64,000 bases of DNA from Lachnospiraceae bacterium (GTDB lineage Bacteria > Bacillota > Clostridia > Lachnospirales > Lachnospiraceae): assembly GCA_900199595.1 (NCBI GenBank), contig FZRB01000014.1, positions 40,091-104,090 of the forward strand, read 5' to 3'. Below the pieces are notes generated by a model that had not been told where the DNA came from, did not search any database, and saw only the letters and a list, made by a program, of their open reading frames with translations. Below, one piece after another: positions 1 through 64,000 of the stretch. The translations under genes and the position numbers were made by a program. Positions within the stretch are counted from its first letter, which is position 1, and the number at the start of each line of letters is the position of its first letter.

Positions 1-400
1 TCTACTCTCGTACGGTTCGGGTACCCCTAGCGGTCGCTTCGCTCGCTAAGCTCTCAGCCATCTGGAAAAACAGATGTCTGAATCGCTAAGCGCCGAGACC
101 CGAAACGGTCTCTCAGGCATACACTCGTGTCCTGCTCAGTTAGCTTGCTCGCAAATATACGTTAAGTCGCGAGCAAGTAAATGATAAAGCGATGTGCGAA
201 GTATGTATGTGAGACCATAAGGGTCGCGGTGCTTAGCGATTCACAAGCCTTTAGGCGTAGTGAGAGCTTAGCAAACGAAGCGTAAGCGAAGTGGTCCGTT
301 CGGGAAACCCGCCATGAGCGAGAGCGATGTCGAACATACATACTGTCGCACAAGCTAAATTTACTTGCCGCGGATGTAGTCTAGAAAAGTATACTAATCA
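1..400. repeat. GC-rich structured non-coding element with overlapping inverted repeats
   Basis: No credible gene lies here. Base composition is clearly richer in G+C than the flanking genes. Positions 35-55 are complementary to 262-282 (19 of 21 positions by eye) and 80-91 are perfectly complementary to 231-242, together forming one long imperfect inverted repeat. A second one pairs 173-182 with 359-368 and 200-210 with 334-344. The two repeats interleave, so they cannot both fold as nested stems. A 9-bp perfect hairpin also joins 144-152 to 169-177. This resembles a dispersed intergenic repeat or structured RNA. It does not show landmarks of RNase P RNA, tmRNA or SRP RNA. Confidence 0.6.
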
Positions 401-414
401 GGACGGTAATGAAT

Positions 415-912
415 ATGGAGATTGAAAGAAAATACCTCGTAAAAGATCTTCCTTTGGGGTTGGAAGAATATGAAAAACATGAAATCGAACAGGGTTATCT
501 TGGCACTGATCCTGTTGTCAGAATAAGAAAAAGTGATGATAGACACATCCTGACCATCAAATCAGGCGGTCTTTTGATGAGACATGAATTCGAAAAAGAT
601 ATTACCCTTGAGGAATATGATGAACTGTCTAAAATGGTACGTGGAAATATTATATCAAAAACAAGATATAAAATACCTTATGATATATATACCATTGAAC
701 TGGATATATTTCATAAGGCATTTGATGGTCTAATATATGCTGAAGTTGAATTTAAAGATGTAGAAAGTGCAAAAAGTTTTAAAGCGCCTGATTATTTCTT
801 AAAAGAAGTAACTGAAGATGCATCCTATCAGAATTCCTCACTTAGTGAAATGAATCCTTCTGATATAGAATCTTTTATTACATCTGCTTATTTACTCTCT
901 TCCACCACCTAA
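415..912 (+). CDS. CYTH domain protein (triphosphate tunnel family)
   Basis: The protein (165 residues from this start) opens with the hallmark EIERKYLV motif of CYTH proteins. It continues with charged beta-strands expected of a triphosphate tunnel: RIRKSDD, LTIKSGG, RHEFEKDI, SKTRYKIPY and AEVEF. Family members hydrolyse inorganic tripolyphosphate or other triphosphates with a divalent metal in the tunnel; the substrate here cannot be read from sequence. The ATG at 415 is preferred over the one at 409 because GGACGG at 401-406 is 8 bases from it but only 2 from the other. The 3' end overlaps the convergent DUF1189 gene by 21 bases. Confidence 0.85.
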   Translation: MEIERKYLVKDLPLGLEEYEKHEIEQGYLGTDPVVRIRKSDDRHILTIKSGGLLMRHEFEKDITLEEYDELSKMVRGNIISKTRYKIPYDIYTIELDIFHKAFDGLIYAEVEFKDVESAKSFKAPDYFLKEVTEDASYQNSSLSEMNPSDIESFITSAYLLSSTT

Positions 913-1788
913 TCCATCTATAAATTCGTCTATATCCGGCAAATGTGGTTTAATTGCACTCATGATAACAGCAATTGTTATAAATATACCGGCAACTGAC
1001 ATAACAAGAGATGGAAGTAATTGTCCGGCAGCTTCATTTGCTGTAACCAGAATAATACTGATAGTCTGTGCATAAAAGCAAAACTGGAAGGAATCCTTCA
1101 TTGTCATTTTCAGCTTACTGATTGCAGTTGTTGATCTCGTAAATAATGCATATAGTAAAGCGAAAAACAAATACTTAACTGCTGCAATTATTGCTAATAC
1201 AGTAAATATAAATAACAGAATGATATAGAACAAAGGAGCCATATTCTTTAAAACATTATTATTTGTGCCATTTGGCAAAACCATTCCTATAGGATAAGAA
1301 TATACCTCATTATAATTAATGGAAGTCTCTGTTTCAATATAGGTGACCATTTTTATAGTCCTACTGCCTATAGCAATATATGCTCCAGTAGTATCAAAAT
1401 CAGCCTTTTCAAATGATGACTTACTTGTATCCATTATTATTTCTGCGTTATTGAGTCGCATTTCGAATTTCTTATCAGCAGTAAGTACTCCATCTTTTAC
1501 TTCAATTTTAGGGATTCCCTCTGTAAACAGCTTTGAAAATCCACCAAAGGAATATATTCTTGAAGCAGTCGGTACAGCAAATGACATTATGCTTACAAGA
1601 AGTGCCATAAAAATAACATACAAAACAAATCTTGAAGAGTTTTCCACGCTAAGCTTTGCCAGTTGTTTTATCCTGATGATTGATGTAACAAACATTTCAA
1701 GAACACTTATATTATTTTTATTGTTGTCACGATTCGGTATATAGCTGTTATATTTATTTAAATCGTTTTCATTTGTATAATAATTCAT
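892..1788 (-). CDS. DUF1189 family membrane protein
   Basis: The 298-residue protein has an N-terminal polar stretch, one membrane segment near residues 53-75, an extracytoplasmic region of about 110 residues, and three or four further membrane helices in the C-terminal half. This layout and the sequence around the first helix match DUF1189, a Firmicutes family without an assigned function. The gene starts 16 bases after the ribH stop and its ribosome site AAAGGAT overlaps the end of ribH, so it probably rides on the riboflavin operon transcript. Nothing seen links it directly to riboflavin chemistry. Confidence 0.75.
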   Translation of the reverse strand: MNYYTNENDLNKYNSYIPNRDNNKNNISVLEMFVTSIIRIKQLAKLSVENSSRFVLYVIFMALLVSIMSFAVPTASRIYSFGGFSKLFTEGIPKIEVKDGVLTADKKFEMRLNNAEIIMDTSKSSFEKADFDTTGAYIAIGSRTIKMVTYIETETSINYNEVYSYPIGMVLPNGTNNNVLKNMAPLFYIILLFIFTVLAIIAAVKYLFFALLYALFTRSTTAISKLKMTMKDSFQFCFYAQTISIILVTANEAAGQLLPSLVMSVAGIFITIAVIMSAIKPHLPDIDEFIDGLGGGRE

Positions 1789-1804
1789 AAACCAAATCCT
1801 TTAA

Positions 1805-2269
1805 TTATTTAAGATTATTTATAAGGTTTATCATTTCTATAGCTCCAAGAGCACAGTCATAGCCTTTATTTCCGGCCTTTGTTCCGGCTCTTACTACAGC
1901 CTGTTCGATAGTATCAGTTGTTAGTATTCCAAACATAACAGGCTTTTCTGTTTCAAGACTGACCTGAGCTATTCCTTTGCTGACCTCAGCGCAGACATAA
2001 TCATAATGACTTGTTTCTCCTCTTATAACAGTTCCAAGACATATAACAGCATCATATTTGTCATTTTTTGCTGCCTTTTTTGCTATAACAGGTATTTCAA
2101 ATGCACCGGGAACCCATATGATATCTATGTTATCCTCTTCTACGTCATGTCTTACCAGTCCATCTACTGCGCCATCTACCAGTTTAGAAACAATAAACTC
2201 ATTAAACCTTGATGCGATTATGCATATTTTAGTATTTTTTGCTGCAACAACATTTCCTTCAATCTTCAT
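1805..2269 (-). CDS. ribH: 6,7-dimethyl-8-ribityllumazine synthase
   Basis: RibH condenses 5-amino-6-ribitylamino-uracil with 3,4-dihydroxy-2-butanone 4-phosphate to give lumazine, the penultimate step of riboflavin synthesis. Visible motifs are ASRFNEF, the WVPGAFEIP loop, [16 protein letters not shown] with the catalytic His region, and [14 protein letters not shown] near the C terminus. The ATG at 2269 (154 residues) is chosen because an AAGGAG site lies 9 bases upstream; an in-frame ATG at 2296 would add nine residues that the family lacks. It is the fourth gene of the rib operon. Confidence 0.95.
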
Positions 2270-2296
2270 CTTTGTTTTCTCCTTTTTCAGAATCAT

Positions 2297-3502
2297 TTAT
2301 ACATCATTTAACATATGTCCCATTTTTTCTTTTTTTGTTTTCAGATAGAAAAGATCATATGTAGAAGGTTCTATTTCTATTGGTACTCTCTCAACTATAT
2401 CCAGCTTATATCCCTGTAGACCATATATCTTTTCAGGATTATTGGTGAGAAGTCTCATTCGTCTTACTCCAAGCTCAACAAGTATCTGGGTACCGATGGT
2501 ATAGTCCCTTGCATCAGCAGGAAAACCAAGCTCTTCGTTGGCCTGTACGGTATCACGTCCCATATCCTGAAGTGCATATGCTTTTATTTTATTGATAAGA
2601 CCGATACCTCTGCCCTCCTGTCTCATATACAGCAGAACACCTTTCTTTTCTTCGGAAATCATTTTAAGAGCTGCATCAAGCTGCTGACCACAGTCACATT
2701 TTGCAGAACCAAAGGCATCTCCTGTAAGACATTCAGAATGTACTCTGACCAGAATATCATCATCACCATTTATTTCTCCCATGGTTAATGCCACATGATG
2801 TTCACCATTCAGCTTATTAATAAATCCATGGATAATAAATTCGCCGTATCTTGTAGGAAGCTTCGCTTTTGTAACTTCCTCGACAAATACCTCATGCTCT
2901 TTTCTATATCTTACAAGCTTTTGTATAGTTGATATCTTGAGACCGTGTTCTTTTGAAAAGCTGATAAGGTCATCGTATCTTGCCATGGTACCATCATCAT
3001 TCATGATTTCACAGCATAGGCCTACAGGTTTAAGTCCTGCAAGTCTGCAGAGATCAACTGTAGCTTCGGTATGTCCGGGTCTTTCTATAACTCCTCCCGG
3101 TCTTGCTTGTAGAGGAAACATATGTCCGGGCTTTCTGAAATCATCTTTTGTTGATTCATCTGATGCAAACTTTCTGGCTGTATATCCTCTTTCTACTGCA
3201 GATATTCCTGTTGTTGTATCTATATGATCAATAGATACGGAAAATGCGGTGGTATGATTATCAGTATTAACTATACACATCTGTGGAAGATTATATTTGT
3301 TGCTGTAGAATTCATCCATTGGCATACATATAAGTCCTCTGGCATATTTTGCCATAAGGTTTACATTTTCTGTAGTTGCAAATTCGGCAGCAAATATAAT
3401 ATCTCCTTCATTTTCCCTGTTTTCATCGTCCATGATAATTACAGGGATTCCTTTTTTCATATCTTCTAATATTTCTTCGATAGAATTAAGTGTTTCATTC
3501 AT
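2297..3502 (-). CDS. ribBA: Bifunctional 3,4-DHBP synthase / GTP cyclohydrolase II
   Basis: This 401-residue fusion supplies both precursors of riboflavin. The N-terminal half carries the DHBP synthase motif [10 protein letters not shown] (residues 25-34) and converts ribulose 5-phosphate to the four-carbon unit. The C-terminal half is GTP cyclohydrolase II, with the zinc ligands in [18 protein letters not shown], the [10 protein letters not shown] motif and a NNPEKIYGL segment. Length and domain order are standard. The gene is 17 bases after ribE and ends 27 bases before the ribH start. Confidence 0.97.
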
Positions 3503-3519
3503 ATAATATACCTTCTATA

Positions 3520-4170
3520 TCAAAAATACTTCAACGCTTCCATCAATGAAGCATCATTTTTTTGATTCTTTTCTTTATTTTCTTCATTAGTTAAAAATCT
3601 ATGTATATATTTTCCGATTATATCATTTTCAAGATTTACTATATCGCCCTTCTTTTTTACACCAAGGACGGTTTTGTCTAAAGTATGTGGTATGATGGAA
3701 ACCTTGAAACTGTCTTTATTCAAATCAGCAACTGTAAGACTGATACCATCGACAGCTATCGACCCTTTCATAACAATAAAGTCAATAATACTCTTATCAG
3801 CACAAATTGTAAACCATACAGCATTATCTTCTCTTACTATTGAAGTTATCGTACCGGTACCATCTATATGCCCAGATACAATATGTCCTCCGAATCTCGA
3901 TGATACTGACATAGCTCGTTCAAGATTTACAGTGCTGTTAACTTTAAGACTGCCTAACGATGATTTTCTCATAGTTTCGGCCATTACGTCGGCCTTAAAC
4001 CCTTTGGAAAGTATCTCAGTGACAGTAAGGCAGACACCATTTACGGCAATGCTGTCTCCTATCTTAACATCATCCATTATATAATTAGCTTCAATCTCAA
4101 GGACTTCAGATTTGGAGCCTTTTATTATTCTATTTATTTTTCCTAGTTCTTCAATAATACCGGTAAACAT
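3520..4170 (-). CDS. ribE: Riboflavin synthase, alpha chain
   Basis: The enzyme dismutates two lumazine molecules into riboflavin and the pyrimidine intermediate. It starts with the diagnostic MFTGIIEELG and shows the internal duplication of the family: SIAVNGVCLTV in the first barrel and SIAVDGISLTV in the second, plus the repeated HxVSGHIDGTG segment. At 216 residues it is a normal length. It starts 3 bases after ribD ends, with an AGGAG site within the ribD tail, indicating translational coupling. Confidence 0.96.
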   Translation of the reverse strand: MFTGIIEELGKINRIIKGSKSEVLEIEANYIMDDVKIGDSIAVNGVCLTVTEILSKGFKADVMAETMRKSSLGSLKVNSTVNLERAMSVSSRFGGHIVSGHIDGTGTITSIVREDNAVWFTICADKSIIDFIVMKGSIAVDGISLTVADLNKDSFKVSIIPHTLDKTVLGVKKKGDIVNLENDIIGKYIHRFLTNEENKEKNQKNDASLMEALKYF

Positions 4171-4173
4171 TGA

Positions 4174-5289
4174 TTATTCTCCTTGTTTTATATATGAAAG
4201 AACTATATCTCCATCTATATTATCAAAATCTTTTAGTTCATAGTTGAAGGCTTCTGATACTTCATCAATACCGGAACCGGAAACAGGAGTGGAATTTTTC
4301 CCTCCAAATATCTTTGGAGCGATAAAGCATTTTATCTCATCAATGAAGCCACCACTTATCAGGCTCCAAGCCAATTCGCCCCCGCCTTCAAGAAGAATAC
4401 TGTCTATATGCATTTTTCCCAGTTGATTCATTAGTTTATTTAAATTGATTTTTCCGTTTTCAGCATTTGGTATTAAAAGAGTTCCGATACCATATTCCTT
4501 TAATTCTCTTATCTTTTGACGGTTCTTTTTTTCATCTTCAGCCCTGGATACTATATAAGTCTTAATATCCTTTGCTGTCTGAACAATTGCAGAATCAATT
4601 GGAATCCTGAGGTCTGAATCACAAATGATTCTTATAGGATTTCTCCCGCCATCCATATGACACATAAGACTTGGATCATCCTTTAATACAGTTCCAATAC
4701 CAACCATAATAGCCATATATCTGTTTCTCATTTTTTGAACATATGCTCTGCTGGTTTCATTTGAAATCCATTTACTTTTTCCGGAATCCGTAGCGGTTTT
4801 TCCATCCATGGTCATTGCATATTTATAAACAATATATGGTCTGTTAGTCTTTATGTAATGAAAAAATACAGGATTAAGCTTATCACATTCATCTTTAAGA
4901 GAATTAGTTATTACCTCTATTCCATTTTCTCTAAGTGACCAAATACCATTTCCGGATACCACAGGATTAGGATCTTCAGATCCAACATATACTCTCTTTA
5001 TGCCTGCCTCTATAATTGCTTCAGTACAGGGAGGCTGCTTGCCGGTATGGCAGCAAGGTTCAAGAGTTACATACATTTCTGCCCCAACGCAGCTATAGCC
5101 GTTTTCTTCAGCATTTTTTATTGCTTCACGTTCTGCATGAAGATCTCCGAACTTCGTATGATAACCTTCACCGATTATCTTATCATCCAATACAATAACA
5201 GCGCCTACGAGAGGATTGGGATTTACATGTCCCTCCCCCTTTCCAGCCAGTTCAATCGCACGCTGCATATATTTTCTGTCGTAAGCCAT
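4174..5289 (-). CDS. ribD: Bifunctional diaminohydroxyphosphoribosyl-aminopyrimidine deaminase / reductase
   Basis: RibD deaminates and then reduces the pyrimidine product of GTP cyclohydrolase II. The N-terminal deaminase domain contains the zinc and catalytic motifs HAEREAI and EPCCHTGKQPPC. The reductase domain follows with DGKTATDSGKSKWIS and, further on, the LLEGGGELAWS nucleotide-binding segment. The length, 371 residues, is typical. It is the first gene of the operon and lies directly downstream of the FMN riboswitch and its terminator, so FMN should shut off transcription of the whole operon. Confidence 0.96.
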   Translation of the reverse strand: MAYDRKYMQRAIELAGKGEGHVNPNPLVGAVIVLDDKIIGEGYHTKFGDLHAEREAIKNAEENGYSCVGAEMYVTLEPCCHTGKQPPCTEAIIEAGIKRVYVGSEDPNPVVSGNGIWSLRENGIEVITNSLKDECDKLNPVFFHYIKTNRPYIVYKYAMTMDGKTATDSGKSKWISNETSRAYVQKMRNRYMAIMVGIGTVLKDDPSLMCHMDGGRNPIRIICDSDLRIPIDSAIVQTAKDIKTYIVSRAEDEKKNRQKIRELKEYGIGTLLIPNAENGKINLNKLMNQLGKMHIDSILLEGGGELAWSLISGGFIDEIKCFIAPKIFGGKNSTPVSGSGIDEVSEAFNYELKDFDNIDGDIVLSYIKQGE

Positions 5290-5322
5290 CTATATACCTC
5301 ATCTTCATTATTTAATAGTTTA

Positions 5323-5357
5323 CAAATAATAAACGCCCCGATGACGTACCGGGGCGC
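5323..5357 (-). terminator. Terminator of the FMN riboswitch
   Basis: On the minus strand a GC-rich hairpin (CGCCCCG / CGGGGCG, positions 5356-5334) is followed by a T-rich run, TTTATTATTT. It stands between the aptamer and ribD. By analogy with other rib leaders it would form when FMN is bound and stop transcription. Confidence 0.85.
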
Positions 5358-5480
5358 ACATACGCTTTCCAATCAATCCCATCCAGACTTTACTGTCGGC
5401 TTCTGAATCAAACAGAATCAACTGCTTAAGCAGCTCGCGGGCTATACCGCCGGTCGGGAATTTCACCCTGCCCCAAGATT
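5358..5480 (-). promoter_or_regulatory. FMN riboswitch (RFN element)
   Basis: The minus strand carries the highly conserved RFN core: GGGGCAGGGTGAAATTCCCG, then ACCGGCGGTATAGCCCGCGAGC, and a 3' part with AGCCGACAGT and AGTCTGGATGGGA. These are the conserved joining regions that bind FMN. It lies upstream of ribD with an intrinsic terminator in between, the usual transcription-attenuation arrangement. A promoter probably lies in 5481-5515, overlapping the tail of the preceding gene. Confidence 0.97.
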
Positions 5481-5495
5481 ATATAATGTATTTAA

Positions 5496-8213
5496 TTAGT
5501 TTTCTTTTCCAATTGACAGGAAACCACCTTCACTGGCACGAAGCATAGCTGCAAGACCGATATTACGTCTGCTTCCATCCTCAGATACATAAATTTCACC
5601 ACTTTCTACAAGTGATTTAGCTATCTGAGTAACCTCATCCTTAAAGGAAATCATCTGTCGTCTGTCACGAGAACTGAGTTTGAACAGGTACTGGTTCTTT
5701 GAACTTATAAGAAGGATACTAAATGAATGTACATTATCCTTCTGTTCTCTCATTCCGGAACCTATCATTCTACTGTTAGCAATGATGATATCTGCATTAT
5801 CATCAGGAAGATATTCAGAAAGAATGAGTTTATATATCTTAAGATAATCCTGTTCATTTTCAATCTTAATAGGCAACTCTGCTACAGCGAACTCAATTAC
5901 AGAATCAGCTATTCTTATTGTACCACCATCATCATCGATAGTAGCAACACTTGAACGAGGAACAATCAATCTGAAGAACTTGTTTTCAATAACCTTCTGA
6001 TCTTTATTAGGTTCTGTGATTACAAGGTCCGGATATGTTTTTTCAAGCTTATTCATCGAGATAATAGCTGAATCTTCTCCACTTTCTGCAGTAGCCATAA
6101 GGGCTTTGTAAAGTTCGGTAATCTGTGGAGTACGATATTTAACCTTCTCGGTAATCTTATCAACTGCAGGTTCATATGCCATTGCTGCGTTCTGCATATA
6201 AAGATTGATAAGTTCTTCTTCCGGTGTTCCTTTTTCCTCTTTATACTGAATAACCTTAAAGAGATTCTCTTTATCAAATTCATCAAAGTTATTGTCAAAA
6301 GCTTTTTCAAAATACTTTAATGATTTTTTCTCGCCTGAGAATTCCGGCTGAGATTCCTGATATTCATATATCTTACCAAGCTCATAAGCCGCCTGTGTAC
6401 TTCCAAGTCCAAGAGCTTCAAGGAATGATTTTTCTATTTCATATTCATTTGCAATAAAGAATACCTGGCTTTGCTTCATAAGAGCAACCTTAAGTGCAGT
6501 AGCTCCGGAACCGGCTTTGACGGCTCTTTCCCATTTTTCAACTGCTGACTGAAGGTTTTCTCCATTAAGATCTTTGATATCCTTAATATATGCTTCTGCT
6601 TCGCTGATACCGTTTTTCTGAGCTTCCTGGAAGTATTTTAAAGCTTTATCTCCATCTCTTCCGGTAGAAAGAAGTCCGTAATAATAGAATCTTCCAAGGT
6701 AGAAAGGAACTCTCTTGTGACCCAGTCTCTCAGCATCTTCATACCATTTAAGCGCTTTAGAATAGTCTTTTCTTTCCTGATCAAATATATTACCGATAAG
6801 GAAAGCAAGATCCGGATCTTTGGTTGCTTCAAAAAGCTGTTTAGCATAACTTATAGTTTTCTCAATATCACGATAAGGTGAATCTTTATCGAAATACAGA
6901 TCAATAAGCAGATAACTTGCCTTGATAGATCCAAGCTTAAGTGCCTGCTTGGCATTTGTCATGGCACCTTCATAGTCTTCAAGATAATAGCAATATACAG
7001 CTTCACTGTAATACTGGTTATCTTTACGGTTAAGACTCTGATCACTTACACGTGTTGGATTAACAAATGCAAAGGAGTTTGCAGTTTCAAAGATGATCTC
7101 TTCGTACTGCTCAATAATCTCCATAGTAGCACATACGAATCTCATACAAGCAAGACGTCTGCCCTGATAAAATGCAAATGTAACGATACCTTTGTTCATT
7201 TCTTTATGATAGAAGGTTGTACATATACCATCTGCATACTCTGTAATATATGATTTTAACTGAAGCTCTTCTTCAAAAGCATCATTGCAATATCTGAGGT
7301 AATTTTCCAGAGTCTTCTTGGATTCTCTTGGTATACTGTCATAGCTTACATACATCTCAAAATCTTTATATGTAAGACTAGGTGCATAATATTCTTCATC
7401 AGTTTCTTCATTGATTGTCTTAACCCAATCCTTTGGAAGCTTGTGGATATATCCATCTATCTGATTATGCACATATGTATACTGATACTGAAGTGAAGCA
7501 GGATCTATAACCTTATATCTAGGCTCTTTACCCTTTTCCTTACGCTTCTCAGATATTTCTGTATAAAGCTTATCCTTCTCTTCAAATTCAAGAGAGTCAG
7601 TATGCTGGCTGGCATACTCTACTCGGTCATAAGCCTTCATGGCATTTTCATCACCGAGATCAGCAAGCTGTTTATACCATGCCATCGCTCTGTCAAGATC
7701 AATAGGAACAACAAATTCACTTTTGTTTCCATATTCATCTATTCTGGAAAGTCCGTTTTCATAAATAGAACCAAGGTTCATATATGCAGACTTTACACCC
7801 AGCTGAGTTGCTTTTTCAAAAAGTGATATAGCTTTGGAGAAGTTTTGGGCTTCAAGGTACATCTTTGCAGTTTTGTAAACAACTTCAGGATCATTTGAAA
7901 GATTAGCGTATTTTTCAAGATAAGTAGCTGCTTTATTGAGATCCTTATCTGTTTTGGCATTGTCATATTTACCTGTTTCAAAATACTCACTAAGAACCTT
8001 AAGAGCATCTAAACCGATGGTTTTATAACTTTGGTCATTAAAACCAATATCGGCAATACCCTCAAGTATTTCAACAGCTTCACTACCGTTTGCATTCTCC
8101 ATCAGACTCATGGCTTTATCATACTGGAGTTCAACTGAACTCTTGTTTGATTTCTTTCCGCCGAATCTGGTGATTTCGCTAAACTTATCTCTTAAGTTAC
8201 TAAAAAAACCCAT
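5496..8213 (-). CDS. Large Sel1/TPR-like repeat protein
   Basis: The 905-residue protein begins with an amphipathic stretch (MGFFSNLRDKF) and has no signal peptide. It carries several blocks of Sel1-like or TPR-like helical repeats, for example AMAWYKQLADLGDENAM, ALKWYEDAERLGHKR and ALKYFQEAQKNGISEA. Two regions between the repeat blocks (around 230-400 and 740-880) look like beta-rich domains I do not recognise. Such repeats mediate protein contacts. The ATG at 8213 is chosen for its GGAGGGG site; an upstream in-frame start would extend past it. It has its own promoter at 8259-8287. Function unknown. Confidence 0.8.
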   Translation of the reverse strand: MGFFSNLRDKFSEITRFGGKKSNKSSVELQYDKAMSLMENANGSEAVEILEGIADIGFNDQSYKTIGLDALKVLSEYFETGKYDNAKTDKDLNKAATYLEKYANLSNDPEVVYKTAKMYLEAQNFSKAISLFEKATQLGVKSAYMNLGSIYENGLSRIDEYGNKSEFVVPIDLDRAMAWYKQLADLGDENAMKAYDRVEYASQHTDSLEFEEKDKLYTEISEKRKEKGKEPRYKVIDPASLQYQYTYVHNQIDGYIHKLPKDWVKTINEETDEEYYAPSLTYKDFEMYVSYDSIPRESKKTLENYLRYCNDAFEEELQLKSYITEYADGICTTFYHKEMNKGIVTFAFYQGRRLACMRFVCATMEIIEQYEEIIFETANSFAFVNPTRVSDQSLNRKDNQYYSEAVYCYYLEDYEGAMTNAKQALKLGSIKASYLLIDLYFDKDSPYRDIEKTISYAKQLFEATKDPDLAFLIGNIFDQERKDYSKALKWYEDAERLGHKRVPFYLGRFYYYGLLSTGRDGDKALKYFQEAQKNGISEAEAYIKDIKDLNGENLQSAVEKWERAVKAGSGATALKVALMKQSQVFFIANEYEIEKSFLEALGLGSTQAAYELGKIYEYQESQPEFSGEKKSLKYFEKAFDNNFDEFDKENLFKVIQYKEEKGTPEEELINLYMQNAAMAYEPAVDKITEKVKYRTPQITELYKALMATAESGEDSAIISMNKLEKTYPDLVITEPNKDQKVIENKFFRLIVPRSSVATIDDDGGTIRIADSVIEFAVAELPIKIENEQDYLKIYKLILSEYLPDDNADIIIANSRMIGSGMREQKDNVHSFSILLISSKNQYLFKLSSRDRRQMISFKDEVTQIAKSLVESGEIYVSEDGSRRNIGLAAMLRASEGGFLSIGKEN

Positions 8214-8258
8214 ACCAAGCCCCTCCGCTTTGTAAAAACATGTCAGTTTCAAATAAAA

Positions 8259-8287
8259 ATTATAACATATTTTGTGGGATGTATCAA
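8259..8287 (-). promoter_or_regulatory. Sigma-A-type promoter for the Sel1/TPR gene
   Basis: On the minus strand TTGATA (8287-8282) and TATAAT (8264-8259) are separated by exactly 17 bases. The gene start follows about 46 bases downstream, behind a GGAGGGG ribosome site. This separates the Sel1/TPR gene from the HPr-like operon upstream. Confidence 0.75.
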
Positions 8288-8293
8288 TAAATC

Positions 8294-8551
8294 TTAAAAA
8301 GAATTAGTCATATAATTTACAATAGCTTCTACAGCTTCATTTTCATCATCACCATCAGCCTCAACCTCTATTTCCTCATCATTACAAAGACCGAGACTCA
8401 TCATTCCCATGATACTCTTGGCGTTGATCTTTTTATTTCCTGAAATAAAATACATGGTGCTGGCAAATCTGCTTGCAGTCTGTACGATTTCTGCAACAGG
8501 ACGAGCCTCATCAAATTTGGGAATACTTACAGTGATCTTTTTGTTAATCAT
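8294..8551 (-). CDS. Crh-like HPr paralogue lacking the catalytic histidine
   Basis: The 85-residue protein has the HPr fold signature. The phosphorylation-site motif that is normally HARPA reads EARPV, so position 15 is Glu instead of His. The regulatory serine is kept exactly at position 46 in NAKSIMGMMSLGL. It therefore cannot carry phosphate for the PTS but could still be phosphorylated by HPr kinase, as Crh of Bacillus subtilis is (Gln at position 15). The gene follows whiA by 2 bases, matching the crh position in Bacillus, and HPr kinase lies 4 kb upstream on the same strand. The role in catabolite control is an inference. Confidence 0.88.
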   Translation of the reverse strand: MINKKITVSIPKFDEARPVAEIVQTASRFASTMYFISGNKKINAKSIMGMMSLGLCNDEEIEVEADGDDENEAVEAIVNYMTNSF

Positions 8552-8553
8552 AA

Positions 8554-9468
8554 TTATTTCTCCTCTTTTCTGAGATTGTCAGCGATTTCACTGATTTTTC
8601 TCAATCTGTGATTTATACAGGATTTGGAAAGCCGGGGTGACATATCCTCTCCTAACTCTTTAATTGATAATAACGGGGAATTTAGTCGTGCATTTGCAAC
8701 TATTCTGAGCGCTTCAGGCAGTTCATCAAACAATCCATGTTCTTTAATGTATTTAATATCATCTAGCTGATTAGTTGCTGCACTAACTGTTTTAGCCATA
8801 TTTGCGGTATCACAGTTTACTTCTCTGTTTACATTATTTCTTATGTCTTTTAAAATTCGTATATTTTCAAAATCCATAAGAGAATTTACAGCCCCAACTA
8901 AAGCCATAAACTCAGATATTGTGTCTCCATCTTTTATGTATACAGCATAACGATTATTTCTTTTCTGAACCTTTAAGCTTATATGTAAAGAAGAAACTAT
9001 ACGTTGAAGTTTTTCCGCTTCTTCCTTTTGAGAACATATGATACTCATCTGATAAGTTTTATCAGGACTTCCTACAGATCCACCAGCAAGAAATGCTCCT
9101 CTTAAATAGGCTTGTTTACAGCAGCTTCTTTCAGTAATTATATCTCCTACTGATATACGATTGTCATTTATACTTAGTTTAAGCTTCGTAAAATATGTTT
9201 CTTGAATATCCGGATCTGTACAAATCAGTTTCCGATGATGGAGTTTTTCGTGTTCAGGTTTCAGATAGTCTGAATCAGCTGATATAACAAGATTTGACAG
9301 CTTACGTATCTTAGATTCCAAAAGTTCATTTTCAGCTCTGATTATCAGAACGTTATTTTCAATTCTTCCATTTATTGCAATAATACCGGATAATTCAGCC
9401 ATTCTGCAATGAAGGCTTTTGGGAATCAAATGATACAATTCATTTTTTACATCAGAAGAAAAAGACAT
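8554..9468 (-). CDS. whiA: WhiA family DNA-binding protein
   Basis: WhiA combines an N-terminal LAGLIDADG-endonuclease-like fold, catalytically inactive, with a C-terminal helix-turn-helix. Visible are the family N terminus (SFSSDVKNEL), CCKQAYLRGAFLAGGSV in the middle, and the C-terminal LSIKELGEDMSPRLSKS helix-turn-helix region. Its 304 residues are standard. In Firmicutes it influences cell division and chromosome segregation. The start codon overlaps the rapZ stop by one base, so the two are translationally coupled. Confidence 0.93.
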   Translation of the reverse strand: MSFSSDVKNELYHLIPKSLHCRMAELSGIIAINGRIENNVLIIRAENELLESKIRKLSNLVISADSDYLKPEHEKLHHRKLICTDPDIQETYFTKLKLSINDNRISVGDIITERSCCKQAYLRGAFLAGGSVGSPDKTYQMSIICSQKEEAEKLQRIVSSLHISLKVQKRNNRYAVYIKDGDTISEFMALVGAVNSLMDFENIRILKDIRNNVNREVNCDTANMAKTVSAATNQLDDIKYIKEHGLFDELPEALRIVANARLNSPLLSIKELGEDMSPRLSKSCINHRLRKISEIADNLRKEEK

Positions 9469-10349
9469 TAAGCTTCACCCTTTACATATGTATCATTTGC
9501 GATATCACGATGGAATACTCTGACAGAATATGGAAGATCTGACATGGCTTCATGCAATTCATTTGCAATAGTTACGGATCTGTGTCTTCCACCGGTACAT
9601 CCAATAGCTATTACTACCTGATGTCTGTCTTCATTATTTACAAATTCATTTACAGTCATGGACATAATATCTTTGAGCTTTTCAAGAAATTCTCTGCTTC
9701 TTTCAGACTCCATAACATATTGTCTGACTTCAGGATCGTTACCTGTTTTTTTTCGAAGACTTTCTTCGTAATAAGGATTCGGCATAAACCTTACATCAAA
9801 TACAAAATCTGCATCCTGAGGAATTCCGAATTTAAAACCAAAAGACATAATGGTAACTATCATATTTGAATAGTCAATATCGGTTGAGAAGATTTTAATG
9901 GTTTCAGATTTGAGCTCTCTTGTAAGCAGTCTTGAAGTATCAATGGTATAATCAGCAAGCTTTTTTAAAAAATCTATTTTACTGCGTTCTTCATTTATAC
10001 CATCTTCAAGTGTCCTTCCTTTTTGCAGAGGATGCTCTCTTCTGGTTTCCTTATATCTTTTTAAAAGTGTTTTATTGGATGCGTCAAGATATAAAATCTC
10101 GAAATTAAACTTATTCTCTCTTAATCTGTTAAGATAAAGACTTAATTCTCCGAGAGCCTCACCACTTCTAATATCTATTCCAATTGCTATTTTGTCATTT
10201 TCAAAGTTATTATCTATAGATAATTCGACAAATTTTTCAATCAAAGCCACAGGAAGATTATCTACACAGAAAAACCCCATATCCTCCAATGATTTTAATG
10301 CAGTTGATTTTCCGGCTCCACTCATACCGGTTACTATAACAAAACGCAC
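9468..10349 (-). CDS. rapZ: RapZ-type nucleotide-binding protein (YvcJ family)
   Basis: The protein (293 residues) has the P-loop GMSGAGKS at the N terminus, the following CVDNLP motif, and the C-terminal AIGCTGGRHRSV signature of the RapZ/YvcJ family. In Gram-negatives RapZ is an RNase adaptor for a small RNA controlling glucosamine synthesis; in Bacillus YvcJ is a nucleotide-hydrolysing protein of less clear role. The start is GTG after a GGGAG site. In many Firmicutes yvcK lies between rapZ and whiA; it is absent here. Confidence 0.92.
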   Translation of the reverse strand: MRFVIVTGMSGAGKSTALKSLEDMGFFCVDNLPVALIEKFVELSIDNNFENDKIAIGIDIRSGEALGELSLYLNRLRENKFNFEILYLDASNKTLLKRYKETRREHPLQKGRTLEDGINEERSKIDFLKKLADYTIDTSRLLTRELKSETIKIFSTDIDYSNMIVTIMSFGFKFGIPQDADFVFDVRFMPNPYYEESLRKKTGNDPEVRQYVMESERSREFLEKLKDIMSMTVNEFVNNEDRHQVVIAIGCTGGRHRSVTIANELHEAMSDLPYSVRVFHRDIANDTYVKGEA

Positions 10350-10367
10350 CCCAAATACTCCCTTATA

Positions 10368-11237
10368 CTAAAATTCTCCAATCAGTTTTACTTCTGTTTC
10401 CAGCTTTACTCCAAAATGCTTATAAACCTCATTCTGAACATAGGTTATCAGCTCAAATATATCTTTGGAGGTGGCATTATCATAATTTATGATAAAACCG
10501 CAATGCTTTGGACTTACCATTGCACCGCCCACTTTACTACCTGAAAGACCACTATCCATAATAAGCTTTCCGGCAAAATAGCCTTCCGGTCTTTTAAACG
10601 TAGAACCGGCACTTGGATATTCAAGAGGCTGTTTGCTTTTACGTCTTTCAGTAAAATCATCCATCATGCTTCTGATTTCAGTTTTATCTTCTTTTTTTAG
10701 GTTAAATGTAACACCTGTAATGATGGCATCCTCTTCCATAGCCCTGCTATGTCGATAGGAAAAACTCATATCTTCAGAAGGAACGGTCTTAAACACTCCA
10801 TCCTTGAAGATTTCAACACTTTCTGTTATATCTTTGATCTCACCATTATAGGCTCCAGCATTCATATATACTGCTCCACCAACTGTGCCCGGGATACCAA
10901 AAGCAAATTCAAGTCCTGAAAGACCATTTTCATATGCAGTCATGGAAACTTTTGAAAGAACGGCTCCTGCACCGGCATGAACTGTGCAGCCATCAACAGT
11001 TATATCATCAAAGGCATTTCTTAAATCTATTACAGGAATATCAATACCCTTATCAGAAATAAGAAGATTACTTCCATTTCCTATTATAAGTGGTTTAATT
11101 CCTGCATTTTCACAGATACTCATAACCTCTTCAAGGCCACTACGATTATATATTTTATAGTATTCGACAGCATTTCCACCGGTTCTGAAGGTGGTATGCT
11201 TATTCATGGGTTCATTTTTTATAAGCTCATAATTCAT
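10368..11237 (-). CDS. murB: UDP-N-acetylenolpyruvoylglucosamine reductase
   Basis: MurB reduces the enolpyruvyl ether to lactyl, completing UDP-MurNAc for peptidoglycan. Seen are the FAD-binding stretch NGSNLLIS, FGIPGTVGGAVYMNAGAYNGEI split over residues near 100-120, the SYRHSRA motif, and PSAGSTFKRPEGYFAGKLI with the proton-donating Ser. At 289 residues it is the short form typical of Firmicutes. It heads a four-gene block with rapZ, whiA and the HPr-like gene, and follows a terminator that closes the glk gene. Confidence 0.95.
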   Translation of the reverse strand: MNYELIKNEPMNKHTTFRTGGNAVEYYKIYNRSGLEEVMSICENAGIKPLIIGNGSNLLISDKGIDIPVIDLRNAFDDITVDGCTVHAGAGAVLSKVSMTAYENGLSGLEFAFGIPGTVGGAVYMNAGAYNGEIKDITESVEIFKDGVFKTVPSEDMSFSYRHSRAMEEDAIITGVTFNLKKEDKTEIRSMMDDFTERRKSKQPLEYPSAGSTFKRPEGYFAGKLIMDSGLSGSKVGGAMVSPKHCGFIINYDNATSKDIFELITYVQNEVYKHFGVKLETEVKLIGEF

Positions 11238-11254
11238 ATATAAATTATCCTTAA

Positions 11255-11294
11255 ATGCAAAACTCTACAATGTACTATACTACATTGTAGAGTT
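11255..11294 (-). terminator. Intrinsic terminator after the glucokinase gene
   Basis: A perfect 14-bp stem pairs 11261-11274 with 11281-11294 around a 6-base loop. On the minus strand it is followed by TTTTGCATTT, and on the plus strand by a T-rich run. It separates hprK-glk from murB. Confidence 0.8.
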
Positions 11295-11380
11295 TATTTT
11301 TTCAATATGTATTTTTGTTAAAAATAAATGATATTTGGCTTATTTACTGTATATTATTACTATCCGAATATACGAGTAAA

Positions 11381-12316
11381 TTAAAGTATAGAAGCGGCTC
11401 CGCCATACATTCCCGCATCATTACCCAGAGTTGCAAGTTCAAACTTGGTATTTCTGCATGCATGGAAAGCATATTCCTGGAAATATTTCTTGGTGGCATC
11501 GATCAGTATATCACCAGCTTTAGAAACACCTCCACCAATAACAAATACTTCAGGATCAACAACACAGGCAACATTTGCAAGGGCATATCCAAGTCTTCTT
11601 CCGTGTTCTTCAACCAGCTCAGTTGCCAGAGTATCTCCACCCTTAGCAGCATCAAATATTTCTTTTGCAGAAATATATTTAACTTCTCTTAGTTTTGATG
11701 ACTTATCAGAAGTCTGAAGTGCACGGTTAGCAAGTCTTACTATACCTGTAGCTGAAGCATATTGTTCAAGACATCCTTTTTTACCACAGTTACAAACATC
11801 CTGTTCATCGAGATCAATAGTCATATGGCCTATTTCGCCTCCGGCCCCATTAACGCCGGCAAGCATTTTACCATTTATTATTATTCCGCCTCCGACTCCT
11901 GTACCAAGAGTAACCATTACGACACTATTATAACCTTTTCCGCCACCCTGCCAATATTCGCCTAAAGCAGCCATATTGGCATCATTACCAACCTTAACAG
12001 GGAGATTGATTATTGAGCTTAATTCCTCTGCAGCATTAAATACGCCCCATCCGAGATTTACACATTTTATAACAGTACCATCTTCCTTAACAGGACCGGG
12101 AACGCCCATTCCTACTCCCTGTATTTCAGACTTATCTATTCCGTCTTTTGAGAGTTTATCCTCGATTGATTCACCTATATCAGAAAGAATATATGCTCCA
12201 CCGTCATCCTTTCTTGTGGTTATCTCCCATTTATCGAGAAGTTCACCAGATGTTGAAAAAAATCCGATTTTTACTGTAGTTCCTCCGATGTCTACACCAA
12301 ATACATATTTAGCCAC
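11381..12316 (-). CDS. glk: ROK family glucokinase
   Basis: The kinase phosphorylates glucose with ATP. It shows the phosphate-1 motif DIGGTTVKIG, the GTGVGGGIIING segment, GEIGHMTID, and the ROK zinc signature CNCGKKGCLE. Its 311 residues fit the family. The start is GTG behind GGAGG. It follows hprK by 15 bases, so it is likely co-transcribed with the HPr kinase gene. This pairing suits control of sugar flux, since HprK senses glycolytic metabolites. The exact sugar is inferred from the closest-looking family members. Confidence 0.9.
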   Translation of the reverse strand: MAKYVFGVDIGGTTVKIGFFSTSGELLDKWEITTRKDDGGAYILSDIGESIEDKLSKDGIDKSEIQGVGMGVPGPVKEDGTVIKCVNLGWGVFNAAEELSSIINLPVKVGNDANMAALGEYWQGGGKGYNSVVMVTLGTGVGGGIIINGKMLAGVNGAGGEIGHMTIDLDEQDVCNCGKKGCLEQYASATGIVRLANRALQTSDKSSKLREVKYISAKEIFDAAKGGDTLATELVEEHGRRLGYALANVACVVDPEVFVIGGGVSKAGDILIDATKKYFQEYAFHACRNTKFELATLGNDAGMYGGAASIL

Positions 12317-12331
12317 GTTTTTACCTCCAAA

Positions 12332-13270
12332 TTAATCTTTATTTTGTATTCCTCTTGTAACTCTGTTGTACATTTCCTGAGCTGCATTATAACCCATCTT
12401 CTTCTGCCTGTGATTAACGGCAGCAGATTCAACTATAATAGCAAGATTTCGGCCAGGTCTGATAGGAATCGAATGAGATACAACCTTTGTTCCGAGAATT
12501 TCAACATGATTATCTGATAATCCCAGACGATCATAGTTGGCATCTTTGTCCCACTCCTCAAGCTTTATTACAAGGTCAACCTGCTGAGACAGCTTAACAC
12601 ATTCAACACCAAACATAGTCTTAACATCTATGATACCAATACCTCTCAGCTCGATAAAATGTCTTGTTATCTCGGGAGACTCACCTATAAGCTGTTCATC
12701 ACTTATCTTCTTAATCTGAACAACATCGTCAGCAACAAGTCTGTGACCTCTCTTAATAAGCTCAAGAGCTGCTTCAGACTTACCAATTCCGCTATCTCCC
12801 ATAATCAGAACACCTTCACCGAAAACATCTACAAGAACAGCGTGTATGGATATTCTCGGAGCAAGCTCTTCATGAAGATATCTAACTGTTTCATGTACAA
12901 AGGAAGATGTTGTTGCACTGCTGGTAAGGACCGGAATGTTATGCCTGTTACCTGATTCTATAATAAAATCATATGGCTCAATGTCCCTGCAGAAAACCAG
13001 ACAAGGAATAGGAAAACTGAAAAGTTTATCAAATATCTCGATATTCTCATCGCGGGTATGCATATCTGCTATATATGCATGCTCAACATTTCCGCATATC
13101 TGCACTCTGGTTGTATCAAAATGCTCAAAAAAACCAGCAAGCTGAAGAGCCGGTCGGTTAATATCCGGATCACTGATAAGTATTTTATCAGTATCTATAT
13201 CCGGCGTATGATTAATAAGATTCATCTTATTAATAAATTCTGTAAGGGTAATGCTGTATTCTTCTTTCAT
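12332..13270 (-). CDS. hprK: HPr kinase/phosphorylase
   Basis: HprK phosphorylates and dephosphorylates HPr and Crh at Ser46. The C-terminal catalytic domain contains the P-loop GDSGIGKSEAALELIKRGH and the HprK signature ELRGIGIIDVKTMFG. The N-terminal domain of about 130 residues is as in the family. At 312 residues it is full-length. The ribosome site GGGGGAGG lies 6 bases upstream of ATG. The presence of a Crh-like substrate encoded 4 kb away on the same strand supports an intact Ser46 signalling branch. Confidence 0.95.
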   Translation of the reverse strand: MKEEYSITLTEFINKMNLINHTPDIDTDKILISDPDINRPALQLAGFFEHFDTTRVQICGNVEHAYIADMHTRDENIEIFDKLFSFPIPCLVFCRDIEPYDFIIESGNRHNIPVLTSSATTSSFVHETVRYLHEELAPRISIHAVLVDVFGEGVLIMGDSGIGKSEAALELIKRGHRLVADDVVQIKKISDEQLIGESPEITRHFIELRGIGIIDVKTMFGVECVKLSQQVDLVIKLEEWDKDANYDRLGLSDNHVEILGTKVVSHSIPIRPGRNLAIIVESAAVNHRQKKMGYNAAQEMYNRVTRGIQNKD

Positions 13271-13326
13271 AGAACCTCCCCCAAATCATCAACTTTTTAC
13301 AGTTAATCTCAGAGTAATCCGGAAAG

Positions 13327-13354
13327 TTCACACTGAGTGTAGATATTCTAACAT
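13327..13354 (+). promoter_or_regulatory. Probable uvrC promoter
   Basis: TTCACA (13327-13332) and TAACAT (13349-13354) are spaced 16 bases apart. The predicted start of transcription is about 15 bases before the uvrC ATG, and no Shine-Dalgarno-like sequence is visible in that short leader. Confidence 0.45.
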
Positions 13355-13375
13355 ATTTATGATATATTTTCTACT

Positions 13376-15193
13376 ATGGAAATATTTGATATAGAAGAAG
13401 AACTGACTAAACTGCCTCACAGCCCCGGTGTCTATATAATGCATGATGATAACGAGGCTATTCTTTATGTGGGAAAAGCGGCTGATCTTCACAACAGAGT
13501 AAGACAATATTTTCGTGCCGGACATGGTCATAACAATTCACCCAAGATACTACGCATGGTTTCTCAGATCAGATATTTTGAATATATTATTACTGCTTCT
13601 GAGATGGAAGCTCTCGTACTTGAGTGTAATCTAATAAAAGAACATCGCCCTAAGTATAATACAATGATGACCGATGACAAAGGTTATCCATATATCAAAA
13701 TAACCATTAACGAAGATTTTCCTCGAGTTATGATGAGTCACCAGATGCGAAGGGACGGAAATCTTTATTTCGGACCATTTACTGATGGCAAGGCTGTTCA
13801 TGATACTATCGCACTTATAAAAAAACTTTTTATGATAAGAAGCTGCACTAAAAAGATCGATGTTTCCGTTACCGATGAAAGGCCTTGTCTCTATTATCAG
13901 ATAGGTCAGTGTAACGCCCCATGTGCAGGATTAATTACTAAAGAACAATATCATCAAAAAATAGAGAAAATAGTCGGCTTTTTAAATGGAAATATTTCGG
14001 AAATTATTAATGAGCTGAAAAATGATATGAAAACAGCTGCCGAAAAATTAGATTTTGAAACAGCTGCTGAAAAAAGAGATTTAATAGACAGCATAAATAA
14101 AATCTCAGAAAAACAACGTGTCAATAAGACTAACGGTGATGACAAGGATATAATAGCACTTGCAAGAAATGAAACGGATATAGTTATCTCTATATTTTTT
14201 ATCAGAGAAGGAACTCTTATTGGCAGAGAAAGTCATCATATGAATGCAGAAAGCTCTGACTCCGATTCTGAAATTATTACAGACTTTATAAAGCAATACT
14301 ATGTCGGAATCCCATTTATACCTAAAGAAATCCTGACTATTACTCCAATTGTCAGAGATGATGTAATTATAGATTATCTTTCAGAAAGAAAAGGTCAGAA
14401 GGTATCGATTATTTCTCCACAAAAGGGAGAAAAGAAAGGTCTTATAAAGCTGGCTGAGGATAATGCAAGACTTATCCTCTCTCAGGATCTTGAAAGAATA
14501 AAAAGAGCTGAAAAAAGAACAATCGGTGCATGTCAGGAAATTGCAGATATTGTTGGTCTGGAAAATGTACGACGACTGGAAGCTTATGATATATCAAATA
14601 TATCAGGCTATCACTCAGTAGCTTCTATGGTTGTTTTTGTAGATGGGAAACCCAAGCGAAATGCATATAGAAAATTCAGATTAAAAACAGTTGAAGGGCC
14701 TGACGATTATTCATCTATGAAGGAAGTCCTTTCCAGAAGATTCACAAACGAAGATTTAGGTGATTATCCGGATGTTATAATGATGGATGGCGGTAAAGGT
14801 CAGATTCATATAGCTGAAACGGTATTAAACAGTCTGGGAATAGATATCCCTGTATGTGGAATGGTGAAGGATGATAATCACAGAACCCGGGCATTGATAT
14901 ATAATGATAAGGAAACAAGTTTCAGACATGGCAGTGAAGCTATTCATATGATCACTGCTCTTCAGGATGAAACGCATCGCTTTGCCATAAACTATCATAA
15001 GCAGCTAAGAAGCAATGAACAGACCAGGTCAATTCTTGATGATATACCCGGAATCGGTCCAAAAAGAAGAAAAGCACTTTTATTATATTTTAAAGAAATT
15101 GATGCAATAAAAAAAGCTTCTGTAGATGAGCTTTCAGCTGTTGAAGGTATGAATATAAAAAGTGCTGAGGAAGTATATAATTTTTTTAATTAA
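13376..15193 (+). CDS. uvrC: Excinuclease ABC subunit C
   Basis: UvrC makes both incisions in nucleotide excision repair. The N-terminal GIY-YIG nuclease is visible as GVYIMHDDNEAILYVGKA, followed by a Cys-containing linker (QCNAPCAG). Next come the UvrB-binding UVR motif around residues 200-235, the RNase-H-like second nuclease, and C-terminal helix-hairpin-helix motifs (DDIPGIGPKRRKALL). At 605 residues it is full-length. The N terminus aligns with known UvrC starts, though no clear ribosome site precedes the ATG. Confidence 0.96.
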   Translation: MEIFDIEEELTKLPHSPGVYIMHDDNEAILYVGKAADLHNRVRQYFRAGHGHNNSPKILRMVSQIRYFEYIITASEMEALVLECNLIKEHRPKYNTMMTDDKGYPYIKITINEDFPRVMMSHQMRRDGNLYFGPFTDGKAVHDTIALIKKLFMIRSCTKKIDVSVTDERPCLYYQIGQCNAPCAGLITKEQYHQKIEKIVGFLNGNISEIINELKNDMKTAAEKLDFETAAEKRDLIDSINKISEKQRVNKTNGDDKDIIALARNETDIVISIFFIREGTLIGRESHHMNAESSDSDSEIITDFIKQYYVGIPFIPKEILTITPIVRDDVIIDYLSERKGQKVSIISPQKGEKKGLIKLAEDNARLILSQDLERIKRAEKRTIGACQEIADIVGLENVRRLEAYDISNISGYHSVASMVVFVDGKPKRNAYRKFRLKTVEGPDDYSSMKEVLSRRFTNEDLGDYPDVIMMDGGKGQIHIAETVLNSLGIDIPVCGMVKDDNHRTRALIYNDKETSFRHGSEAIHMITALQDETHRFAINYHKQLRSNEQTRSILDDIPGIGPKRRKALLLYFKEIDAIKKASVDELSAVEGMNIKSAEEVYNFFN

Positions 15194-15210
15194 ACCAAAT
15201 GAGGTATGCC

Positions 15211-15720
15211 ATGAGTTTTAAGCTTTTTCCAAAGGAATACTATGATTCAACATATTCTATAAATTTTGAAAAATATTATAAGCTTGGATATCGCGGTATT
15301 ATATTTGATATTGATAATACCCTTGTTCCTCATGATGCCATGCATGATGACAGATCCAGGGAATTATTCAAAAGGCTGAAATCGATCGGCTATAAAATAT
15401 GTTTTGTTTCAAATAATGATGAACCGAGAGTCAAAGAATTCAATGAAGAGGTCGGCGGTTATTATGTATATAAAGCTGATAAGCCTAAAAAACAAGGGTA
15501 TTTAAAAGCTATAAAAAAAATGAAAACCAACCGGGAAACCACTTTGTTTGTAGGCGATCAGCTGTTCACAGATATATGGGGAGCTAATAACGCCGGAATT
15601 CACTGTATTCTGGTAAAGCCGGTTGATAAAGAAATCAAGTTCTATATCAATCTTAAACGTATACTTGAATACCCAATAAAAAAAGTATATCTGATCAATC
15701 ATAAGCTAAAAACAAAATGA
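15211..15720 (+). CDS. YqeG-family HAD phosphatase
   Basis: The 169-residue protein has the HAD motif I as FDIDNTLVPHDA, motif II around CFVSNND, and motif III/IV in KPKKQGYLKAIKKM and FVGDQLFTDIWGANNAG. This pattern is that of the YqeG family (HAD subfamily IIIA), in which phosphatidylglycerophosphate phosphatase activity has been shown for some relatives. The ATG at 15211 has GAGGT 5 bases upstream; the ATG at 15199 lacks a ribosome site. It follows uvrC closely and ends inside a strong terminator. Confidence 0.85.
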   Translation: MSFKLFPKEYYDSTYSINFEKYYKLGYRGIIFDIDNTLVPHDAMHDDRSRELFKRLKSIGYKICFVSNNDEPRVKEFNEEVGGYYVYKADKPKKQGYLKAIKKMKTNRETTLFVGDQLFTDIWGANNAGIHCILVKPVDKEIKFYINLKRILEYPIKKVYLINHKLKTK

Positions 15721-15752
15721 GTCAATGGAATAATCCATTGACTCATTTTTTC
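15714..15752. terminator. Bidirectional terminator between yqeG-like and the next gene
   Basis: A perfect 14-bp stem (716-729 with 734-747 of this kilobase block, i.e. 15716-15747) with a 4-base loop is followed by TTTTTT on the plus strand and preceded by A-rich sequence that serves the minus strand. It closes both convergent genes; the stop codon of the plus-strand gene lies in the stem. Confidence 0.88.
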
Positions 15753-15769
15753 TCACACCCTATATAATC

Positions 15770-17863
15770 TTAAAGAACGTCTGCTCTAAGTTTCTTAAGT
15801 ACCTGATATGTCTTTGTTCTGATCTCTTCTGCTTCAAAAAGTGAAAGCATAGTATCCATATCGAACTTAGTCTTCATAAGAGTATCAATCCAGTCATTTA
15901 CGTAATCTTTTACATAATCAATATTCTCTTCAGATTTATCCTTAAGAATATTCTGGATATTATTTATATTCTCTACAACTGTAGGTGTAGATGTGATACT
16001 TGACCCGGATGGAGTCTGTGAACCTTCGTCTGAAAGCTCGATAACCTTACCGGTCTTAGTAATAATAACCTTCTTATTAGGTGTAGTTTCAGGCTTAGAC
16101 TGAACACCTGTAGCCTTCTTGTCAAGAAGCTTTTCAGTTGCCTTAATAAGACATACTACTGAATAAGTAGCTTCCTGAGGTGTCTGCTCAGCATGTCCCT
16201 TTGTATCATGCTGATGCCATAACCATTCTGATTTGAGAAGCATTTCTTCAATCTTTGAATCATCAAGAAGTTTCTTTAAATCGTTATCTACAGACTGAAC
16301 TGCTGATCTTCCGAAAAGACCACCACCCTTTGACTGAGAGCTGTCTAACTTCTTATATCTTGAAGGTACTGCTACATTATCATAAGCTTTTACAAGATAC
16401 TTCTCTGCTGTCTTAGGATCATAATCTCCGCTGATAACAGCAATTCTTCCACCGTTAAGTCCATTAACGATCATATCTTCAGCAGCCATAAATACGAGAG
16501 TCTTCTGACGATCATCAATCATCTGCTTAATCTCATAATTTGTCTTTGACTTCTCAAGAATAGCATTCTTACGAACCTTAAATGCCTTAATCTTCTCTTT
16601 AATACTGAAGAACATCTTCAAAAGTGAAGGGTTAGCATTTACGTAGTCATTAATCCATGATATTTCAACATATTGATGCTCTATCTTATTTGAAAGCTCG
16701 TATACATTATATCCATCAAATACTACATTTAATGTAGTAAACAGTTTTTCAAGTATCTCATACTTTTCTTCCCAAGGTCTTCCTGATACATCAGAGTTAA
16801 CAAGTTCCTTGATTCCACATTCATAGAAAACAAGATTATATTCATAAAGACCTTCGAAAATATTTGTCTTTCCTGTAAGCTGAGCTCCGGCACCGAGAAT
16901 CTGAAGATTCTTCTTCATGTCAGGCTCATTCTCGATATAGAGATAAACCTTCTTAACAAATGCAGATACTTCACCGATAAGTGTATCAATTCTCTTGTTA
17001 TAAAGCTCCTGCTTAGATATAGCTGTAAGAACATTTCTGCTGAGAACGCTTGTATCCTGAGTGCTGTTAACATTTCTGATGAGCTCCTTAAAGCTCTCAT
17101 AAACAGCCATGTTATCAATAGGAATAAACTCTGCATTTAAGCCATAGAATTCAAATGCCTTATTGTAATCCTTATTAGCAATAAATGTATTGAAGAGTCC
17201 GATGGAAAGCTGTGTCTTATAATCATTTCCAACATGTGGATCTTCAACTACATAATCATACAGAACCTCAAGGTTACTGAGGTATGCATCTGAATTAGCA
17301 AGGGATGTTGGAAGTCCCATATCCATGACTACATTTATAAGATCCAGATATCCAAGTAGAGCCTTATCAAAGTTCTTAGGTCTGTCATCATCCTCAAGAA
17401 TCTGATAACTTACATTTATAAGCAGCGGAGCAATACGTTCACCAATAAGGCGCATTGCTTCACCAAACTTTTCACGCTGATATAAATATATAAGCCAGAT
17501 ACTGTATCTGTAAATACCTGTTGTATTAATAGGAGCATCTATATCAGAAGGTTCTATGTCTCCATAAACAAACTTGAAAAGAGGCTCAATCCATTCATCT
17601 ATCTCATATCTACCCTTAGCTTTAATGTTTTCATCAACAAATTCGCCAAGTTCATAAAGCTTTGCACATTGAGACTTAACATCGTCATCAACATTCATGC
17701 TCTTCAGATCAAAATTGCTGTCTTTCAGGTAATCAATAACTAATGCATAAAAACCATCTTCGACCTGTTCATTTAAGAATCTAATAAGTAACCCCTTATT
17801 ATTCGAAGCTGCTATGGATAAAACATTATTATCGCCGCCCGTAATATTAGCTGGTAATGCCAT
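15770..17863 (-). CDS. Conserved-looking protein of unknown function (697 residues)
   Basis: I do not recognise this protein. It has no signal peptide or membrane helix. It is largely alpha-helical, with TPR-like stretches in the first half (for example YRYSIWLIYLYQREKFGEAMRLI). It has a low-complexity Ser/Thr linker around residues 610-635 and a helical C-terminal tail. A short Gly-Gly-Gly-containing segment (SSQSKGGGLFGRSAV) precedes a region with WLWHQHDTKGH. The ATG at 17863 has a GAGGAGG site. It stands alone between two terminator-like or non-coding gaps. A scaffold or adaptor role is only a guess. Confidence 0.7.
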   Translation of the reverse strand: MALPANITGGDNNVLSIAASNNKGLLIRFLNEQVEDGFYALVIDYLKDSNFDLKSMNVDDDVKSQCAKLYELGEFVDENIKAKGRYEIDEWIEPLFKFVYGDIEPSDIDAPINTTGIYRYSIWLIYLYQREKFGEAMRLIGERIAPLLINVSYQILEDDDRPKNFDKALLGYLDLINVVMDMGLPTSLANSDAYLSNLEVLYDYVVEDPHVGNDYKTQLSIGLFNTFIANKDYNKAFEFYGLNAEFIPIDNMAVYESFKELIRNVNSTQDTSVLSRNVLTAISKQELYNKRIDTLIGEVSAFVKKVYLYIENEPDMKKNLQILGAGAQLTGKTNIFEGLYEYNLVFYECGIKELVNSDVSGRPWEEKYEILEKLFTTLNVVFDGYNVYELSNKIEHQYVEISWINDYVNANPSLLKMFFSIKEKIKAFKVRKNAILEKSKTNYEIKQMIDDRQKTLVFMAAEDMIVNGLNGGRIAVISGDYDPKTAEKYLVKAYDNVAVPSRYKKLDSSQSKGGGLFGRSAVQSVDNDLKKLLDDSKIEEMLLKSEWLWHQHDTKGHAEQTPQEATYSVVCLIKATEKLLDKKATGVQSKPETTPNKKVIITKTGKVIELSDEGSQTPSGSSITSTPTVVENINNIQNILKDKSEENIDYVKDYVNDWIDTLMKTKFDMDTMLSLFEAEEIRTKTYQVLKKLRADVL

Positions 17864-17987
17864 ACACCACTTCCTCCTCATATAACTAAAATATCCAGGT
17901 AAACTTACCCTTTACATACATATTAATTTTACAAAAATTAAAAATTTATGTCAACGTCATTTTGTCAATATTTAACTAAAATTATTG

Positions 17988-19793
17988 TTAATTTTGCACA
18001 AGTCCAGCCATTTTAAGTATAGCCATTGCATTTCTTGTAGTGCATCTTCCATCTTTTATTGTGTAATCAAATTTTAATGTATCATTTTCATAATATTCTT
18101 CAAAATGATAATTTGCCACTTCGCTTCCATCGTTGTGTTTAAGATCACAAAGTTCAAAATCATGAGTAGTAACTATAACAATTGAATTACCGGAAGAAAG
18201 CTTTGTAAGGGCTTCACTTGCACCAACTATACGATCTGCGGAATTGGTTCCTTTAAAGATTTCATCAATCAGACAAAGTGCAGGTATCTCATTATCTGAC
18301 TGAATATATTCAGCCATCCCTTTTATTCGGAGTATTTCAGCATAAAATGTTGATATTCCGCCTGATACATCATCCATAACTCTCATAGAAGTAAAGATTC
18401 TCATGAAAGGAACAGAAAACTCGGATGCACATACAGGAGAACCGATAAAGGATAATACCATGTTAATTGCAATTGTTCTTAAAAATGTGGTCTTACCGGA
18501 CATATTAGAACCTGTAATAACATTAAGATTATCATCTATATCAGCACAGTTGCTTACTACTGTTTCCATATTAAGTAATGGATGATATATGTCTTTCATG
18601 TTTAATGACAGCTTAGAATAGTCAAATGAAACATTGGGTTTGCATGTTTTTCTTATCATTGGAAGCACTGCAATGGATAGCAGTTCTTCTATATCTGAAA
18701 TTATATCAATGGATTCGTCAAATACAGTACTGTGCTTCTGATTCCATCTGAAGGATGCAAAAGCAATATAATAATCCCAACCTGTAAAGCCGGACAGCAC
18801 CATATGAATAATAGGATTAAACGAAATATTATCAAAGGTACCAATAGTACCCAGTTTTTTTATAGCGTCAAGAAGACCATCCCTGCCGGAGACTCTGTCA
18901 TGAATTTTCTTAAGTAATTCTGTTTCAAATGCTTCTGTGCTTATAAGATTAAGAAGTTTTAAATAATCTACTGCTACATTTCCGTATTTTTTGACAGGCG
19001 CAGAAAGACTGTCAATTAATGCCTGAGGTCCCCAGGTAAGTATCAGTCCGGCTACAAAAGTAAAAAGAATACGTGCAGGATTATATCCACGGGTTAAAAC
19101 AAGGATAATTGCAGCAATATTAATCGCAGGAATAAGTATCATCAGTAAATAAATCCATACAGGAAAGCTTTTTACTTCTTTTACTTCCTTTTTTTCTTCT
19201 TTTATATCATCCCTTATTTTATCTTTTTTATTTTTTTCTATAATTCTTTCTGATGTAGCTTCAAACTCAATCATAAAGTTCTTTTTTTCAGAAAGCTCCA
19301 TAACTGAGGCGTAACGGTCCGAAATACTTTCACTGCTGTTATTCTCGAGAGTCAGCGTTTTTGCAAGCTTTGCCCTGCCCTGTTCTGTGTGAGCTATTGA
19401 AATCAATTGATAGAGAGATGAAGGGCCAAGAAGATCCAGATCATATGCAAGAGTAGAATCTTTTTTCAAAAATTCCTTTCCATCATCTTCAAAATCCTTC
19501 CATTCATTTCCAAGTCTCTTGATAAATCTTCCTGCAACAGTAATTTTAGCTTTTGTACCAAGAAGCTTATCATCAAGAGTTCCATGATATTTTACTAGAG
19601 CTATAAATATAATAACCGGAATAAATGCGGCAAACAGTAATAACAGATTATGGTTTTTTAATGCCACAAATATCAGTACTACTGCTATAAAAAATACCAA
19701 CAGTCTAAAGGATGCAATTAATGAGTATTTTTTATCTATTTGTTGTCTTTCCAGTTCAGCTTCTGTCTTTAATTTAAGTAACTCTTCTTTCAT
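17988..19793 (-). CDS. MutS-family ATPase with N-terminal membrane helices
   Basis: The C-terminal quarter is a MutS ATPase domain: Walker A GSNMSGKTTF, the MRVMDDVSGGISTFYAE signature, Walker B LCLIDEIFKGTNS and the VTTHDFEL His loop. In front are two membrane pairs (roughly residues 25-60 and 210-260). There is no mismatch-recognition domain and no Smr domain, so it is neither MutS1 nor MutS2 but the poorly studied membrane-type MutS-like group. The ATG at 19793 has a GGAGG site. Its function is unknown; the membrane anchoring argues against classical mismatch repair. Confidence 0.85.
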   Translation of the reverse strand: MKEELLKLKTEAELERQQIDKKYSLIASFRLLVFFIAVVLIFVALKNHNLLLLFAAFIPVIIFIALVKYHGTLDDKLLGTKAKITVAGRFIKRLGNEWKDFEDDGKEFLKKDSTLAYDLDLLGPSSLYQLISIAHTEQGRAKLAKTLTLENNSSESISDRYASVMELSEKKNFMIEFEATSERIIEKNKKDKIRDDIKEEKKEVKEVKSFPVWIYLLMILIPAINIAAIILVLTRGYNPARILFTFVAGLILTWGPQALIDSLSAPVKKYGNVAVDYLKLLNLISTEAFETELLKKIHDRVSGRDGLLDAIKKLGTIGTFDNISFNPIIHMVLSGFTGWDYYIAFASFRWNQKHSTVFDESIDIISDIEELLSIAVLPMIRKTCKPNVSFDYSKLSLNMKDIYHPLLNMETVVSNCADIDDNLNVITGSNMSGKTTFLRTIAINMVLSFIGSPVCASEFSVPFMRIFTSMRVMDDVSGGISTFYAEILRIKGMAEYIQSDNEIPALCLIDEIFKGTNSADRIVGASEALTKLSSGNSIVIVTTHDFELCDLKHNDGSEVANYHFEEYYENDTLKFDYTIKDGRCTTRNAMAILKMAGLVQN

Positions 19794-19956
19794 TATATCT
19801 TTCCTCCGATAAATACTTATATAATTTAACACAACAGTTGTCGTTTTAAAAGCTTTTGTTGATTTTTTTATTATATTGTCATACAATAACTTAAAATCAG
19901 ACAAGGATTCTGATATCGCATCTTTGTATTTTTAACGAAAGGAAGGTATGTAACTT

Positions 19957-20523
19957 ATGGCAAGACGCGGAATATTTGGAGGATTACTTACAATAACAAC
20001 TGCAGCAGCTGCTGTAGCAGGTGTATGTTATCTGTTCAAAGACGAAATTAAGGGGACTAAAACTTATAAAGATTTAGACGAAAAATATGATGTAGACAAA
20101 AAAATCAAGGAATACAGCGAAAAAGCCAAGACTAAGGCATACGATCTTAAGGATAAGACCAAAACTGCTGCCAAGGACATAAAGTCAAAGGTTGATGAAT
20201 GGAAGGCTTCTGATGATGATGACCTTTTTGATGATGATGAAATAATAATAGACGATGGCGATGTAGCTGAAAACCGTGATTATGTTTCTATAAAAGAAGA
20301 TATTGAAGAAAAAGCTGAAGATATTAAGGAAGAAGTTCAGGATAAAGTAGAGGATATCAAAGAAGAAGCTCAGGAAAAGGCTGAAGATATCAAGGAAGAG
20401 GCTCAGGAGAAGGCTGAAGATATCAAAGAAGAAGTTAAGGATAAAGCTGATGATATCAAAGATATCGTATCTGACAAGCTTGATGATATAAAGGATATAT
20501 CAGATAATATTGAGTTAGATTAA
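19957..20523 (+). CDS. Membrane-anchored protein with LEA-like 11-residue repeats
   Basis: The 188-residue protein has one hydrophobic helix (about residues 8-26, YtxH-like). The rest is a charged helical tail. From about residue 115 there are six consecutive 11-residue repeats of the form KAEDIKEEVQD, matching the amphipathic 11-mer pattern of group 3 LEA proteins and apolipoprotein-like helices. The DNA repeats are 33 bases and close to identical in the middle copies. Such proteins are often linked to envelope or desiccation stress; that is inference here. AAGGAAGG precedes the ATG and a terminator follows. Confidence 0.8.
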   Translation: MARRGIFGGLLTITTAAAAVAGVCYLFKDEIKGTKTYKDLDEKYDVDKKIKEYSEKAKTKAYDLKDKTKTAAKDIKSKVDEWKASDDDDLFDDDEIIIDDGDVAENRDYVSIKEDIEEKAEDIKEEVQDKVEDIKEEAQEKAEDIKEEAQEKAEDIKEEVKDKADDIKDIVSDKLDDIKDISDNIELD

Positions 20524-20545
20524 TATCTTAAAACATAAAAATATA

Positions 20546-20578
20546 AAAAGACCAGTCTTAGTCGGCTGGTCTTTTTTT
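20546..20578 (+). terminator. Intrinsic terminator of the LEA-like gene
   Basis: AAAGACCAG pairs with CTGGTCTTT around a 10-base loop and is followed by a run of T. The hairpin extends into the 3' end of the convergent minus-strand gene, encoding its last few residues. Confidence 0.85.
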
Positions 20579-21310
20579 GACTTTAATATGTGATATATGG
20601 GCCTTGATAATATAATTGTCAGTTATTATATCAGCTCCATTTACAGATACTACCCTGTTCTTCATTTCAGAATCCAGTTTTTTAATAAGTTTCTTTCTTG
20701 AACAGGAAATGCCTTTTGAACTAAATAGTATGTTATACTGAGGACATAAAACAGTAATAATCAGATATATTATCGTAATGATAATAAGACATACAGCCGC
20801 AAGACCGGTATATTCAATAAACATAATCCTGCGTTCAGGGTATTCAGGCTGATTAATAATTATATTTTCAAAATAACCATCAAGGGAAGCTTCACCTTTA
20901 TTGATATAATCCAGATATTCAGATTTTATCAGTTCTGATGAAGCCTCATCATAAACTAGTGTAGCATTAATACTTAAACTCTCTCCTCTTTTAATCTGGT
21001 CAGAAGTATCATTATTTATAACAAATAAATACACGAATGACCCATCGGTATAATAATAGTAATGTCCTTTTATTTCATTATCGACAGAATAATCAAATCC
21101 CGAATAAATAAGATCAATATCAGCATTTATAGATACATTTCTTTTATTAATCTTATAAAACATATCTATATCTGATAAATTAGTTAATTCATAGGTCTGA
21201 TTCTTATCCAGAATCTTAAGCTCTGTACATATAAAAACAAACGAAGCCTCTATTATTAATATAGGAATGAACATAAATATTAAGTTTCGTAATAAAAGTT
21301 TTTTAAACAT
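20558..21310 (-). CDS. Two-helix membrane protein of unknown function
   Basis: The 250-residue protein has a membrane helix at residues 10-30, an extracytoplasmic domain of about 130 residues, a second helix near 165-190, and a basic cytoplasmic tail. I do not recognise a family. It starts 14 bases after leuS stops, without an obvious ribosome site, so it is probably a trailing gene of the leuS transcript. Its stop codon lies inside the terminator hairpin of the convergent gene. Confidence 0.65.
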   Translation of the reverse strand: MFKKLLLRNLIFMFIPILIIEASFVFICTELKILDKNQTYELTNLSDIDMFYKINKRNVSINADIDLIYSGFDYSVDNEIKGHYYYYTDGSFVYLFVINNDTSDQIKRGESLSINATLVYDEASSELIKSEYLDYINKGEASLDGYFENIIINQPEYPERRIMFIEYTGLAAVCLIIITIIYLIITVLCPQYNILFSSKGISCSRKKLIKKLDSEMKNRVVSVNGADIITDNYIIKAHISHIKVKKRPAD

Positions 21311-21323
21311 AGTCTTATATATA

Positions 21324-23762
21324 CTACTTGGCTACTATATTTATAATTTTACCCGGTACATATATTTCTTTCACTATTGTTTTACCATCAAGTCGTGAAC
21401 CAAGAGCATCCTTGGCTGCAGCAAGTATTTCATCCTTTGAAGCATCTGCCGGAACACTTATAGTAAGTCTGGTCTTTCCGGAAACCTGAACAGGAAGCGT
21501 TATCTCAGAGGTTATAAGATGTTTCTCATCAAATTCCGGCCAGGATTCTTCAAATACAGAATCAGTTCCACCAAGCATCTCCCAGAGTTCTTCACCAAGA
21601 TGTGGAGCAAATGGAGCTATAAGTCTAACTGCTGTCTTCAAAGTTTCTTTATCAACTCCGGAAGTCTTAGTAAGTTCAACAAATTTATTGTTATACTCCA
21701 TAAATGCAGAAACAACTGTATTAAGATTGAAGCTCTCAAGTCTCTCAGTAACATCCTTTACAAGACCACTTCTAAGACGAAGTGTTTCCTCTGTTTCAGG
21801 AACATCACCCTTTTCTATATTATCCGTAACAACACCATAGAATCTCTTAATAAATCTGTAAATTCCATCTATTCCGGCATCATCCCAGATAGCATCTGCT
21901 TCTGGCGGACCTACGAAAAGCTCATAAAGTCTTAATGTATCACAGCCATAATCACGTACGATATCATCAGGTGAAACTATATTTCCAAGAGATTTACTCA
22001 TCTTGGTAGGCTTACCAGTAACTCTGTCACGCCCGCAGATCATACCCTGGTTGAAGAGCTTTTTGAATGGCTCATCAAATCCAACAACGCCGATATCATA
22101 AAGGAATTTTGTCCAGAATCTTGAATAAAGCAGGTGTAGAACGGCATGCTCAACACCACCGATATACATATCTACAGGAAGATATTTATCAGCCTTTTCT
22201 CTTGAAACAAGCTCCTTATCATTATTAACATCAACATATCTCAGGAAATACCATGAAGAACCAGCCCACTGAGGCATAGTATTTGTCTCACGTTTAGCAG
22301 GACCGCCACACTGAGGACAAGTACAGTTAACCCACTCTTCAATTGCAGCAAGTGGAGACTCTCCTGTTCCTGTTGGCTCATACTTCTCTACCTCAGGCAG
22401 ACGAAGTGGTAGTTCCTCCTCAGGAACTGCAACGCAGCCACACTTCTCACAATGAACGATAGGAATCGGCTCACCCCAGTATCTCTGACGGGAGAATACC
22501 CAGTCACGAAGCTTATAGTTTGTAGTAGCCCTTCCATAGCCCTTATCTTCTATTATCTGAGGAGCTGTCTCTTTAAGAACAGCTGACTCCATACCATTCC
22601 ATTCACCTGAATTAACCATTACACCACTTGCAGCAGTATAAGCTTCAGTCATGTCATTTCCGTCCTGAACATCATCAAGAGTCGGAGCAATAACCTGAAT
22701 GATAGGAAGATTAAACTTCTTAGCAAATTCAAAATCTCTGTCATCATGAGCAGGAACGCACATGATAGCTCCTGTACCGTAATCAGCCAGAACATAATCA
22801 GAAAGCCAGATAGGTGTCTTAGCTCCGTTAAGCGGATTTATAGCATAGCAGCCTGTGAATACACCTGTCTTCTCTTTGTCAGCCATACGATCGATGGAAG
22901 ACTTAAGAGATGTCTGATATATATAGTCCTTAACAGCCTTTTCAGTTTCAGGCGTATAAAGCTTTGAAGCAAGTTCTGACTCAGGAGCAAGTACCATAAA
23001 TGTTGCTCCGTAAAGAGTGTCAGGTCTGGTTGTATAAACAGTAATTACTTCATCTCTTCCGTCTACAGGGAAGTTAACCTCAGCACCCTTGGACTTTCCT
23101 ATCCACTCAGACTGCATCTTCTTAACCTTTTCAGGCCAGTCAAGCTTATCAAGGTCTGCAAGAAGTCTCTCAGCATAAGCTGTTATCTTAAGCATCCACT
23201 GACGAAGGTTCTTCTTGGTAACATCAGCACCGCAGCGCTCACATTTTCCATCCTTAACCTCTTCGTTAGCAAGACCTGTCTTACATGAAGGACACCAGTT
23301 GATAGGCATTTCCTTTTCATATGCGAGACCCTTCTTGAACATCTGAACGAATATCCACTGAGTCCATTTGAAATAATCGGGATCTGTGGTATTTACTTCC
23401 ATATCCCAGTCATATATAGCAGCAATCTGCTGGATCTGCTTTTTGATATTGGCTACATTCTTAGCTGTGGAGATAGCCGGATGTACACCATTCTTAATTG
23501 CATAATTTTCTGCAGGAAGTCCAAATGCGTCCCAGCCCATAGGGTGGATAACATACTTTCCATGCATCATCTGATAACGGCTCCATACATCGGAGATAAC
23601 ATAACCTCTCCAGTGTCCGACATGAAGTCCGTTTCCTGAAGGATATGGGAACATATCCAGACAGTAATATTTAGGCTTTTTGCCGTCATTGACGTTTACA
23701 GGATTCTCCTTCCATTTATCATTCCATTTAGCTTCGATTAATTTGTGATCGAACTTAGCCAT
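21324..23762 (-). CDS. leuS: Leucyl-tRNA synthetase
   Basis: LeuRS charges tRNA-Leu. The class I HIGH motif is seen as PYPSGNGLHVGHW and the KMSKS motif as TKMSKSLGN. Two Cys pairs (CPSCKTG...CERCGAD and CEKCGC...CPQCGG) mark zinc sites of the ZN-1 and insertion domains, and the CP1 editing domain is present (TTRPDTLYGATFMVLAPE). Its 812 residues are a full-length bacterial enzyme. The ATG follows the stop of the upstream transporter gene directly, using a GGAGG site inside that gene. No T-box is visible. Confidence 0.97.
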   Translation of the reverse strand: MAKFDHKLIEAKWNDKWKENPVNVNDGKKPKYYCLDMFPYPSGNGLHVGHWRGYVISDVWSRYQMMHGKYVIHPMGWDAFGLPAENYAIKNGVHPAISTAKNVANIKKQIQQIAAIYDWDMEVNTTDPDYFKWTQWIFVQMFKKGLAYEKEMPINWCPSCKTGLANEEVKDGKCERCGADVTKKNLRQWMLKITAYAERLLADLDKLDWPEKVKKMQSEWIGKSKGAEVNFPVDGRDEVITVYTTRPDTLYGATFMVLAPESELASKLYTPETEKAVKDYIYQTSLKSSIDRMADKEKTGVFTGCYAINPLNGAKTPIWLSDYVLADYGTGAIMCVPAHDDRDFEFAKKFNLPIIQVIAPTLDDVQDGNDMTEAYTAASGVMVNSGEWNGMESAVLKETAPQIIEDKGYGRATTNYKLRDWVFSRQRYWGEPIPIVHCEKCGCVAVPEEELPLRLPEVEKYEPTGTGESPLAAIEEWVNCTCPQCGGPAKRETNTMPQWAGSSWYFLRYVDVNNDKELVSREKADKYLPVDMYIGGVEHAVLHLLYSRFWTKFLYDIGVVGFDEPFKKLFNQGMICGRDRVTGKPTKMSKSLGNIVSPDDIVRDYGCDTLRLYELFVGPPEADAIWDDAGIDGIYRFIKRFYGVVTDNIEKGDVPETEETLRLRSGLVKDVTERLESFNLNTVVSAFMEYNNKFVELTKTSGVDKETLKTAVRLIAPFAPHLGEELWEMLGGTDSVFEESWPEFDEKHLITSEITLPVQVSGKTRLTISVPADASKDEILAAAKDALGSRLDGKTIVKEIYVPGKIINIVAK

Positions 23763-25163
23763 TTATTTTTCCTCCTGGTGTTTATTAGAATTTTCAGTAT
23801 TTTTTTTATCAAGATGCGTAACTTTATTTAAAAGCTCTTTTGAAGCCTGAAGCTGCGCCTTCTGTTTCTCTCTCTTCTTTATCATGCTCTGGGACTCAAT
23901 TCTCTTCTTAGGTCCTCTTACAGGGTTTCCGTTTTCATCAAAGCCTCTTAATGCAATAAAGAATTCTGTATTATTTTCCAGTCCCTTCTTATTTAGTCCG
24001 TCTCCTATGATTCTTATCAGCAATGAATAAAGGCATGCAAATGTAGGAACTCCAAGAACCATTCCAGGGAATCCGAAGAGATTTCCACCCAAAAGAATTG
24101 CAAAGAGTATCCAGAAGCTGGAAATACCGATTGTATCTCCAAGAATCAGAGGACCGAGTATATTTCCATCAACCTGCTGAAGGATGATAATAAATATTAT
24201 GAATACAAGACACATCTTCGGGGACTCAACAAATACAAGAAGAGCCGATGGTATTGCTCCAATAAATGGGCCAAAGAACGGAATAATATTAGTAACTCCG
24301 ATTATAACGCTGACAAGCACAGCATAAGGCATATGTACTATACTGCAAAACGCAAAGCAAATAAAGCCTATAATAATCGAATCTACTATCTTTCCGCTTA
24401 TAAAACCACTGAATACACCGTCTATATATTCAGTAGCTGATAAAATCCTGTTTCCATTTTTTATACTGAAAACCGAATAAATAAGCTTTTTAAACTGTGC
24501 TGAGAATTTATCCTTGCTTCCAAGTATATAGATTGCAGCAATTATTCCGATAAGGAAATTGAAAACAAACTTAACACTTCCGATAATTCCACTGGAAAGT
24601 GTCTTAACAACTGTATCCATATTAGGAATCAGTTTCTCTGTAAAGAGATTCTTCAGCGCAATTTCTATATAATCCATGTAGTTATTGACTATATCCACAA
24701 CATCAGGATAATCCTTTACAAGATCTCTTACAAATTTCTCAGAATTTGCAGTATATTTATCAAAGTTCGCATATAAACTGTTTATACTTTCATATAATGA
24801 AGGAATCAGAACCCAGAAAAATGCGGTCAAAAGCAGAAGGAAAAACAGTATGGCTAGAGCAACTGCTGCCCCATCTGCAAAACGATCGTGCTTTACAGTA
24901 TATTTATCTTTAAAAGCCTTTTTTAGAAGCTGACTAAGCCATACACGTAACCTGTTAACAATAGGATTTAATAAAAATGCTATTATACAGCCGATTATGA
25001 TAGGTGTAAGAGCTCTGAGAAGATCACCGACACCCTCAAGAACACGAGGAAACTTTCCGACCAAAAGATAAAACAGAACAATTATGCAGCCTGCAGATGC
25101 CAAGGTTAGCATTTGTTTAACGTTTATGAAATTAAGATGTCTGTTTTTCTTATTATCTTCCAA
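23763..25163 (-). CDS. AI-2E family transporter (UPF0118)
   Basis: The 466-residue protein has about eight membrane helices, a large soluble loop after the third or fourth helix (residues 105-205), and the conserved C-terminal helical block with GVTNIIPFFGPFIGAIPSAL and DGNILGPLILGDTIG. These are the hallmarks of the AI-2E (TqsA/PerM) family, whose members export small molecules or sodium. A charged cytoplasmic tail follows. The start is TTG, 8 bases after GGAGG. A structured repeat element sits directly upstream. It is co-transcribed with leuS. Confidence 0.9.
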   Translation of the reverse strand: MEDNKKNRHLNFINVKQMLTLASAGCIIVLFYLLVGKFPRVLEGVGDLLRALTPIIIGCIIAFLLNPIVNRLRVWLSQLLKKAFKDKYTVKHDRFADGAAVALAILFFLLLLTAFFWVLIPSLYESINSLYANFDKYTANSEKFVRDLVKDYPDVVDIVNNYMDYIEIALKNLFTEKLIPNMDTVVKTLSSGIIGSVKFVFNFLIGIIAAIYILGSKDKFSAQFKKLIYSVFSIKNGNRILSATEYIDGVFSGFISGKIVDSIIIGFICFAFCSIVHMPYAVLVSVIIGVTNIIPFFGPFIGAIPSALLVFVESPKMCLVFIIFIIILQQVDGNILGPLILGDTIGISSFWILFAILLGGNLFGFPGMVLGVPTFACLYSLLIRIIGDGLNKKGLENNTEFFIALRGFDENGNPVRGPKKRIESQSMIKKREKQKAQLQASKELLNKVTHLDKKNTENSNKHQEEK

Positions 25164-25196
25164 GATACGCCTCCGATAATAATTTTACTGATATTG

Positions 25197-25378
25197 TTGA
25201 CACTTATGACATACGGATTGCTCCATTTCTTACGAAATTCTCGCAATCCTAGAAACATTCGGAAACCGCTGATTTTCCATGAAAATCGCTATTTCCTCAT
25301 GTTTCAGCGTGTCATAAGGTCAAAATGCTTTTCCTGCGAGCAGAAACGCATTTTGACTTTTGACACTTATGTCATAAT
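25197..25378. repeat. Structured intergenic repeat, copy 1
   Basis: The only other copy seen here is at 33853-34040. The element is framed by TTATGACATA (25204-25213) and its reverse complement (25368-25377). Inside, TTATGACA (25204-25211) also pairs with TGTCATAA (25310-25317), enclosing two hairpins: GGATTGC/GCAATCC (25216-25250) and GAAACAT/ATGTTTC (25252-25305, with further inner stems). A third hairpin pairs 25319-25328 with 25348-25357. It fills the gap between the HAD gene and the transporter start. A mobile miniature element or a cis-acting RNA are both possible. Confidence 0.85.
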
Positions 25379-25401
25379 ACCACAATTATCTTTATACTTC
25401 A

Positions 25402-26070
25402 TTAAAAATGTTCAGGATTTAATTCTGTAAAATCTTTTATTTCAGCATACACACCATCCATTGTAATGAGATTTGTGTTCCAGCTGTCACCGGTAACTGC
25501 TATTATATGCTTTACTCCCGCACTATAAGCGGCCTTAACTCCGTCAGTGCTATCTTCAAATACAACAGCCTTGTCAGCCGGAAATCCAAGATTACTTAAC
25601 GCAGCAAGATACATATCAGGATGCGGCTTTAGAGCTATACCGCCAGTTGCAATAACTACATCTTCCCACCTAAACCATCTGTCAAGCTCATATCTTTCAA
25701 AATACATATTCATATTCCCCAGGTCAGCGGTTGATGCAATGGTTCTGGGGATCTGTGCCAGAAGCAGATAATTAAAGAAGTTCTTTAATCCCGGAGCCAA
25801 TGGAACATCATCTTTTTTAATCAGGTTCCTATAGACACGTTCTTTTTCCTCTGACAGTTGTTCAAGCATTGATTGGCTTATTTCATATCCAAGAAAATGT
25901 TCAAGTATTTCCTTGGGTGTTTTTCCGGTTATCCAGAAGGATACTTCTTTATCGGATACCGGTTTTAATGTCAGTTCCTCTATATAAATCTGCCATGCTT
26001 TATTGTGATATTTCCTGTCAAATATGCATGTTCCGTTGAAATCAAAGATTACTGCAATATCCTTATTCAC
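25402..26070 (-). CDS. HAD-superfamily hydrolase (beta-phosphoglucomutase-like)
   Basis: The 222-residue protein carries motif I as FDFNGT, in which the second Asp of the usual DxD is Asn. It also has the helical cap region, motif II in TIASTADLG, and motif III/IV as KPHPDMY and VFEDSTDGVKAAYSAG. These are typical of the beta-PGM-like phosphatase subfamily. The substrate is unknown. The start is GTG behind GGAAGG, 8 bases after the glycosyltransferase gene, so the two are likely one transcript with the pot genes upstream. Confidence 0.85.
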   Translation of the reverse strand: MNKDIAVIFDFNGTCIFDRKYHNKAWQIYIEELTLKPVSDKEVSFWITGKTPKEILEHFLGYEISQSMLEQLSEEKERVYRNLIKKDDVPLAPGLKNFFNYLLLAQIPRTIASTADLGNMNMYFERYELDRWFRWEDVVIATGGIALKPHPDMYLAALSNLGFPADKAVVFEDSTDGVKAAYSAGVKHIIAVTGDSWNTNLITMDGVYAEIKDFTELNPEHF

Positions 26071-26078
26071 AAACTTTA

Positions 26079-26894
26079 CTACCTTCCTGACTTAAGCTCA
26101 ATCATAAATCTTCTTTTTAAAAGAGCCATTCTGCAAAACATCTTGCTTCGTCCAGTTATCTCACAATACTTTTCAAAATCCTTTTTATATATATGATAAC
26201 GTCTGATCAATACTCTTTTATCAACTTTTGTTCTGCCTGAAAAACTCTGTGTAATCTTATAATTAATTACATTAACCCTGCATAGTCCATGACGCATAAG
26301 TTCATAAGCCATGGTATAGTCAATCATATCAAGAAAAAGCTCTTCATTGAAGCCATTAACCTTAAGAATTGAATCAAGGCGAATCGCCGTTCCGCTGTTT
26401 ATAAATGTAATATCTTCATATATACCGGGCTTTGTTATATAATCACTGGCTTTATATCTAAATCTATAGCCTTTTGTAGGAGACATAGGTACTGTACCTG
26501 ATGTGACCATACCCGTTATTATATTTATATGATTTGAAGAATGCGCCTCGATTTCTGCAGTTTTATATATTTTATCAAGATATTCATAAGGAACTTCAGT
26601 ATCATCATCTAAAAATAATATAAAATCATTAGTGAAATCCTTACTGATATGTTTTGCATAATTCACCGCCTTATTATATGCCTTAGACAATCCAAGGTTT
26701 TTATTGTTCTTTATATAGGCTATTCCTTCATCAGAAATAAATTTATTTTCAGATTTGATATTTCTATCAGAATTATCAATAATAATAACTCTTACGTGAT
26801 CCAGGTCATACTGCTCACGTAATTTCTGAATAGACTTCTTAGAAGCGATATCCTCGGATTTTTTATTGTATATTACTATTGCAATAAATAACAT
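26079..26894 (-). CDS. Family 2 glycosyltransferase
   Basis: The protein (271 residues) has the GT-A start FIAIVIYNK, the NKNLGLSKAYNKAVNYA nucleotide-sugar segment and the DXD-type FLDDDTEVP. This resembles rhamnosyltransferase-like GT2 enzymes that build surface polysaccharides. No membrane helix is evident. It lies 27 bases downstream of potCD and may be co-transcribed, though its link with polyamine uptake is unclear. Confidence 0.85.
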   Translation of the reverse strand: MLFIAIVIYNKKSEDIASKKSIQKLREQYDLDHVRVIIIDNSDRNIKSENKFISDEGIAYIKNNKNLGLSKAYNKAVNYAKHISKDFTNDFILFLDDDTEVPYEYLDKIYKTAEIEAHSSNHINIITGMVTSGTVPMSPTKGYRFRYKASDYITKPGIYEDITFINSGTAIRLDSILKVNGFNEELFLDMIDYTMAYELMRHGLCRVNVINYKITQSFSGRTKVDKRVLIRRYHIYKKDFEKYCEITGRSKMFCRMALLKRRFMIELKSGR

Positions 26895-26921
26895 AATCCC
26901 ACCCTTATTAATGGAATAGAT

Positions 26922-28748
26922 TTAATATGCTTTTATTTTTGTCCAAAGATCAGCATAATATTCTTTTATATCTTTTTCCTGATATCTGAACACTTCATTA
27001 TTAGGAGCCCCAAATACAGGAGTATAAGAATTGATTCCGGCAAATTCTTCCTTTTCCAGATCCTCTCTTACCTGTGTTACAGGAGTTGTATAGCCTACAA
27101 AAATAGAATTCTGGTACACATTATCATACTCAAGCATATAATCCATAAAGCTTTCAGCAAGCTGAGTATCTTCACAATTTTTCGTCAGAACCATGGCATC
27201 ACACCATTCATTAGTTCCTTCTTCAGGATCAAAATAACCAAGGTCTTCATTTTCAGCCATAATATATGCGCCATCTCCTGAATATACAACGGCAATGGAC
27301 TTATTTCCGGCAATCATATTATCCATTACATCATCACCGGCATATACAACATCCATTGTTTCACGCTGCTTAATAAGCCATTCATAAGCTTCGTCTATCT
27401 CTTCTTTATTAGTTGTATTCATTGAATAGCCAAGAGCCTTAAGAGCTATCATGAAGCTGTCTCTTTCCGAATCATACATATAGATATCACCGGCGTATTT
27501 TTCATTTCTAAGAATTTCCCAGCCATCCTTCAGATCTTCTTCATCTACATTATTTTTATCATACAAAATACCGACAGTGCCAACAAAATACGGAACAGAA
27601 TATGTATTATCAGGATCAAAGGCATAACCCATATTTTCAGTATCTATATCACCTTTGTGTGTGATCAGCGACCAGTCAACAGGCTGTAATTCCTTTTCCT
27701 TTATAAGTCTTTCTATCATGTAATCACTTATAATAAGAATATCAAATTCAGAACCACTCTTCAGCTTTGTATACATTGATTCATTGGAATCAAATGTTTC
27801 ATATATGACACTACAGTCATATTCTTCTTCAAACCGGGTTATCAGTTCAGGGTCCATATACTCTCCGGAATTGAATATCCTAAGAGTCTTTTTACCACTT
27901 TTCACACCTGAAAAAACAGTTAATCCAAGTACAAGTACCAGACCCAATATAGTTATTTTTCTTACCGTGCTCTTAAGCATGGCCGGAATAAGTCTGGATA
28001 AAATAATCAGAAGAGCTATAACCAGAATAACTATAGTTGAGAGCGCATTTATAGTAGGATTAGTTCTTTTGGTCATATTATAGACAACTATGGATATATT
28101 TTCCACACCGTTGCCTGTTACAAAATACGATATGACAAAATCATCAAAGCTCATGGTAAATGAAAGAAGAATTCCTGCATATATACCATCCTTAAGAAGC
28201 GGAATAATGATTTTTATAAGAGCCTGAAATGGAGTAGCACCAAGATCCATGGCTGCATCAGCTATACTTGGATCCAGCTGTCTTACCTTTGGATATACCG
28301 AGGTAATTACATAAGGAGTACAAAATGCCACATGGGCCAGCAGCATGGTCATATATCCCTTTGCTATCATAATAGATGAAAATAGAATCATAAGACCTAT
28401 TGCCGTCACTATATCTGGATTCATAATAGGAATATTGTTTACTCCCTGAACAATATCCTTCATTATTTTTCTGCTTTTAGACAAACCTATAGCAGTCATT
28501 GTACCGAGTACAGTTGATATCACTGTTGCAAAAATAGCAATAGTAAGTGATACATATACAGCTCTCATTATTGATCCATCTGATATAAGTCTTTCATACC
28601 ATCTGAGTGAAAATCCGGTCATGTTAGTAAGACTTTTGGAAGAATTGAAAGAAAATACCATCGTAACTACGATAGGAAGATAAAAGAATATAAAGAGGCA
28701 GGCTATATAAATAATATAAAGTGCCTTATGTTTGTTATTACTTTGCAT
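26922..28748 (-). CDS. potCD: Polyamine ABC transporter PotC-PotD fusion (permease and binding protein)
   Basis: The first 265 residues or so are a PotC-type permease with six helices and the EAA-like loop DAAMDLGATPFQALIKIIIP. A further membrane helix (around 270-290) tethers a PotD-type spermidine/putrescine-binding domain outside the cell (residues about 295-608; LRIFNSGEYMDPELI, VPYFVGTVGILYD). Such fusions remove the need for a separate lipoprotein. The ATG at 28748 has AGGAGG 7 bases upstream and overlaps the end of potB by 11 bases. Confidence 0.93.
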   Translation of the reverse strand: MQSNNKHKALYIIYIACLFIFFYLPIVVTMVFSFNSSKSLTNMTGFSLRWYERLISDGSIMRAVYVSLTIAIFATVISTVLGTMTAIGLSKSRKIMKDIVQGVNNIPIMNPDIVTAIGLMILFSSIMIAKGYMTMLLAHVAFCTPYVITSVYPKVRQLDPSIADAAMDLGATPFQALIKIIIPLLKDGIYAGILLSFTMSFDDFVISYFVTGNGVENISIVVYNMTKRTNPTINALSTIVILVIALLIILSRLIPAMLKSTVRKITILGLVLVLGLTVFSGVKSGKKTLRIFNSGEYMDPELITRFEEEYDCSVIYETFDSNESMYTKLKSGSEFDILIISDYMIERLIKEKELQPVDWSLITHKGDIDTENMGYAFDPDNTYSVPYFVGTVGILYDKNNVDEEDLKDGWEILRNEKYAGDIYMYDSERDSFMIALKALGYSMNTTNKEEIDEAYEWLIKQRETMDVVYAGDDVMDNMIAGNKSIAVVYSGDGAYIMAENEDLGYFDPEEGTNEWCDAMVLTKNCEDTQLAESFMDYMLEYDNVYQNSIFVGYTTPVTQVREDLEKEEFAGINSYTPVFGAPNNEVFRYQEKDIKEYYADLWTKIKAY

Positions 28749-29574
28749 CCAATTCCTCCTTTTCTTCCTTATCAAAACGTTTCATTATTGATAAGCCGAT
28801 AAGGATTATCAAAGTAAGAATAATAGATGTTGCAGAACCAAAATTCCAATTACCAACAGAAATAAACTGATTTTCAATAAGATTTCCAATCAGCATATAT
28901 TGTCCTCCACCGAGAAGTTTAGGTATAACGAATGTAGAGATCGACAAAAGAAATGTCATCATAATACCATTTATAACTCCTGGAATTGACATCTTTAATA
29001 TTACATTTACAAATGTCTGAAATCCATTAGCTCCGAGATCATGAGAAGCCTCAATAAGTGAAGGATCTATTTTTCTTATGGACGTATGAATAGGTATAAC
29101 CATAAAAGGAAGAATATCACTAATAAGACCTATAAGAACAGCAAAATCTGTATACATGAAATTCTGAGGAGTACATCCAAACAATCCAAGAAATCTGTTA
29201 ATAAGACCGTTGTCAGATAACAGACTGATCCAGGCATAAGTTCTGAGAAGTGTATTGATCCACATAGGTATTGTAACCAGAAGAATCAACAGATCCTGTG
29301 TAGAATCATTAAATCTTGTAATGAAATAAGCAAGAATATATCCAAGTACAAGACAGATAAGAACAGATATAAGACCTAATGAAAAAGATTTTTTCATTAC
29401 GTCAAGATATATAGGTTCACCTATCTTCTTGAAATTATCAAGAGTAAACTGGATATTAACAAGTTCATTGCCACCGGTTGTAAAAGAATATAGTACTATG
29501 AGAAGCAAAGGTACTAATACAATTATAATAGACCAGATTAAATAAGGTCTGGTGAGTTTAGTATAATGTTTCAT
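28738..29574 (-). CDS. potB: Spermidine/putrescine ABC transporter permease
   Basis: This 278-residue protein has six predicted helices and the cytoplasmic loop EASHDLGANGFQTFVNVILKMSIPG, part of the EAA motif that contacts PotA. Length and sequence match PotB. It pairs with the PotC half of the downstream fusion. A long hairpin lies in the gap between potA and this gene. Confidence 0.93.
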   Translation of the reverse strand: MKHYTKLTRPYLIWSIIIVLVPLLLIVLYSFTTGGNELVNIQFTLDNFKKIGEPIYLDVMKKSFSLGLISVLICLVLGYILAYFITRFNDSTQDLLILLVTIPMWINTLLRTYAWISLLSDNGLINRFLGLFGCTPQNFMYTDFAVLIGLISDILPFMVIPIHTSIRKIDPSLIEASHDLGANGFQTFVNVILKMSIPGVINGIMMTFLLSISTFVIPKLLGGGQYMLIGNLIENQFISVGNWNFGSATSIILTLIILIGLSIMKRFDKEEKEELDAK

Positions 29575-29598
29575 TTAATAATATCTCCCAAATCAAGC

Positions 29599-29678
29599 AG
29601 CAGAATCTTGTAAGGATATATGTCAGACTATTAATCTTGCAAGCAAGAATAGTCAGTCATATAATCTGAAATTCTGCT
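29599..29678 (-). repeat. Long hairpin between potA and potB
   Basis: Nested stems pair 29599-29606 with 29671-29678, 29617-29622 with 29658-29663, 29626-29632 with 29648-29654 and 29636-29640 with 29643-29647. No long T-run follows, so it is more likely an mRNA processing or stability element, or an attenuator, than a strong terminator. The loop 14-mer CTTGCAAGCAAGAA is shared with the structured repeat at 33853-34040. Confidence 0.65.
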
Positions 29679-29686
29679 TTAAGTAG

Positions 29687-30745
29687 TTACCACTCCATCG
29701 GATACATGACGTGAATATCATCAGGTCCGAATTTAAGACCGACTTTCAAACCTGGTTCATAATAATCGGTTGTATGAATTAGATAATCTCTGTCAGGGGT
29801 TTCAACAACTATTTCATGGTGAACTCCCTTAAATATAATAGACTTAACTATTCCTTTAACCTTTGCATCTTTTGGTTTTACTATATCTATATCTTCGGGA
29901 CGAATAACGACCTCAACCGCCTCATTATTCTTAAAGCCTTTATCTACACATTCAAAATCTTCTCCATCAAAGGATACAAGCAGATCTTTCTTCATTACTG
30001 CTTCGATAATATTTGAATCTCCGATAAAGCTTGCTACAAATCTGTTTTCCGGTTCATTATATATATCTTCAGGCGTACCAACCTGCTGGATTATTCCTTC
30101 ATTCATTACTACTACTGTATCACTCATGGAAAGTGCTTCTTCCTGATCATGTGTAACAAATATAAAGGTAATACCAACTTCTTTCTGTATTTTCTTAAGC
30201 TCTGTCTGCATGTCTTTTCTCAGCTTGGCATCCAGAGCACCTAAAGGCTCATCCAGAAGAAGAACCTTGGGTTCATTAACCAATGCTCTAGCAATAGCAA
30301 CTCTCTGCTGCTGTCCACCGGACAGACTTGTTATATCTCTTTTGGAATAACCGTCCAGTCCGACAAGCTCTAACATTGCAGTAACCTTATGATCTATTAT
30401 GGTTTTATCCATTTTTTTAATTTTCAGACCAAAGGCAACATTATCATATACATTCAGAAATGGAAAAAGAGCATATTTCTGAAAAATAGTATTAACCTCT
30501 CTTTTGTATGCAGGAATTTTAGTAATATCTATACCCTCAAACAGAACTTCTCCACCGGAAGGTTCTTCAAAACCTGCAATTATTCTCAGTGTGGTTGTTT
30601 TTCCACAGCCTGAAGGACCTAACAGCGTTAAGAATTCATTTTCATGAATAGTAAGATCTATACCTTTCAGAACCTGTTGATCTTCATAGTTTTTTGTAAG
30701 TCCTTTTAACTCTATAATTGCAGTTCTTTTTTCATGTTCACTCAT
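29687..30745 (-). CDS. potA: Spermidine/putrescine ABC transporter ATP-binding protein
   Basis: PotA hydrolyses ATP for uptake. It shows Walker [10 protein letters not shown], the Q loop, signature [15 protein letters not shown], Walker [12 protein letters not shown] and the switch His in [11 protein letters not shown]-terminal TOBE domain follows ([12 protein letters not shown]). From the ATG at 30745 it is 352 residues; the in-frame sequence upstream contributes residues without family support. It has its own promoter at 30799-30827. Confidence 0.95.
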
Positions 30746-30798
30746 ATAAATGCTCCAATACCATAAAAACATTTTTGTTTACAAAACAATCGTTCGTA

Positions 30799-30827
30799 AT
30801 TTTATCAAATTTTAAATAATATAGCAA
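30799..30827 (-). promoter_or_regulatory. Promoter of the pot operon
   Basis: On the minus strand TTGCTA (30827-30822) and TAAAAT (30804-30799) are 17 bases apart, and the -10 is preceded by TGA, an extended -10 feature. It lies just after a terminator and about 54 bases before the potA ATG. Confidence 0.7.
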
Positions 30828-30862
30828 TAAAAAAAGGTCTGTCGTATGAATCAACAAACCTT
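30828..30862 (-). terminator. Terminator after the pseudopilin genes
   Basis: On the minus strand AAGGTTTGT pairs with ACAGACCTT (one G-T pair) around an 11-base loop and is followed by seven T. It closes the pilin transcript and insulates potA. Confidence 0.85.
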
Positions 30863-30887
30863 ATATATATCATAATGAATGTAACAA

Positions 30888-31517
30888 TTATGGCTGATCT
30901 CTGGCAACATCGTTAGGTGTTGTTAAGGCATTGTATCTTGGGTCAACATGTGGCCATATCATATATGCATGACGGGTACTGCCCTGTCCATTATAATCTC
31001 CATTTGAATCAAGATTCCAAACCGAATTATTTACATGACCTCCAACAAAGACATATAGATTATAATTTTTATCTACACATATCAGCCACTGATCCAGATC
31101 AGCAGGCTTGTTAAACTTAGGTTTGACAACGGATTTACCCATTAATTCGCCCATAATTCTTCCTACTTCCGTATTTGCCTCACTATAAATATTATTATCT
31201 AACCCGGATAAGGCATTTAACCTGAAAGCATTCATCTGAGTACCGGCACTCATATAAGTAATTAATCTATAAGTCTTACTTGCTGATCCAAAATCCGAAT
31301 CCATCCCAACAGAATATGTTATATATTCATAAATAGATTCATTTTCAGTCATTGCAGCACCAATCATTGTTCCTAAAGAATCACCAAATGCTATATCGTC
31401 AGCCTTACGTGATTTATTAATATATCTGATAAGAGCTGGAGCAATAGACGCAGCAAGAATAGCCATGATTGCTATAACAATAATTAATTCAACTAATGAA
31501 AACCCTTTATCTTTCAC
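30888..31517 (-). CDS. Prepilin-like protein with type IV N-terminal methylation motif
   Basis: The 209-residue protein begins KDKGFSLVELIIVIAIMAIL, a type III signal sequence: a short basic leader, Gly before Phe at the cleavage site, Glu at +5 of the mature protein, and a hydrophobic stem helix. The rest is a globular pilin head. The start is GTG. It is the second gene of a pair under a c-di-GMP riboswitch. No prepilin peptidase, ATPase or platform gene is in the window, so the assembly machine must be elsewhere. Confidence 0.85.
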   Translation of the reverse strand: MKDKGFSLVELIIVIAIMAILAASIAPALIRYINKSRKADDIAFGDSLGTMIGAAMTENESIYEYITYSVGMDSDFGSASKTYRLITYMSAGTQMNAFRLNALSGLDNNIYSEANTEVGRIMGELMGKSVVKPKFNKPADLDQWLICVDKNYNLYVFVGGHVNNSVWNLDSNGDYNGQGSTRHAYMIWPHVDPRYNALTTPNDVARDQP

Positions 31518-31577
31518 TTTTTTAACCCCTAAAAATGTGACACTCGTTTATAGAATTCTGTGTCACATTTATGCTTG

Positions 31578-32297
31578 TTATTTATATTCAGATGCACAAT
31601 CAGGATAAATCCTGCAAACAGGGTAATTGCTTCCACCCTTCTTTTTATAGCCAACCCAGATCTCCGGATTACCATTATCCTGTCTTCTATATATCTGCCA
31701 GCATTCAGGCTTATACTCCTGTCCGCCATCCATAATTTTCTTATTATATCTGTATTTCATTACAAGCCCATCTTTACTATCAAAGTTTCTTAATTTATTA
31801 GTACCTCCCCTGGCAGATTCCTGAGCCATACAATATAGCATTTCATCAGTAAAAGCCCTTTGTTTGTCACCATCTTTACCAGTATCCAACGAGCTTTTGA
31901 ACAAAACATTTTCATATGTCTCACCATCTTTGTTCATGTAAGCAGCGCCTCTGGACCATGCTACAAGCCTTATCTCATAATATCCTTTATTCTTTAAACT
32001 ATTATTAATTTTGCCGCTTGAATAATAATGTCCATCAGGAGTTACTACGTATGTACCGGCATAATTCTTTATTCCTCCGCAAACACTCCACCCATCATAT
32101 GCAGCATCATTGCCACTGGTCATAGCAAGCTCTACAGCATAATAAATAGTCTGTGCAGTCTGCACATCCATAGCCTTTTTTGACTTATCTATATATCTGA
32201 TAATTGCAGGCACTATAGCGGCAGAAAGTATCGAAATAATTGCTATTACTATTATCAGTTCCACCAGGGTAAAACCTTTATCATTCTTTTTTATCAT
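31578..32297 (-). CDS. Prepilin-like protein, first of a tandem pair
   Basis: The 239-residue protein starts with KKNDKGFTLVELIIVIAII, a clear prepilin cleavage/methylation motif with Glu5 and a stem helix. The N-terminal 40 residues are very close to those of the downstream pilin gene (both continue IRYI[D/N]KS[K/R]KA), while the heads differ. It is probably assembled into a type IV pilus or pseudopilus. GGAGA precedes the ATG. Expression should depend on the c-di-GMP-I riboswitch immediately upstream. Confidence 0.87.
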   Translation of the reverse strand: MIKKNDKGFTLVELIIVIAIISILSAAIVPAIIRYIDKSKKAMDVQTAQTIYYAVELAMTSGNDAAYDGWSVCGGIKNYAGTYVVTPDGHYYSSGKINNSLKNKGYYEIRLVAWSRGAAYMNKDGETYENVLFKSSLDTGKDGDKQRAFTDEMLYCMAQESARGGTNKLRNFDSKDGLVMKYRYNKKIMDGGQEYKPECWQIYRRQDNGNPEIWVGYKKKGGSNYPVCRIYPDCASEYK

Positions 32298-32317
32298 ACT
32301 GGGTCTCCGAATAATGT

Positions 32318-32355
32318 AAAAAAATACTTGAAAGCTATTCTACCAGCCTTCAAGT
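32318..32355 (-). terminator. Expression-platform terminator of the c-di-GMP riboswitch
   Basis: On the minus strand ACTTGAAGGCT pairs with AGCTTTCAAGT (one mismatch or bulge) around a short loop and is followed by ATTTTTTT. It lies between the aptamer and the first pilin gene. Whether c-di-GMP favours or prevents its formation cannot be decided by eye. Confidence 0.85.
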
Positions 32356-32357
32356 AA

Positions 32358-32460
32358 GTATCGGTTGCAACTGGCTACCTTGGTTTATATAAGCTCTCAC
32401 CCCTATGAAAAACCAAGGTCCTATAGCTTTGCGTCACAGAATCACTTCTGCTTTGCCTAT
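32358..32460 (-). promoter_or_regulatory. Cyclic di-GMP-I riboswitch (GEMM-I)
   Basis: The minus strand contains the conserved GEMM-I landmarks in order: GGCAAAGC (32457-32450), the GACGCAAAGC core, an ACCTTGG...CCAAGGT stem, and GGTAGCCAGTTGC at the 3' side. These are the two paired domains whose junction binds c-di-GMP. It is followed by an intrinsic terminator and a prepilin gene. GEMM riboswitches commonly control pilus, motility and adhesion genes. Confidence 0.92.
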
Positions 32461-32476
32461 TAAACATATATGTGAC

Positions 32477-32540
32477 ATTTTAACATACTTTTTCATTGTT
32501 ATCAATATAAACATATAATAAATCAATGAAAAAGTATGTT
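32477..32540 (-). promoter_or_regulatory. Promoter of the pilin operon with overlapping 17-bp inverted repeat
   Basis: On the minus strand TTGATA (32505-32500) and TAAAAT (32482-32477) are 17 bases apart. A perfect inverted repeat of 17 bp (32482-32498 and 32524-32540, gap 25) has one arm filling the spacer between the two boxes and touching the -10. A protein bound there would block or remodel the promoter. It is not followed by a T-run, so a terminator is less likely. Confidence 0.65.
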
Positions 32541-32575
32541 ATTTTTGTAAATAATTAACAATATTGATAAATAAA

Positions 32576-33832
32576 TTAATATTTCATAGGTCTGCCAAGC
32601 AGCGATCCATCTTCAAACATATAATTGGTATCCCTGGCTGCCCATGTAGGACTAAAGCAGGCCTGACCATCAGAATATACATAGTGACAGAAATATCCGG
32701 TAAACATCTCAACATGATATATATCAGCATACTTCTTTTTCATACTACTGGATTTAAATAACAAATCTCCTGGATTTATAGTCATCTTCTCGATTTTCTT
32801 ATATGTAATGCCACCCTTTACCATACGCTTATGATCACGACACCAGAAAGCTTCATAATCCGCTGTAGCAGGCCAACCTGTATATCCAAAGTTTATTCCT
32901 GCTTTTTCGTTATAGGCTTTCCATACAAGAGCACTGCAGTCATAATAACCACTGAGATTACGTTTTTCCTGACTATAGGTCCAGTGAGTGCCCATATAAG
33001 TAGCACGCTTGGCAACATTTCGGATTTTCTTTGTAGTTACAGAAACTGCACATCCTAAATAACTATCGCCTACTTTAGCTGTGATAATAACATTACCTAT
33101 CTTTTTACCTTTTACAACACCTTTTTTACTTACAGTTGCTATTTTAGGATTACTTGATTTCCATACAATTTTCCCATTATAACCTGTTACTTTCAGTTTT
33201 TTACTCTTTCCCTTTACAAGAAGATATGACTGGTCAGATATTCCCAGTTTTTTTGTTGTCATTTTAACTGTAAACTCTTTTCCATAAATCTTTATTGTAA
33301 GAGTTGTTTTTCCGGTATTTGGTTTTTTCTTATATGTCTGATATATATGTAATTTATTATCACTTACATATGCATTCACTTTTATTTTGCTGTTACTGCT
33401 TTTACAAGAAAAGTTTTCACCATAAACATAGTCTAAATCAAAATCAGCATTAATTGGAATTTCTACTGTATCTGTTGAATAAGATGTTTTAGCTCTGTAA
33501 TAATATTGAGGATAAAGGTATGAAGTAACATTATAAGAAGCAAGAGTAACATTCGTCATGTCAATAGGCTTTTCCTCTTCGCTCTCTTCCTGTTCTTCAG
33601 GATTATCCTGATTATCTTGATTATCTTGATTTTCCTGATTTTCATTATTATTTTCATTGTCATCATAATAAAAATAATAATCGTCTTCATCAGTATCATC
33701 ATAATCAGTAAAATTAAAGTATGGATCAGCAGGATTTTCATCAGTTGTATCAGCAAATGAAACAGAATTTCCTATTATAAGCGAAATACTTAACAATAAT
33801 GATAAAAATACTTTAAATATCTTTCTATTCAT
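32576..33832 (-). CDS. Secreted Big2-NlpC/P60-like protein
   Basis: The 418-residue protein has a signal peptide (residues 1-28), then an acidic Asp/Asn/Glu/Gln-rich linker, a beta-rich region, and a Big2-type Ig-like module (WKSSNPKIATVSKKGVVKG). The C-terminal domain is NlpC/P60-like, with a catalytic Cys in YYDCSALVWKAY, PGDLLF and a His in DIYHVEMF. It may cleave peptidoglycan stem peptides. The ATG at 33832 has GGAGGA upstream; the open frame beyond it runs into the structured repeat and is not used. Confidence 0.82.
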   Translation of the reverse strand: MNRKIFKVFLSLLLSISLIIGNSVSFADTTDENPADPYFNFTDYDDTDEDDYYFYYDDNENNNENQENQDNQDNQDNPEEQEESEEEKPIDMTNVTLASYNVTSYLYPQYYYRAKTSYSTDTVEIPINADFDLDYVYGENFSCKSSNSKIKVNAYVSDNKLHIYQTYKKKPNTGKTTLTIKIYGKEFTVKMTTKKLGISDQSYLLVKGKSKKLKVTGYNGKIVWKSSNPKIATVSKKGVVKGKKIGNVIITAKVGDSYLGCAVSVTTKKIRNVAKRATYMGTHWTYSQEKRNLSGYYDCSALVWKAYNEKAGINFGYTGWPATADYEAFWCRDHKRMVKGGITYKKIEKMTINPGDLLFKSSSMKKKYADIYHVEMFTGYFCHYVYSDGQACFSPTWAARDTNYMFEDGSLLGRPMKY

Positions 33833-33852
33833 AATCGTCCTCCTCGCATTTT

Positions 33853-34040
33853 GACTTTTGACACCATATGACATACGGATTGCTCCATTGCTAAAGCAAT
33901 TCTCGCAATCCTAGAAACATTCGGAAACCGCTAATTTTCTACGAAAATTGCTATTTCCTCATGTTTCAGCGTGTCATAAAGTCAACAAGCTTTTCTTGCA
34001 AGCAAGAACGCTTTTTGACTTTTGACACTTATGTCATTAT
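33853..34040. repeat. Structured intergenic repeat, copy 2
   Basis: About nine in ten positions match copy 1 at 25197-25378, in the same orientation. Differences fall in stems and mostly keep pairing: ATTTC/GAAAT becomes ATTGC/GCAAT, GCTGATTTTC/GAAAATCGC becomes GCTAATTTTC/GAAAATTGC, and CTGC/GCAG becomes CTTGC/GCAAG. Like copy 1 it lies just upstream of a minus-strand gene. To its left it also has TTTTGACTTTTGACAC, the sequence normally found at the right end, as if a second right end abuts it. Confidence 0.85.
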
Positions 34041-34076
34041 ATCGTATATTACTCAATTATTCCATAAATACTGCAA

Positions 34077-34102
34077 AAAAGGCCGCTAAAGAGCAGCCTT
34101 TT
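34077..34102 (-). terminator. Terminator of the 73-residue membrane protein gene
   Basis: On the minus strand AAAAGGC.GCT pairs with AGC.GCCTTTT around a 4-base loop, with one mismatch, and is followed by TTTTTT. Confidence 0.8.
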
Positions 34103-34123
34103 CTTAAAAAGCATATATAATCA

Positions 34124-34345
34124 TTATGCCGCAGCTATACTGGTAATAAATGTGATCAATCCGATAATTATCAGAATAGCGACTGCCGCATAAACGAAAC
34201 CTGCAATTGCAATTGCTATCAGAACTATCGGCAGCAATATCAGAGAAACAACTATTTTAGTGATTCCCCAGGCAGCTTTCAAGGCAAAAATAAATATTTT
34301 AGTAAAAACTACAAACATTAATATTATAAAAAGCAATGTAATCAT
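34124..34345 (-). CDS. Small hydrophobic membrane protein (73 residues)
   Basis: Nearly the whole protein is hydrophobic, with two or three membrane helices separated by a short polar turn (residues 24-30). No family is recognised. GGAAG lies upstream of the ATG and a clear terminator follows, which supports a real single-gene transcript. Confidence 0.6.
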   Translation of the reverse strand: MITLLFIILMFVVFTKIFIFALKAAWGITKIVVSLILLPIVLIAIAIAGFVYAAVAILIIIGLITFITSIAAA

Positions 34346-34487
34346 TATCTCGCTTCCTTTCTATAAAACAGGCTTTATTAAAAATTTACAAATATTATTT
34401 TAAACTATTAAAGCCAGATAAACATTAAAGCAAGATTAAAATTATATTAGTTTTGAAAACATATCATGAATTAACATGAATTAATGT

Positions 34488-35088
34488 CTATGTATAATTA
34501 AACAAAATACTCATAACAGCAGAAAGATATGTATCACCAAACAGATTCAGATGATTTAACAGATGATACAGGTTATACAAGTCTCTTCTATCCTTATAAC
34601 CGGAATCTATTGGATTAATTGAAGCATAAGCATTATAGAATTCTGACGAAAAATGTCCGAATAATTCTGTCATGGCAAGATCTGCTTCGGCATGACCAAC
34701 ATATACAGCCGGATCAATCAGCCAGGCTTTGCCGTCATTTCCAACTATATAGTTTCCGGACCAAAGATCTCCATGAAGAAGCGACGGCTTCTTTGGTTCA
34801 ATCAAAAGCTCCGGAAGCTTATCAAGAAGTTTAAGGAATCTTTTTCTGCAGTTACTGTCAAAATAACGCTCAGCCATTCTGATTTGTGGTTCCAGTCTGC
34901 ATTCTCTAAAGAATACAGTCCAGGAATCTCTTTCATCATTTATCTGTTTTGAAGCCCCAATAAAGTTATCATAAATAAAACCATATTTTTTACTTTTAAC
35001 AAATGATGAAGTATCTGCAAGATGCATTAATGATTTTTACAGAATCACCAAAATATTTTTTTATTCCTTCTTCTATACATAAATTCAT
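34488..35088 (-). pseudogene. Fructosamine kinase-family gene with deleted N-terminal lobe
   Basis: The C-terminal 179 residues match the fructosamine/ketosamine-3-kinase family: SLLHGDLWSGNYIV (catalytic loop), AWLIDPAVYVGHAEADLAM (metal-binding DPA) and YNLYHLLNHLNLFG. The ATP-binding N lobe is missing. Upstream, in another frame starting at 35088, the sequence encodes MNLCIEEGIKKYFGDSVKII, which looks like the family N terminus, and then runs into a stop. An internal deletion of roughly 80 codons plus a frameshift explains both. A truncated protein from the ATG at 35027 could still be made but should lack kinase activity. Confidence 0.75.
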
Positions 35089-35181
35089 AATTTCTTTTAT
35101 TAATTATTTATTTCATATATTTATCTAATCCATTTTTACTCAAAACGTTGGCTGAGGCTTTAATTATATAAGCCAAACTGT

Positions 35182-35481
35182 TTACACTTCTTCAAGACCG
35201 TTTTCGCCTATTTTAAGTTCTTTGAGATTATCAAGCACTTCACTCTGATAAATAAGTGCTTCCTGATCCTGGAAACCAATAAACAGAAGTTCTTCTATCT
35301 GATCTCTGTTAAAGAAATATAATTTATCTGAATCATTAATTCCTTCCGGATATGGAACTCCGACATAATCATAAATCATATCATTTTCTTCTGTTGTTAC
35401 TACTCTTCCTATAACCATGAGCTTACGCTCTGCACCTTCAGTTCTTATAATTGATCCTATTGGTAACATATTCTTATACAT
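35182..35481 (-). CDS. DUF4176 domain protein
   Basis: The 99-residue protein matches the DUF4176 pattern: LPIGSIIRTEGAERKLMVIGR at the start, then YDYVGVPYPEGI and FFNRDQIEELLFIGFQD. DUF4176 proteins are often encoded in type VII secretion loci of Firmicutes, but their role is unknown. The gene starts 15 bases after the 739-residue gene, behind GGGAGG, so the two form an operon. No EssC, EsxA or LXG protein is in the window. Confidence 0.75.
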   Translation of the reverse strand: MYKNMLPIGSIIRTEGAERKLMVIGRVVTTEENDMIYDYVGVPYPEGINDSDKLYFFNRDQIEELLFIGFQDQEALIYQSEVLDNLKELKIGENGLEEV

Positions 35482-35496
35482 AGTATATCCTCCCTT

Positions 35497-37713
35497 TTAT
35501 AAACGTGGCAGATTATTCTTTCCAACAGTGTTAGATCTTTTTAGATTTGTATTATCATTATTATTTGATTTATTTACATCATTATTTTTATTTGTATTTC
35601 TATTAATGGTTTTACTACTATTAGATCTTTTTATGATATGTTTCTTGTCAGCACTTCCTTTTCCTTTTTCAGGATTTGCTATTTCCGGATCTATAATGTC
35701 CTTATTTTTTTGTTCTTTTATTTCCAGTGAATCATCTTTATTAATATTTTTAAGTTTCTTTTTTTCCTTATAGTCTGCGATAAGTTTCTTAAGCTTAGAC
35801 TTACGCCATAATCTCTTTACATTCGTTACTGCCTCGGTCCAGTTAATACTGAAGGAAAGACCGGCACCAATACCTAATGCTCCGGCAAGTGAGAATTTTG
35901 CTCCGCCTGTTTGAAGCTCTCCGCCTACACTTCCGCCGATACCACCAAGATATGTTGTATATGAAGCTCCAATTCTTATGCCAAAGATACTTATAGAAGC
36001 ACTTCCGCCACCCTTCACTGCTGCGAGAACAAAACCGGCATTTCCGGCTAATCCATATGCTTCATGCTCTTTACCATCATCATCTTTAACGGTAATATTT
36101 CCGATACCACCCTTAAGAATACCAAATGCATAACCAACACTCGCATTTGCTCCAACACTACCGGATACTGGTCCTTTACCTGCTTTAAACTTTACCCTGG
36201 CTCTGATTGCTGATGCCTCTGCTGTCATCATTGCATCACCGCCAAGACTTACAATACTGGAACCTATAGATGTACTTTGTTTAACCTGTCCAAAAGCAAT
36301 ACCTCCTGACAGTGATACACTTTTATGCTTTGAATGAAGCTTAAGTCCTATCTTTCCAACACGACCCTTTATATCCTTGCCATATCTGGTAGTATGGAAT
36401 GTAGTTGTATCATTTGCTTCATAAGCATCGTTAGCAACTGTAAGACCTCTGTAACCTGCTTTACCTATTCTGAATCCAAATAATTCCTTCTTTACGGTCT
36501 TATGAAGTGTCTCGTCTATATCTTTGTAATATGTTTTTTCAAAGCCCGGCTTCCTATGCATAATACCGGCATCTTCAAGTTCTCTTATATCACGAAGATT
36601 CTTATAAAATTCCTTATCATTATTATTCTTGGCATGTTTAATAAGAGAATCATAATCACTTACACTGTATATTCTACCAAGGGTATTAGTGTGCGGAAGC
36701 TTTACATATGACTTATTAGAAATAACTTTCATTTTAAGATCAAGAAATCTGGCAACCTGTTCCAGTTCATCACCCTTTTTTGTAAGATCTTCTTTAGAAC
36801 CAAATTTCTTCATCTTATCGGAAATGAGAACTTCCAGTTTTTCTTCGAGATTTTTTCTGTCTTTATCTGTGAAAGTACGACCCTTTCGTTCTGCAGTTTT
36901 TTTAGCAGACGCTATAGATTTATTTAAGACTGAATCAGACCACTCAAACATAAATGCTGCGATTTCGTCTTCAGTCATATTCTGGATCTTTTCATTTGCT
37001 CTTATGGCCTTCTCCATCATGATTCTCATACTTGGATATTTCTGACAGAGATCTGAATCATTTTTATATGATAATATGTTATCAGGATCCATAAAATCCA
37101 TCAAAGCATTAAATTCATCAGTGGTCAGTTCATCAGTATGCTCAAGATTTCTCAAGTTTTTCTCATATGTATATATCTGTTTTTTACCAAGATATCTTAC
37201 ATTCTGTTTCCATTTAAGCGGCCAGCTGGTTTCTCGAACATCACCGGGTTCAAGCTTATCCGGAGCAATAAGACCATATTCAGGACCGGGATTGTCCGGA
37301 ATTTTGTTTTCAATATCAAGGATAGATTTTGCTGCATCATAACGAATCTTGAGTTTATCCTCATCCGATAAATTTTCTACGCCATTTTGTAGTCTTAAAT
37401 CATTATATATTTGGGCGTGCTTCTTCATTATGACGATTTTTTCTTCCAGCTTCTTTTTATCCTCATCTTTAAGCCACTCTTCACCATTATGTTTTTCAAG
37501 CTGTTTTATTACATCATTTATAGAATCCTGAAGATTGTTATATTTACGTGAATTATGCGTAAACAAACCTCTCCCTGTCTTAAGACATCCGGTTATATCC
37601 TTTAGCTTTTCTTCAAGTTCCTGTCTGTAGGTGAGGTTATTATATTCATGTATACGATTTTGTTGATTATCATCTAAAATTATATTATCTTGGCTTTCAT
37701 CTACTTCCTTCAT
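35497..37713 (-). CDS. 739-residue protein with glycine-rich hydrophobic domain
   Basis: No family is recognised. The first 380 residues are charged and helical with coiled-coil character. Residues about 450-640 are rich in Gly, Ala and Ser in alternating small/hydrophobic patterns (SLSGGIAFG, GSVGANASVGYAFG, LGGIGGSVGGELQTGG), reminiscent of membrane-inserting or beta-barrel-like regions of toxins. The C-terminal 110 residues are an Asn/Lys-rich disordered tail. There is no signal peptide. The ATG at 37713 has AAAGGAG. Pairing with DUF4176 suggests a secreted effector; this is inference. Confidence 0.7.
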   Translation of the reverse strand: MKEVDESQDNIILDDNQQNRIHEYNNLTYRQELEEKLKDITGCLKTGRGLFTHNSRKYNNLQDSINDVIKQLEKHNGEEWLKDEDKKKLEEKIVIMKKHAQIYNDLRLQNGVENLSDEDKLKIRYDAAKSILDIENKIPDNPGPEYGLIAPDKLEPGDVRETSWPLKWKQNVRYLGKKQIYTYEKNLRNLEHTDELTTDEFNALMDFMDPDNILSYKNDSDLCQKYPSMRIMMEKAIRANEKIQNMTEDEIAAFMFEWSDSVLNKSIASAKKTAERKGRTFTDKDRKNLEEKLEVLISDKMKKFGSKEDLTKKGDELEQVARFLDLKMKVISNKSYVKLPHTNTLGRIYSVSDYDSLIKHAKNNNDKEFYKNLRDIRELEDAGIMHRKPGFEKTYYKDIDETLHKTVKKELFGFRIGKAGYRGLTVANDAYEANDTTTFHTTRYGKDIKGRVGKIGLKLHSKHKSVSLSGGIAFGQVKQSTSIGSSIVSLGGDAMMTAEASAIRARVKFKAGKGPVSGSVGANASVGYAFGILKGGIGNITVKDDDGKEHEAYGLAGNAGFVLAAVKGGGSASISIFGIRIGASYTTYLGGIGGSVGGELQTGGAKFSLAGALGIGAGLSFSINWTEAVTNVKRLWRKSKLKKLIADYKEKKKLKNINKDDSLEIKEQKNKDIIDPEIANPEKGKGSADKKHIIKRSNSSKTINRNTNKNNDVNKSNNNDNTNLKRSNTVGKNNLPRL

Positions 37714-37822
37714 ATTAACTCCTTTCAACCTAAAATCACGAAACAAAAATCATTATCAAGATAATAACAAACTATGTACAACAAAAGCGCAACCATCTAT
37801 GTATTTTGCTTTTTATTTTTTT

Positions 37823-38704
37823 CTATGCCTTGTCCAAGGTTAGTATTATTTTAAATAAATCCTCTTCCTGTATAGCGTTTATTGATCCGTTCATTCTCTG
37901 GACAAATTCCTTACAGATATACAGTCCAAGTCCTGCGCCGCCTTTGGTTCTTGAAGAATCTTCCTGATAGAATCTGTCAAATATCTTATCAACATCTATC
38001 TTCTGAGTGGCATCTGTAATTATATTAAGATTCACTTTATCTCCCAAATCATCTATATTAAATTCCAGCCTTTTCACAGAATACTTTACCGCATTTGAAA
38101 CAAGGTTCTGTATGATTCTGGAAAGCTTTTTTATATCCGCACTTACAAATATATCCGACTCAGCCTGTGCAAATACCGGCTCGATTCCCTTCTTATCTAT
38201 CAAGGGGCTCTCAGCCAGTATCTCTTCACAGATAACTTCACTGAGATTTACCTTTTCCATCTTTATATCTATTTTGCCTGATTCAATAAGAGATATCTCA
38301 AAGAAATCATTTACAAGCTTATTAAGGTACTTCGCTCGTTCCAGAGCAATTTCTATATTATGCTGTACCTCTTCAGAATTATCGGACTTCTCTGCAACCT
38401 GCAGATATCCGATAATGGAAGTAAGAGGTGTTCTCATGTCATGGGAGATCATTGATACAGATTCTTTTATCCTTTTCTCATTCTCCTTATTCTGAGCCCT
38501 TACACGCATAAACTTCTCATAGAGATAATTGATTTCAACCGTTATCTTACGCAGGTCTTCGTCGACAAAATCAACGTTCACAGCCCTGTCGTCCGGATTA
38601 TTCTTCATCTCCCTGGTTATACGTTTCATCTCTTTCTTTATAAGAAAAAGTCTGACAATCAAAAAGAGGATCGTTATGATCAGTATAAAATCTGCATAAT
38701 ACAT
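37823..38704 (-). CDS. Sensor histidine kinase of an ABC-linked two-component system
   Basis: The 293-residue protein has one N-terminal membrane helix and almost no extracytoplasmic domain. It then shows the HisKA motif SMISHDMRTPLTSIIGY, the N box NLVSNAVKYS and the G box GGAGLGLYICK. Small sensor kinases of this kind in Firmicutes often sense peptide antibiotics through a partner ABC transporter. The ATG at 38704 has GGGAGGATC. It is the last gene of the order regulator, ATPase, permease, kinase. Confidence 0.88.
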   Translation of the reverse strand: MYYADFILIITILFLIVRLFLIKKEMKRITREMKNNPDDRAVNVDFVDEDLRKITVEINYLYEKFMRVRAQNKENEKRIKESVSMISHDMRTPLTSIIGYLQVAEKSDNSEEVQHNIEIALERAKYLNKLVNDFFEISLIESGKIDIKMEKVNLSEVICEEILAESPLIDKKGIEPVFAQAESDIFVSADIKKLSRIIQNLVSNAVKYSVKRLEFNIDDLGDKVNLNIITDATQKIDVDKIFDRFYQEDSSRTKGGAGLGLYICKEFVQRMNGSINAIQEEDLFKIILTLDKA

Positions 38705-38743
38705 AAACGATCCTCCCAATTTTTTATCCCCCTTAACCAGATC

Positions 38744-39460
38744 CTAGTTAGTAATATCCTTCTTGTTGAAGTAAAGAATAGTTGCAACAACTAATATCAC
38801 TGCAATTATTATCGCACAAATCGCGCACGGTATCAAATCTGAATTTGCGTTGCTCTTAGCTAAGCAGAAAAATGAATGTTCATATATGTAATTTCCGACG
38901 AATACATTTCGCAGTATATTTCCACCTATAGCGGATACGGTAACTGATGCAAACAGCGCTGCATAAACACTTCCGCATATATAAGTAATAAACAGGAAAA
39001 AAGCGTTAAATGCGATCATCTGCAGACACACAACCAGGAACCAAATTATATCTTTTTTGCAGAATCCTTCAAAACTGAAACCATATATCTTTCCATACAG
39101 AATTACCTGAGAAATAATATCAACAACATGGAATGTTATAGTAATTATACTGGTAGCAAAGAGTCTGGATAAAACTACCTTCCATCTGTTACCGCCTGTC
39201 ACTATGGAGATATGCAAAGTTCTGTTTGTAAAATCAATTCCTGCGTACCATGCAACCAGCATTCCCCAGAGAAATGCAAAGGAACAATCCTGAACTGATT
39301 CTACATAACCATCATGCATGCAAAGAAACATAGCCAACGTCTGTGGCTTAAAGCCTTCAACCATCATAGCAACCCACATCATCAAATAAGCTAATATCGA
39401 TACATATAAAGGGGTGAACCTTTTCATTTTGAAACATTCTATCTTTAACTGATTAATCAT
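38744..39460 (-). CDS. ABC-2-type transporter permease
   Basis: The 238-residue protein has six predicted membrane helices and an N-terminal basic segment, as in lantibiotic-immunity-type (ABC-2) permeases. It overlaps the ATPase gene by 8 bases, so the two are coupled and should form one exporter. It lacks the large extracellular domain of BceB, so a BceAB-type detoxifier is less likely than an immunity or export pump. Confidence 0.82.
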   Translation of the reverse strand: MINQLKIECFKMKRFTPLYVSILAYLMMWVAMMVEGFKPQTLAMFLCMHDGYVESVQDCSFAFLWGMLVAWYAGIDFTNRTLHISIVTGGNRWKVVLSRLFATSIITITFHVVDIISQVILYGKIYGFSFEGFCKKDIIWFLVVCLQMIAFNAFFLFITYICGSVYAALFASVTVSAIGGNILRNVFVGNYIYEHSFFCLAKSNANSDLIPCAICAIIIAVILVVATILYFNKKDITN

Positions 39461-40376
39461 TTCTGTTACCTCCTATCATACTCATAAAGTACTCTTCCAG
39501 AGACTGCTCTTTATCCGCAAGCTCATAAACCATTATTCCTGCTTCCATAAGATACTTGGAAAGCTCAGCCTTTATGTCTTTCTTGCCGTAAATCTTCACT
39601 GTATCGTCAGAAACCACCTTATAGGAGTTCTCCGGGAATTGTTTCTCAAGTATTGTTACAGTTTCAGGAACATTGCTGTCCTTAAGCTGGATGTACTGAC
39701 TGCATTTATCTTCAAGTTCCTCATGAGTCAGTGTCTCAATTATTTTACCCTTATGAATGAATATAAAATCCGTTGCAAGAAGATAAAGTTCACTGAGGAT
39801 ATGACTGGAAACAAATATGGTACACTCATTTTCCTCATTTATTGTTTTAAGCTTATTTCTTAGTGTTACTATATTCTTCGGATCAAGTCCGTTTATAGGT
39901 TCATCCAGGATCAGGAACTGTGGATTACCAACCATGGCCATTGCTATACCCAGGCGCTGCTTCATACCCATTGAAAGCTTGTTAGCCTTCTTTTTCGCAT
40001 TTTCAGTAAGTCCTACATATTCGATAACCTTATCAGTAATCTCTTTGTCAGGATTACCAATTGTAAGCCTCTGCAGTTCTACATTCTGTCTAACAGTAAA
40101 CTTTGGATAAATGAAAGGCTGCTCAATCATTGTTCCTATATGTCTTCTCTTATCATTTATCTTCTCAGGATCATTCTCTCCCATAAGAGTAAAATCTCCG
40201 GAGGTAGGAAAGATAAGTCCTGCTATAATCTTCATAAATGTACTCTTACCGGCTCCGTTCTCACCGATAAAGCCGTAAATGTGATTTTTACGGATCTGTA
40301 TACTCACATCATTAAGCGCATAATTTTCTTTGTATTTTTTTGAAAGATTTCTTGTTTCAAGAATTATATCATTCAT
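39453..40376 (-). CDS. ABC transporter ATP-binding protein
   Basis: The protein (307 residues) shows Walker A GENGAGKST, the signature LSMGMKQRLGIAMAM, Walker B FLILDEPINGLDP and the switch His in SSHILSEL. It belongs with the bacitracin/lantibiotic type ATPases (BcrA-like) and has an extra C-terminal domain of about 90 residues. It lies between the response regulator and the permease gene. Confidence 0.9.
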   Translation of the reverse strand: MNDIILETRNLSKKYKENYALNDVSIQIRKNHIYGFIGENGAGKSTFMKIIAGLIFPTSGDFTLMGENDPEKINDKRRHIGTMIEQPFIYPKFTVRQNVELQRLTIGNPDKEITDKVIEYVGLTENAKKKANKLSMGMKQRLGIAMAMVGNPQFLILDEPINGLDPKNIVTLRNKLKTINEENECTIFVSSHILSELYLLATDFIFIHKGKIIETLTHEELEDKCSQYIQLKDSNVPETVTILEKQFPENSYKVVSDDTVKIYGKKDIKAELSKYLMEAGIMVYELADKEQSLEEYFMSMIGGNRND

Positions 40377-40461
40377 TTTTTAACGCTCCTTTCTTTTTAT
40401 GATGCAAGAATACACCCACTATTTAAATCAATTATTTACCAATTCTAAAGAAAAACTAAAG

Positions 40462-40494
40462 AACGAAACAGGCCCTCGTTACTTCGAGAGCCTG
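40462..40494 (-). terminator. Weak terminator or attenuator after the response regulator
   Basis: On the minus strand ACAGGC.CTCG pairs with CGAG.GCCTGT and is followed by TTTCGTTCTTT, an interrupted T-run. It overlaps the final codons of the regulator gene. It may set a lower level of transporter expression rather than end the transcript. Confidence 0.5.
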
Positions 40495-41144
40495 TATCCC
40501 ATACTATAAACAGTATCAATATATGAGTCCTCAGTAAGCTTTCCAATCTTTTTCCTGAGATTACTCATATGCACATTCATTGTATTATCATCGCTGAGAT
40601 AGTCTTCTCCCGTAACACTTTCAAATAAATTTCTCTTAGAGAATACCTTGTTGGGATTCTCGAGCATAAGCTCAAGTATTTTGTACTCCATAACAGTACA
40701 GGACATCTCATTATCATCTATTATGACACGCTTGGAATCCTTATCCAGCTTCATATTCTTATATTCAAGAACTGACGGAGAAGTCACAGCCCCTGTACGT
40801 CTAAGTACAGCCTCTATTCTTAGGATAACCTCATCAACATCAAATGGCTTGCTGATATAATCATCTGCTCCAAGCCTCAGCAGTTCTATTCTGTTAACCA
40901 CCTCATTTTTAGCAGAAAGCACTATAGCAGGTGTATTTCTTGTCTTTCTGTATTCAGCAAGAAATTCCTCGCCGGTCTTTTTAGGAAGCATCAGGTCAAG
41001 AAGAATCATTTCATAATCCTTATCAAGAGCCTTTGTCAGTCCCTCTGCACCATCATATGTGCTGTCAGTTTCAAATCCATTATCCGATAAAACCTTGCAA
41101 AGAAGATTATTAATCATCTTATCATCTTCAACAACAAGAATCAT
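40479..41144 (-). CDS. OmpR/PhoB-family response regulator
   Basis: The receiver domain has the acidic pair at the start (VVEDD), the phospho-acceptor Asp in ILLDLMLPKKTGEEF, and the Lys in YISKPFD. A winged-helix DNA-binding domain follows, with the FSKRNLFESV and HMSNLRKKIG elements. At 221 residues it is standard. It heads the regulator-ATPase-permease-kinase module and probably controls it. Confidence 0.93.
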   Translation of the reverse strand: MILVVEDDKMINNLLCKVLSDNGFETDSTYDGAEGLTKALDKDYEMILLDLMLPKKTGEEFLAEYRKTRNTPAIVLSAKNEVVNRIELLRLGADDYISKPFDVDEVILRIEAVLRRTGAVTSPSVLEYKNMKLDKDSKRVIIDDNEMSCTVMEYKILELMLENPNKVFSKRNLFESVTGEDYLSDDNTMNVHMSNLRKKIGKLTEDSYIDTVYSMGYRLSK

Positions 41145-41182
41145 TTTGTCCCCCTTTATATAAAGCGAAATATATAATAAAT

Positions 41183-44110
41183 TTAGCTATTAAGCAATTC
41201 CTTCAGTGTCTTCATTATCTCCGGAACATCATAAGGTTTTGCCATATGGCCGTTCATACCTGCATTTATGGCAATTTGTCTATCCTCTTCAAAAACATTT
41301 GCCGTAACAGCCACTATAGGGATTCCGGATTTTTCTTTATCATCAAGTGCACGTATCTGCCTTGTTGCTTCATAGCCATCCATTTGTGGCATTTGAATAT
41401 CCATTAGAATAATATCGTAGTAACCGGCAGATGCAGCTTTCATTCTTTCAACTGCTTCTGTCCCATCTCCTACTATTTCAACGGTAAGCCCAACACTGGT
41501 CAGTATGTTCTCTGCAAGAATCTGATTTAACTGATTATCTTCAGCAAGCAGAACACGTTTTCCTGAAAAATCCATATTTTCTTCTTCATTCGTAGAATTT
41601 ATATCAACATCTGTTATGCTCCCATCAGATGTTCCTGACGTATCGTGGCTTGTAATTCCTCCACCGTATTTGCAAGGAATTTCAATCACAAATTCACTGC
41701 CCTCACCCTCTGAGGAATTAACTGTTATAACACCACCCATCATATCAATAATATTCTTAGCTATGGCCATTCCAAGGCCTGTGCCTTGTATACCGCTGAC
41801 CGTACTGGTCTTTTCTCTTGTGAATGGCTCAAATATGGTTTTGCGAAATTCTTCACTCATTCCGATACCATTATCTTTGATACGGAATTCAAAATCAGAA
41901 ATACCCTCTGCATACGACTGCTTCTCAACAACCTTAAAGCTGATTTTTCCACCTTCCGGCGTAAACTTTATTGCATTAGAAAGTACATTTAACAGTAACT
42001 GATTAAGCCTCAGCTTATCAGTAATAATATCTTCATGAATAATGTCCTTCATTTCAACATACAGTTCAAGCTGTTTTGAGACAATATCAGACTGAACAAT
42101 TGTTTTTAATTCACTTATCACATCCGGCAGATGTACTTCCGACTCTTCGATAATGACCCTTCCGCTTTCTATACGGCTCATATCAAGCACATCATTTATA
42201 AGTGACAGAAGATGCTGACTGGAAACTGAGATTTTTCCGAGATAATCTTGTACCTGTTCTTTATTATCAATATGTGATGCCGCAAGATCAGTAAAGCCTA
42301 CAATAGCATTCATCGGTGTGCGGATATCATGTGACATATTATTAAGAAATGCAGTCTTTGCGCGGTTGGCCTGCTCTGCGATGATCAATGCATCAGACAG
42401 TGCTTTCTGACTTTCAGCAAGCTCACTATTCTTAGCCTCAAGTTCGAGTCTGGCTTTTTCTTTTTCTTTGACCTGTTTCATCGTACGTCTTATGTTACGT
42501 ATAAGCAGTAATACAATAATAACGGCAATGGCAAGAATAAGCGTACCAACAATGGCTATATGATCCTGCAATGCATCTATAAATCCATAAGAATAAAGTC
42601 CACTGGTATATCGATAAGATATACTCTGAACATAATCATTACCAAGTACATTGACGCCACGATTGAGAAGCTTCAGCAGTCCTTCATTACCGATGTCAAC
42701 ACCAAAGCATCTGTCATCGTTATAATTTGTCTGAAAAAGTGACAGATCTTTATATTTTCTATTTCGGATAATATCATTTGCCCTCAGGCCGTTCAGTGTA
42801 GCACATCCGGCTTTACCGGCAAGTACAGCCTTAAGACAGTCCTCGCTGGATTCGTAAAATGTTATCTCTGCATCGGGATAATTTGTCTGCACAAAGTAAT
42901 ACTGCATCCGATTGTTCTTATTTACAGCAAAATGTTTTGTAGTATTTTCATCAAATTCACCCTTATATGCAAGATCCGCAGGGGACGAAGATACAGGATT
43001 AGACAAGTAAATTCCATTTTCTTCAGAATAATATAAACCTCCTCCTACAGGAAATGCTACATCTATTTCTTCAGAACTGACTGCTGTAATCATATCATCG
43101 TAACTCTGATATCCATTATATACGACAGATATATCCTTCATTCCCAGAGAATTCAAAATAGCGGGAACAATAACACATACGATTCCCGTTACATTTCCCT
43201 GATTATCCGTATCACTATAAGGAAGATAATGATCAAGATAACCAACTTTAAGAGTGGTATGATTATTCATCCAGTCGCGTTCAGCCCCAGAAAAGGCCAT
43301 TGCCGTAACACTTACGGAATAATACTTAGCACGTAAATTATTCAGATAGTTGGGTTCTTCTGCATTCAGTAAAGACTGGGCAGAATTAAGCTCTGCCAAA
43401 AGATCAGAACGTTTTTTATTTACGCAAAGGTAATAATCGGATGTACCAAATACATTCAGAACTTCGGAATGATCTCTGCCGTAAGCACCATCACTTTCAG
43501 CTGCAAGAACATCCACTTCATGGGAATCAAAAGCATCAAACAGCTCAGTATAATCAGAATAAGTGACCACCTCTGCAGATACATTATTCTCATCAAGATA
43601 CTTATTCAGGACATCAACCATTGCGCTGTCCAGCACACCTATTCTGCATCCATTCAAAGTAGCAGGATCAGCTGTGATATCTACATTTTTATCATTCTTA
43701 ACGAGATAATAAGATTCGTTGCCCATCACGGCATTAGGATAACCAATTATATCATCTCTGTCTTCCTTCCAGGCAAGACCTGCCAGAAGATCAATCTCTC
43801 CATCCAGAAGCATCTGATATAGATCACCAAAATCACCATAAACATATTCATATTCCCAGCCGGTATATTCAGACAGCTTACGATAATATTCATAGGCGTA
43901 GCCACTCTTTACCTCACCTTCACCAGCTCCCTCCTGGAATATCTCATTCTCATAGTAGCCTACACGGACAATTTCTTCATCCGAAGAAGCATTTGTATCA
44001 TAAGAAAAAAAGAAAAGCACAAAACAAAAAGCGCATACGAATAAAACTACACGGAATAAAGCTTTATCAGATAAAGCCCTTTTGCAATTCTTATTCATAA
44101 TACGCTTCAA
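41183..44110 (-). CDS. BvgS-like hybrid sensor histidine kinase
   Basis: The 975-residue protein has a signal/membrane helix (residues 18-38) and two tandem periplasmic-binding-protein type 3 domains outside the membrane (about 48-270 and 285-500). A membrane helix follows near 520-542 and a short coiled coil after it. It then has HisKA (NNMSHDIRTPMNAIVGF), HATPase (NAIKFTPEGG; GTGLGMAIAK) and a C-terminal receiver (ILMDIQMPQMDGYEA). There is no Hpt domain. The likely start is TTG with GAGGT 6 bases upstream. It probably senses an amino acid-like ligand. Its output partner is not adjacent. Confidence 0.92.
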   Translation of the reverse strand: MKRIMNKNCKRALSDKALFRVVLFVCAFCFVLFFFSYDTNASSDEEIVRVGYYENEIFQEGAGEGEVKSGYAYEYYRKLSEYTGWEYEYVYGDFGDLYQMLLDGEIDLLAGLAWKEDRDDIIGYPNAVMGNESYYLVKNDKNVDITADPATLNGCRIGVLDSAMVDVLNKYLDENNVSAEVVTYSDYTELFDAFDSHEVDVLAAESDGAYGRDHSEVLNVFGTSDYYLCVNKKRSDLLAELNSAQSLLNAEEPNYLNNLRAKYYSVSVTAMAFSGAERDWMNNHTTLKVGYLDHYLPYSDTDNQGNVTGIVCVIVPAILNSLGMKDISVVYNGYQSYDDMITAVSSEEIDVAFPVGGGLYYSEENGIYLSNPVSSSPADLAYKGEFDENTTKHFAVNKNNRMQYYFVQTNYPDAEITFYESSEDCLKAVLAGKAGCATLNGLRANDIIRNRKYKDLSLFQTNYNDDRCFGVDIGNEGLLKLLNRGVNVLGNDYVQSISYRYTSGLYSYGFIDALQDHIAIVGTLILAIAVIIVLLLIRNIRRTMKQVKEKEKARLELEAKNSELAESQKALSDALIIAEQANRAKTAFLNNMSHDIRTPMNAIVGFTDLAASHIDNKEQVQDYLGKISVSSQHLLSLINDVLDMSRIESGRVIIEESEVHLPDVISELKTIVQSDIVSKQLELYVEMKDIIHEDIITDKLRLNQLLLNVLSNAIKFTPEGGKISFKVVEKQSYAEGISDFEFRIKDNGIGMSEEFRKTIFEPFTREKTSTVSGIQGTGLGMAIAKNIIDMMGGVITVNSSEGEGSEFVIEIPCKYGGGITSHDTSGTSDGSITDVDINSTNEEENMDFSGKRVLLAEDNQLNQILAENILTSVGLTVEIVGDGTEAVERMKAASAGYYDIILMDIQMPQMDGYEATRQIRALDDKEKSGIPIVAVTANVFEEDRQIAINAGMNGHMAKPYDVPEIMKTLKELLNS

Positions 44111-44151
44111 TGTCTGACCTCTATCACTTCGAACAATAGATCTGTATAGCT

Positions 44152-44394
44152 CTATTGCTCTGCATCATTATTCCATAATACAAATGCTCTGTCTCTGGCT
44201 TCATCAAGATCTCGAAATCTGTCTGTAGAAGTCGGTCCTTTATATCCGCATCTGTTACAGAAACAGTATACCACCATCTTATCCCTTCCGGAATCATACA
44301 TCTGAACGATAGTCTTGTGAAATTCAATTACCTTGCCTCCACATGACTTACAAGGTTTTATTGTACGTAATTTGTCAGTAGATTCATCGACCAT
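44152..44394 (-). CDS. Lar-like zinc-ribbon protein
   Basis: The 80-residue protein has CKSCGG near the N terminus and CNRCGYKGP after about 35 residues, then a helix ending LWNNDAE. This CxxCG...CxxCGxxGP...WN pattern is that of the Lar/restriction-alleviation zinc-ribbon family, usually carried by phages and plasmids. Whether it alleviates restriction is unknown. It sits alone between the hybrid kinase and a nuclease gene on the same strand. Confidence 0.65.
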   Translation of the reverse strand: MVDESTDKLRTIKPCKSCGGKVIEFHKTIVQMYDSGRDKMVVYCFCNRCGYKGPTSTDRFRDLDEARDRAFVLWNNDAEQ

Positions 44395-44478
44395 GATAAT
44401 ACCCCCACTATATAAACTATAACCTATTATACAACTATGATAAGAATTTTACATCAAAAAATCCTTTATGAAAACTCA

Positions 44479-45636
44479 TCAATATCCGTTCAAACAAATC
44501 TTGCAGGGAATATAACCCTGTGATATTAACTCTTCTAAAGTACCGGTATAATACATTTTATTATGTTCGGCCATATCACTAATACTTGAACAGGTAGTTC
44601 GATGTATCTTTTTGGTATTTGTGTTTACTATATAATCTGCAGCTGTTTCCTGAGAATCATCTTCAATCTGGGAATCATCTGTTTTCTGAGAATCATCTGT
44701 TTCATTAACCTCAGCTCCCCTGTCAACACTCGAGCTATTATCATCAATACTCCTGTCAACACCTGAATAGTTTTCTTCAGTACTTAAATGGCTCTCACCA
44801 TTAGAATAATCTATTTCTATTCCTGGCTGTACATTAAAACAATATACATTGAAACAGATTCCTTTTCCATTATCTTCTACTGACCATGCTTCCATCTCTA
44901 CTCCGGAAGCAAGAAGATTATCATCTTTATATAATGGAGTGACTCTGTATAAAACATGATTATCGGTATTTCTTAGGTAATCTAAGACCTGAAGTTCGAA
45001 TATCTGCATGGTTTCCTGGTTCAGATACCTTGTTCCGGTAATCAGATTCTTTTCATTTGCATTTTCACCAGCAAGACTATATGCAATAAGATGAGATCGA
45101 TTGTACAGATAATTATCCACAATAACTTCAGGATACTTAACAGTATGCCAGCCAGAAGGTTTTATATCACCTATCTCTCCTCTATCTTCAGATGGCATCA
45201 GGTCTTTACTAAGATTTGCATAAGCAATTCCACATCTTCCTAAAGAATCAAGATCACTATATGATTCAAAGGATTCCTTATTTTTCTTCTCCTCTTCGGT
45301 AAAGAAGGGGATATTGTCATTTATCTTTATATAAGGATCACCTTCATATTCAGGAATATCACTTATATAGGAATCACTTGCTGTGGCAGATTCATATGAT
45401 TCATCATAAATAGAATGATCGGATGTATCCTCTTTAACCTGAATAGTAGTCGGTTCTTCCTTTGCCTGAATAGTTTCTTCATTTCTGTTCTCAGAAGAAA
45501 TTATTTCTGTTGTTATTATTTCTGTCGTTAATTCCTGACTGACATCTGTATCAGGCTTAGCCAACATAAGAGATACTGATATAAAAGACGTAAAACAAAG
45601 AATCAATATGAGTATTATCAAAAAAATCTTTTTCAA
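44479..45636 (-). CDS. Secreted DNA/RNA non-specific endonuclease with C-terminal Ada-like zinc motif
   Basis: The 385-residue protein has a signal or anchor helix (residues 3-25) and an acidic linker. A nuclease domain covers about residues 130-275, with NRSHLIAYSLAGENANEKNL as the equivalent of the metal/active-site His region of EndA-like DNA-entry nucleases. After a Ser/Asp-rich linker comes a small domain with HRTTC...CKIC, as in Ada-type metal-binding modules often fused to such nucleases. The start is TTG with GGAGG 9 bases upstream. Confidence 0.85.
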   Translation of the reverse strand: MKKIFLIILILILCFTSFISVSLMLAKPDTDVSQELTTEIITTEIISSENRNEETIQAKEEPTTIQVKEDTSDHSIYDESYESATASDSYISDIPEYEGDPYIKINDNIPFFTEEEKKNKESFESYSDLDSLGRCGIAYANLSKDLMPSEDRGEIGDIKPSGWHTVKYPEVIVDNYLYNRSHLIAYSLAGENANEKNLITGTRYLNQETMQIFELQVLDYLRNTDNHVLYRVTPLYKDDNLLASGVEMEAWSVEDNGKGICFNVYCFNVQPGIEIDYSNGESHLSTEENYSGVDRSIDDNSSSVDRGAEVNETDDSQKTDDSQIEDDSQETAADYIVNTNTKKIHRTTCSSISDMAEHNKMYYTGTLEELISQGYIPCKICLNGY

Positions 45637-45733
45637 TAATATAAACCTCCATACTGTCTATGACTAATTACTCATAGAATTTGTTTCCACTTTTCACCAT
45701 TGAAAGTATCTTTATAGCAACTCCTCCATATGC

Positions 45734-45762
45734 ATTATAGCATAACTGAGGATATTTTATAA
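45734..45762 (-). promoter_or_regulatory. Extended -10 promoter for the nuclease gene
   Basis: On the minus strand TGCTATAAT (TATAAT at 45739-45734) is an extended -10; the -35 position, TTATAA, is weak. It lies about 98 bases before the TTG start. Confidence 0.5.
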
Positions 45763-45818
45763 CATAAGGATTTGCTTTCAGAACACTTCCTTGTCACTAA
45801 CACAGGATTTTTCATTAG

Positions 45819-45847
45819 TTTACAATTCAAATAGTTAGAATTATAAT
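45819..45847 (+). promoter_or_regulatory. Promoter of the SRAP gene
   Basis: TTTACA (45819-45824) and TATAAT (45842-45847) are exactly 17 bases apart. The SRAP start codon lies 55 bases downstream of the -10, behind AAAGGA. The rest of 45637-45902 holds only the divergent nuclease promoter. Confidence 0.75.
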
Positions 45848-45902
45848 TTCTCTTAGTAATTAATGAGCAAAATAAAATATGAAATAAAGGAACTATAGAA
45901 TA

Positions 45903-46523
45903 ATGTGTACCCGTTATTTTCTCTCCAAATCCAATCCTGAACTCAAATCAATTATCGAGGATGTAATAGCTTCTCCTCTCTCCAGAAGATTTATTAATAT
46001 AGGTAAACCGATAAAAATTGAGGGAGAAATAAGACCTACTGATGTCGTTCCTGTCCTCGCCCCTAATCCTAGAGGTGAAAAGAAGGTTTTCCCGATGAAA
46101 TGGGGTTATAAGAGCATTCATAAGGACGGAAAACTCCTGCTCAATGCCCGGTCTGAGACAGCATCAGTAAAGCCCACATTTAAATATGACTGGTTAAATC
46201 ATCGATGCATAATACCAGCCTCTTACTATTATGAGTGGGCTCATATACAAGGAAATGATGGAACGATTAAAGTTGGAGACAGGTATATGATACAACCTGC
46301 CGGTGAAGTCGTTACCTGGCTCTGCGGTTTATATCATATAGAAGACAATATACCTACTTTTGTCATTTTGACCAGAGAACCCGGATCTGAAGTTGCAGAA
46401 ATACATGATCGTATGCCTCTAATCCTGCCCACTTCCCTTACCTCCGAGTGGATAAGGCTCGGAGCTGATCCGGGAGAAATTATAAAGGAAGCAATAACAG
46501 ATGTAGATAAAGAGAAGGGATAA
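45903..46523 (+). CDS. SRAP domain protein (YedK/HMCES family)
   Basis: The protein protects abasic sites in single-stranded DNA by forming a thiazolidine crosslink through Cys2, here directly after the start Met (MCTRYF). Other family residues are visible: NARSETA, the Glu in YYYEW and the His in EIHDRMPLIL. At 206 residues it is complete. Other bacterial SRAP genes are often SOS-induced; no LexA box was recognised here. It has its own promoter. Confidence 0.9.
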   Translation: MCTRYFLSKSNPELKSIIEDVIASPLSRRFINIGKPIKIEGEIRPTDVVPVLAPNPRGEKKVFPMKWGYKSIHKDGKLLLNARSETASVKPTFKYDWLNHRCIIPASYYYEWAHIQGNDGTIKVGDRYMIQPAGEVVTWLCGLYHIEDNIPTFVILTREPGSEVAEIHDRMPLILPTSLTSEWIRLGADPGEIIKEAITDVDKEKG

Positions 46524-46651
46524 GAAAAAATCCACTTTTATTTCACATTTCTGATTTACTGGTATTGGTGTACCAAAAGGTCCATTAGCAATCAATGCTT
46601 CAATTAAATCTTCTATGAATCTATAATTCGGCCTTTCTTAACAAGCAAATC

Positions 46652-47134
46652 TCATCCTATCAACTGCATGATTCCTGATAAAACAGCTGATAGTATTGAA
46701 TATCCGATACAGGAACCTACCCATTTAACAAGCTTGGTTTTTGTCGGGATATAAGGTCTTAAATCTTCAGTACCGGGAATTATCCATGATTTGGTTTGTC
46801 CAACCCACCATTCATCAATGAAAAGTCTGTCAAAAAGATTTGCAATCATATATATCCCCAGGAGCTGTAGAAAACCATTCCAGAATCCATTGACTCCATT
46901 ATAAAAATAAACTATTACAGGAATAACAGTTAATTGAGGTATAAAAAGAGCAAGGCTTGATATTGTGGATATCCTTTTGATTTTCTCGGTTGTTGTCAAT
47001 CCCAGCTCAACCACCTTATCTTTGACATCCTGTTCATAGAATACTACAAGTCCCACCGGTCCATTTGCTATACCTACCACACAGATGAGTAATAGCCAAA
47101 AACTGAGTATCAATCCTTCAAATATAACTAACAT
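46652..47134 (-). CDS. Membrane protein of unknown function (160 residues)
   Basis: The protein has four or five predicted membrane helices. An ANGPVGLVVFYEQDV segment follows the first helix, and a WWVGQTKSWIIPGTEDLRPY loop precedes the last. I do not recognise the family. The ATG at 47134 has AGGAA upstream; an in-frame Met five codons earlier lacks one. It follows a stretch of decayed small genes. Confidence 0.6.
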   Translation of the reverse strand: MLVIFEGLILSFWLLLICVVGIANGPVGLVVFYEQDVKDKVVELGLTTTEKIKRISTISSLALFIPQLTVIPVIVYFYNGVNGFWNGFLQLLGIYMIANLFDRLFIDEWWVGQTKSWIIPGTEDLRPYIPTKTKLVKWVGSCIGYSILSAVLSGIMQLIG

Positions 47135-47153
47135 AATAGTTCCTTTCACCTTA

Positions 47154-47329
47154 TCTTCAAATAAGTTCTATCATCAAGTTGATATGTTTATCATATTCAA
47201 GCACAGTTCCGTAGTGACCATTCTTTATGTATTTAGCTCATTTTAATCCTCCCTAATATAGCGATAAATTGTATCAAATATAAGATCCACATTTTCCTGA
47301 AGTGATTCTTCAAAAAACGTCTCTTTATT
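47154..47329 (-). pseudogene. Remnants of two small genes
   Basis: Directly after the expansin stop, a 28-codon open stretch ends ...DTIYRYIRED and a stop, with no start of its own, as if it were the tail of a lost gene. Its end overlaps a perfect GGGAGG site and an ATG. That ATG is followed at once by a stop (ATG AGC TAA), but dropping one T restores a 27-residue reading frame, MSKYIKNGHYGTVLEYDKHI and onward. Tail, ribosome site and restored frame together suggest a decayed two-gene unit. Confidence 0.45.
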
Positions 47330-48400
47330 CTAATATGAGAAATTATTCTTACCATTTACCGGTGTTTCAGTTTTATCTATGGATATACCTTCCTCAATAA
47401 GTACATGTCCATAAAAATCAGTTATCCTGAAGGTATATGGACCAGAACTTCCAAGACCATCACTAGCTGTAAAGTAATTATATTCTTCTCGAGGAAGTTC
47501 TTTATATGTATTTGTTCCGGCATCGAGATATTCAAGTTTTTTGATTGGATATCTGTTATTTCTTATCTGTACCTGAGCCCAGTACTGCGTACTTGTCGGC
47601 TTCCATAAAAACTGAATCGGTCCATCTGTTGGCAGAGGAATTATCTTCCAGGTTATATTCATTCTACCGGTCACTTCCGGTTCTATAGTCTTAAATGCAG
47701 TTCTTGTAAGGTCTATATCTCCTTTAGCTCCTTCCGGAAGCCTGTCAGCAATAAGAACATTGATCTTATCTCCATCTTTATCAGTTATCTCAACATATGC
47801 ACCTGCAAGACCATTCATATAATCTTCATTATTCATAGCTGCAGTATACAGATTATTCTTAGAAGCAAAGTCATCAAGATTTGCAGCTCCACCAGCTTCA
47901 GGATCATAGAAAGTTCCTTCACCGGAATGCTCTTTGTTTATAGAATAATCTCCGGCATCATATGCTATAGTTTCATCGGAAGGCTGTCCCGGAGAAGCTG
48001 TTGGAGAAACTGAAGGTGTTGCAGTTGGCTCTGCTGTAGGATCAGATTCTAGTGTACTCTTAGCCTTGACTTTAACTTTAATAGTCCCTTTCGCTTTAAG
48101 CTTATTATTCTTATATCCTTTGACAGTAAGTTTTACATTGCCCTTTTTTAATCCTTTTATCTTAATCTTTTTACCATTAACAGTAACTTTAACATATTTT
48201 TTCTTTGAAGCTGTTACTTTTATCTTATAGCTTCCCTTAACCTTTACGATTTTTGATCCAGATACAGTAAGAGTAAGGGACGTCGAAGAAAGACTGAGCT
48301 TCTTTGTCTTAGCTAGAACAGTCCTGTCTGAGTATATAACATTTATTATCAATGCTACTATCATTATTATACATATGATTTTATACTTAATATTTTTCAT
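47330..48400 (-). CDS. Secreted expansin-like protein
   Basis: The 356-residue protein has a signal peptide (1-30), a Lys-rich Ig-like module (about 33-115), and a Thr/Pro/Ser linker. Its C-terminal part matches bacterial expansins such as YoaJ/EXLX1. The double-psi barrel (GEGTFYD, GAYVEITDKDGDKINVLIAD, LPEGAKGDIDLTRTAF) and the cellulose-binding Ig-like domain (WAQVQIRNNRYPIKKLEY, YNYFTASDGLG, VRITDFYGHVL-like) are both recognisable. Expansins loosen plant cell wall without hydrolysis. This fits an organism that meets plant fibre. Confidence 0.9.
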   Translation of the reverse strand: MKNIKYKIICIIMIVALIINVIYSDRTVLAKTKKLSLSSTSLTLTVSGSKIVKVKGSYKIKVTASKKKYVKVTVNGKKIKIKGLKKGNVKLTVKGYKNNKLKAKGTIKVKVKAKSTLESDPTAEPTATPSVSPTASPGQPSDETIAYDAGDYSINKEHSGEGTFYDPEAGGAANLDDFASKNNLYTAAMNNEDYMNGLAGAYVEITDKDGDKINVLIADRLPEGAKGDIDLTRTAFKTIEPEVTGRMNITWKIIPLPTDGPIQFLWKPTSTQYWAQVQIRNNRYPIKKLEYLDAGTNTYKELPREEYNYFTASDGLGSSGPYTFRITDFYGHVLIEEGISIDKTETPVNGKNNFSY

Positions 48401-48530
48401 AACTCTCTTCTCTTATTTACATTTATTTTTTATAAATCTGTCAAAGATTATTATATCATACCCGAGTGAATTATACTCTCTCATCAGTTACTATATGTTC
48501 TATACCGTTGTGCTCTGACAATCATAAATA

Positions 48531-49082
48531 TCATTTCATATTGCTTCCCAGCCAAATCCTGGCCACAAGATCAATAACGAAAAGCGATGAAATGATAATA
48601 AATATTACGTTATGAACCTTATTGTCTCGAATTTTATCCTGCAGTTTTTTTATTGCCGGATGAATCAGACATATAGCAGCGAATATCATTATACCAAACA
48701 TCATGCTGGCTTCAAATGCTATTCTCCCCTGAAAGTTCATAAAGTAGCCGGTATAATCCCACAGCCTTCTGTGCATCACAGCCTCAATTATATAACTAGC
48801 CAGGAGTTCTATCCCCGTAGCAATTGCCGTACCGACAACAAAAACAAGTATAGGATTCTTAACCCTTATCAGCTTAAAAATTCCATATATAATGAAAAAA
48901 CCTATTCCATATATAGGAATCCATGGTCCAAAAAGAAAACCCCGATTTATAAAACCAAGTTTATGATATATCCAGCAACACCAGATGGATTCATAAATCC
49001 AGCCCATCAGGCAATACACCAGAAAGCATTCCATGTGATCACGGAACCAATCCCATTTTTTCAACTTACCCTCTTCCATCAT
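48531..49082 (-). CDS. CmpB-type putative ABC transporter membrane protein
   Basis: The 183-residue protein has five or six membrane helices. It carries the family motifs GWIYESIWCCW, RGFLFGPWIPIYG and ELLASYIIE...RLWDY, which define the poorly characterised 'putative ABC transporter type IV' family (CmpB). No ATPase is adjacent. It starts 13 bases after the alpha/beta hydrolase gene, behind AAGGTGA, so it is probably the last gene of the giant-protein operon. Confidence 0.75.
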   Translation of the reverse strand: MMEEGKLKKWDWFRDHMECFLVYCLMGWIYESIWCCWIYHKLGFINRGFLFGPWIPIYGIGFFIIYGIFKLIRVKNPILVFVVGTAIATGIELLASYIIEAVMHRRLWDYTGYFMNFQGRIAFEASMMFGIMIFAAICLIHPAIKKLQDKIRDNKVHNVIFIIISSLFVIDLVARIWLGSNMK

Positions 49083-49095
49083 CGTCACCTTATCA

Positions 49096-50505
49096 TTATA
49101 GCGCAGGTGGCTGAGCTTGAGTCTGTGCAGATGGAACATCTGAACGTGTCTGATTAATCATCTTTCTAAGTCCCACATTATTAATATCCATATTTTGTCC
49201 TTCATGTGCCCCTGTACCATTATGAACAGATGCATTTTGGAAATTAGCTTTCGGATCTCTATTTATTTCAGTAACATCTATATCTAGTTGGTCGCCAGCA
49301 TTAACATCACCACTCACATAATGTACAGGCAGATCCGGATCAAATTTATGAAGTCTTCTCATGTGAGAACGGGTACTATATGCTCCACCGAATAAATAAG
49401 CACCACCAGACATGAAAGAAGCCGTAGCTCTATCCATGAAACCTCTTTTTGTATCCTCTATAGTCGAATCATAAGCCGCCTCTTTTAAGGTTGCTATAGG
49501 ACTGTGAAGAACTACACCGCCGAGTTTTTTAACATTTCTTCCGGCTTCCAGAGCTTTCTTCTGCTGAAGTTGAGCATAGTCAGCCGCAACCTTGGAAGCT
49601 ACAGCACCGCCCATTGAAAAACCGTGAAGAATAACATTCTCTGGTTTAACTTTCATATTGTTAAGTACATATTTAAGCATATTTTTTCCATCTTTATATA
49701 AGGATTTTTCACTTAGTGGTGTACCTATTTCATTTCCTTTTTTATCAAGAGTTCTACTTCCTCCAAAGCCCCTATAATCCATAGCAACAACTTTTACACC
49801 CATCTTCAGATAATCATCAAGGGCAGTTTTCATTTGATCTCCTGCAGTACCTTTACTTCCTGAGAAAAAAATCACGACTTTACCTGTATCAGGAACCCCC
49901 GGCTTAGGTCCATATATAGCACCTTTCAGTCTGCCTTCCGGAGTTCTTAAAGAAATATCTTTAATTTTATCATCTGTCCTGAACAAATTTTTACTATCAG
50001 AGTCACCATGTCTTTCTTTTTTTGATCCTAAGGCTTCCTCATTTACCATACTGGTAAATATGTGACGACCTCGACCTTCCGAAATAGACTTACCCGAACT
50101 TTTGTGAAGTTTATCTCCACCGAGACTCCTTCTTTTTGTTTGTGCTATTTCAGCTAGTTCTTTTTTTGCCGCTCTTTTCTTACGTCCGGTAAAATCATGA
50201 AAAAGCTTATCAAAGCCAGAACGCTTTGCATTAGTTCTAAGCTTTTTCATTTTCTCCTTACGCGCATTATCTGTCTGAGGAAGAGACTCTTTAAGCTGTT
50301 TTCTAATCTTAGGATTACGAGCCATAAGTTCAGTTATATATTTGGCTGCATTACTGTTTTTATCTACAGTCTGATTATTCAGCTCTTTATTTACATACTC
50401 TCGTATCTCTCCCACATCGGCGATAGTGTTCTTATTGTAAATCTGCTGCATCATATTGATGTCATTCATTACTTCTTCAAGTGTTTTCTTTCCTTGTACA
50501 GGCAT
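49096..50505 (-). CDS. Alpha/beta hydrolase with long helical N-terminal extension
   Basis: The 469-residue protein has a charged helical N-terminal region of about 190 residues not seen in ordinary hydrolases. A Bem46-like alpha/beta hydrolase follows, with the nucleophile elbow HGFSMGG, an AMDYRGFGGS oxyanion strand and a C-terminal catalytic His candidate in NGTGAHEGQNM. A Gln/Ala/Pro-rich tail ends PPAL. There is no signal peptide. The ATG at 50505 has GAGGTGA. The layout resembles an effector enzyme more than a housekeeping esterase. Confidence 0.8.
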   Translation of the reverse strand: MPVQGKKTLEEVMNDINMMQQIYNKNTIADVGEIREYVNKELNNQTVDKNSNAAKYITELMARNPKIRKQLKESLPQTDNARKEKMKKLRTNAKRSGFDKLFHDFTGRKKRAAKKELAEIAQTKRRSLGGDKLHKSSGKSISEGRGRHIFTSMVNEEALGSKKERHGDSDSKNLFRTDDKIKDISLRTPEGRLKGAIYGPKPGVPDTGKVVIFFSGSKGTAGDQMKTALDDYLKMGVKVVAMDYRGFGGSRTLDKKGNEIGTPLSEKSLYKDGKNMLKYVLNNMKVKPENVILHGFSMGGAVASKVAADYAQLQQKKALEAGRNVKKLGGVVLHSPIATLKEAAYDSTIEDTKRGFMDRATASFMSGGAYLFGGAYSTRSHMRRLHKFDPDLPVHYVSGDVNAGDQLDIDVTEINRDPKANFQNASVHNGTGAHEGQNMDINNVGLRKMINQTRSDVPSAQTQAQPPAL

Positions 50506-50546
50506 AATTGTCACCTCACTTTTATATATTTCATATAAACTCTCGA

Positions 50547-51383
50547 TTATGTCAGACTGAACGGATACGCAGCCATATATATTTCTGTACTCTTTTCCAC
50601 AGGAATATACTGCGATATCAATTCATCCATGCTGCTGGAAATACTCGCAAATGTAATATTTGTATCTGCGGGATATTTCGTTTTAAGTTTATTTATAGAT
50701 GCATTTACTATAGCAGGAAATGCATTAGGATCTTTGGTATTATTATAAACCCATTCTATATCTATTCTATCATCTAATTCTTTCAGAAGACATAAAGCAC
50801 GGATATTACCATCAGTCAAAATTACGGAGCTTTCAGGCATATAATTCTCTTTTGAAAATGGTATATTTACAGCTGTTCCAGGAATCACCGATTCATCTAT
50901 CAGATTCTTAAACCTTAGTATTTCTTCATCAGAAACATCATTTAAGAAACAGAGCTCATCAGTGATCTGCCCCAGAGCAGGAAAAGGTGGAATCATTTCA
51001 AGCCTTGTAGAAAATCCTTTATCACATCCACGATACATTACCATGAAATCCATGGATTCCAGAAATTCCCACATATTTTCGTCTTCTTCTGAAAAGATTA
51101 CGGTTATTCCACTTAATTCATCAGACTGCACAGCTGCTTCTAAAAGCAGATTTAACATTTCTGAAGCACCACCTTTTCTTCTGAAAGGTTCATCTACATA
51201 TAGCCAGTCTATGACTATCTCATCTTCTTCAATATGAGCCATCATAATTCCGGCTGCAGTAAGCGGATCTTCTTCTATACATCCTATCAGAAATGTATCC
51301 TCAGGTAGTTCGCTTAGAATATAATCCGGATATAAATGTGCGAATTTATTCAGATCATAAGGGGTTAATAAGTTAATGACCAT
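50547..51383 (-). CDS. Protein with two GNAT-like domains
   Basis: The 278-residue protein has a recognisable GNAT acetyl-CoA site in its first half (WLYVDEPFRRKGGASEMLNL). The second half has a similar strand order (SSVILTDGNIRALCLLKEL...IEWVYNN) but a weak acetyl-CoA motif, as in tandem GNATs with one degenerate domain. The substrate is unknown. It lies between the 1944-residue gene and the alpha/beta hydrolase gene with gaps of 21 and 41 bases, so it belongs to the same operon and could modify or immunise against those proteins. Confidence 0.78.
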   Translation of the reverse strand: MVINLLTPYDLNKFAHLYPDYILSELPEDTFLIGCIEEDPLTAAGIMMAHIEEDEIVIDWLYVDEPFRRKGGASEMLNLLLEAAVQSDELSGITVIFSEEDENMWEFLESMDFMVMYRGCDKGFSTRLEMIPPFPALGQITDELCFLNDVSDEEILRFKNLIDESVIPGTAVNIPFSKENYMPESSVILTDGNIRALCLLKELDDRIDIEWVYNNTKDPNAFPAIVNASINKLKTKYPADTNITFASISSSMDELISQYIPVEKSTEIYMAAYPFSLT

Positions 51384-51404
51384 AAGAAATCTCCTCCTAA
51401 AATC

Positions 51405-54400
51405 TTATAAAGCATGACCTTGATTGTTGGCCTGTTGTGCATTTTTAATCCTTTGAGCTTCACGCTGATTTTTTATAATACGTTCAAAATTCTCCTTACT
51501 TATAATAGAATCTATCGTCTTCTCAGCACCTAGTCGTTTTGCTTCTTTCATAAGTCTATTATCAATATTAAACAACACTGATTCATCAACTATATTTCTA
51601 AAAGCATTGGTTTTAGAAAGTTCTTTTGATAATTCCTCAAAAGCTTCATTAAATTCATCGCTTGTGTATTTTGATGCAATATCTGCCCATTCATCAGATT
51701 GATCCATTTTGTGAGAAAAGATTTGTATAGCTGCATCATAAGCCATAATATTAATTCTCTCTTTTAGTTTTACATCTGTTTTTCTCGAAGGATCTACTTT
51801 ACTAAGTGGAAATCGGTATATACGCTGAAAACTAACATTAAAGCTATGAGACATAGCCTTCGCTCTTAAGGCATCTCCTTTATCTGTCATTTTCTGTATA
51901 ATATTATTTTCACGTTTTAACTGATGTTTTGCCTCATTCCATTTATCAACTATCGGATTATCATAAAGCATTTCTGACCTTTCAGTTGTAATAGCTTCTA
52001 TTTTATTATACGGTTCCGGCATACTTTTTACAGTATCAAATACATTAAGACTTCCTAGTCTTCCCTCAGGAAGCATAACATCCATATATGGTTGCATTTT
52101 ACGGATACTCATGAGCGTATTCTGTGCATTATCTCTTACAGTTCTGACATATTCATATCTACTTATAGAAAATTCCGTATCTCCCAATTTATTTGACGAC
52201 AACCATATAGTTGCTGTAGTATTAACCTTTTCCACAGCCGCTTTTAACTTATCGAAAGAAATCATCTTTCCTTTACCATCAGGTCCAGGTTCTCCAAGAG
52301 AATACCACTCTCTCATAGCATTCATCATATTTCTTAGTTCCGGTGAAGGTTCCGGAGGAAGAGGTTCATCATCTGGTCTTGGATAATCCATATTTGGATC
52401 AAATTGTCCCATATTCAACAAACCAGACTCTCTTTTATTTAAAATTGAATATGTAATAGCTAGAAGATTTTTCTTCAAATCATCTGCAGTCATTTTATTG
52501 CCCTTGGTTTCATTACCAAGCTGAATACTATGCATCATACCGCCTTTTCCATTTTTAATAGAATCTATTTCTTTCTTTGTTTTATAAATTTCAGTATTTA
52601 GTTCATGCAGGTATTCTATTCTCTCTACTCTGTCAGTCTTTGAAGGATAACCTCTCTTTTCGATATATTTATTTACTGACTTTTGTAATGTATCAAGCCT
52701 TTTAGAAAATTCACCAATAGACATGTCAGGAGTAAATCCTTTTAATCCATTTAATACATCCTGCATAAGGGATGACGGTTTGGAATCACTCTTTCCTTTA
52801 CCGTATGTTCTTTCAACTGCTTTAATAAATCTGAGTGAATTCTTAGAGAAGGCTTTGATCATATTTCTATTTTGTATGTCTTTTCTGTCTTTACGTGCAG
52901 AATTCTGAACCTGATTCTGCACGCCCGGCTGCCTTACTTCTGCAATTTCGGCATACTTACCTGCCAGAGTCTGCTTTTGTATAGGATTAAGTTTCTCATA
53001 CTTTGTAAGCATATTAGTTACAGTATCTGTTCTCTCAGTATGCATATGAAATTCTGGTGGATCTGCGGCTACATATTTATCCATCTTACTATAGAATTCG
53101 CCAGGGCTGAGTTTATATGCGCCTGTGCCTTTCAGATATTCTCTTATGCGACGTCTTTCACGGCTATACATACCAGGCTCAGACATTCTCTGCAGCATAT
53201 CATCAGATTTTCTATATTTTTCTCCTATAAGATCCTTTGTTCTATCGTTATAATATTGTAATGTGCCACCACCTTGAATTAATCTTTTTACATCATTACA
53301 TAAATCTATACATTTAAAAATACCTGTAGCTGCTTTCTCATGGTTATGAAACGTTATATATTTATCTTTAAAGTCCAGTATTTCTTCATTTAGTTCACGT
53401 TCACTTTCTCCCACCAGATTATTTATTTCAGCCTCTTTCTTTCCATTATTCCGAGCCGTTTTTTTAGTCTCATCGATGTCATCTGATCTTTTCTGCAGCT
53501 GATTTCTCCAATCTTCCATATGTTTTTTCTTCAGTTCAACTGCAACTCTCCACTTACCAGGTTCATTTTCCGGAAGATTAAAATCAATGCCACGATTAAT
53601 TCCTTCGGCTATTATTTCATCATTTAATTCTTCAATCAGCTGTTCTTTATAATCTTTGATTTTTGCAGCTTGCTTTGAAAGAAACTTTTGTAGCTCATCT
53701 CTAAATTCTTTATTAGCCTCTTCTAATGCTTCATGTTTTAGCTGCTCATCAGGTACTTTCTTACTATCATTTATTTTGTTGTTATATTGTATCAGAAGAT
53801 CTTCATAACCTTCATTGACATTATAAGTGGATTCTAATGCATTTCTTATTTCTACATTAAACTTATCTAAAGCATTAGCGGAAATATTTCTGGCATTTAT
53901 ATCACGTTCTTTTATTTCTTTGATATAATCAGGATTAACTGATACAGAGTAATCTATAGTAGATGTATTTTCTATATACCTGATACCCATTAGATAATCT
54001 GTATAATTCTCAAGCTTCTGTTCATCAGTCCAGTTAGGATTTTCACCAGGATCTTCACTTGCTTTTTGCATTATAAAGTCATATCTGTTTAAATAATTAT
54101 CATAGATTTTACCAACTGTATCAAGAGAACGGATATGATAAAGCTCCTTTCCAGTAAGTCCATTACTTACAGCCAGTTTCATAAGTTCCGGATCCCTGTC
54201 AAGCATTGCTGACATACGCTGTCCCATTTCACTAAGAACCATCAGATCCACTTTTCCTGAATAATAATTATTTAATGATACTCTGCAGAAAAACTTAATG
54301 CCGTGGGTAATGAGCTGAGCAAGAGGCGCTTTATTTCCATTTTCATAGCTTCGAAGTGCTTTCTCAGCAAAATCCTTTGAATCATTAATATTGTCAACAT

Positions 54401-57239
54401 AAAAGCTAAGAGGATAATCTATTTTAGATGAAAAATTATATATAAGTTTATGAGCATTTAACTTATATCTGGTATCCTCATTATGTAAAGCATTATCATC
54501 AAACTTAATCTGTTTAGCATCTATTTTACTATATACTTCTTTTGTTGTAGAAGCCGCAAAGCTGAGGGCAGCAAAATCTTTGCTCGAAAGAACGTCATTA
54601 TTATTATCTGACCCTATAGCCTTAAATGGTTTTTTAACAGATTTAATCTTTCTGAATACAGATACCTTCTGCCCATTTACCATTTCTTTTTTAAAGACCT
54701 TTCGAGAGTCAAATTCATCCAGAAGTTCAGGCTGGATACCCATTATTGCATCAACTCGTTCCAGCTGTTCCTTTACTCTGTCCGGTTCTGATATTCTATT
54801 TTTATAAGAATCCTCTTGTTGTTTTTTCTTATTTATTGCACCATTTATCAGATCTGCCTTGTAATTATTTATAATGTTTTCTTTTTCGAATATATATATA
54901 TCTGGTTCTTTATTTCCAGTGAGAGAATTACGTATATCCATAAGTTTATCTAATGACTCTATAACAGAACGTATTCTCGGCTGCTCTCTTTCAAGTTTAT
55001 CAGGATCAACCTTTTGGTAAGGATTTTCCTTAATATCTCTATCTTTTGAATTCAGATATTTCTGTGAAGTTTCTATAGCCCTGCTTACTAAGTCAATAAG
55101 ACTTCTCATCTGGTCAGGACCAAATTCACCATCATTTCTGATAGCACTTCTCTTTCCCTGTTCAGCAAGATTCTGAATCTGCTGCAGCTGAGTGCTCAGA
55201 TTATTATAAGAATCATATTGTGCTATATAAGCATTTATCTTATGACTATCTAGTTCATCAGCAAGACTTTTCATTGTATCACTTATATCCGACAGACTAT
55301 AATGAGGTAATTCTATCAGATTATTATCTAAAATGTCATTCTGAACCGGCTGTACAACATTATCAGCTACATGTACAGCATTATTATCATTAACGATATT
55401 ATTCTCAACATCAGGACGGACTATCTCTTTACTGTGATCTACTCCCCAGAATTCTCTGTCTGTCATTTCAAGTTCTGCCTCTTCATCAGCAGTTCTGTTC
55501 TCAGCCATTTTTTTCAGATAAGTTGCATTAAGCTTAGTTGGTATATAAACCTTCTCTATCTTTAGTATACCGCCATCTGAGTAAACGCTTTTATCATTTT
55601 TATTGAGAAGATTATCTTCATCTCCTCCCGTACGATATATGCGGATTCCGTTCTTATTTATTCCAGTTCTATTTACTTCATTAGCCTGAAACATTATTTT
55701 TTCAGGCGGAAGCGTAAGGCTACCATCTTCATTCATCTGTGTATATTTGCTTGGTATACCATGTATGTTTTTTCCATCTTTTGAAAGCTTTATATCAGAT
55801 ACCCATGATAATTCTACCGCTGTTCTTTTGGCCGCATCCTTATTTATGAGCAGATCTGTAAGAATCTCCTTCAGGCTGCCTGTAAGCGTTTCATTAGGAG
55901 AACTAAGAGGTCTTGAAGAACTATCTTTATACTTTATAGTATCACCGTCTATTCCAATAATGGTAACGTAATGTCCCGGCATACGGAATACGAGCGGCGA
56001 ATGATCCACTGTAATAGCGTGCTTAATAGTCTTTTTTACTACATCAATAGAATTCTCCAGATAATCTGAAGGATGTATGCCTGCTTTTTCTTCTGGACGA
56101 AGATACTGTTGTATAGTTAGTTCATGAACCATTGAATTAGGGGCAAATGCAAGCACCGAATCACACATGTTCATAAAATTATTACCATGATCAGTATTAT
56201 ACTGTTCATTGATAAGAAAACGGTCAGCATCTATATCCTGAGTAGTAAGGTCAGTACGGAAGTCACGGACATGTTCCTGGGTCACTTCCATATTTCCTCT
56301 ACTATGTATGAGCATCTGGGCACCACAAGACCAGCAGCCCTGGCTGCTGGTCTGAAATGCCGGAAGTGATATATCGAGTTCACATGCATCCGGATCAGAT
56401 GATCCACTCGGTTTAAATACTCTCGGTTTAGTTCCTAGTTCTTCACCATTTGACATAGTATTTTCAGCATTTTGCTGTATACCCTTGGCAAGAGTTACCG
56501 CTTGTATCTGTTTTTCCAGTTTCGTTCTCTGTGATAAGGTAAGATTATCTTCATGCTGATTCAGATAATCAGAAATTATATTTGTATCACCTGTATTTAT
56601 TGCATATATAGCATTATCCGGCATGGTAACATATTCGTATAAACGCGGATTTTTCTCTAATCTTTTTTTACAATCATTTAAAATCTTCTCAGGTGAACTT
56701 TTCCTATATTTATCTAAAAGGTCATCTTCTGATACACTACTGGTTTTCATTATCCTGTAATATTCAGCAAACTTAGGATCCTTATCCTGCATATTATGGT
56801 CTAATTCATAAGAATTCTTATATACAGCAACCGGAAGTGATATATTATCTCTAACATCAAGAGAATTAACGACGTTTATGTCTCTGTTAATTAAGCCATT
56901 TACGTCGTTAAAATATGTGTTGGTCTTTTCTATAATATTCTGAGAAATATTCTTTGAAGCAGCCCAATCATGCATCATTGACTGCTGATATTGAAGCATT
57001 GAAACAGCCAGCTGATACTTAGTCTTCAGGTCGTCTATATCCTCTGCATTAAGCCTTTTAGCATTACCCTTAGTGTCAAGTTTATAAAGACTGTCCATCT
57101 GACTTTTCAGGTCCTGATAATAGTGTATATATGGAGCAAAGTTGTCATAAAACTCTTTCATATGTGTTTCAAGATATCTATTCAGCTTTTCCATACGACT
57201 AAATTTTGAATGAAATTGTAACTCCTTAAATCCCGGCAT
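51405..57239 (-). CDS. Giant protein (1944 residues) with papain-like cysteine peptidase domain
   Basis: The N terminus (1-280) is helical. Residues about 290-445 look like a papain-fold peptidase: SSQGCWSCGAQML with Cys302 as the likely nucleophile, His423 in PGHYVTIIGIDG and Asp439 in IKYKDSSS. The remaining 1500 residues are mostly charged helices and coiled coils with no recognised domain, ending in a Gln/Asn-rich tail (QGHAL). There is no signal peptide or membrane helix. AAGGAG precedes the ATG. It heads an operon with a double GNAT, an alpha/beta hydrolase and a CmpB-like protein. It may be an effector or polymorphic toxin; no secretion genes are nearby. Confidence 0.8.
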   Translation of the reverse strand: MPGFKELQFHSKFSRMEKLNRYLETHMKEFYDNFAPYIHYYQDLKSQMDSLYKLDTKGNAKRLNAEDIDDLKTKYQLAVSMLQYQQSMMHDWAASKNISQNIIEKTNTYFNDVNGLINRDINVVNSLDVRDNISLPVAVYKNSYELDHNMQDKDPKFAEYYRIMKTSSVSEDDLLDKYRKSSPEKILNDCKKRLEKNPRLYEYVTMPDNAIYAINTGDTNIISDYLNQHEDNLTLSQRTKLEKQIQAVTLAKGIQQNAENTMSNGEELGTKPRVFKPSGSSDPDACELDISLPAFQTSSQGCWSCGAQMLIHSRGNMEVTQEHVRDFRTDLTTQDIDADRFLINEQYNTDHGNNFMNMCDSVLAFAPNSMVHELTIQQYLRPEEKAGIHPSDYLENSIDVVKKTIKHAITVDHSPLVFRMPGHYVTIIGIDGDTIKYKDSSSRPLSSPNETLTGSLKEILTDLLINKDAAKRTAVELSWVSDIKLSKDGKNIHGIPSKYTQMNEDGSLTLPPEKIMFQANEVNRTGINKNGIRIYRTGGDEDNLLNKNDKSVYSDGGILKIEKVYIPTKLNATYLKKMAENRTADEEAELEMTDREFWGVDHSKEIVRPDVENNIVNDNNAVHVADNVVQPVQNDILDNNLIELPHYSLSDISDTMKSLADELDSHKINAYIAQYDSYNNLSTQLQQIQNLAEQGKRSAIRNDGEFGPDQMRSLIDLVSRAIETSQKYLNSKDRDIKENPYQKVDPDKLEREQPRIRSVIESLDKLMDIRNSLTGNKEPDIYIFEKENIINNYKADLINGAINKKKQQEDSYKNRISEPDRVKEQLERVDAIMGIQPELLDEFDSRKVFKKEMVNGQKVSVFRKIKSVKKPFKAIGSDNNNDVLSSKDFAALSFAASTTKEVYSKIDAKQIKFDDNALHNEDTRYKLNAHKLIYNFSSKIDYPLSFYVDNINDSKDFAEKALRSYENGNKAPLAQLITHGIKFFCRVSLNNYYSGKVDLMVLSEMGQRMSAMLDRDPELMKLAVSNGLTGKELYHIRSLDTVGKIYDNYLNRYDFIMQKASEDPGENPNWTDEQKLENYTDYLMGIRYIENTSTIDYSVSVNPDYIKEIKERDINARNISANALDKFNVEIRNALESTYNVNEGYEDLLIQYNNKINDSKKVPDEQLKHEALEEANKEFRDELQKFLSKQAAKIKDYKEQLIEELNDEIIAEGINRGIDFNLPENEPGKWRVAVELKKKHMEDWRNQLQKRSDDIDETKKTARNNGKKEAEINNLVGESERELNEEILDFKDKYITFHNHEKAATGIFKCIDLCNDVKRLIQGGGTLQYYNDRTKDLIGEKYRKSDDMLQRMSEPGMYSRERRRIREYLKGTGAYKLSPGEFYSKMDKYVAADPPEFHMHTERTDTVTNMLTKYEKLNPIQKQTLAGKYAEIAEVRQPGVQNQVQNSARKDRKDIQNRNMIKAFSKNSLRFIKAVERTYGKGKSDSKPSSLMQDVLNGLKGFTPDMSIGEFSKRLDTLQKSVNKYIEKRGYPSKTDRVERIEYLHELNTEIYKTKKEIDSIKNGKGGMMHSIQLGNETKGNKMTADDLKKNLLAITYSILNKRESGLLNMGQFDPNMDYPRPDDEPLPPEPSPELRNMMNAMREWYSLGEPGPDGKGKMISFDKLKAAVEKVNTTATIWLSSNKLGDTEFSISRYEYVRTVRDNAQNTLMSIRKMQPYMDVMLPEGRLGSLNVFDTVKSMPEPYNKIEAITTERSEMLYDNPIVDKWNEAKHQLKRENNIIQKMTDKGDALRAKAMSHSFNVSFQRIYRFPLSKVDPSRKTDVKLKERINIMAYDAAIQIFSHKMDQSDEWADIASKYTSDEFNEAFEELSKELSKTNAFRNIVDESVLFNIDNRLMKEAKRLGAEKTIDSIISKENFERIIKNQREAQRIKNAQQANNQGHAL

Positions 57240-57391
57240 ATAAATACTCCTTAATTATTTTTTCAAAAATCACTACCTATAAAATATCAATTTTTATATC
57301 AATTATTCTTATTGTAACTTCAAGGTAGCAACAAATTCGCAACATTCACCCACTTATTTCATAATTAAATATCATTCTTGTAACGGTAAGC

Positions 57392-57490
57392 ATGGATTTA
57401 AAAGAAGCTTATGATAAAAGAATGAATCAAATTGCAGGCATAGAAAGAACCGACGAGAAAGTCGAGTTTTCTGAAGAAAAAAAGAACTGA
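57392..57490 (+). CDS. Possible 32-residue peptide
   Basis: An ATG at 57392 opens a short charged frame, starting MDLKEAYDKRMNQIAGIERT and ending SEEKKN, which stops in the terminator of the convergent gene. Only a weak site (GGTAAG) precedes it. It could be a real small protein, a remnant, or chance. The remainder of 57240-57516 holds the upstream region of the giant gene and nothing else I can name. Confidence 0.25.
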   Translation: MDLKEAYDKRMNQIAGIERTDEKVEFSEEKKN

Positions 57491-57510
57491 CTCACCCAAG
57501 AGTCAGTTCT
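57476..57510 (-). terminator. Terminator of the CAP-domain protein gene
   Basis: A perfect 11-bp stem (57483-57493 with 57500-57510) with a 6-base loop is followed on the minus strand by seven T. It closes the run of three secreted-protein genes. Confidence 0.88.
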
Positions 57511-57516
57511 ATAAAG

Positions 57517-59817
57517 TTATTTGGTTTTGAATTTTATGGATTTTGTATTACCATTTACATCAGTAACGACAAGTTTATTCCACTTACCTTTCTTTTTAAG
57601 TGTTTTCTTATAGGATTTAAGCTTGATGGTAACAGAAGTCTTGTTCTTCTTTATCTTAACAGTCTTGCCATTAAGGGTAATCTTCTTTATCTTATCCTTA
57701 TCCTTAACCTTGATCTTAGCAGTCTTCTTTATAGTTTTCTTATTTTTAATGCTAAATGTAGTTTTGTTATCTTTTGTAACTACAGGAGTATTCTTACTCT
57801 CCGCTTTAATAGTAAAACTAATTGATTTATCTCCCGCATAGTTTCCAATGCCACTAACGGTTATTGTAGCTGTACCTGCTTTAATATTATTCTTATAAGA
57901 AACAGAATAATCCTCTCCCACTTTTAGAACTGCTCCATTCAAAGAAACAGATACATCAGGCTTAATCTCCTTACCGGTATAATCATAAACACTATTTGAA
58001 ATACTGATAACAGATTTTTCTATCGAAACAGGCGATACAGTTACTGTTATATCCTTCTTATAATCCTTTGAACCACTGATTCTGGCCGATAATGAAATCT
58101 GTGTGTTTCCGGGTTTTAGTCCGCTTAAAACATTATCCTTTAATTTGATAACACTCGTATCCTTTACATTTACGGATGTAGGCAGGTAAAGAGTGACATA
58201 CGGAGAATAACCAGATTTGAAAGAAAGACTTGTATCAAACTCCTTTTCTTCCCAAACATCAATGGTTAAATTCTGAGGAGCAATAACCTCTGTAATGGAT
58301 ACAACTTCATCTGAAACTAAAACTTCATACAATTGTTCAGAAGTCGGGTAAGATACGCTGGTAGTATTGACATCGGAGAATTTTTCTTTATTTCCAAACT
58401 CCTGAACCCAAAACTTGATTCCCGAAACTTCAAAACAGGCAAAACCTACTGCATTAAAGTTGTCATTCAGCATATTTCTTCTATGTCCCTGACCGGAATA
58501 ATCATCATCGTCCTCTCTCCAGGCAGTAAATACCCAATCAGCAGAGGTGTATCCATATGCTATGTTTTCTCCACAAGCCCAATACTCTCCTTCTGGATAT
58601 GCACTGAAACAGCTAGTTCCGTCAGGTCTTGTATGACTATAATAAACCGACAACTCCTTAGCTCTCTCAATAGCTATCCGCTCTAATTCATAATCATATG
58701 TCAGTTCTTCAAGTCCTGAACAAAATGTTTTAGTACTATTATCTGAGTTCCAGTACCAGGCCTCATTACCGGTTCTGAAGTCATTTACCATTTCAAGCAT
58801 AGTTCTGGCTTCGTCGCTTAATATAGATCCTTTTGTCTGTACGGTAAAATTGTCAGTAACCTTTTCATATCCAAGAGTATCGCAAATAACTGAATATATA
58901 GAATTTGCAGATTGATAGCCTGTAGTCGATTCTACAGTATTTCCATTTTCATCTACATATACAACAAAAGGTAAAGATACCGTACCGCTTGCCCCGGACA
59001 TACTCCATGCCAGGCTGTTGTTATTTCCATAACAAAATGTAATATAAGACGAATAATCCTTAGCGAATGCTTTTACAGTATCCTTATTATTTCCATCTAT
59101 ATCAGCATAGACGAATCCAACATTTGCATCTGATACCCAGTCACTATTAGAAATATTAGTCAAAGTACCCTGTGTGTTCATACATTCGGGGCGACCAAAT
59201 ACTATAACATTTAGTTTTTTCGGAGATTGTGGAGTAGTATAAATGGTTGATTCATCTACTGAAGTCATGCTATACCCTTTTGACACAGTTGTGTCAGAAC
59301 CGGTATAACCTAAGACTTCTTCTATATCCTTATCAATAAGCGATACATCCATTAATTCATCATAATTCGTTGATTTAACAACATTTCTGTTCTCATCAAC
59401 AAAACATAGTATAGGAAGAGCATCCATATCAATATTGTTTGCCGTTCTAAGATTAGAGAACATAAAACAATTTACATTGTCACCGCCATAATAGTATGTT
59501 ATTTTTGATGAATAATTTTTCGCATATTCAGTAACTGTGGCTTCATCATTATCATCTACATCCACATACATAAACTGAAGATTTGAATCAGTTAAATATT
59601 TACTGTTACTGATATACTCTAAAAAATAATCTGCGCACCCCGGACGTCCAAATACAATAGCGTTGTATTTTCCTGGCGCATCTGATTGATATAGCACTTT
59701 TTCCCCACTCATTATTTTATAAGTATCAGCTGCATAAGATACATGACTAGTGAAGACTGTAACAAATAAAACAATCAGCGATACAATTAATAATAATCTT
59801 GTAGTTTCTTTTTTCAT
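57517..59817 (-). CDS. Secreted protein with two thioredoxin-like domains and a CAP domain
   Basis: The 766-residue protein has a signal peptide (1-29). Two thioredoxin-like domains follow (about 40-170 and 195-325), each with a single Cys in FGRPGC or FGRPEC, not a CxxC pair. Next is a CAP/SCP domain (about 335-470) with SHTRPDG, GENIAYG and GQGHRRNML. Then come a Big-type module, an MBG-like module (SVYDYTGKEIKPDVSV, GIGNYAGDKS) and a Lys-rich C-terminal region. It is the last gene of a secreted-protein run. I know of no established role for this domain combination. Confidence 0.82.
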   Translation of the reverse strand: MKKETTRLLLIVSLIVLFVTVFTSHVSYAADTYKIMSGEKVLYQSDAPGKYNAIVFGRPGCADYFLEYISNSKYLTDSNLQFMYVDVDDNDEATVTEYAKNYSSKITYYYGGDNVNCFMFSNLRTANNIDMDALPILCFVDENRNVVKSTNYDELMDVSLIDKDIEEVLGYTGSDTTVSKGYSMTSVDESTIYTTPQSPKKLNVIVFGRPECMNTQGTLTNISNSDWVSDANVGFVYADIDGNNKDTVKAFAKDYSSYITFCYGNNNSLAWSMSGASGTVSLPFVVYVDENGNTVESTTGYQSANSIYSVICDTLGYEKVTDNFTVQTKGSILSDEARTMLEMVNDFRTGNEAWYWNSDNSTKTFCSGLEELTYDYELERIAIERAKELSVYYSHTRPDGTSCFSAYPEGEYWACGENIAYGYTSADWVFTAWREDDDDYSGQGHRRNMLNDNFNAVGFACFEVSGIKFWVQEFGNKEKFSDVNTTSVSYPTSEQLYEVLVSDEVVSITEVIAPQNLTIDVWEEKEFDTSLSFKSGYSPYVTLYLPTSVNVKDTSVIKLKDNVLSGLKPGNTQISLSARISGSKDYKKDITVTVSPVSIEKSVISISNSVYDYTGKEIKPDVSVSLNGAVLKVGEDYSVSYKNNIKAGTATITVSGIGNYAGDKSISFTIKAESKNTPVVTKDNKTTFSIKNKKTIKKTAKIKVKDKDKIKKITLNGKTVKIKKNKTSVTIKLKSYKKTLKKKGKWNKLVVTDVNGNTKSIKFKTK

Positions 59818-59884
59818 AGTTCAGTTCCTCATTATTCGTAAGAATCAGCATAGTATAGGTCTTATTGGACTCTATCCCAAGCCT

Positions 59885-60913
59885 TTACCATTTGATACGC
59901 ATTCTGGTTTTTTTCATAATATCATATTTTTCACTTCCAAGATTTCCTACCTTCTTGCCTTTTTTATTTAATAGAACATATGAAGACTCTTTCTTTGAAG
60001 AAACACGTACTACAACATATTTTTCAAAGATACATACCACCTGTGATACTTTTTTCTTCGGTCCTTTATAAAAAGTCACCATCTTTTTATTTTTGAATGT
60101 TTGAACCTTTCTTAACCCATCATTATTAAAATATCCTGTATCGGAGTTTTTCCACCCAGGAGTCAGGTTTTTACATATAGAAGATGTACCACCGTTATTT
60201 ATATTCTTTTCAGGAAAAGTTAATCCAGCAATTGGTATAACCATATCGCTAAATTTCGAATAATTTATTTCTTTTTCCTTACAGGTTTTGGGGTCAAAAG
60301 TATAACAGGTAATTACATTTTTATCATCGGAATCCTTCTTTGATACATATAGATAAATATTGTCCCCAACAAAACTTGCCATGCTTATATCTGATATATC
60401 ATATGTTACTGAATCAGACTCTGCATTAATAGTAGATGTCAAACAATTATTCTTTACAAACCAGATACTTCCACTGCCATAACCAATAAACAGATCTATA
60501 TCATCTAAAAACAGCTCAGATGTTTTTTTCTTAATATTCAGTTTATATACGTCATAATAATAAGTTGTGCTGTAACTTGTCTTTTCTTTTATCTGTGCAT
60601 CATTCGAAGTAACTATATAAAAAGTTTTGTTAGAATAATATATCGAATCGGCTCTGTAATCTAATTTAATTATCTTTGTCTTTTTCTTTGTTTTTAAATT
60701 ATAACAATAAAATGTATTGTCCAGAGTATAATAAATCTTATTCCCGACTTTTATTGTATCTTTAGAAAAATCTCTATCATTTCTGACAAAAAGATTATCT
60801 GTTCTAGCAATACGCTTTTTTGATGCAGCGTTTACCTGTCCAATCATTGTTTCTGAAAGAACTATAATAACTATAAGCAATACACTAATCAGTTTCTTTG
60901 TTATTTTAATCAT
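59885..60913 (-). CDS. Secreted protein resembling a DUF5050-like beta-propeller
   Basis: The 342-residue protein has a signal peptide (1-29). It is followed by repeated short beta-strand patterns such as GNKIYYTLDNTFYCYNLKTKKKTKI and similar (each about 40-50 residues), as in DUF5050-like propellers. A basic C-terminal region follows. No catalytic residues are evident. The ATG has GGGAGG upstream. It lies between two other secreted-protein genes with gaps of 45 and 67 bases. Confidence 0.7.
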   Translation of the reverse strand: MIKITKKLISVLLIVIIVLSETMIGQVNAASKKRIARTDNLFVRNDRDFSKDTIKVGNKIYYTLDNTFYCYNLKTKKKTKIIKLDYRADSIYYSNKTFYIVTSNDAQIKEKTSYSTTYYYDVYKLNIKKKTSELFLDDIDLFIGYGSGSIWFVKNNCLTSTINAESDSVTYDISDISMASFVGDNIYLYVSKKDSDDKNVITCYTFDPKTCKEKEINYSKFSDMVIPIAGLTFPEKNINNGGTSSICKNLTPGWKNSDTGYFNNDGLRKVQTFKNKKMVTFYKGPKKKVSQVVCIFEKYVVVRVSSKKESSYVLLNKKGKKVGNLGSEKYDIMKKTRMRIKW

Positions 60914-60958
60914 TTATGTACCTCCCGACCTTGTGATATTTTTTTATTATTATAATAA

Positions 60959-62857
60959 CTATTTCTTAACCTTTACCTTCTTTACTTTACTCCATTTGCT
61001 GAATACTAGTTCACCTTTTGATGATAACGTATAGGTCCTTACTCTTACATAGTATGTCTTTTTCTTAAGTTTTTTAAGCGTTACAGATGTCTTTGTGGTA
61101 TATATATTCTTCTTAGACTTAGTAAATTTCTTATTCAAAGCATATTGAACTTCATATCCTTTAGCCTTTTTAACCTTTTTCCATTTAACATATAGCATCT
61201 TACCCTTTTTTATCTTAGCCTTTTTTATTGTTGGTTTGGTTGGAGCTTTTTCTTTCTTATCTTTTTTAGGACTCGGAGTGATTATTTGAACAGGTTTTAC
61301 TGTAGGTGTAGAAATAGGATTCGGCGAACTACTTGGTGTTGGTTCAGATGATGGAGTCGGTGTTGGTAATACAGAATCATCATCAACAGGTATAGATGTT
61401 CGACTATCTGGATCTATCGGATTTGTTTCAGCATCAGTCACATCACCCACAACTACCTTCTCTCCCTTTTTCCATGCTGAGGCATATGAAAGATTAATTC
61501 TAAGAGCGGGACGAATGCCGCCATACGTATCGTCGACATTACCATAATCGTAGACACAGCCAGTAGTGCTGACAAACGAGGCGTCATCTGTATAAAGGCC
61601 AGGCGAGCGTAGCCACCAATAATCGGTTTCACCAGCTGAATTCTTAGCAACTCTTGTTTTTGAATTATACCCGGATTGATCAGGAAAACCATAGCCCGGT
61701 TGTTTTATATCATCCAGAGAAAGTAGGAATATCTTGTCAGCCGTGTCCTCTCCGCCCTCCGTTCCACAATTATCATTGTCATTATTAATAACAACAGAGG
61801 TCATTATCATTTCCTTCTCAACATCGCTAAAGCTGCTATTTAAAAAATCCTCATTCAGCCACTTTCTGATAGTACTGTCCTTCCAGGTGACTGATGTTTC
61901 TTCATCATTATATGCTTTCGTCGTAAGAATCTCATCTGATACAAGAAATGCATTATCTCCTGATACATTCAGAACTCTCCAGCTTATATCCTTCCCGCCG
62001 TACCTTCCGAAGGTTACTGTATCCCACTCACTCCCTTTTACAGAAATCTTTACCTTCTCTCCTACCTTTACATAAGAAGATGATAGTTTTATTCTGAGAG
62101 CTGGACGAATGCCATAATTTTTCCAGTAGACATTATCACCAGATTCGTGGACGTAGCCAACAGGGCCGACATATGCGGCTTCAGCCGAACTTTCTCCAGG
62201 CGAGCGCAGCCACCAACTGTCGGTTGGAGAACTACCATGCTTTGCATAGGTTGTTCCTTTTGCAACTCTTGCCTGGTCACTATTGTACCAGCCTCCATCA
62301 AAGCCGTAAGCAGTATTCTTTATCTCATCCAATGAAAGAAGAAATACATTATCATTCGTATTGTTACCGCCTTCTGTTTCTCTATATAGATTATCATCAT
62401 TTACAACATCTGTTTCTATAATGGCTTCTTTTTCATTTATTGAAAAAGCATTATTGTAGAAGTTAATATTGAGCCAGTTTCTTACTGTTGAGGTTTCCCA
62501 GGTGCAGGAATAATCAATTTCTCCTTCACCATAAGAAATACCTTTATAATATTTACAGAAATCAAGGATTTTATCTGACATAACAAGTGCAGTTCCATCA
62601 TCATACTTTTCTAAAACCTGCCATACAATAGGCTGCTTCTCATCATTTTCATCAGCAACTCCATCTCCATTTGTATCTTCCTGCCAATAACTACCAAAAA
62701 TCACAGTCTCCCTGGTATTATATGCAATCCTTGGATTACTTAAACCATACCCTTCTTCTCCTTCAGCCTGAACCTTTCCTGAAATGATAGAAAGTCCTGA
62801 TACTACTAAAGCTGTAGATAATAATAAACTTAACGCTTTTTTACCTTTCTTTAACAT
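60959..62857 (-). CDS. Secreted protein with two DUF6273-like repeats and an Fn3-like domain
   Basis: From the ATG at 62857 the protein has 632 residues: a signal peptide (1-32), then two homologous domains (about 45-270 and 285-460). Each has a VIFGSYW/VTFGRYGG start, a WxVL strand, TVRNWLN/TIRKWLN, FLLSLDEIK/FLLSLDDIK and WWLRSPG. This is the DUF6273 pattern. A Thr/Pro/Ser linker and an Fn3-like Lys-rich module (KWKKVKKAKGYEVQYALNKK) follow. Such proteins are abundant in Lachnospiraceae; function unknown. GAGAGGA lies 9 bases before the ATG. Confidence 0.8.
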   Translation of the reverse strand: MLKKGKKALSLLLSTALVVSGLSIISGKVQAEGEEGYGLSNPRIAYNTRETVIFGSYWQEDTNGDGVADENDEKQPIVWQVLEKYDDGTALVMSDKILDFCKYYKGISYGEGEIDYSCTWETSTVRNWLNINFYNNAFSINEKEAIIETDVVNDDNLYRETEGGNNTNDNVFLLSLDEIKNTAYGFDGGWYNSDQARVAKGTTYAKHGSSPTDSWWLRSPGESSAEAAYVGPVGYVHESGDNVYWKNYGIRPALRIKLSSSYVKVGEKVKISVKGSEWDTVTFGRYGGKDISWRVLNVSGDNAFLVSDEILTTKAYNDEETSVTWKDSTIRKWLNEDFLNSSFSDVEKEMIMTSVVINNDNDNCGTEGGEDTADKIFLLSLDDIKQPGYGFPDQSGYNSKTRVAKNSAGETDYWWLRSPGLYTDDASFVSTTGCVYDYGNVDDTYGGIRPALRINLSYASAWKKGEKVVVGDVTDAETNPIDPDSRTSIPVDDDSVLPTPTPSSEPTPSSSPNPISTPTVKPVQIITPSPKKDKKEKAPTKPTIKKAKIKKGKMLYVKWKKVKKAKGYEVQYALNKKFTKSKKNIYTTKTSVTLKKLKKKTYYVRVRTYTLSSKGELVFSKWSKVKKVKVKK

Positions 62858-62937
62858 CTGTACATTCCTCTCTTTCTCAGTAATTAATAGTTGCTCAATA
62901 TATAACAATACTCTAGCTCAATTTCGCATTTTGCCGC

Positions 62938-63129
62938 CTATCTTGATACTCCCTTTTCAGCCAGCCATTCCTTAGTAGCCATTTTGCATAGTTCAGCAAC
63001 CTTTTCATTATCTTCATTCATCTGCCTTTGAATTTCTAGCGACCATGGGGTGCCTTGATCAAAATAGTCTTCCCACTTTTGGGAATTATCAGCTCTCGCT
63101 TTTTTTGCTCTTTCCATTGCCTTTCCCAT
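62938..63129 (-). CDS. Small soluble protein of unknown function (63 residues)
   Basis: The protein is charged and helical (MGKAMERAKKARADNSQKWE...), without a membrane helix. GGAGG lies 8 bases upstream of the ATG at 63129 and a good promoter at 63161-63189 drives it, which supports a real gene. An in-frame extension upstream would run through the promoter and is rejected. No family is recognised. Confidence 0.65.
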   Translation of the reverse strand: MGKAMERAKKARADNSQKWEDYFDQGTPWSLEIQRQMNEDNEKVAELCKMATKEWLAEKGVSR

Positions 63130-63160
63130 CAGATATCCTCCAATGAAATTTATGCTATAC

Positions 63161-63189
63161 ATTATAGACCGATACATCAAATCTTACAA
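63161..63189 (-). promoter_or_regulatory. Promoter of the 63-residue protein gene
   Basis: On the minus strand TTGTAA (63189-63184) and TATAAT (63166-63161) are 17 bases apart. The 10-bp palindrome CTCAATTGAG (63195-63204) lies just upstream. Confidence 0.7.
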
Positions 63190-63207
63190 TACATCTCAAT
63201 TGAGAAA

Positions 63208-63238
63208 TAGCTGTACAGCATACAAATCTGTACAGCTA
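63208..63238. promoter_or_regulatory. 11-bp inverted repeat upstream of the small-protein promoter
   Basis: TAGCTGTACAG (63208-63218) and CTGTACAGCTA (63228-63238) are perfect complements 9 bases apart. Their place upstream of the -35 box suits an operator or activator site; without a clear T-run a terminator is less likely. The following 63240-63630 holds no convincing gene, only two further hairpins (around 63473-63492 and 63521-63550, the latter followed by a T-rich run). Confidence 0.45.
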
Positions 63239-63630
63239 TATAACTAATTGCATTTACCACTATATGGATATAAAGATGCCTATCCAGATTATAATGAATC
63301 GCATATACTGCTTCAAATCCCGAATCAAAATAGTGATAAAACAGATTAATATAATACTTTTTAACACTTTTCACATCCTAATAAAAAAGGAAGATAACCC
63401 ACTATGAAAAAAGGAATATTCCGAAAGAAAAAGCAAACAAACTGATATGATACCTATTAAGGAAAGAAAATCCCACTAGAAATCAAACTAGTGTGATTTT
63501 TATAAAAGGATAATGGAAGCTGATTTATATGACTCGCCAAAAAGCTCATATAAGGGTTTTTATTTTTTTATCGACATTTTATACGTAAATAATATATAAT
63601 CGCTATATAAGCCTGATTTACTGGGTTTTA

Positions 63631-63645
63631 AGTGCGGGAGATGGG
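63631..63645 (+). repeat. Detached copy of the tRNA-Leu 3' end
   Basis: The 15 bases AGTGCGGGAGATGGG are identical to 63823-63837, which cover the 3' acceptor strand of the tRNA-Leu gene. The two copies are direct repeats 192 bases apart. Duplicated tRNA ends are the usual scar of site-specific integration. Confidence 0.65.
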
Positions 63646-63659
63646 GATTTTGCGTTTAG

Positions 63660-63780
63660 AAAAAGGTCCGGTGGACCTTTTTTAGCAAAATCGAGAGCAA
63701 TCTATGATTGCGACTGACCGACGCCTTGCATCGCAAGGCGGAGACCTTGGACCCACTGGGTTCAAGTGGCTCCGGCTTGC
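63660..63780. repeat. Array of short near-perfect hairpins
   Basis: Four hairpins follow each other: AAGGTCC/GGACCTT (followed by T on the plus strand), GCAATC/GATTGC, CGCCTTGC/GCAAGGCG and CCACT/AGTGG, all with small loops. The last contains TGGGTTCAAGT, also found in the T arm of the tRNA gene on the other strand. No protein-coding capacity is evident. Confidence 0.6.
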
Positions 63781-63820
63781 AATAACAAAAAGCAGGTACA
63801 TCGTACCTGCTTTTGTTATT
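63781..63820 (-). terminator. Terminator of the tRNA-Leu gene
   Basis: GCAGGTA and TACCTGC form the core stem around CATCG, extended by AATAACAAAA / TTTTGTTATT pairing. On the minus strand the stem ends in TTTTTGTTATT. It lies 4 bases after the tRNA 3' end. Confidence 0.85.
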
Positions 63821-63824
63821 CCAG

Positions 63825-63908
63825 TGCGGGAGATGGGACTTGAACCCACACGACGTTGCCATCACTAGATCCTTAGTCTAGCCTGTCTGCCAATTCCAGC
63901 ACTCCCGC
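63825..63908 (-). tRNA. tRNA-Leu(AAG)
   Basis: The 84-base gene folds as a class II tRNA. The acceptor stem is GCGGGAG/CTCCCGC with discriminator A, and the D arm contains AATTGGCAGA. The anticodon stem CTAGA/TCTAG has loop CTAAGGA, so the anticodon is AAG. A long variable arm follows, and the T arm contains GGTTCAAGTC. CCA is not encoded. The A at position 34 would be converted to inosine to read CUU and CUC. Transcription is from a strong promoter at 63944-63972, with a 7-bp leader hairpin (63915-63939) between. Confidence 0.95.
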
Positions 63909-63943
63909 TTATATGAGTCGCATCAACTTGACGCGACTCGAAT

Positions 63944-63972
63944 ATATTATCATTTTCATAACAAATTGTCAA
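63944..63972 (-). promoter_or_regulatory. Promoter of the tRNA-Leu gene
   Basis: On the minus strand the consensus TTGACA (63972-63967) and TAATAT (63949-63944) are 17 bases apart. A perfect 7-bp hairpin (63915-63921 with 63933-63939) lies in the leader just 5' of the tRNA. Confidence 0.88.
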
Positions 63973-64000
63973 CACTAAATTCTAACAATTTTAAGAAAAT

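Follow-up and report, generated by a model that had tools for sequence, protein, structure and literature searches.

Clostridiales-1 RNA (RF01699) as the probable body of MITE-like elements in Lachnospiraceae

Results

Two Clostridiales-1 copies upstream of minus-strand genes

The window, i.e. the whole stretch of 64,000 nucleotides analysed here from a Lachnospiraceae bacterium, contains a gene for an AI-2E family transporter (Pfam PF01594; 23763..25163, minus strand) and one for a Big_2-domain protein (32576..33832, minus strand; Pfam scan of 32576-33829). The latter protein also has a sub-threshold NlpC/P60 match and, as judged by eye, a signal-like N-terminus. Just upstream of each gene lies a copy of a structured element. 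The initial annotation had described this arrangement, with two copies in the same orientation, and both are present, sharing 90% identity over 183 query positions. A HAD-like hydrolase gene (25402..26070, minus strand) is found upstream of copy 1. A 105-aa ORF, which we read as a chance occurrence, spans copy 1 on the opposite strand.

In a covariance-model search, both copies match Rfam family RF01699 (Clostridiales-1) on the minus strand over the whole model (positions 1-166). Copy 1 (25207..25374) scores 119 bits and copy 2 (33869..34036) 120.2 bits, both above the gathering score of 48 bits that sets membership in the family. Our own covariance model, R1, yields 182.4 and 189.6 bits, respectively. 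In view of the match to RF01699, the proposal that the RNA is new does not stand: the family was listed as a candidate RNA in a 2010 table (PMC2864571).

Both copies conform to the RF01699 consensus fold, i.e. a closing helix and three arms. In copy 2, the predicted structure comprises P2, a long hairpin with a CTTG loop (33970..34028, coordinates converted by hand), P3, with a tandem GA/GA internal loop (33914..33967), and P4, with a purine-rich internal loop (33877..33911), all on the minus strand. What had initially been taken for a three-way junction plus an extra hairpin is a single closing helix from which three arms emerge.

Each copy has a single intact end, the left one, which corresponds to the 5' side of the RNA. 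Its terminal inverted repeat is an exact match, TGACATAAGTGTCAAAAGT, at 25356..25374 on the minus strand in copy 1 (contig coordinates G000:C13:65446-65464) and lies at 34018..34036, also on the minus strand, in copy 2 (G000:C13:74108-74126). Comparison by eye with full-length copies identifies a damaged right-end remnant in copy 1 (25198..25206, minus strand). Of the pair of terminal inverted repeats reported there, one is therefore a true end and the other is damaged. In copy 2, the right end is altered, with a second partial end in place of GTACTTTTGACACCCACATCA (33846..33868, minus strand; comparison by eye). A complete right end is absent from both window copies, and no target-site duplication is visible at either.

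A multi-copy family with a patchy distribution

The covariance-model search of the genome and its relatives, which had been suggested as a check, revealed further copies. The Rfam model finds 25 copies above the cut-off in the same genome and none in any of 14 control genomes, and BLAST yields 54 matches to the repeat in the same genome, fragments counted. Across 37 genomes of the genus, the number of RF01699 copies ranges from 0 to 25, with a match in 28. Six of the copies in the window's genome carry a hairpin insert. In ten aligned copies, changes on both sides are found in 27 of 61 pairs; shuffling gives 13.9 such pairs, and sliding the partner 2 to 8. The compensatory changes initially reported (ATTTC/GAAAT to ATTGC/GCAAT and others) can be read in both window copies, and the BLAST matches, the copies found with the Rfam model, the empty control genomes and the both-side changes together indicate that they are not due to chance.

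In other lineages, the copies stop at the closing helix and lack the inverted repeats of the element, so that mobility is demonstrated for only part of RF01699. Minis of 40-73 bp, present at many sites, consist of little beyond the ends and palindromic stems and have no RNA core.

Element ends, flanking duplications and empty sites

In full-length copies, a second end lies outside the Rfam model and defines, with the first, imperfect inverted repeats of about 19 bp. The left one also provides the closing helix with its 5' strand. In one of the locus sets used, no core was recognised in 20 of 54 loci. We looked for flanking duplications at the 43 copies with both ends recognised among 130 with long flanks. 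The other 87 were set aside, 37 without a recognised left end and 50 without a right end, and 14 of 144 copies have short flanks and fall outside the test. Exact 5-bp duplications flank 21 of the 43 copies and exact 6-bp duplications 8 of them, whereas the means with shuffled pairing are 2.2 and 0.24, respectively; two of the copies, L113 and L208, have identical flank letters and may represent a single site. The copies with duplications are 187-311 bp long. The duplications are mostly TNNNA-like and of 5-6 bp, the element ends are TGAY (end pattern TGAYnnnRGKGNCAAAAG), and the preferred target, A|TNNNA|T, is symmetric. REP/RAYT-type palindromes are not known to generate a target-site duplication, and we set that identity aside given the duplications at RF01699 elements. 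Promoter targeting, considered because the 5-bp targets resemble -10 boxes, was rejected: upstream of the insertion site there is no -35-like signal (mean match of 2.51, versus 2.49 at control offsets), and the preference is symmetric.

Identical copies at different sites and sites without a copy likewise point to mobility. In the relative G008, four copies on four contigs show no difference over 168 nt, and window copy 2 shares its full 168 nt with differently located copies in two further genomes. The site of copy 1, marked by the hydrolase and transporter genes, is empty in all six of the relatives listed that keep both flanking genes on one contig. In five of them (G021, G026, G030, G016 and G032) this was established by sequence and cmscan; in the sixth, G024, whose genome has no RF01699 match, the gene spacing is 766 bases versus 952. 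At the family level, the element is thus short and multi-copy, with terminal inverted repeats and target-site duplications, as is typical of MITEs, which supports the initial suggestion of a miniature mobile element.

Search for a mobilising transposase or vehicle

No autonomous transposon with matching ends was found in the genomes searched, mostly drafts, in which multi-copy insertion sequences are often broken. Nine IS21 loci were tested as partners, none of which has these ends. A multi-copy ISNCY-type element, present in the window's genome at four contig ends, was rejected, as it starts with GTCATTTTTGATAATGTCC. Inverted end-like pairs 0.3-6 kb apart occur at 13 fetched loci, and the two inspected, L202 and L148, enclose ordinary genes, as do the 2-kb end pairs read in the window's genome. 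Among the matches listed for the end patterns in 12 genomes are short elements and stray ends and no autonomous partner; in five of six genomes the counts (2-10) are near those of a reversed-pattern control (1-3).

We also set aside carriage by phages or plasmids. The core pattern has no match in IMG/VR, and there is none in plasmids. Four human-faecal scaffolds named "Bacteriophage sp." match at 71-76%. Two of them were retrieved, and RF01699 scores above the cut-off in both, but these scaffolds have no annotation and so cannot prove phage carriage.

Discussion

A probable mobile element with a structured RNA as its body

We propose, with a probability of about 0.6, that Clostridiales-1 forms the body of MITE-like, multi-copy elements in many Lachnospiraceae, which are moved by a transposase and whose RNA folds within the downstream mRNA and acts in cis. 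The RNA family, second end, duplications, identical copies, empty sites, one-strand fold and orientation bias can all be read from the sequences. The TG...CA ends and 5-bp duplications suggest that the element is moved in trans by a transposase of the DDE type. Once inserted, the RNA would be transcribed together with the downstream gene and is predicted to fold within the leader or between cistrons of its mRNA. The closing helix and its three purine-looped arms would there alter mRNA processing or stability, or insulate the downstream message, an effect that would account for the retention of sense insertions.

Folding of one strand

The initial annotation had proposed selection on RNA or DNA folding. 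That the stems matter as DNA only, in a purely palindromic MITE whose covariation would stem from template-switch correction of imperfect palindromes, is an unlikely explanation, though one with several observations in its favour. The minis, made of little but ends and palindromic stems, fit it. So does the composition of the pair cells, 93% of which are Watson-Crick and 1.8% G-U (107 G-U versus 62 A-C of 5876, counted in the best 108 of 133 matches, 101 of them distinct, with 25 weaker and mostly antisense rows excluded). In a second set (the best 85 of 116 matches, 82 of them distinct), there are 86 G-U versus 60 A-C. By region, and in line with a DNA-level origin, G-U shows no excess over A-C in mid-P2 (40 to 46), and the two are equal in P1 (9 to 9), but G-U exceeds A-C in P4 (27 to 1), P3 (9 to 3), the base of P2 (18 to 2) and its tip (4 to 1). 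Taken as a signal for RNA-level selection, the G-U excess is weak.

The tandem GA/GA loop of P3 argues against this explanation, as correction would erase it. Among copies that the Rfam model detects but our DNA fetch pattern does not match, the loop is present in 56 of 65, and it is found in 15 of 17 rows of a further set found with a covariance model, although such models also favour consensus letters. The count of 99 of 101 among rows fetched with the DNA pattern is partly built in, since that pattern contains the GA letters of P3 and 84 of the 101 rows fit it. TC replaces GA on one side of the loop in copy L044 of the window's genome and in 3 of the 65 rows, as correction would yield. In addition, the complement folds less well than the RNA strand in 105 of 106 cases, and the orientation bias described below does not sit well with stems that matter as DNA only. 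It is thus the fold of one strand, the minus strand in the window, that is conserved, and these comparisons support selection on the folding of the RNA.

Orientation relative to downstream genes

The downstream gene is co-directional with the RNA in 50 of 67 copies in other genomes (a count that omits 37 copies close to the ends of their loci and 9 that fall within ORF calls) and in 17 of 24 copies with duplications. In the window's genome this is the case for 21 of 25 copies. These include the tandem copies L032 and L053, which have their downstream gene in common, as well as L035 and L055, which were counted even though each overlaps an ORF call. The upstream genes in that genome have no preferred orientation (13 of 25). 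The bias lends indirect support to the idea that the RNA might act in cis. Judged by eye from their translations, with Pfam applied to the window neighbours only, the genes downstream of these 25 copies look unrelated; their products include diacylglycerol-kinase-like, ParA, MurG and MurA proteins, Lrp- and TetR-like regulators, a peptidyl-prolyl isomerase and secreted proteins.

Alternatively, the RNA could be a free, trans-acting small RNA whose gene is multi-copy by happenstance. Its type in Rfam is 'Gene; sRNA', Weinberg et al. (2010; PMC2864571) tabulate it as RNA yes and cis no, and its loops are conserved. We give this possibility only a slim chance in view of the co-directional downstream genes, the identical copies at several sites and the missing -35-like signal before the insertion site, a result that concerns the sequence flanking the element.

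A different kind of role, which we regard as quite improbable, would be that of a transposon with the RNA fold as part of its life cycle, in which the folded transcript strand would set the site and orientation of insertion or retention and thereby spread a ready-made structured leader. It is more doubtful still that the RNA belongs to the transposition machinery and has no role in host gene expression. The fold and the inverted ends do travel as one, down to the shared left repeat, but this role would have no known partner enzyme, and the core-less minis at many sites indicate that the RNA core is not required for presence in a genome. The RNA is hardly a riboswitch-like regulator of a single pathway, despite its location before genes, its multi-arm junction and its conserved purine loops, as the downstream genes in the window's genome look unrelated by eye and the copy number varies from 0 to 25 among species of the genus.

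Relation to known repeats

The preferred reading, a mobile element whose RNA folds in the downstream mRNA, has parallels among bacterial repeats. ERIC, a mobile repeat of 127 bp in enterobacteria, is located between co-transcribed genes, with a proposed role in mRNA stability for which orientation is crucial (PMC2229807). It differs from the RF01699 element by its terminal TA, 7-bp TIR and host. In the Bacillus cereus group, the repeats bcr1-bcr18 are short, frequently transcribed within UTRs or intercistronic regions, and include the MITE-like bcr1-3 as well as bcr10 and bcr18, which have a conserved secondary structure (PMC3446304). Their mobility has been linked to a TTTAT motif (PMC6542083), unlike the mostly TNNNA-like duplications of 5-6 bp and TGAY ends found here in different bacteria. 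Correia/NEMIS and RUP are non-autonomous, with inverted ends and target-site duplications as in the RF01699 element, and RNase III action has been proposed on NEMIS RNA. However, both have TA-type termini, and the ends of RUP resemble IS630-Spn1, whereas no such partner was found for the RF01699 element. The best reading, by analogy, is that the element works like ERIC or bcr repeats, the likeness to these and to NEMIS being drawn from their described features.

Weinberg et al. (2010; PMC2864571) described the family to which both window copies belong; the accessible parts of that report hold no second end, inverted repeats, duplications, empty sites or orientation bias. In the open-access literature, we found no description of RF01699 as a mobile element and no published function for it. 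What appears new here is the mobile-element behaviour of an already known family, not the RNA itself. If a large part of RF01699 is mobile, this accounts for how its copy numbers vary and how patchily it is spread, and looking for targets as one would for a free small RNA may be the wrong approach. It is also a reminder that transposable elements can hide within covariation-based RNA families. The element provides a large natural experiment, with one three-armed RNA placed before many unrelated genes, mostly in sense, and with related species in which the sites are empty. What a structured leader does can thereby be tested directly in gut and rumen Lachnospiraceae. Two species pairs retain the RNA at what appears to be the same intergenic site, and in one of them the P2 stem has been rewritten yet remains paired.

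Identity and distribution of the element

The initial annotation reported two copies of a structured element in the same orientation. Both are present and 90% identical, but they are not a new RNA, since both belong to the known Clostridiales-1 RNA family (RF01699 in Rfam). Copy 1 (25207-25374, minus strand) and copy 2 (33869-34036, minus strand) match the whole model with 119 and 120.2 bits, respectively, against a gathering score of 48. A covariance-model search returned many further copies in this genome and in its relatives. In this genome (3.49 Mb in 47 contigs), 25 copies exceed the cut-off, and BLAST gives 54 matches if fragments are included. RF01699 was matched in 30 of 61 genomes (this one and 60 relatives), including 28 of the 37 of the genus, with 0 to 25 copies per genome. 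A class-wide sample of 391 genomes, with at most seven candidates scored per genome, yielded matches in 16 (13 over the cut-off) and in 12 of 223 genera; same-family genomes with a match numbered 12 of 16 among those listed. Fourteen control genomes had no RF01699 match. In named genomes, a core sequence pattern matched at least 112 stretches, in records titled Lachnospiraceae, Clostridiales, Butyrivibrio, Eubacterium, Blautia, Saccharofermentans and others. The RNA is also carried by two unannotated human-faecal scaffolds labelled Bacteriophage sp. (L317, 1172-1340, 119 bits; L318, 3139-3306, 127 bits), which may be mislabelled host DNA.

Fold and covariation

The fold comprises one closing helix (P1) and three arms (P2, P3 and P4). 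The compensatory stem changes first noticed between the two copies extend to the family: in ten aligned copies, 27 of 61 pairs changed on both sides compared with 13.9 in shuffles, none of 500 shuffles reached 27, and the count fell to 2-8 when the partner was shifted by 1-3 columns. In this alignment 96% of pair cells pair, and among 101 distinct rows 5477 of 5876 are Watson-Crick. P4 retains a purine loop. The tandem GA/GA internal loop of P3 is present in 99 of the 101 rows, but 84 fit the DNA pattern used for fetching, which itself contains GA/GA; it is also found in 56 of 65 Rfam-model copies that do not fit that pattern, with variable adjoining pairs. Of the two strands, it is the RNA strand that gives the more stable fold in all 41 divergent copies tested and in 105 of the 106 copies overall, although these copies share ancestry and are not independent.

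G-U pairs are few, with 107 versus 62 A-C in the 101 rows and 86 versus 60 in a second set. They outnumber A-C in P4 (27 to 1), P3 (9 to 3) and the base of P2 (18 to 2), but not in the middle of P2 (40 to 46) or in P1 (9 to 9). This scarcity speaks against a pure RNA reading and, together with the regional lack of excess, suggests that correction of imperfect palindromes may have helped produce the covariation. A likely case of such correction is one copy of this genome (L044, 1501-1669), where TC replaces GA on one side of P3, so that the letters of the internal loop can pair.

Element ends and insertion

The full-length element exceeds the RNA model. One of its ends is the 5' end of the RNA, which in this genus reads TGACATAAGTGTCAAAAGT; the other lies some 20-35 nt past the 3' end of the model and reads, as reverse complement, TGATGTGGGTGTCAAAAGT. 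Other subfamilies pair TGATACCAGGGTCAAAAGG with TGATGTTGGGGTCAAAAGT or TGATACAAGGGACAAAAGG with TGATTCGAGCGACAAAAGG. The end pattern of this genus was matched 76 times in this genome at up to two mismatches, compared with none for the pattern read backwards; in five other genomes its counts were near control. The pattern of other subfamilies was matched 13-105 times across six further genomes (control 0-1). Copies in tandem were found, and places with ends only are numerous, as stray right-end units and palindromic minis of ~40-73 bp, which consist of little but ends and stems. Six copies of this genome (L048-L053; L079 was named alongside) carry a multi-hairpin insert of ~108 bases in the P4 arm, and a similar insert was read in two other genomes (L167, L285); it is a module common to different elements. 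In some genomes the RNA, by eye, stops at the closing helix without these inverted repeats. The flanks of such copies (L336, L341, L342, L347, L350, L351) extend the closing-helix pairing, e.g. TTTTGCG before and CGCAAAA after, and P1 therefore reaches into flanking DNA.

Target-site duplications of 5-6 bp are found at the level of the family. Among 43 copies with both ends recognised, the k-mers directly outside the ends were identical 5-mers in 21 (mean 2.2, maximum 7 in 500 shuffles of left/right pairing) and identical 6-mers in 8 (mean 0.24, maximum 3); sizes 3, 4 and 7 showed no excess over shuffles. A looser test on 120 copies gave 23 duplications of 5 bp, with 5.0 expected. Four copies in one relative (G008) show 0 differences in 168 nt, although each sits on a separate contig and their flanks differ. 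Copy 2 shares all 168 nt with copies that two further genomes carry at different sites. Copy 1 had been described as framed by terminal inverted repeats; its right end is not intact. Both window copies lack an intact right end, and at neither is a duplication visible; their mobility is therefore deduced from the family and from empty copy 1 sites. All six relatives listed with the copy 1 gene pair on one contig have the site empty: in five (G016, G021, G026, G030, G032) it was read without the element or any Rfam match, and in G024, whose genome has no RF01699 match, the gene-pair spacing is 186 bases shorter. No -35 signal was found in front of insertion sites.

TG...CA ends with 5-bp duplications are compatible with several DDE families. 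ISAjo2-type elements, which belong to the IS1202 family, generate duplications of 5 bp (PMC10132070). An ISNCY element of this genome was rejected as a partner because its ends differ from those of the Clostridiales-1 element. This ISNCY-type insertion sequence is multi-copy; each copy is sited after TATAA and broken at a contig end (L319, L322, L325 and L327, at the ends of contigs C3, C29, C36 and C20).

Orientation and persistence

Gene calls came from a simple ORF rule. Of 100 distinct copies, 87 are flanked by a gene on each side and fall outside ORF calls; for 66 of these the downstream gene runs in the direction of the RNA, and for 21 in the opposite one. In named genomes only, co-direction holds for 50 of 67 downstream (p = 7e-5) and 43 of 66 upstream genes (p = 0.02). 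In this genome it holds for 21 of 25 downstream genes (p = 9e-4) versus 13 of 25 upstream, which places the bias of this genome on the downstream side; by eye, these downstream genes appear functionally unrelated. By end class, downstream co-direction amounts to 17 of 24 copies with duplications, 10 of 13 with both ends and no duplication, and 65 of 82 with no recognised end pair.

Two genome pairs hold the RNA at apparently the same intergenic site. In the first, the two RNAs have 127 positions in common over 160-163, and their P2 stem has been rewritten yet remains paired; the gene behind the RNA has a product that starts like a saccharopine dehydrogenase. In the second pair, 118 positions agree over 154-161. 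Besides being mobile, Clostridiales-1 RNA can thus persist for long at one site under structural constraint.

Insertion, fold and orientation are most simply explained by an element that resembles a MITE (a non-autonomous DNA transposon) and has a structured RNA as its body. It would be retained mainly where it is transcribed in the sense direction in front of a gene. ERIC and bcr repeats are known elements thought to work in this manner, a likeness drawn from described features. An orientation-dependent effect on co-transcribed messages is proposed for ERIC (PMC2229807), and bcr repeats are presented as MITE-like or RNA-structured and located in UTRs (PMC3446304 and PMC6542083).

Other RNAs in the window

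The window also contains an FMN riboswitch (RF00050, 5367-5484, minus strand, 104.1 bits) and a c-di-GMP-I riboswitch (RF01051, 32363-32467, minus strand, 53.8 bits). The latter directly precedes two ORFs (31578-32297 and 30888-31517) whose N-termini resemble those of prepilins.
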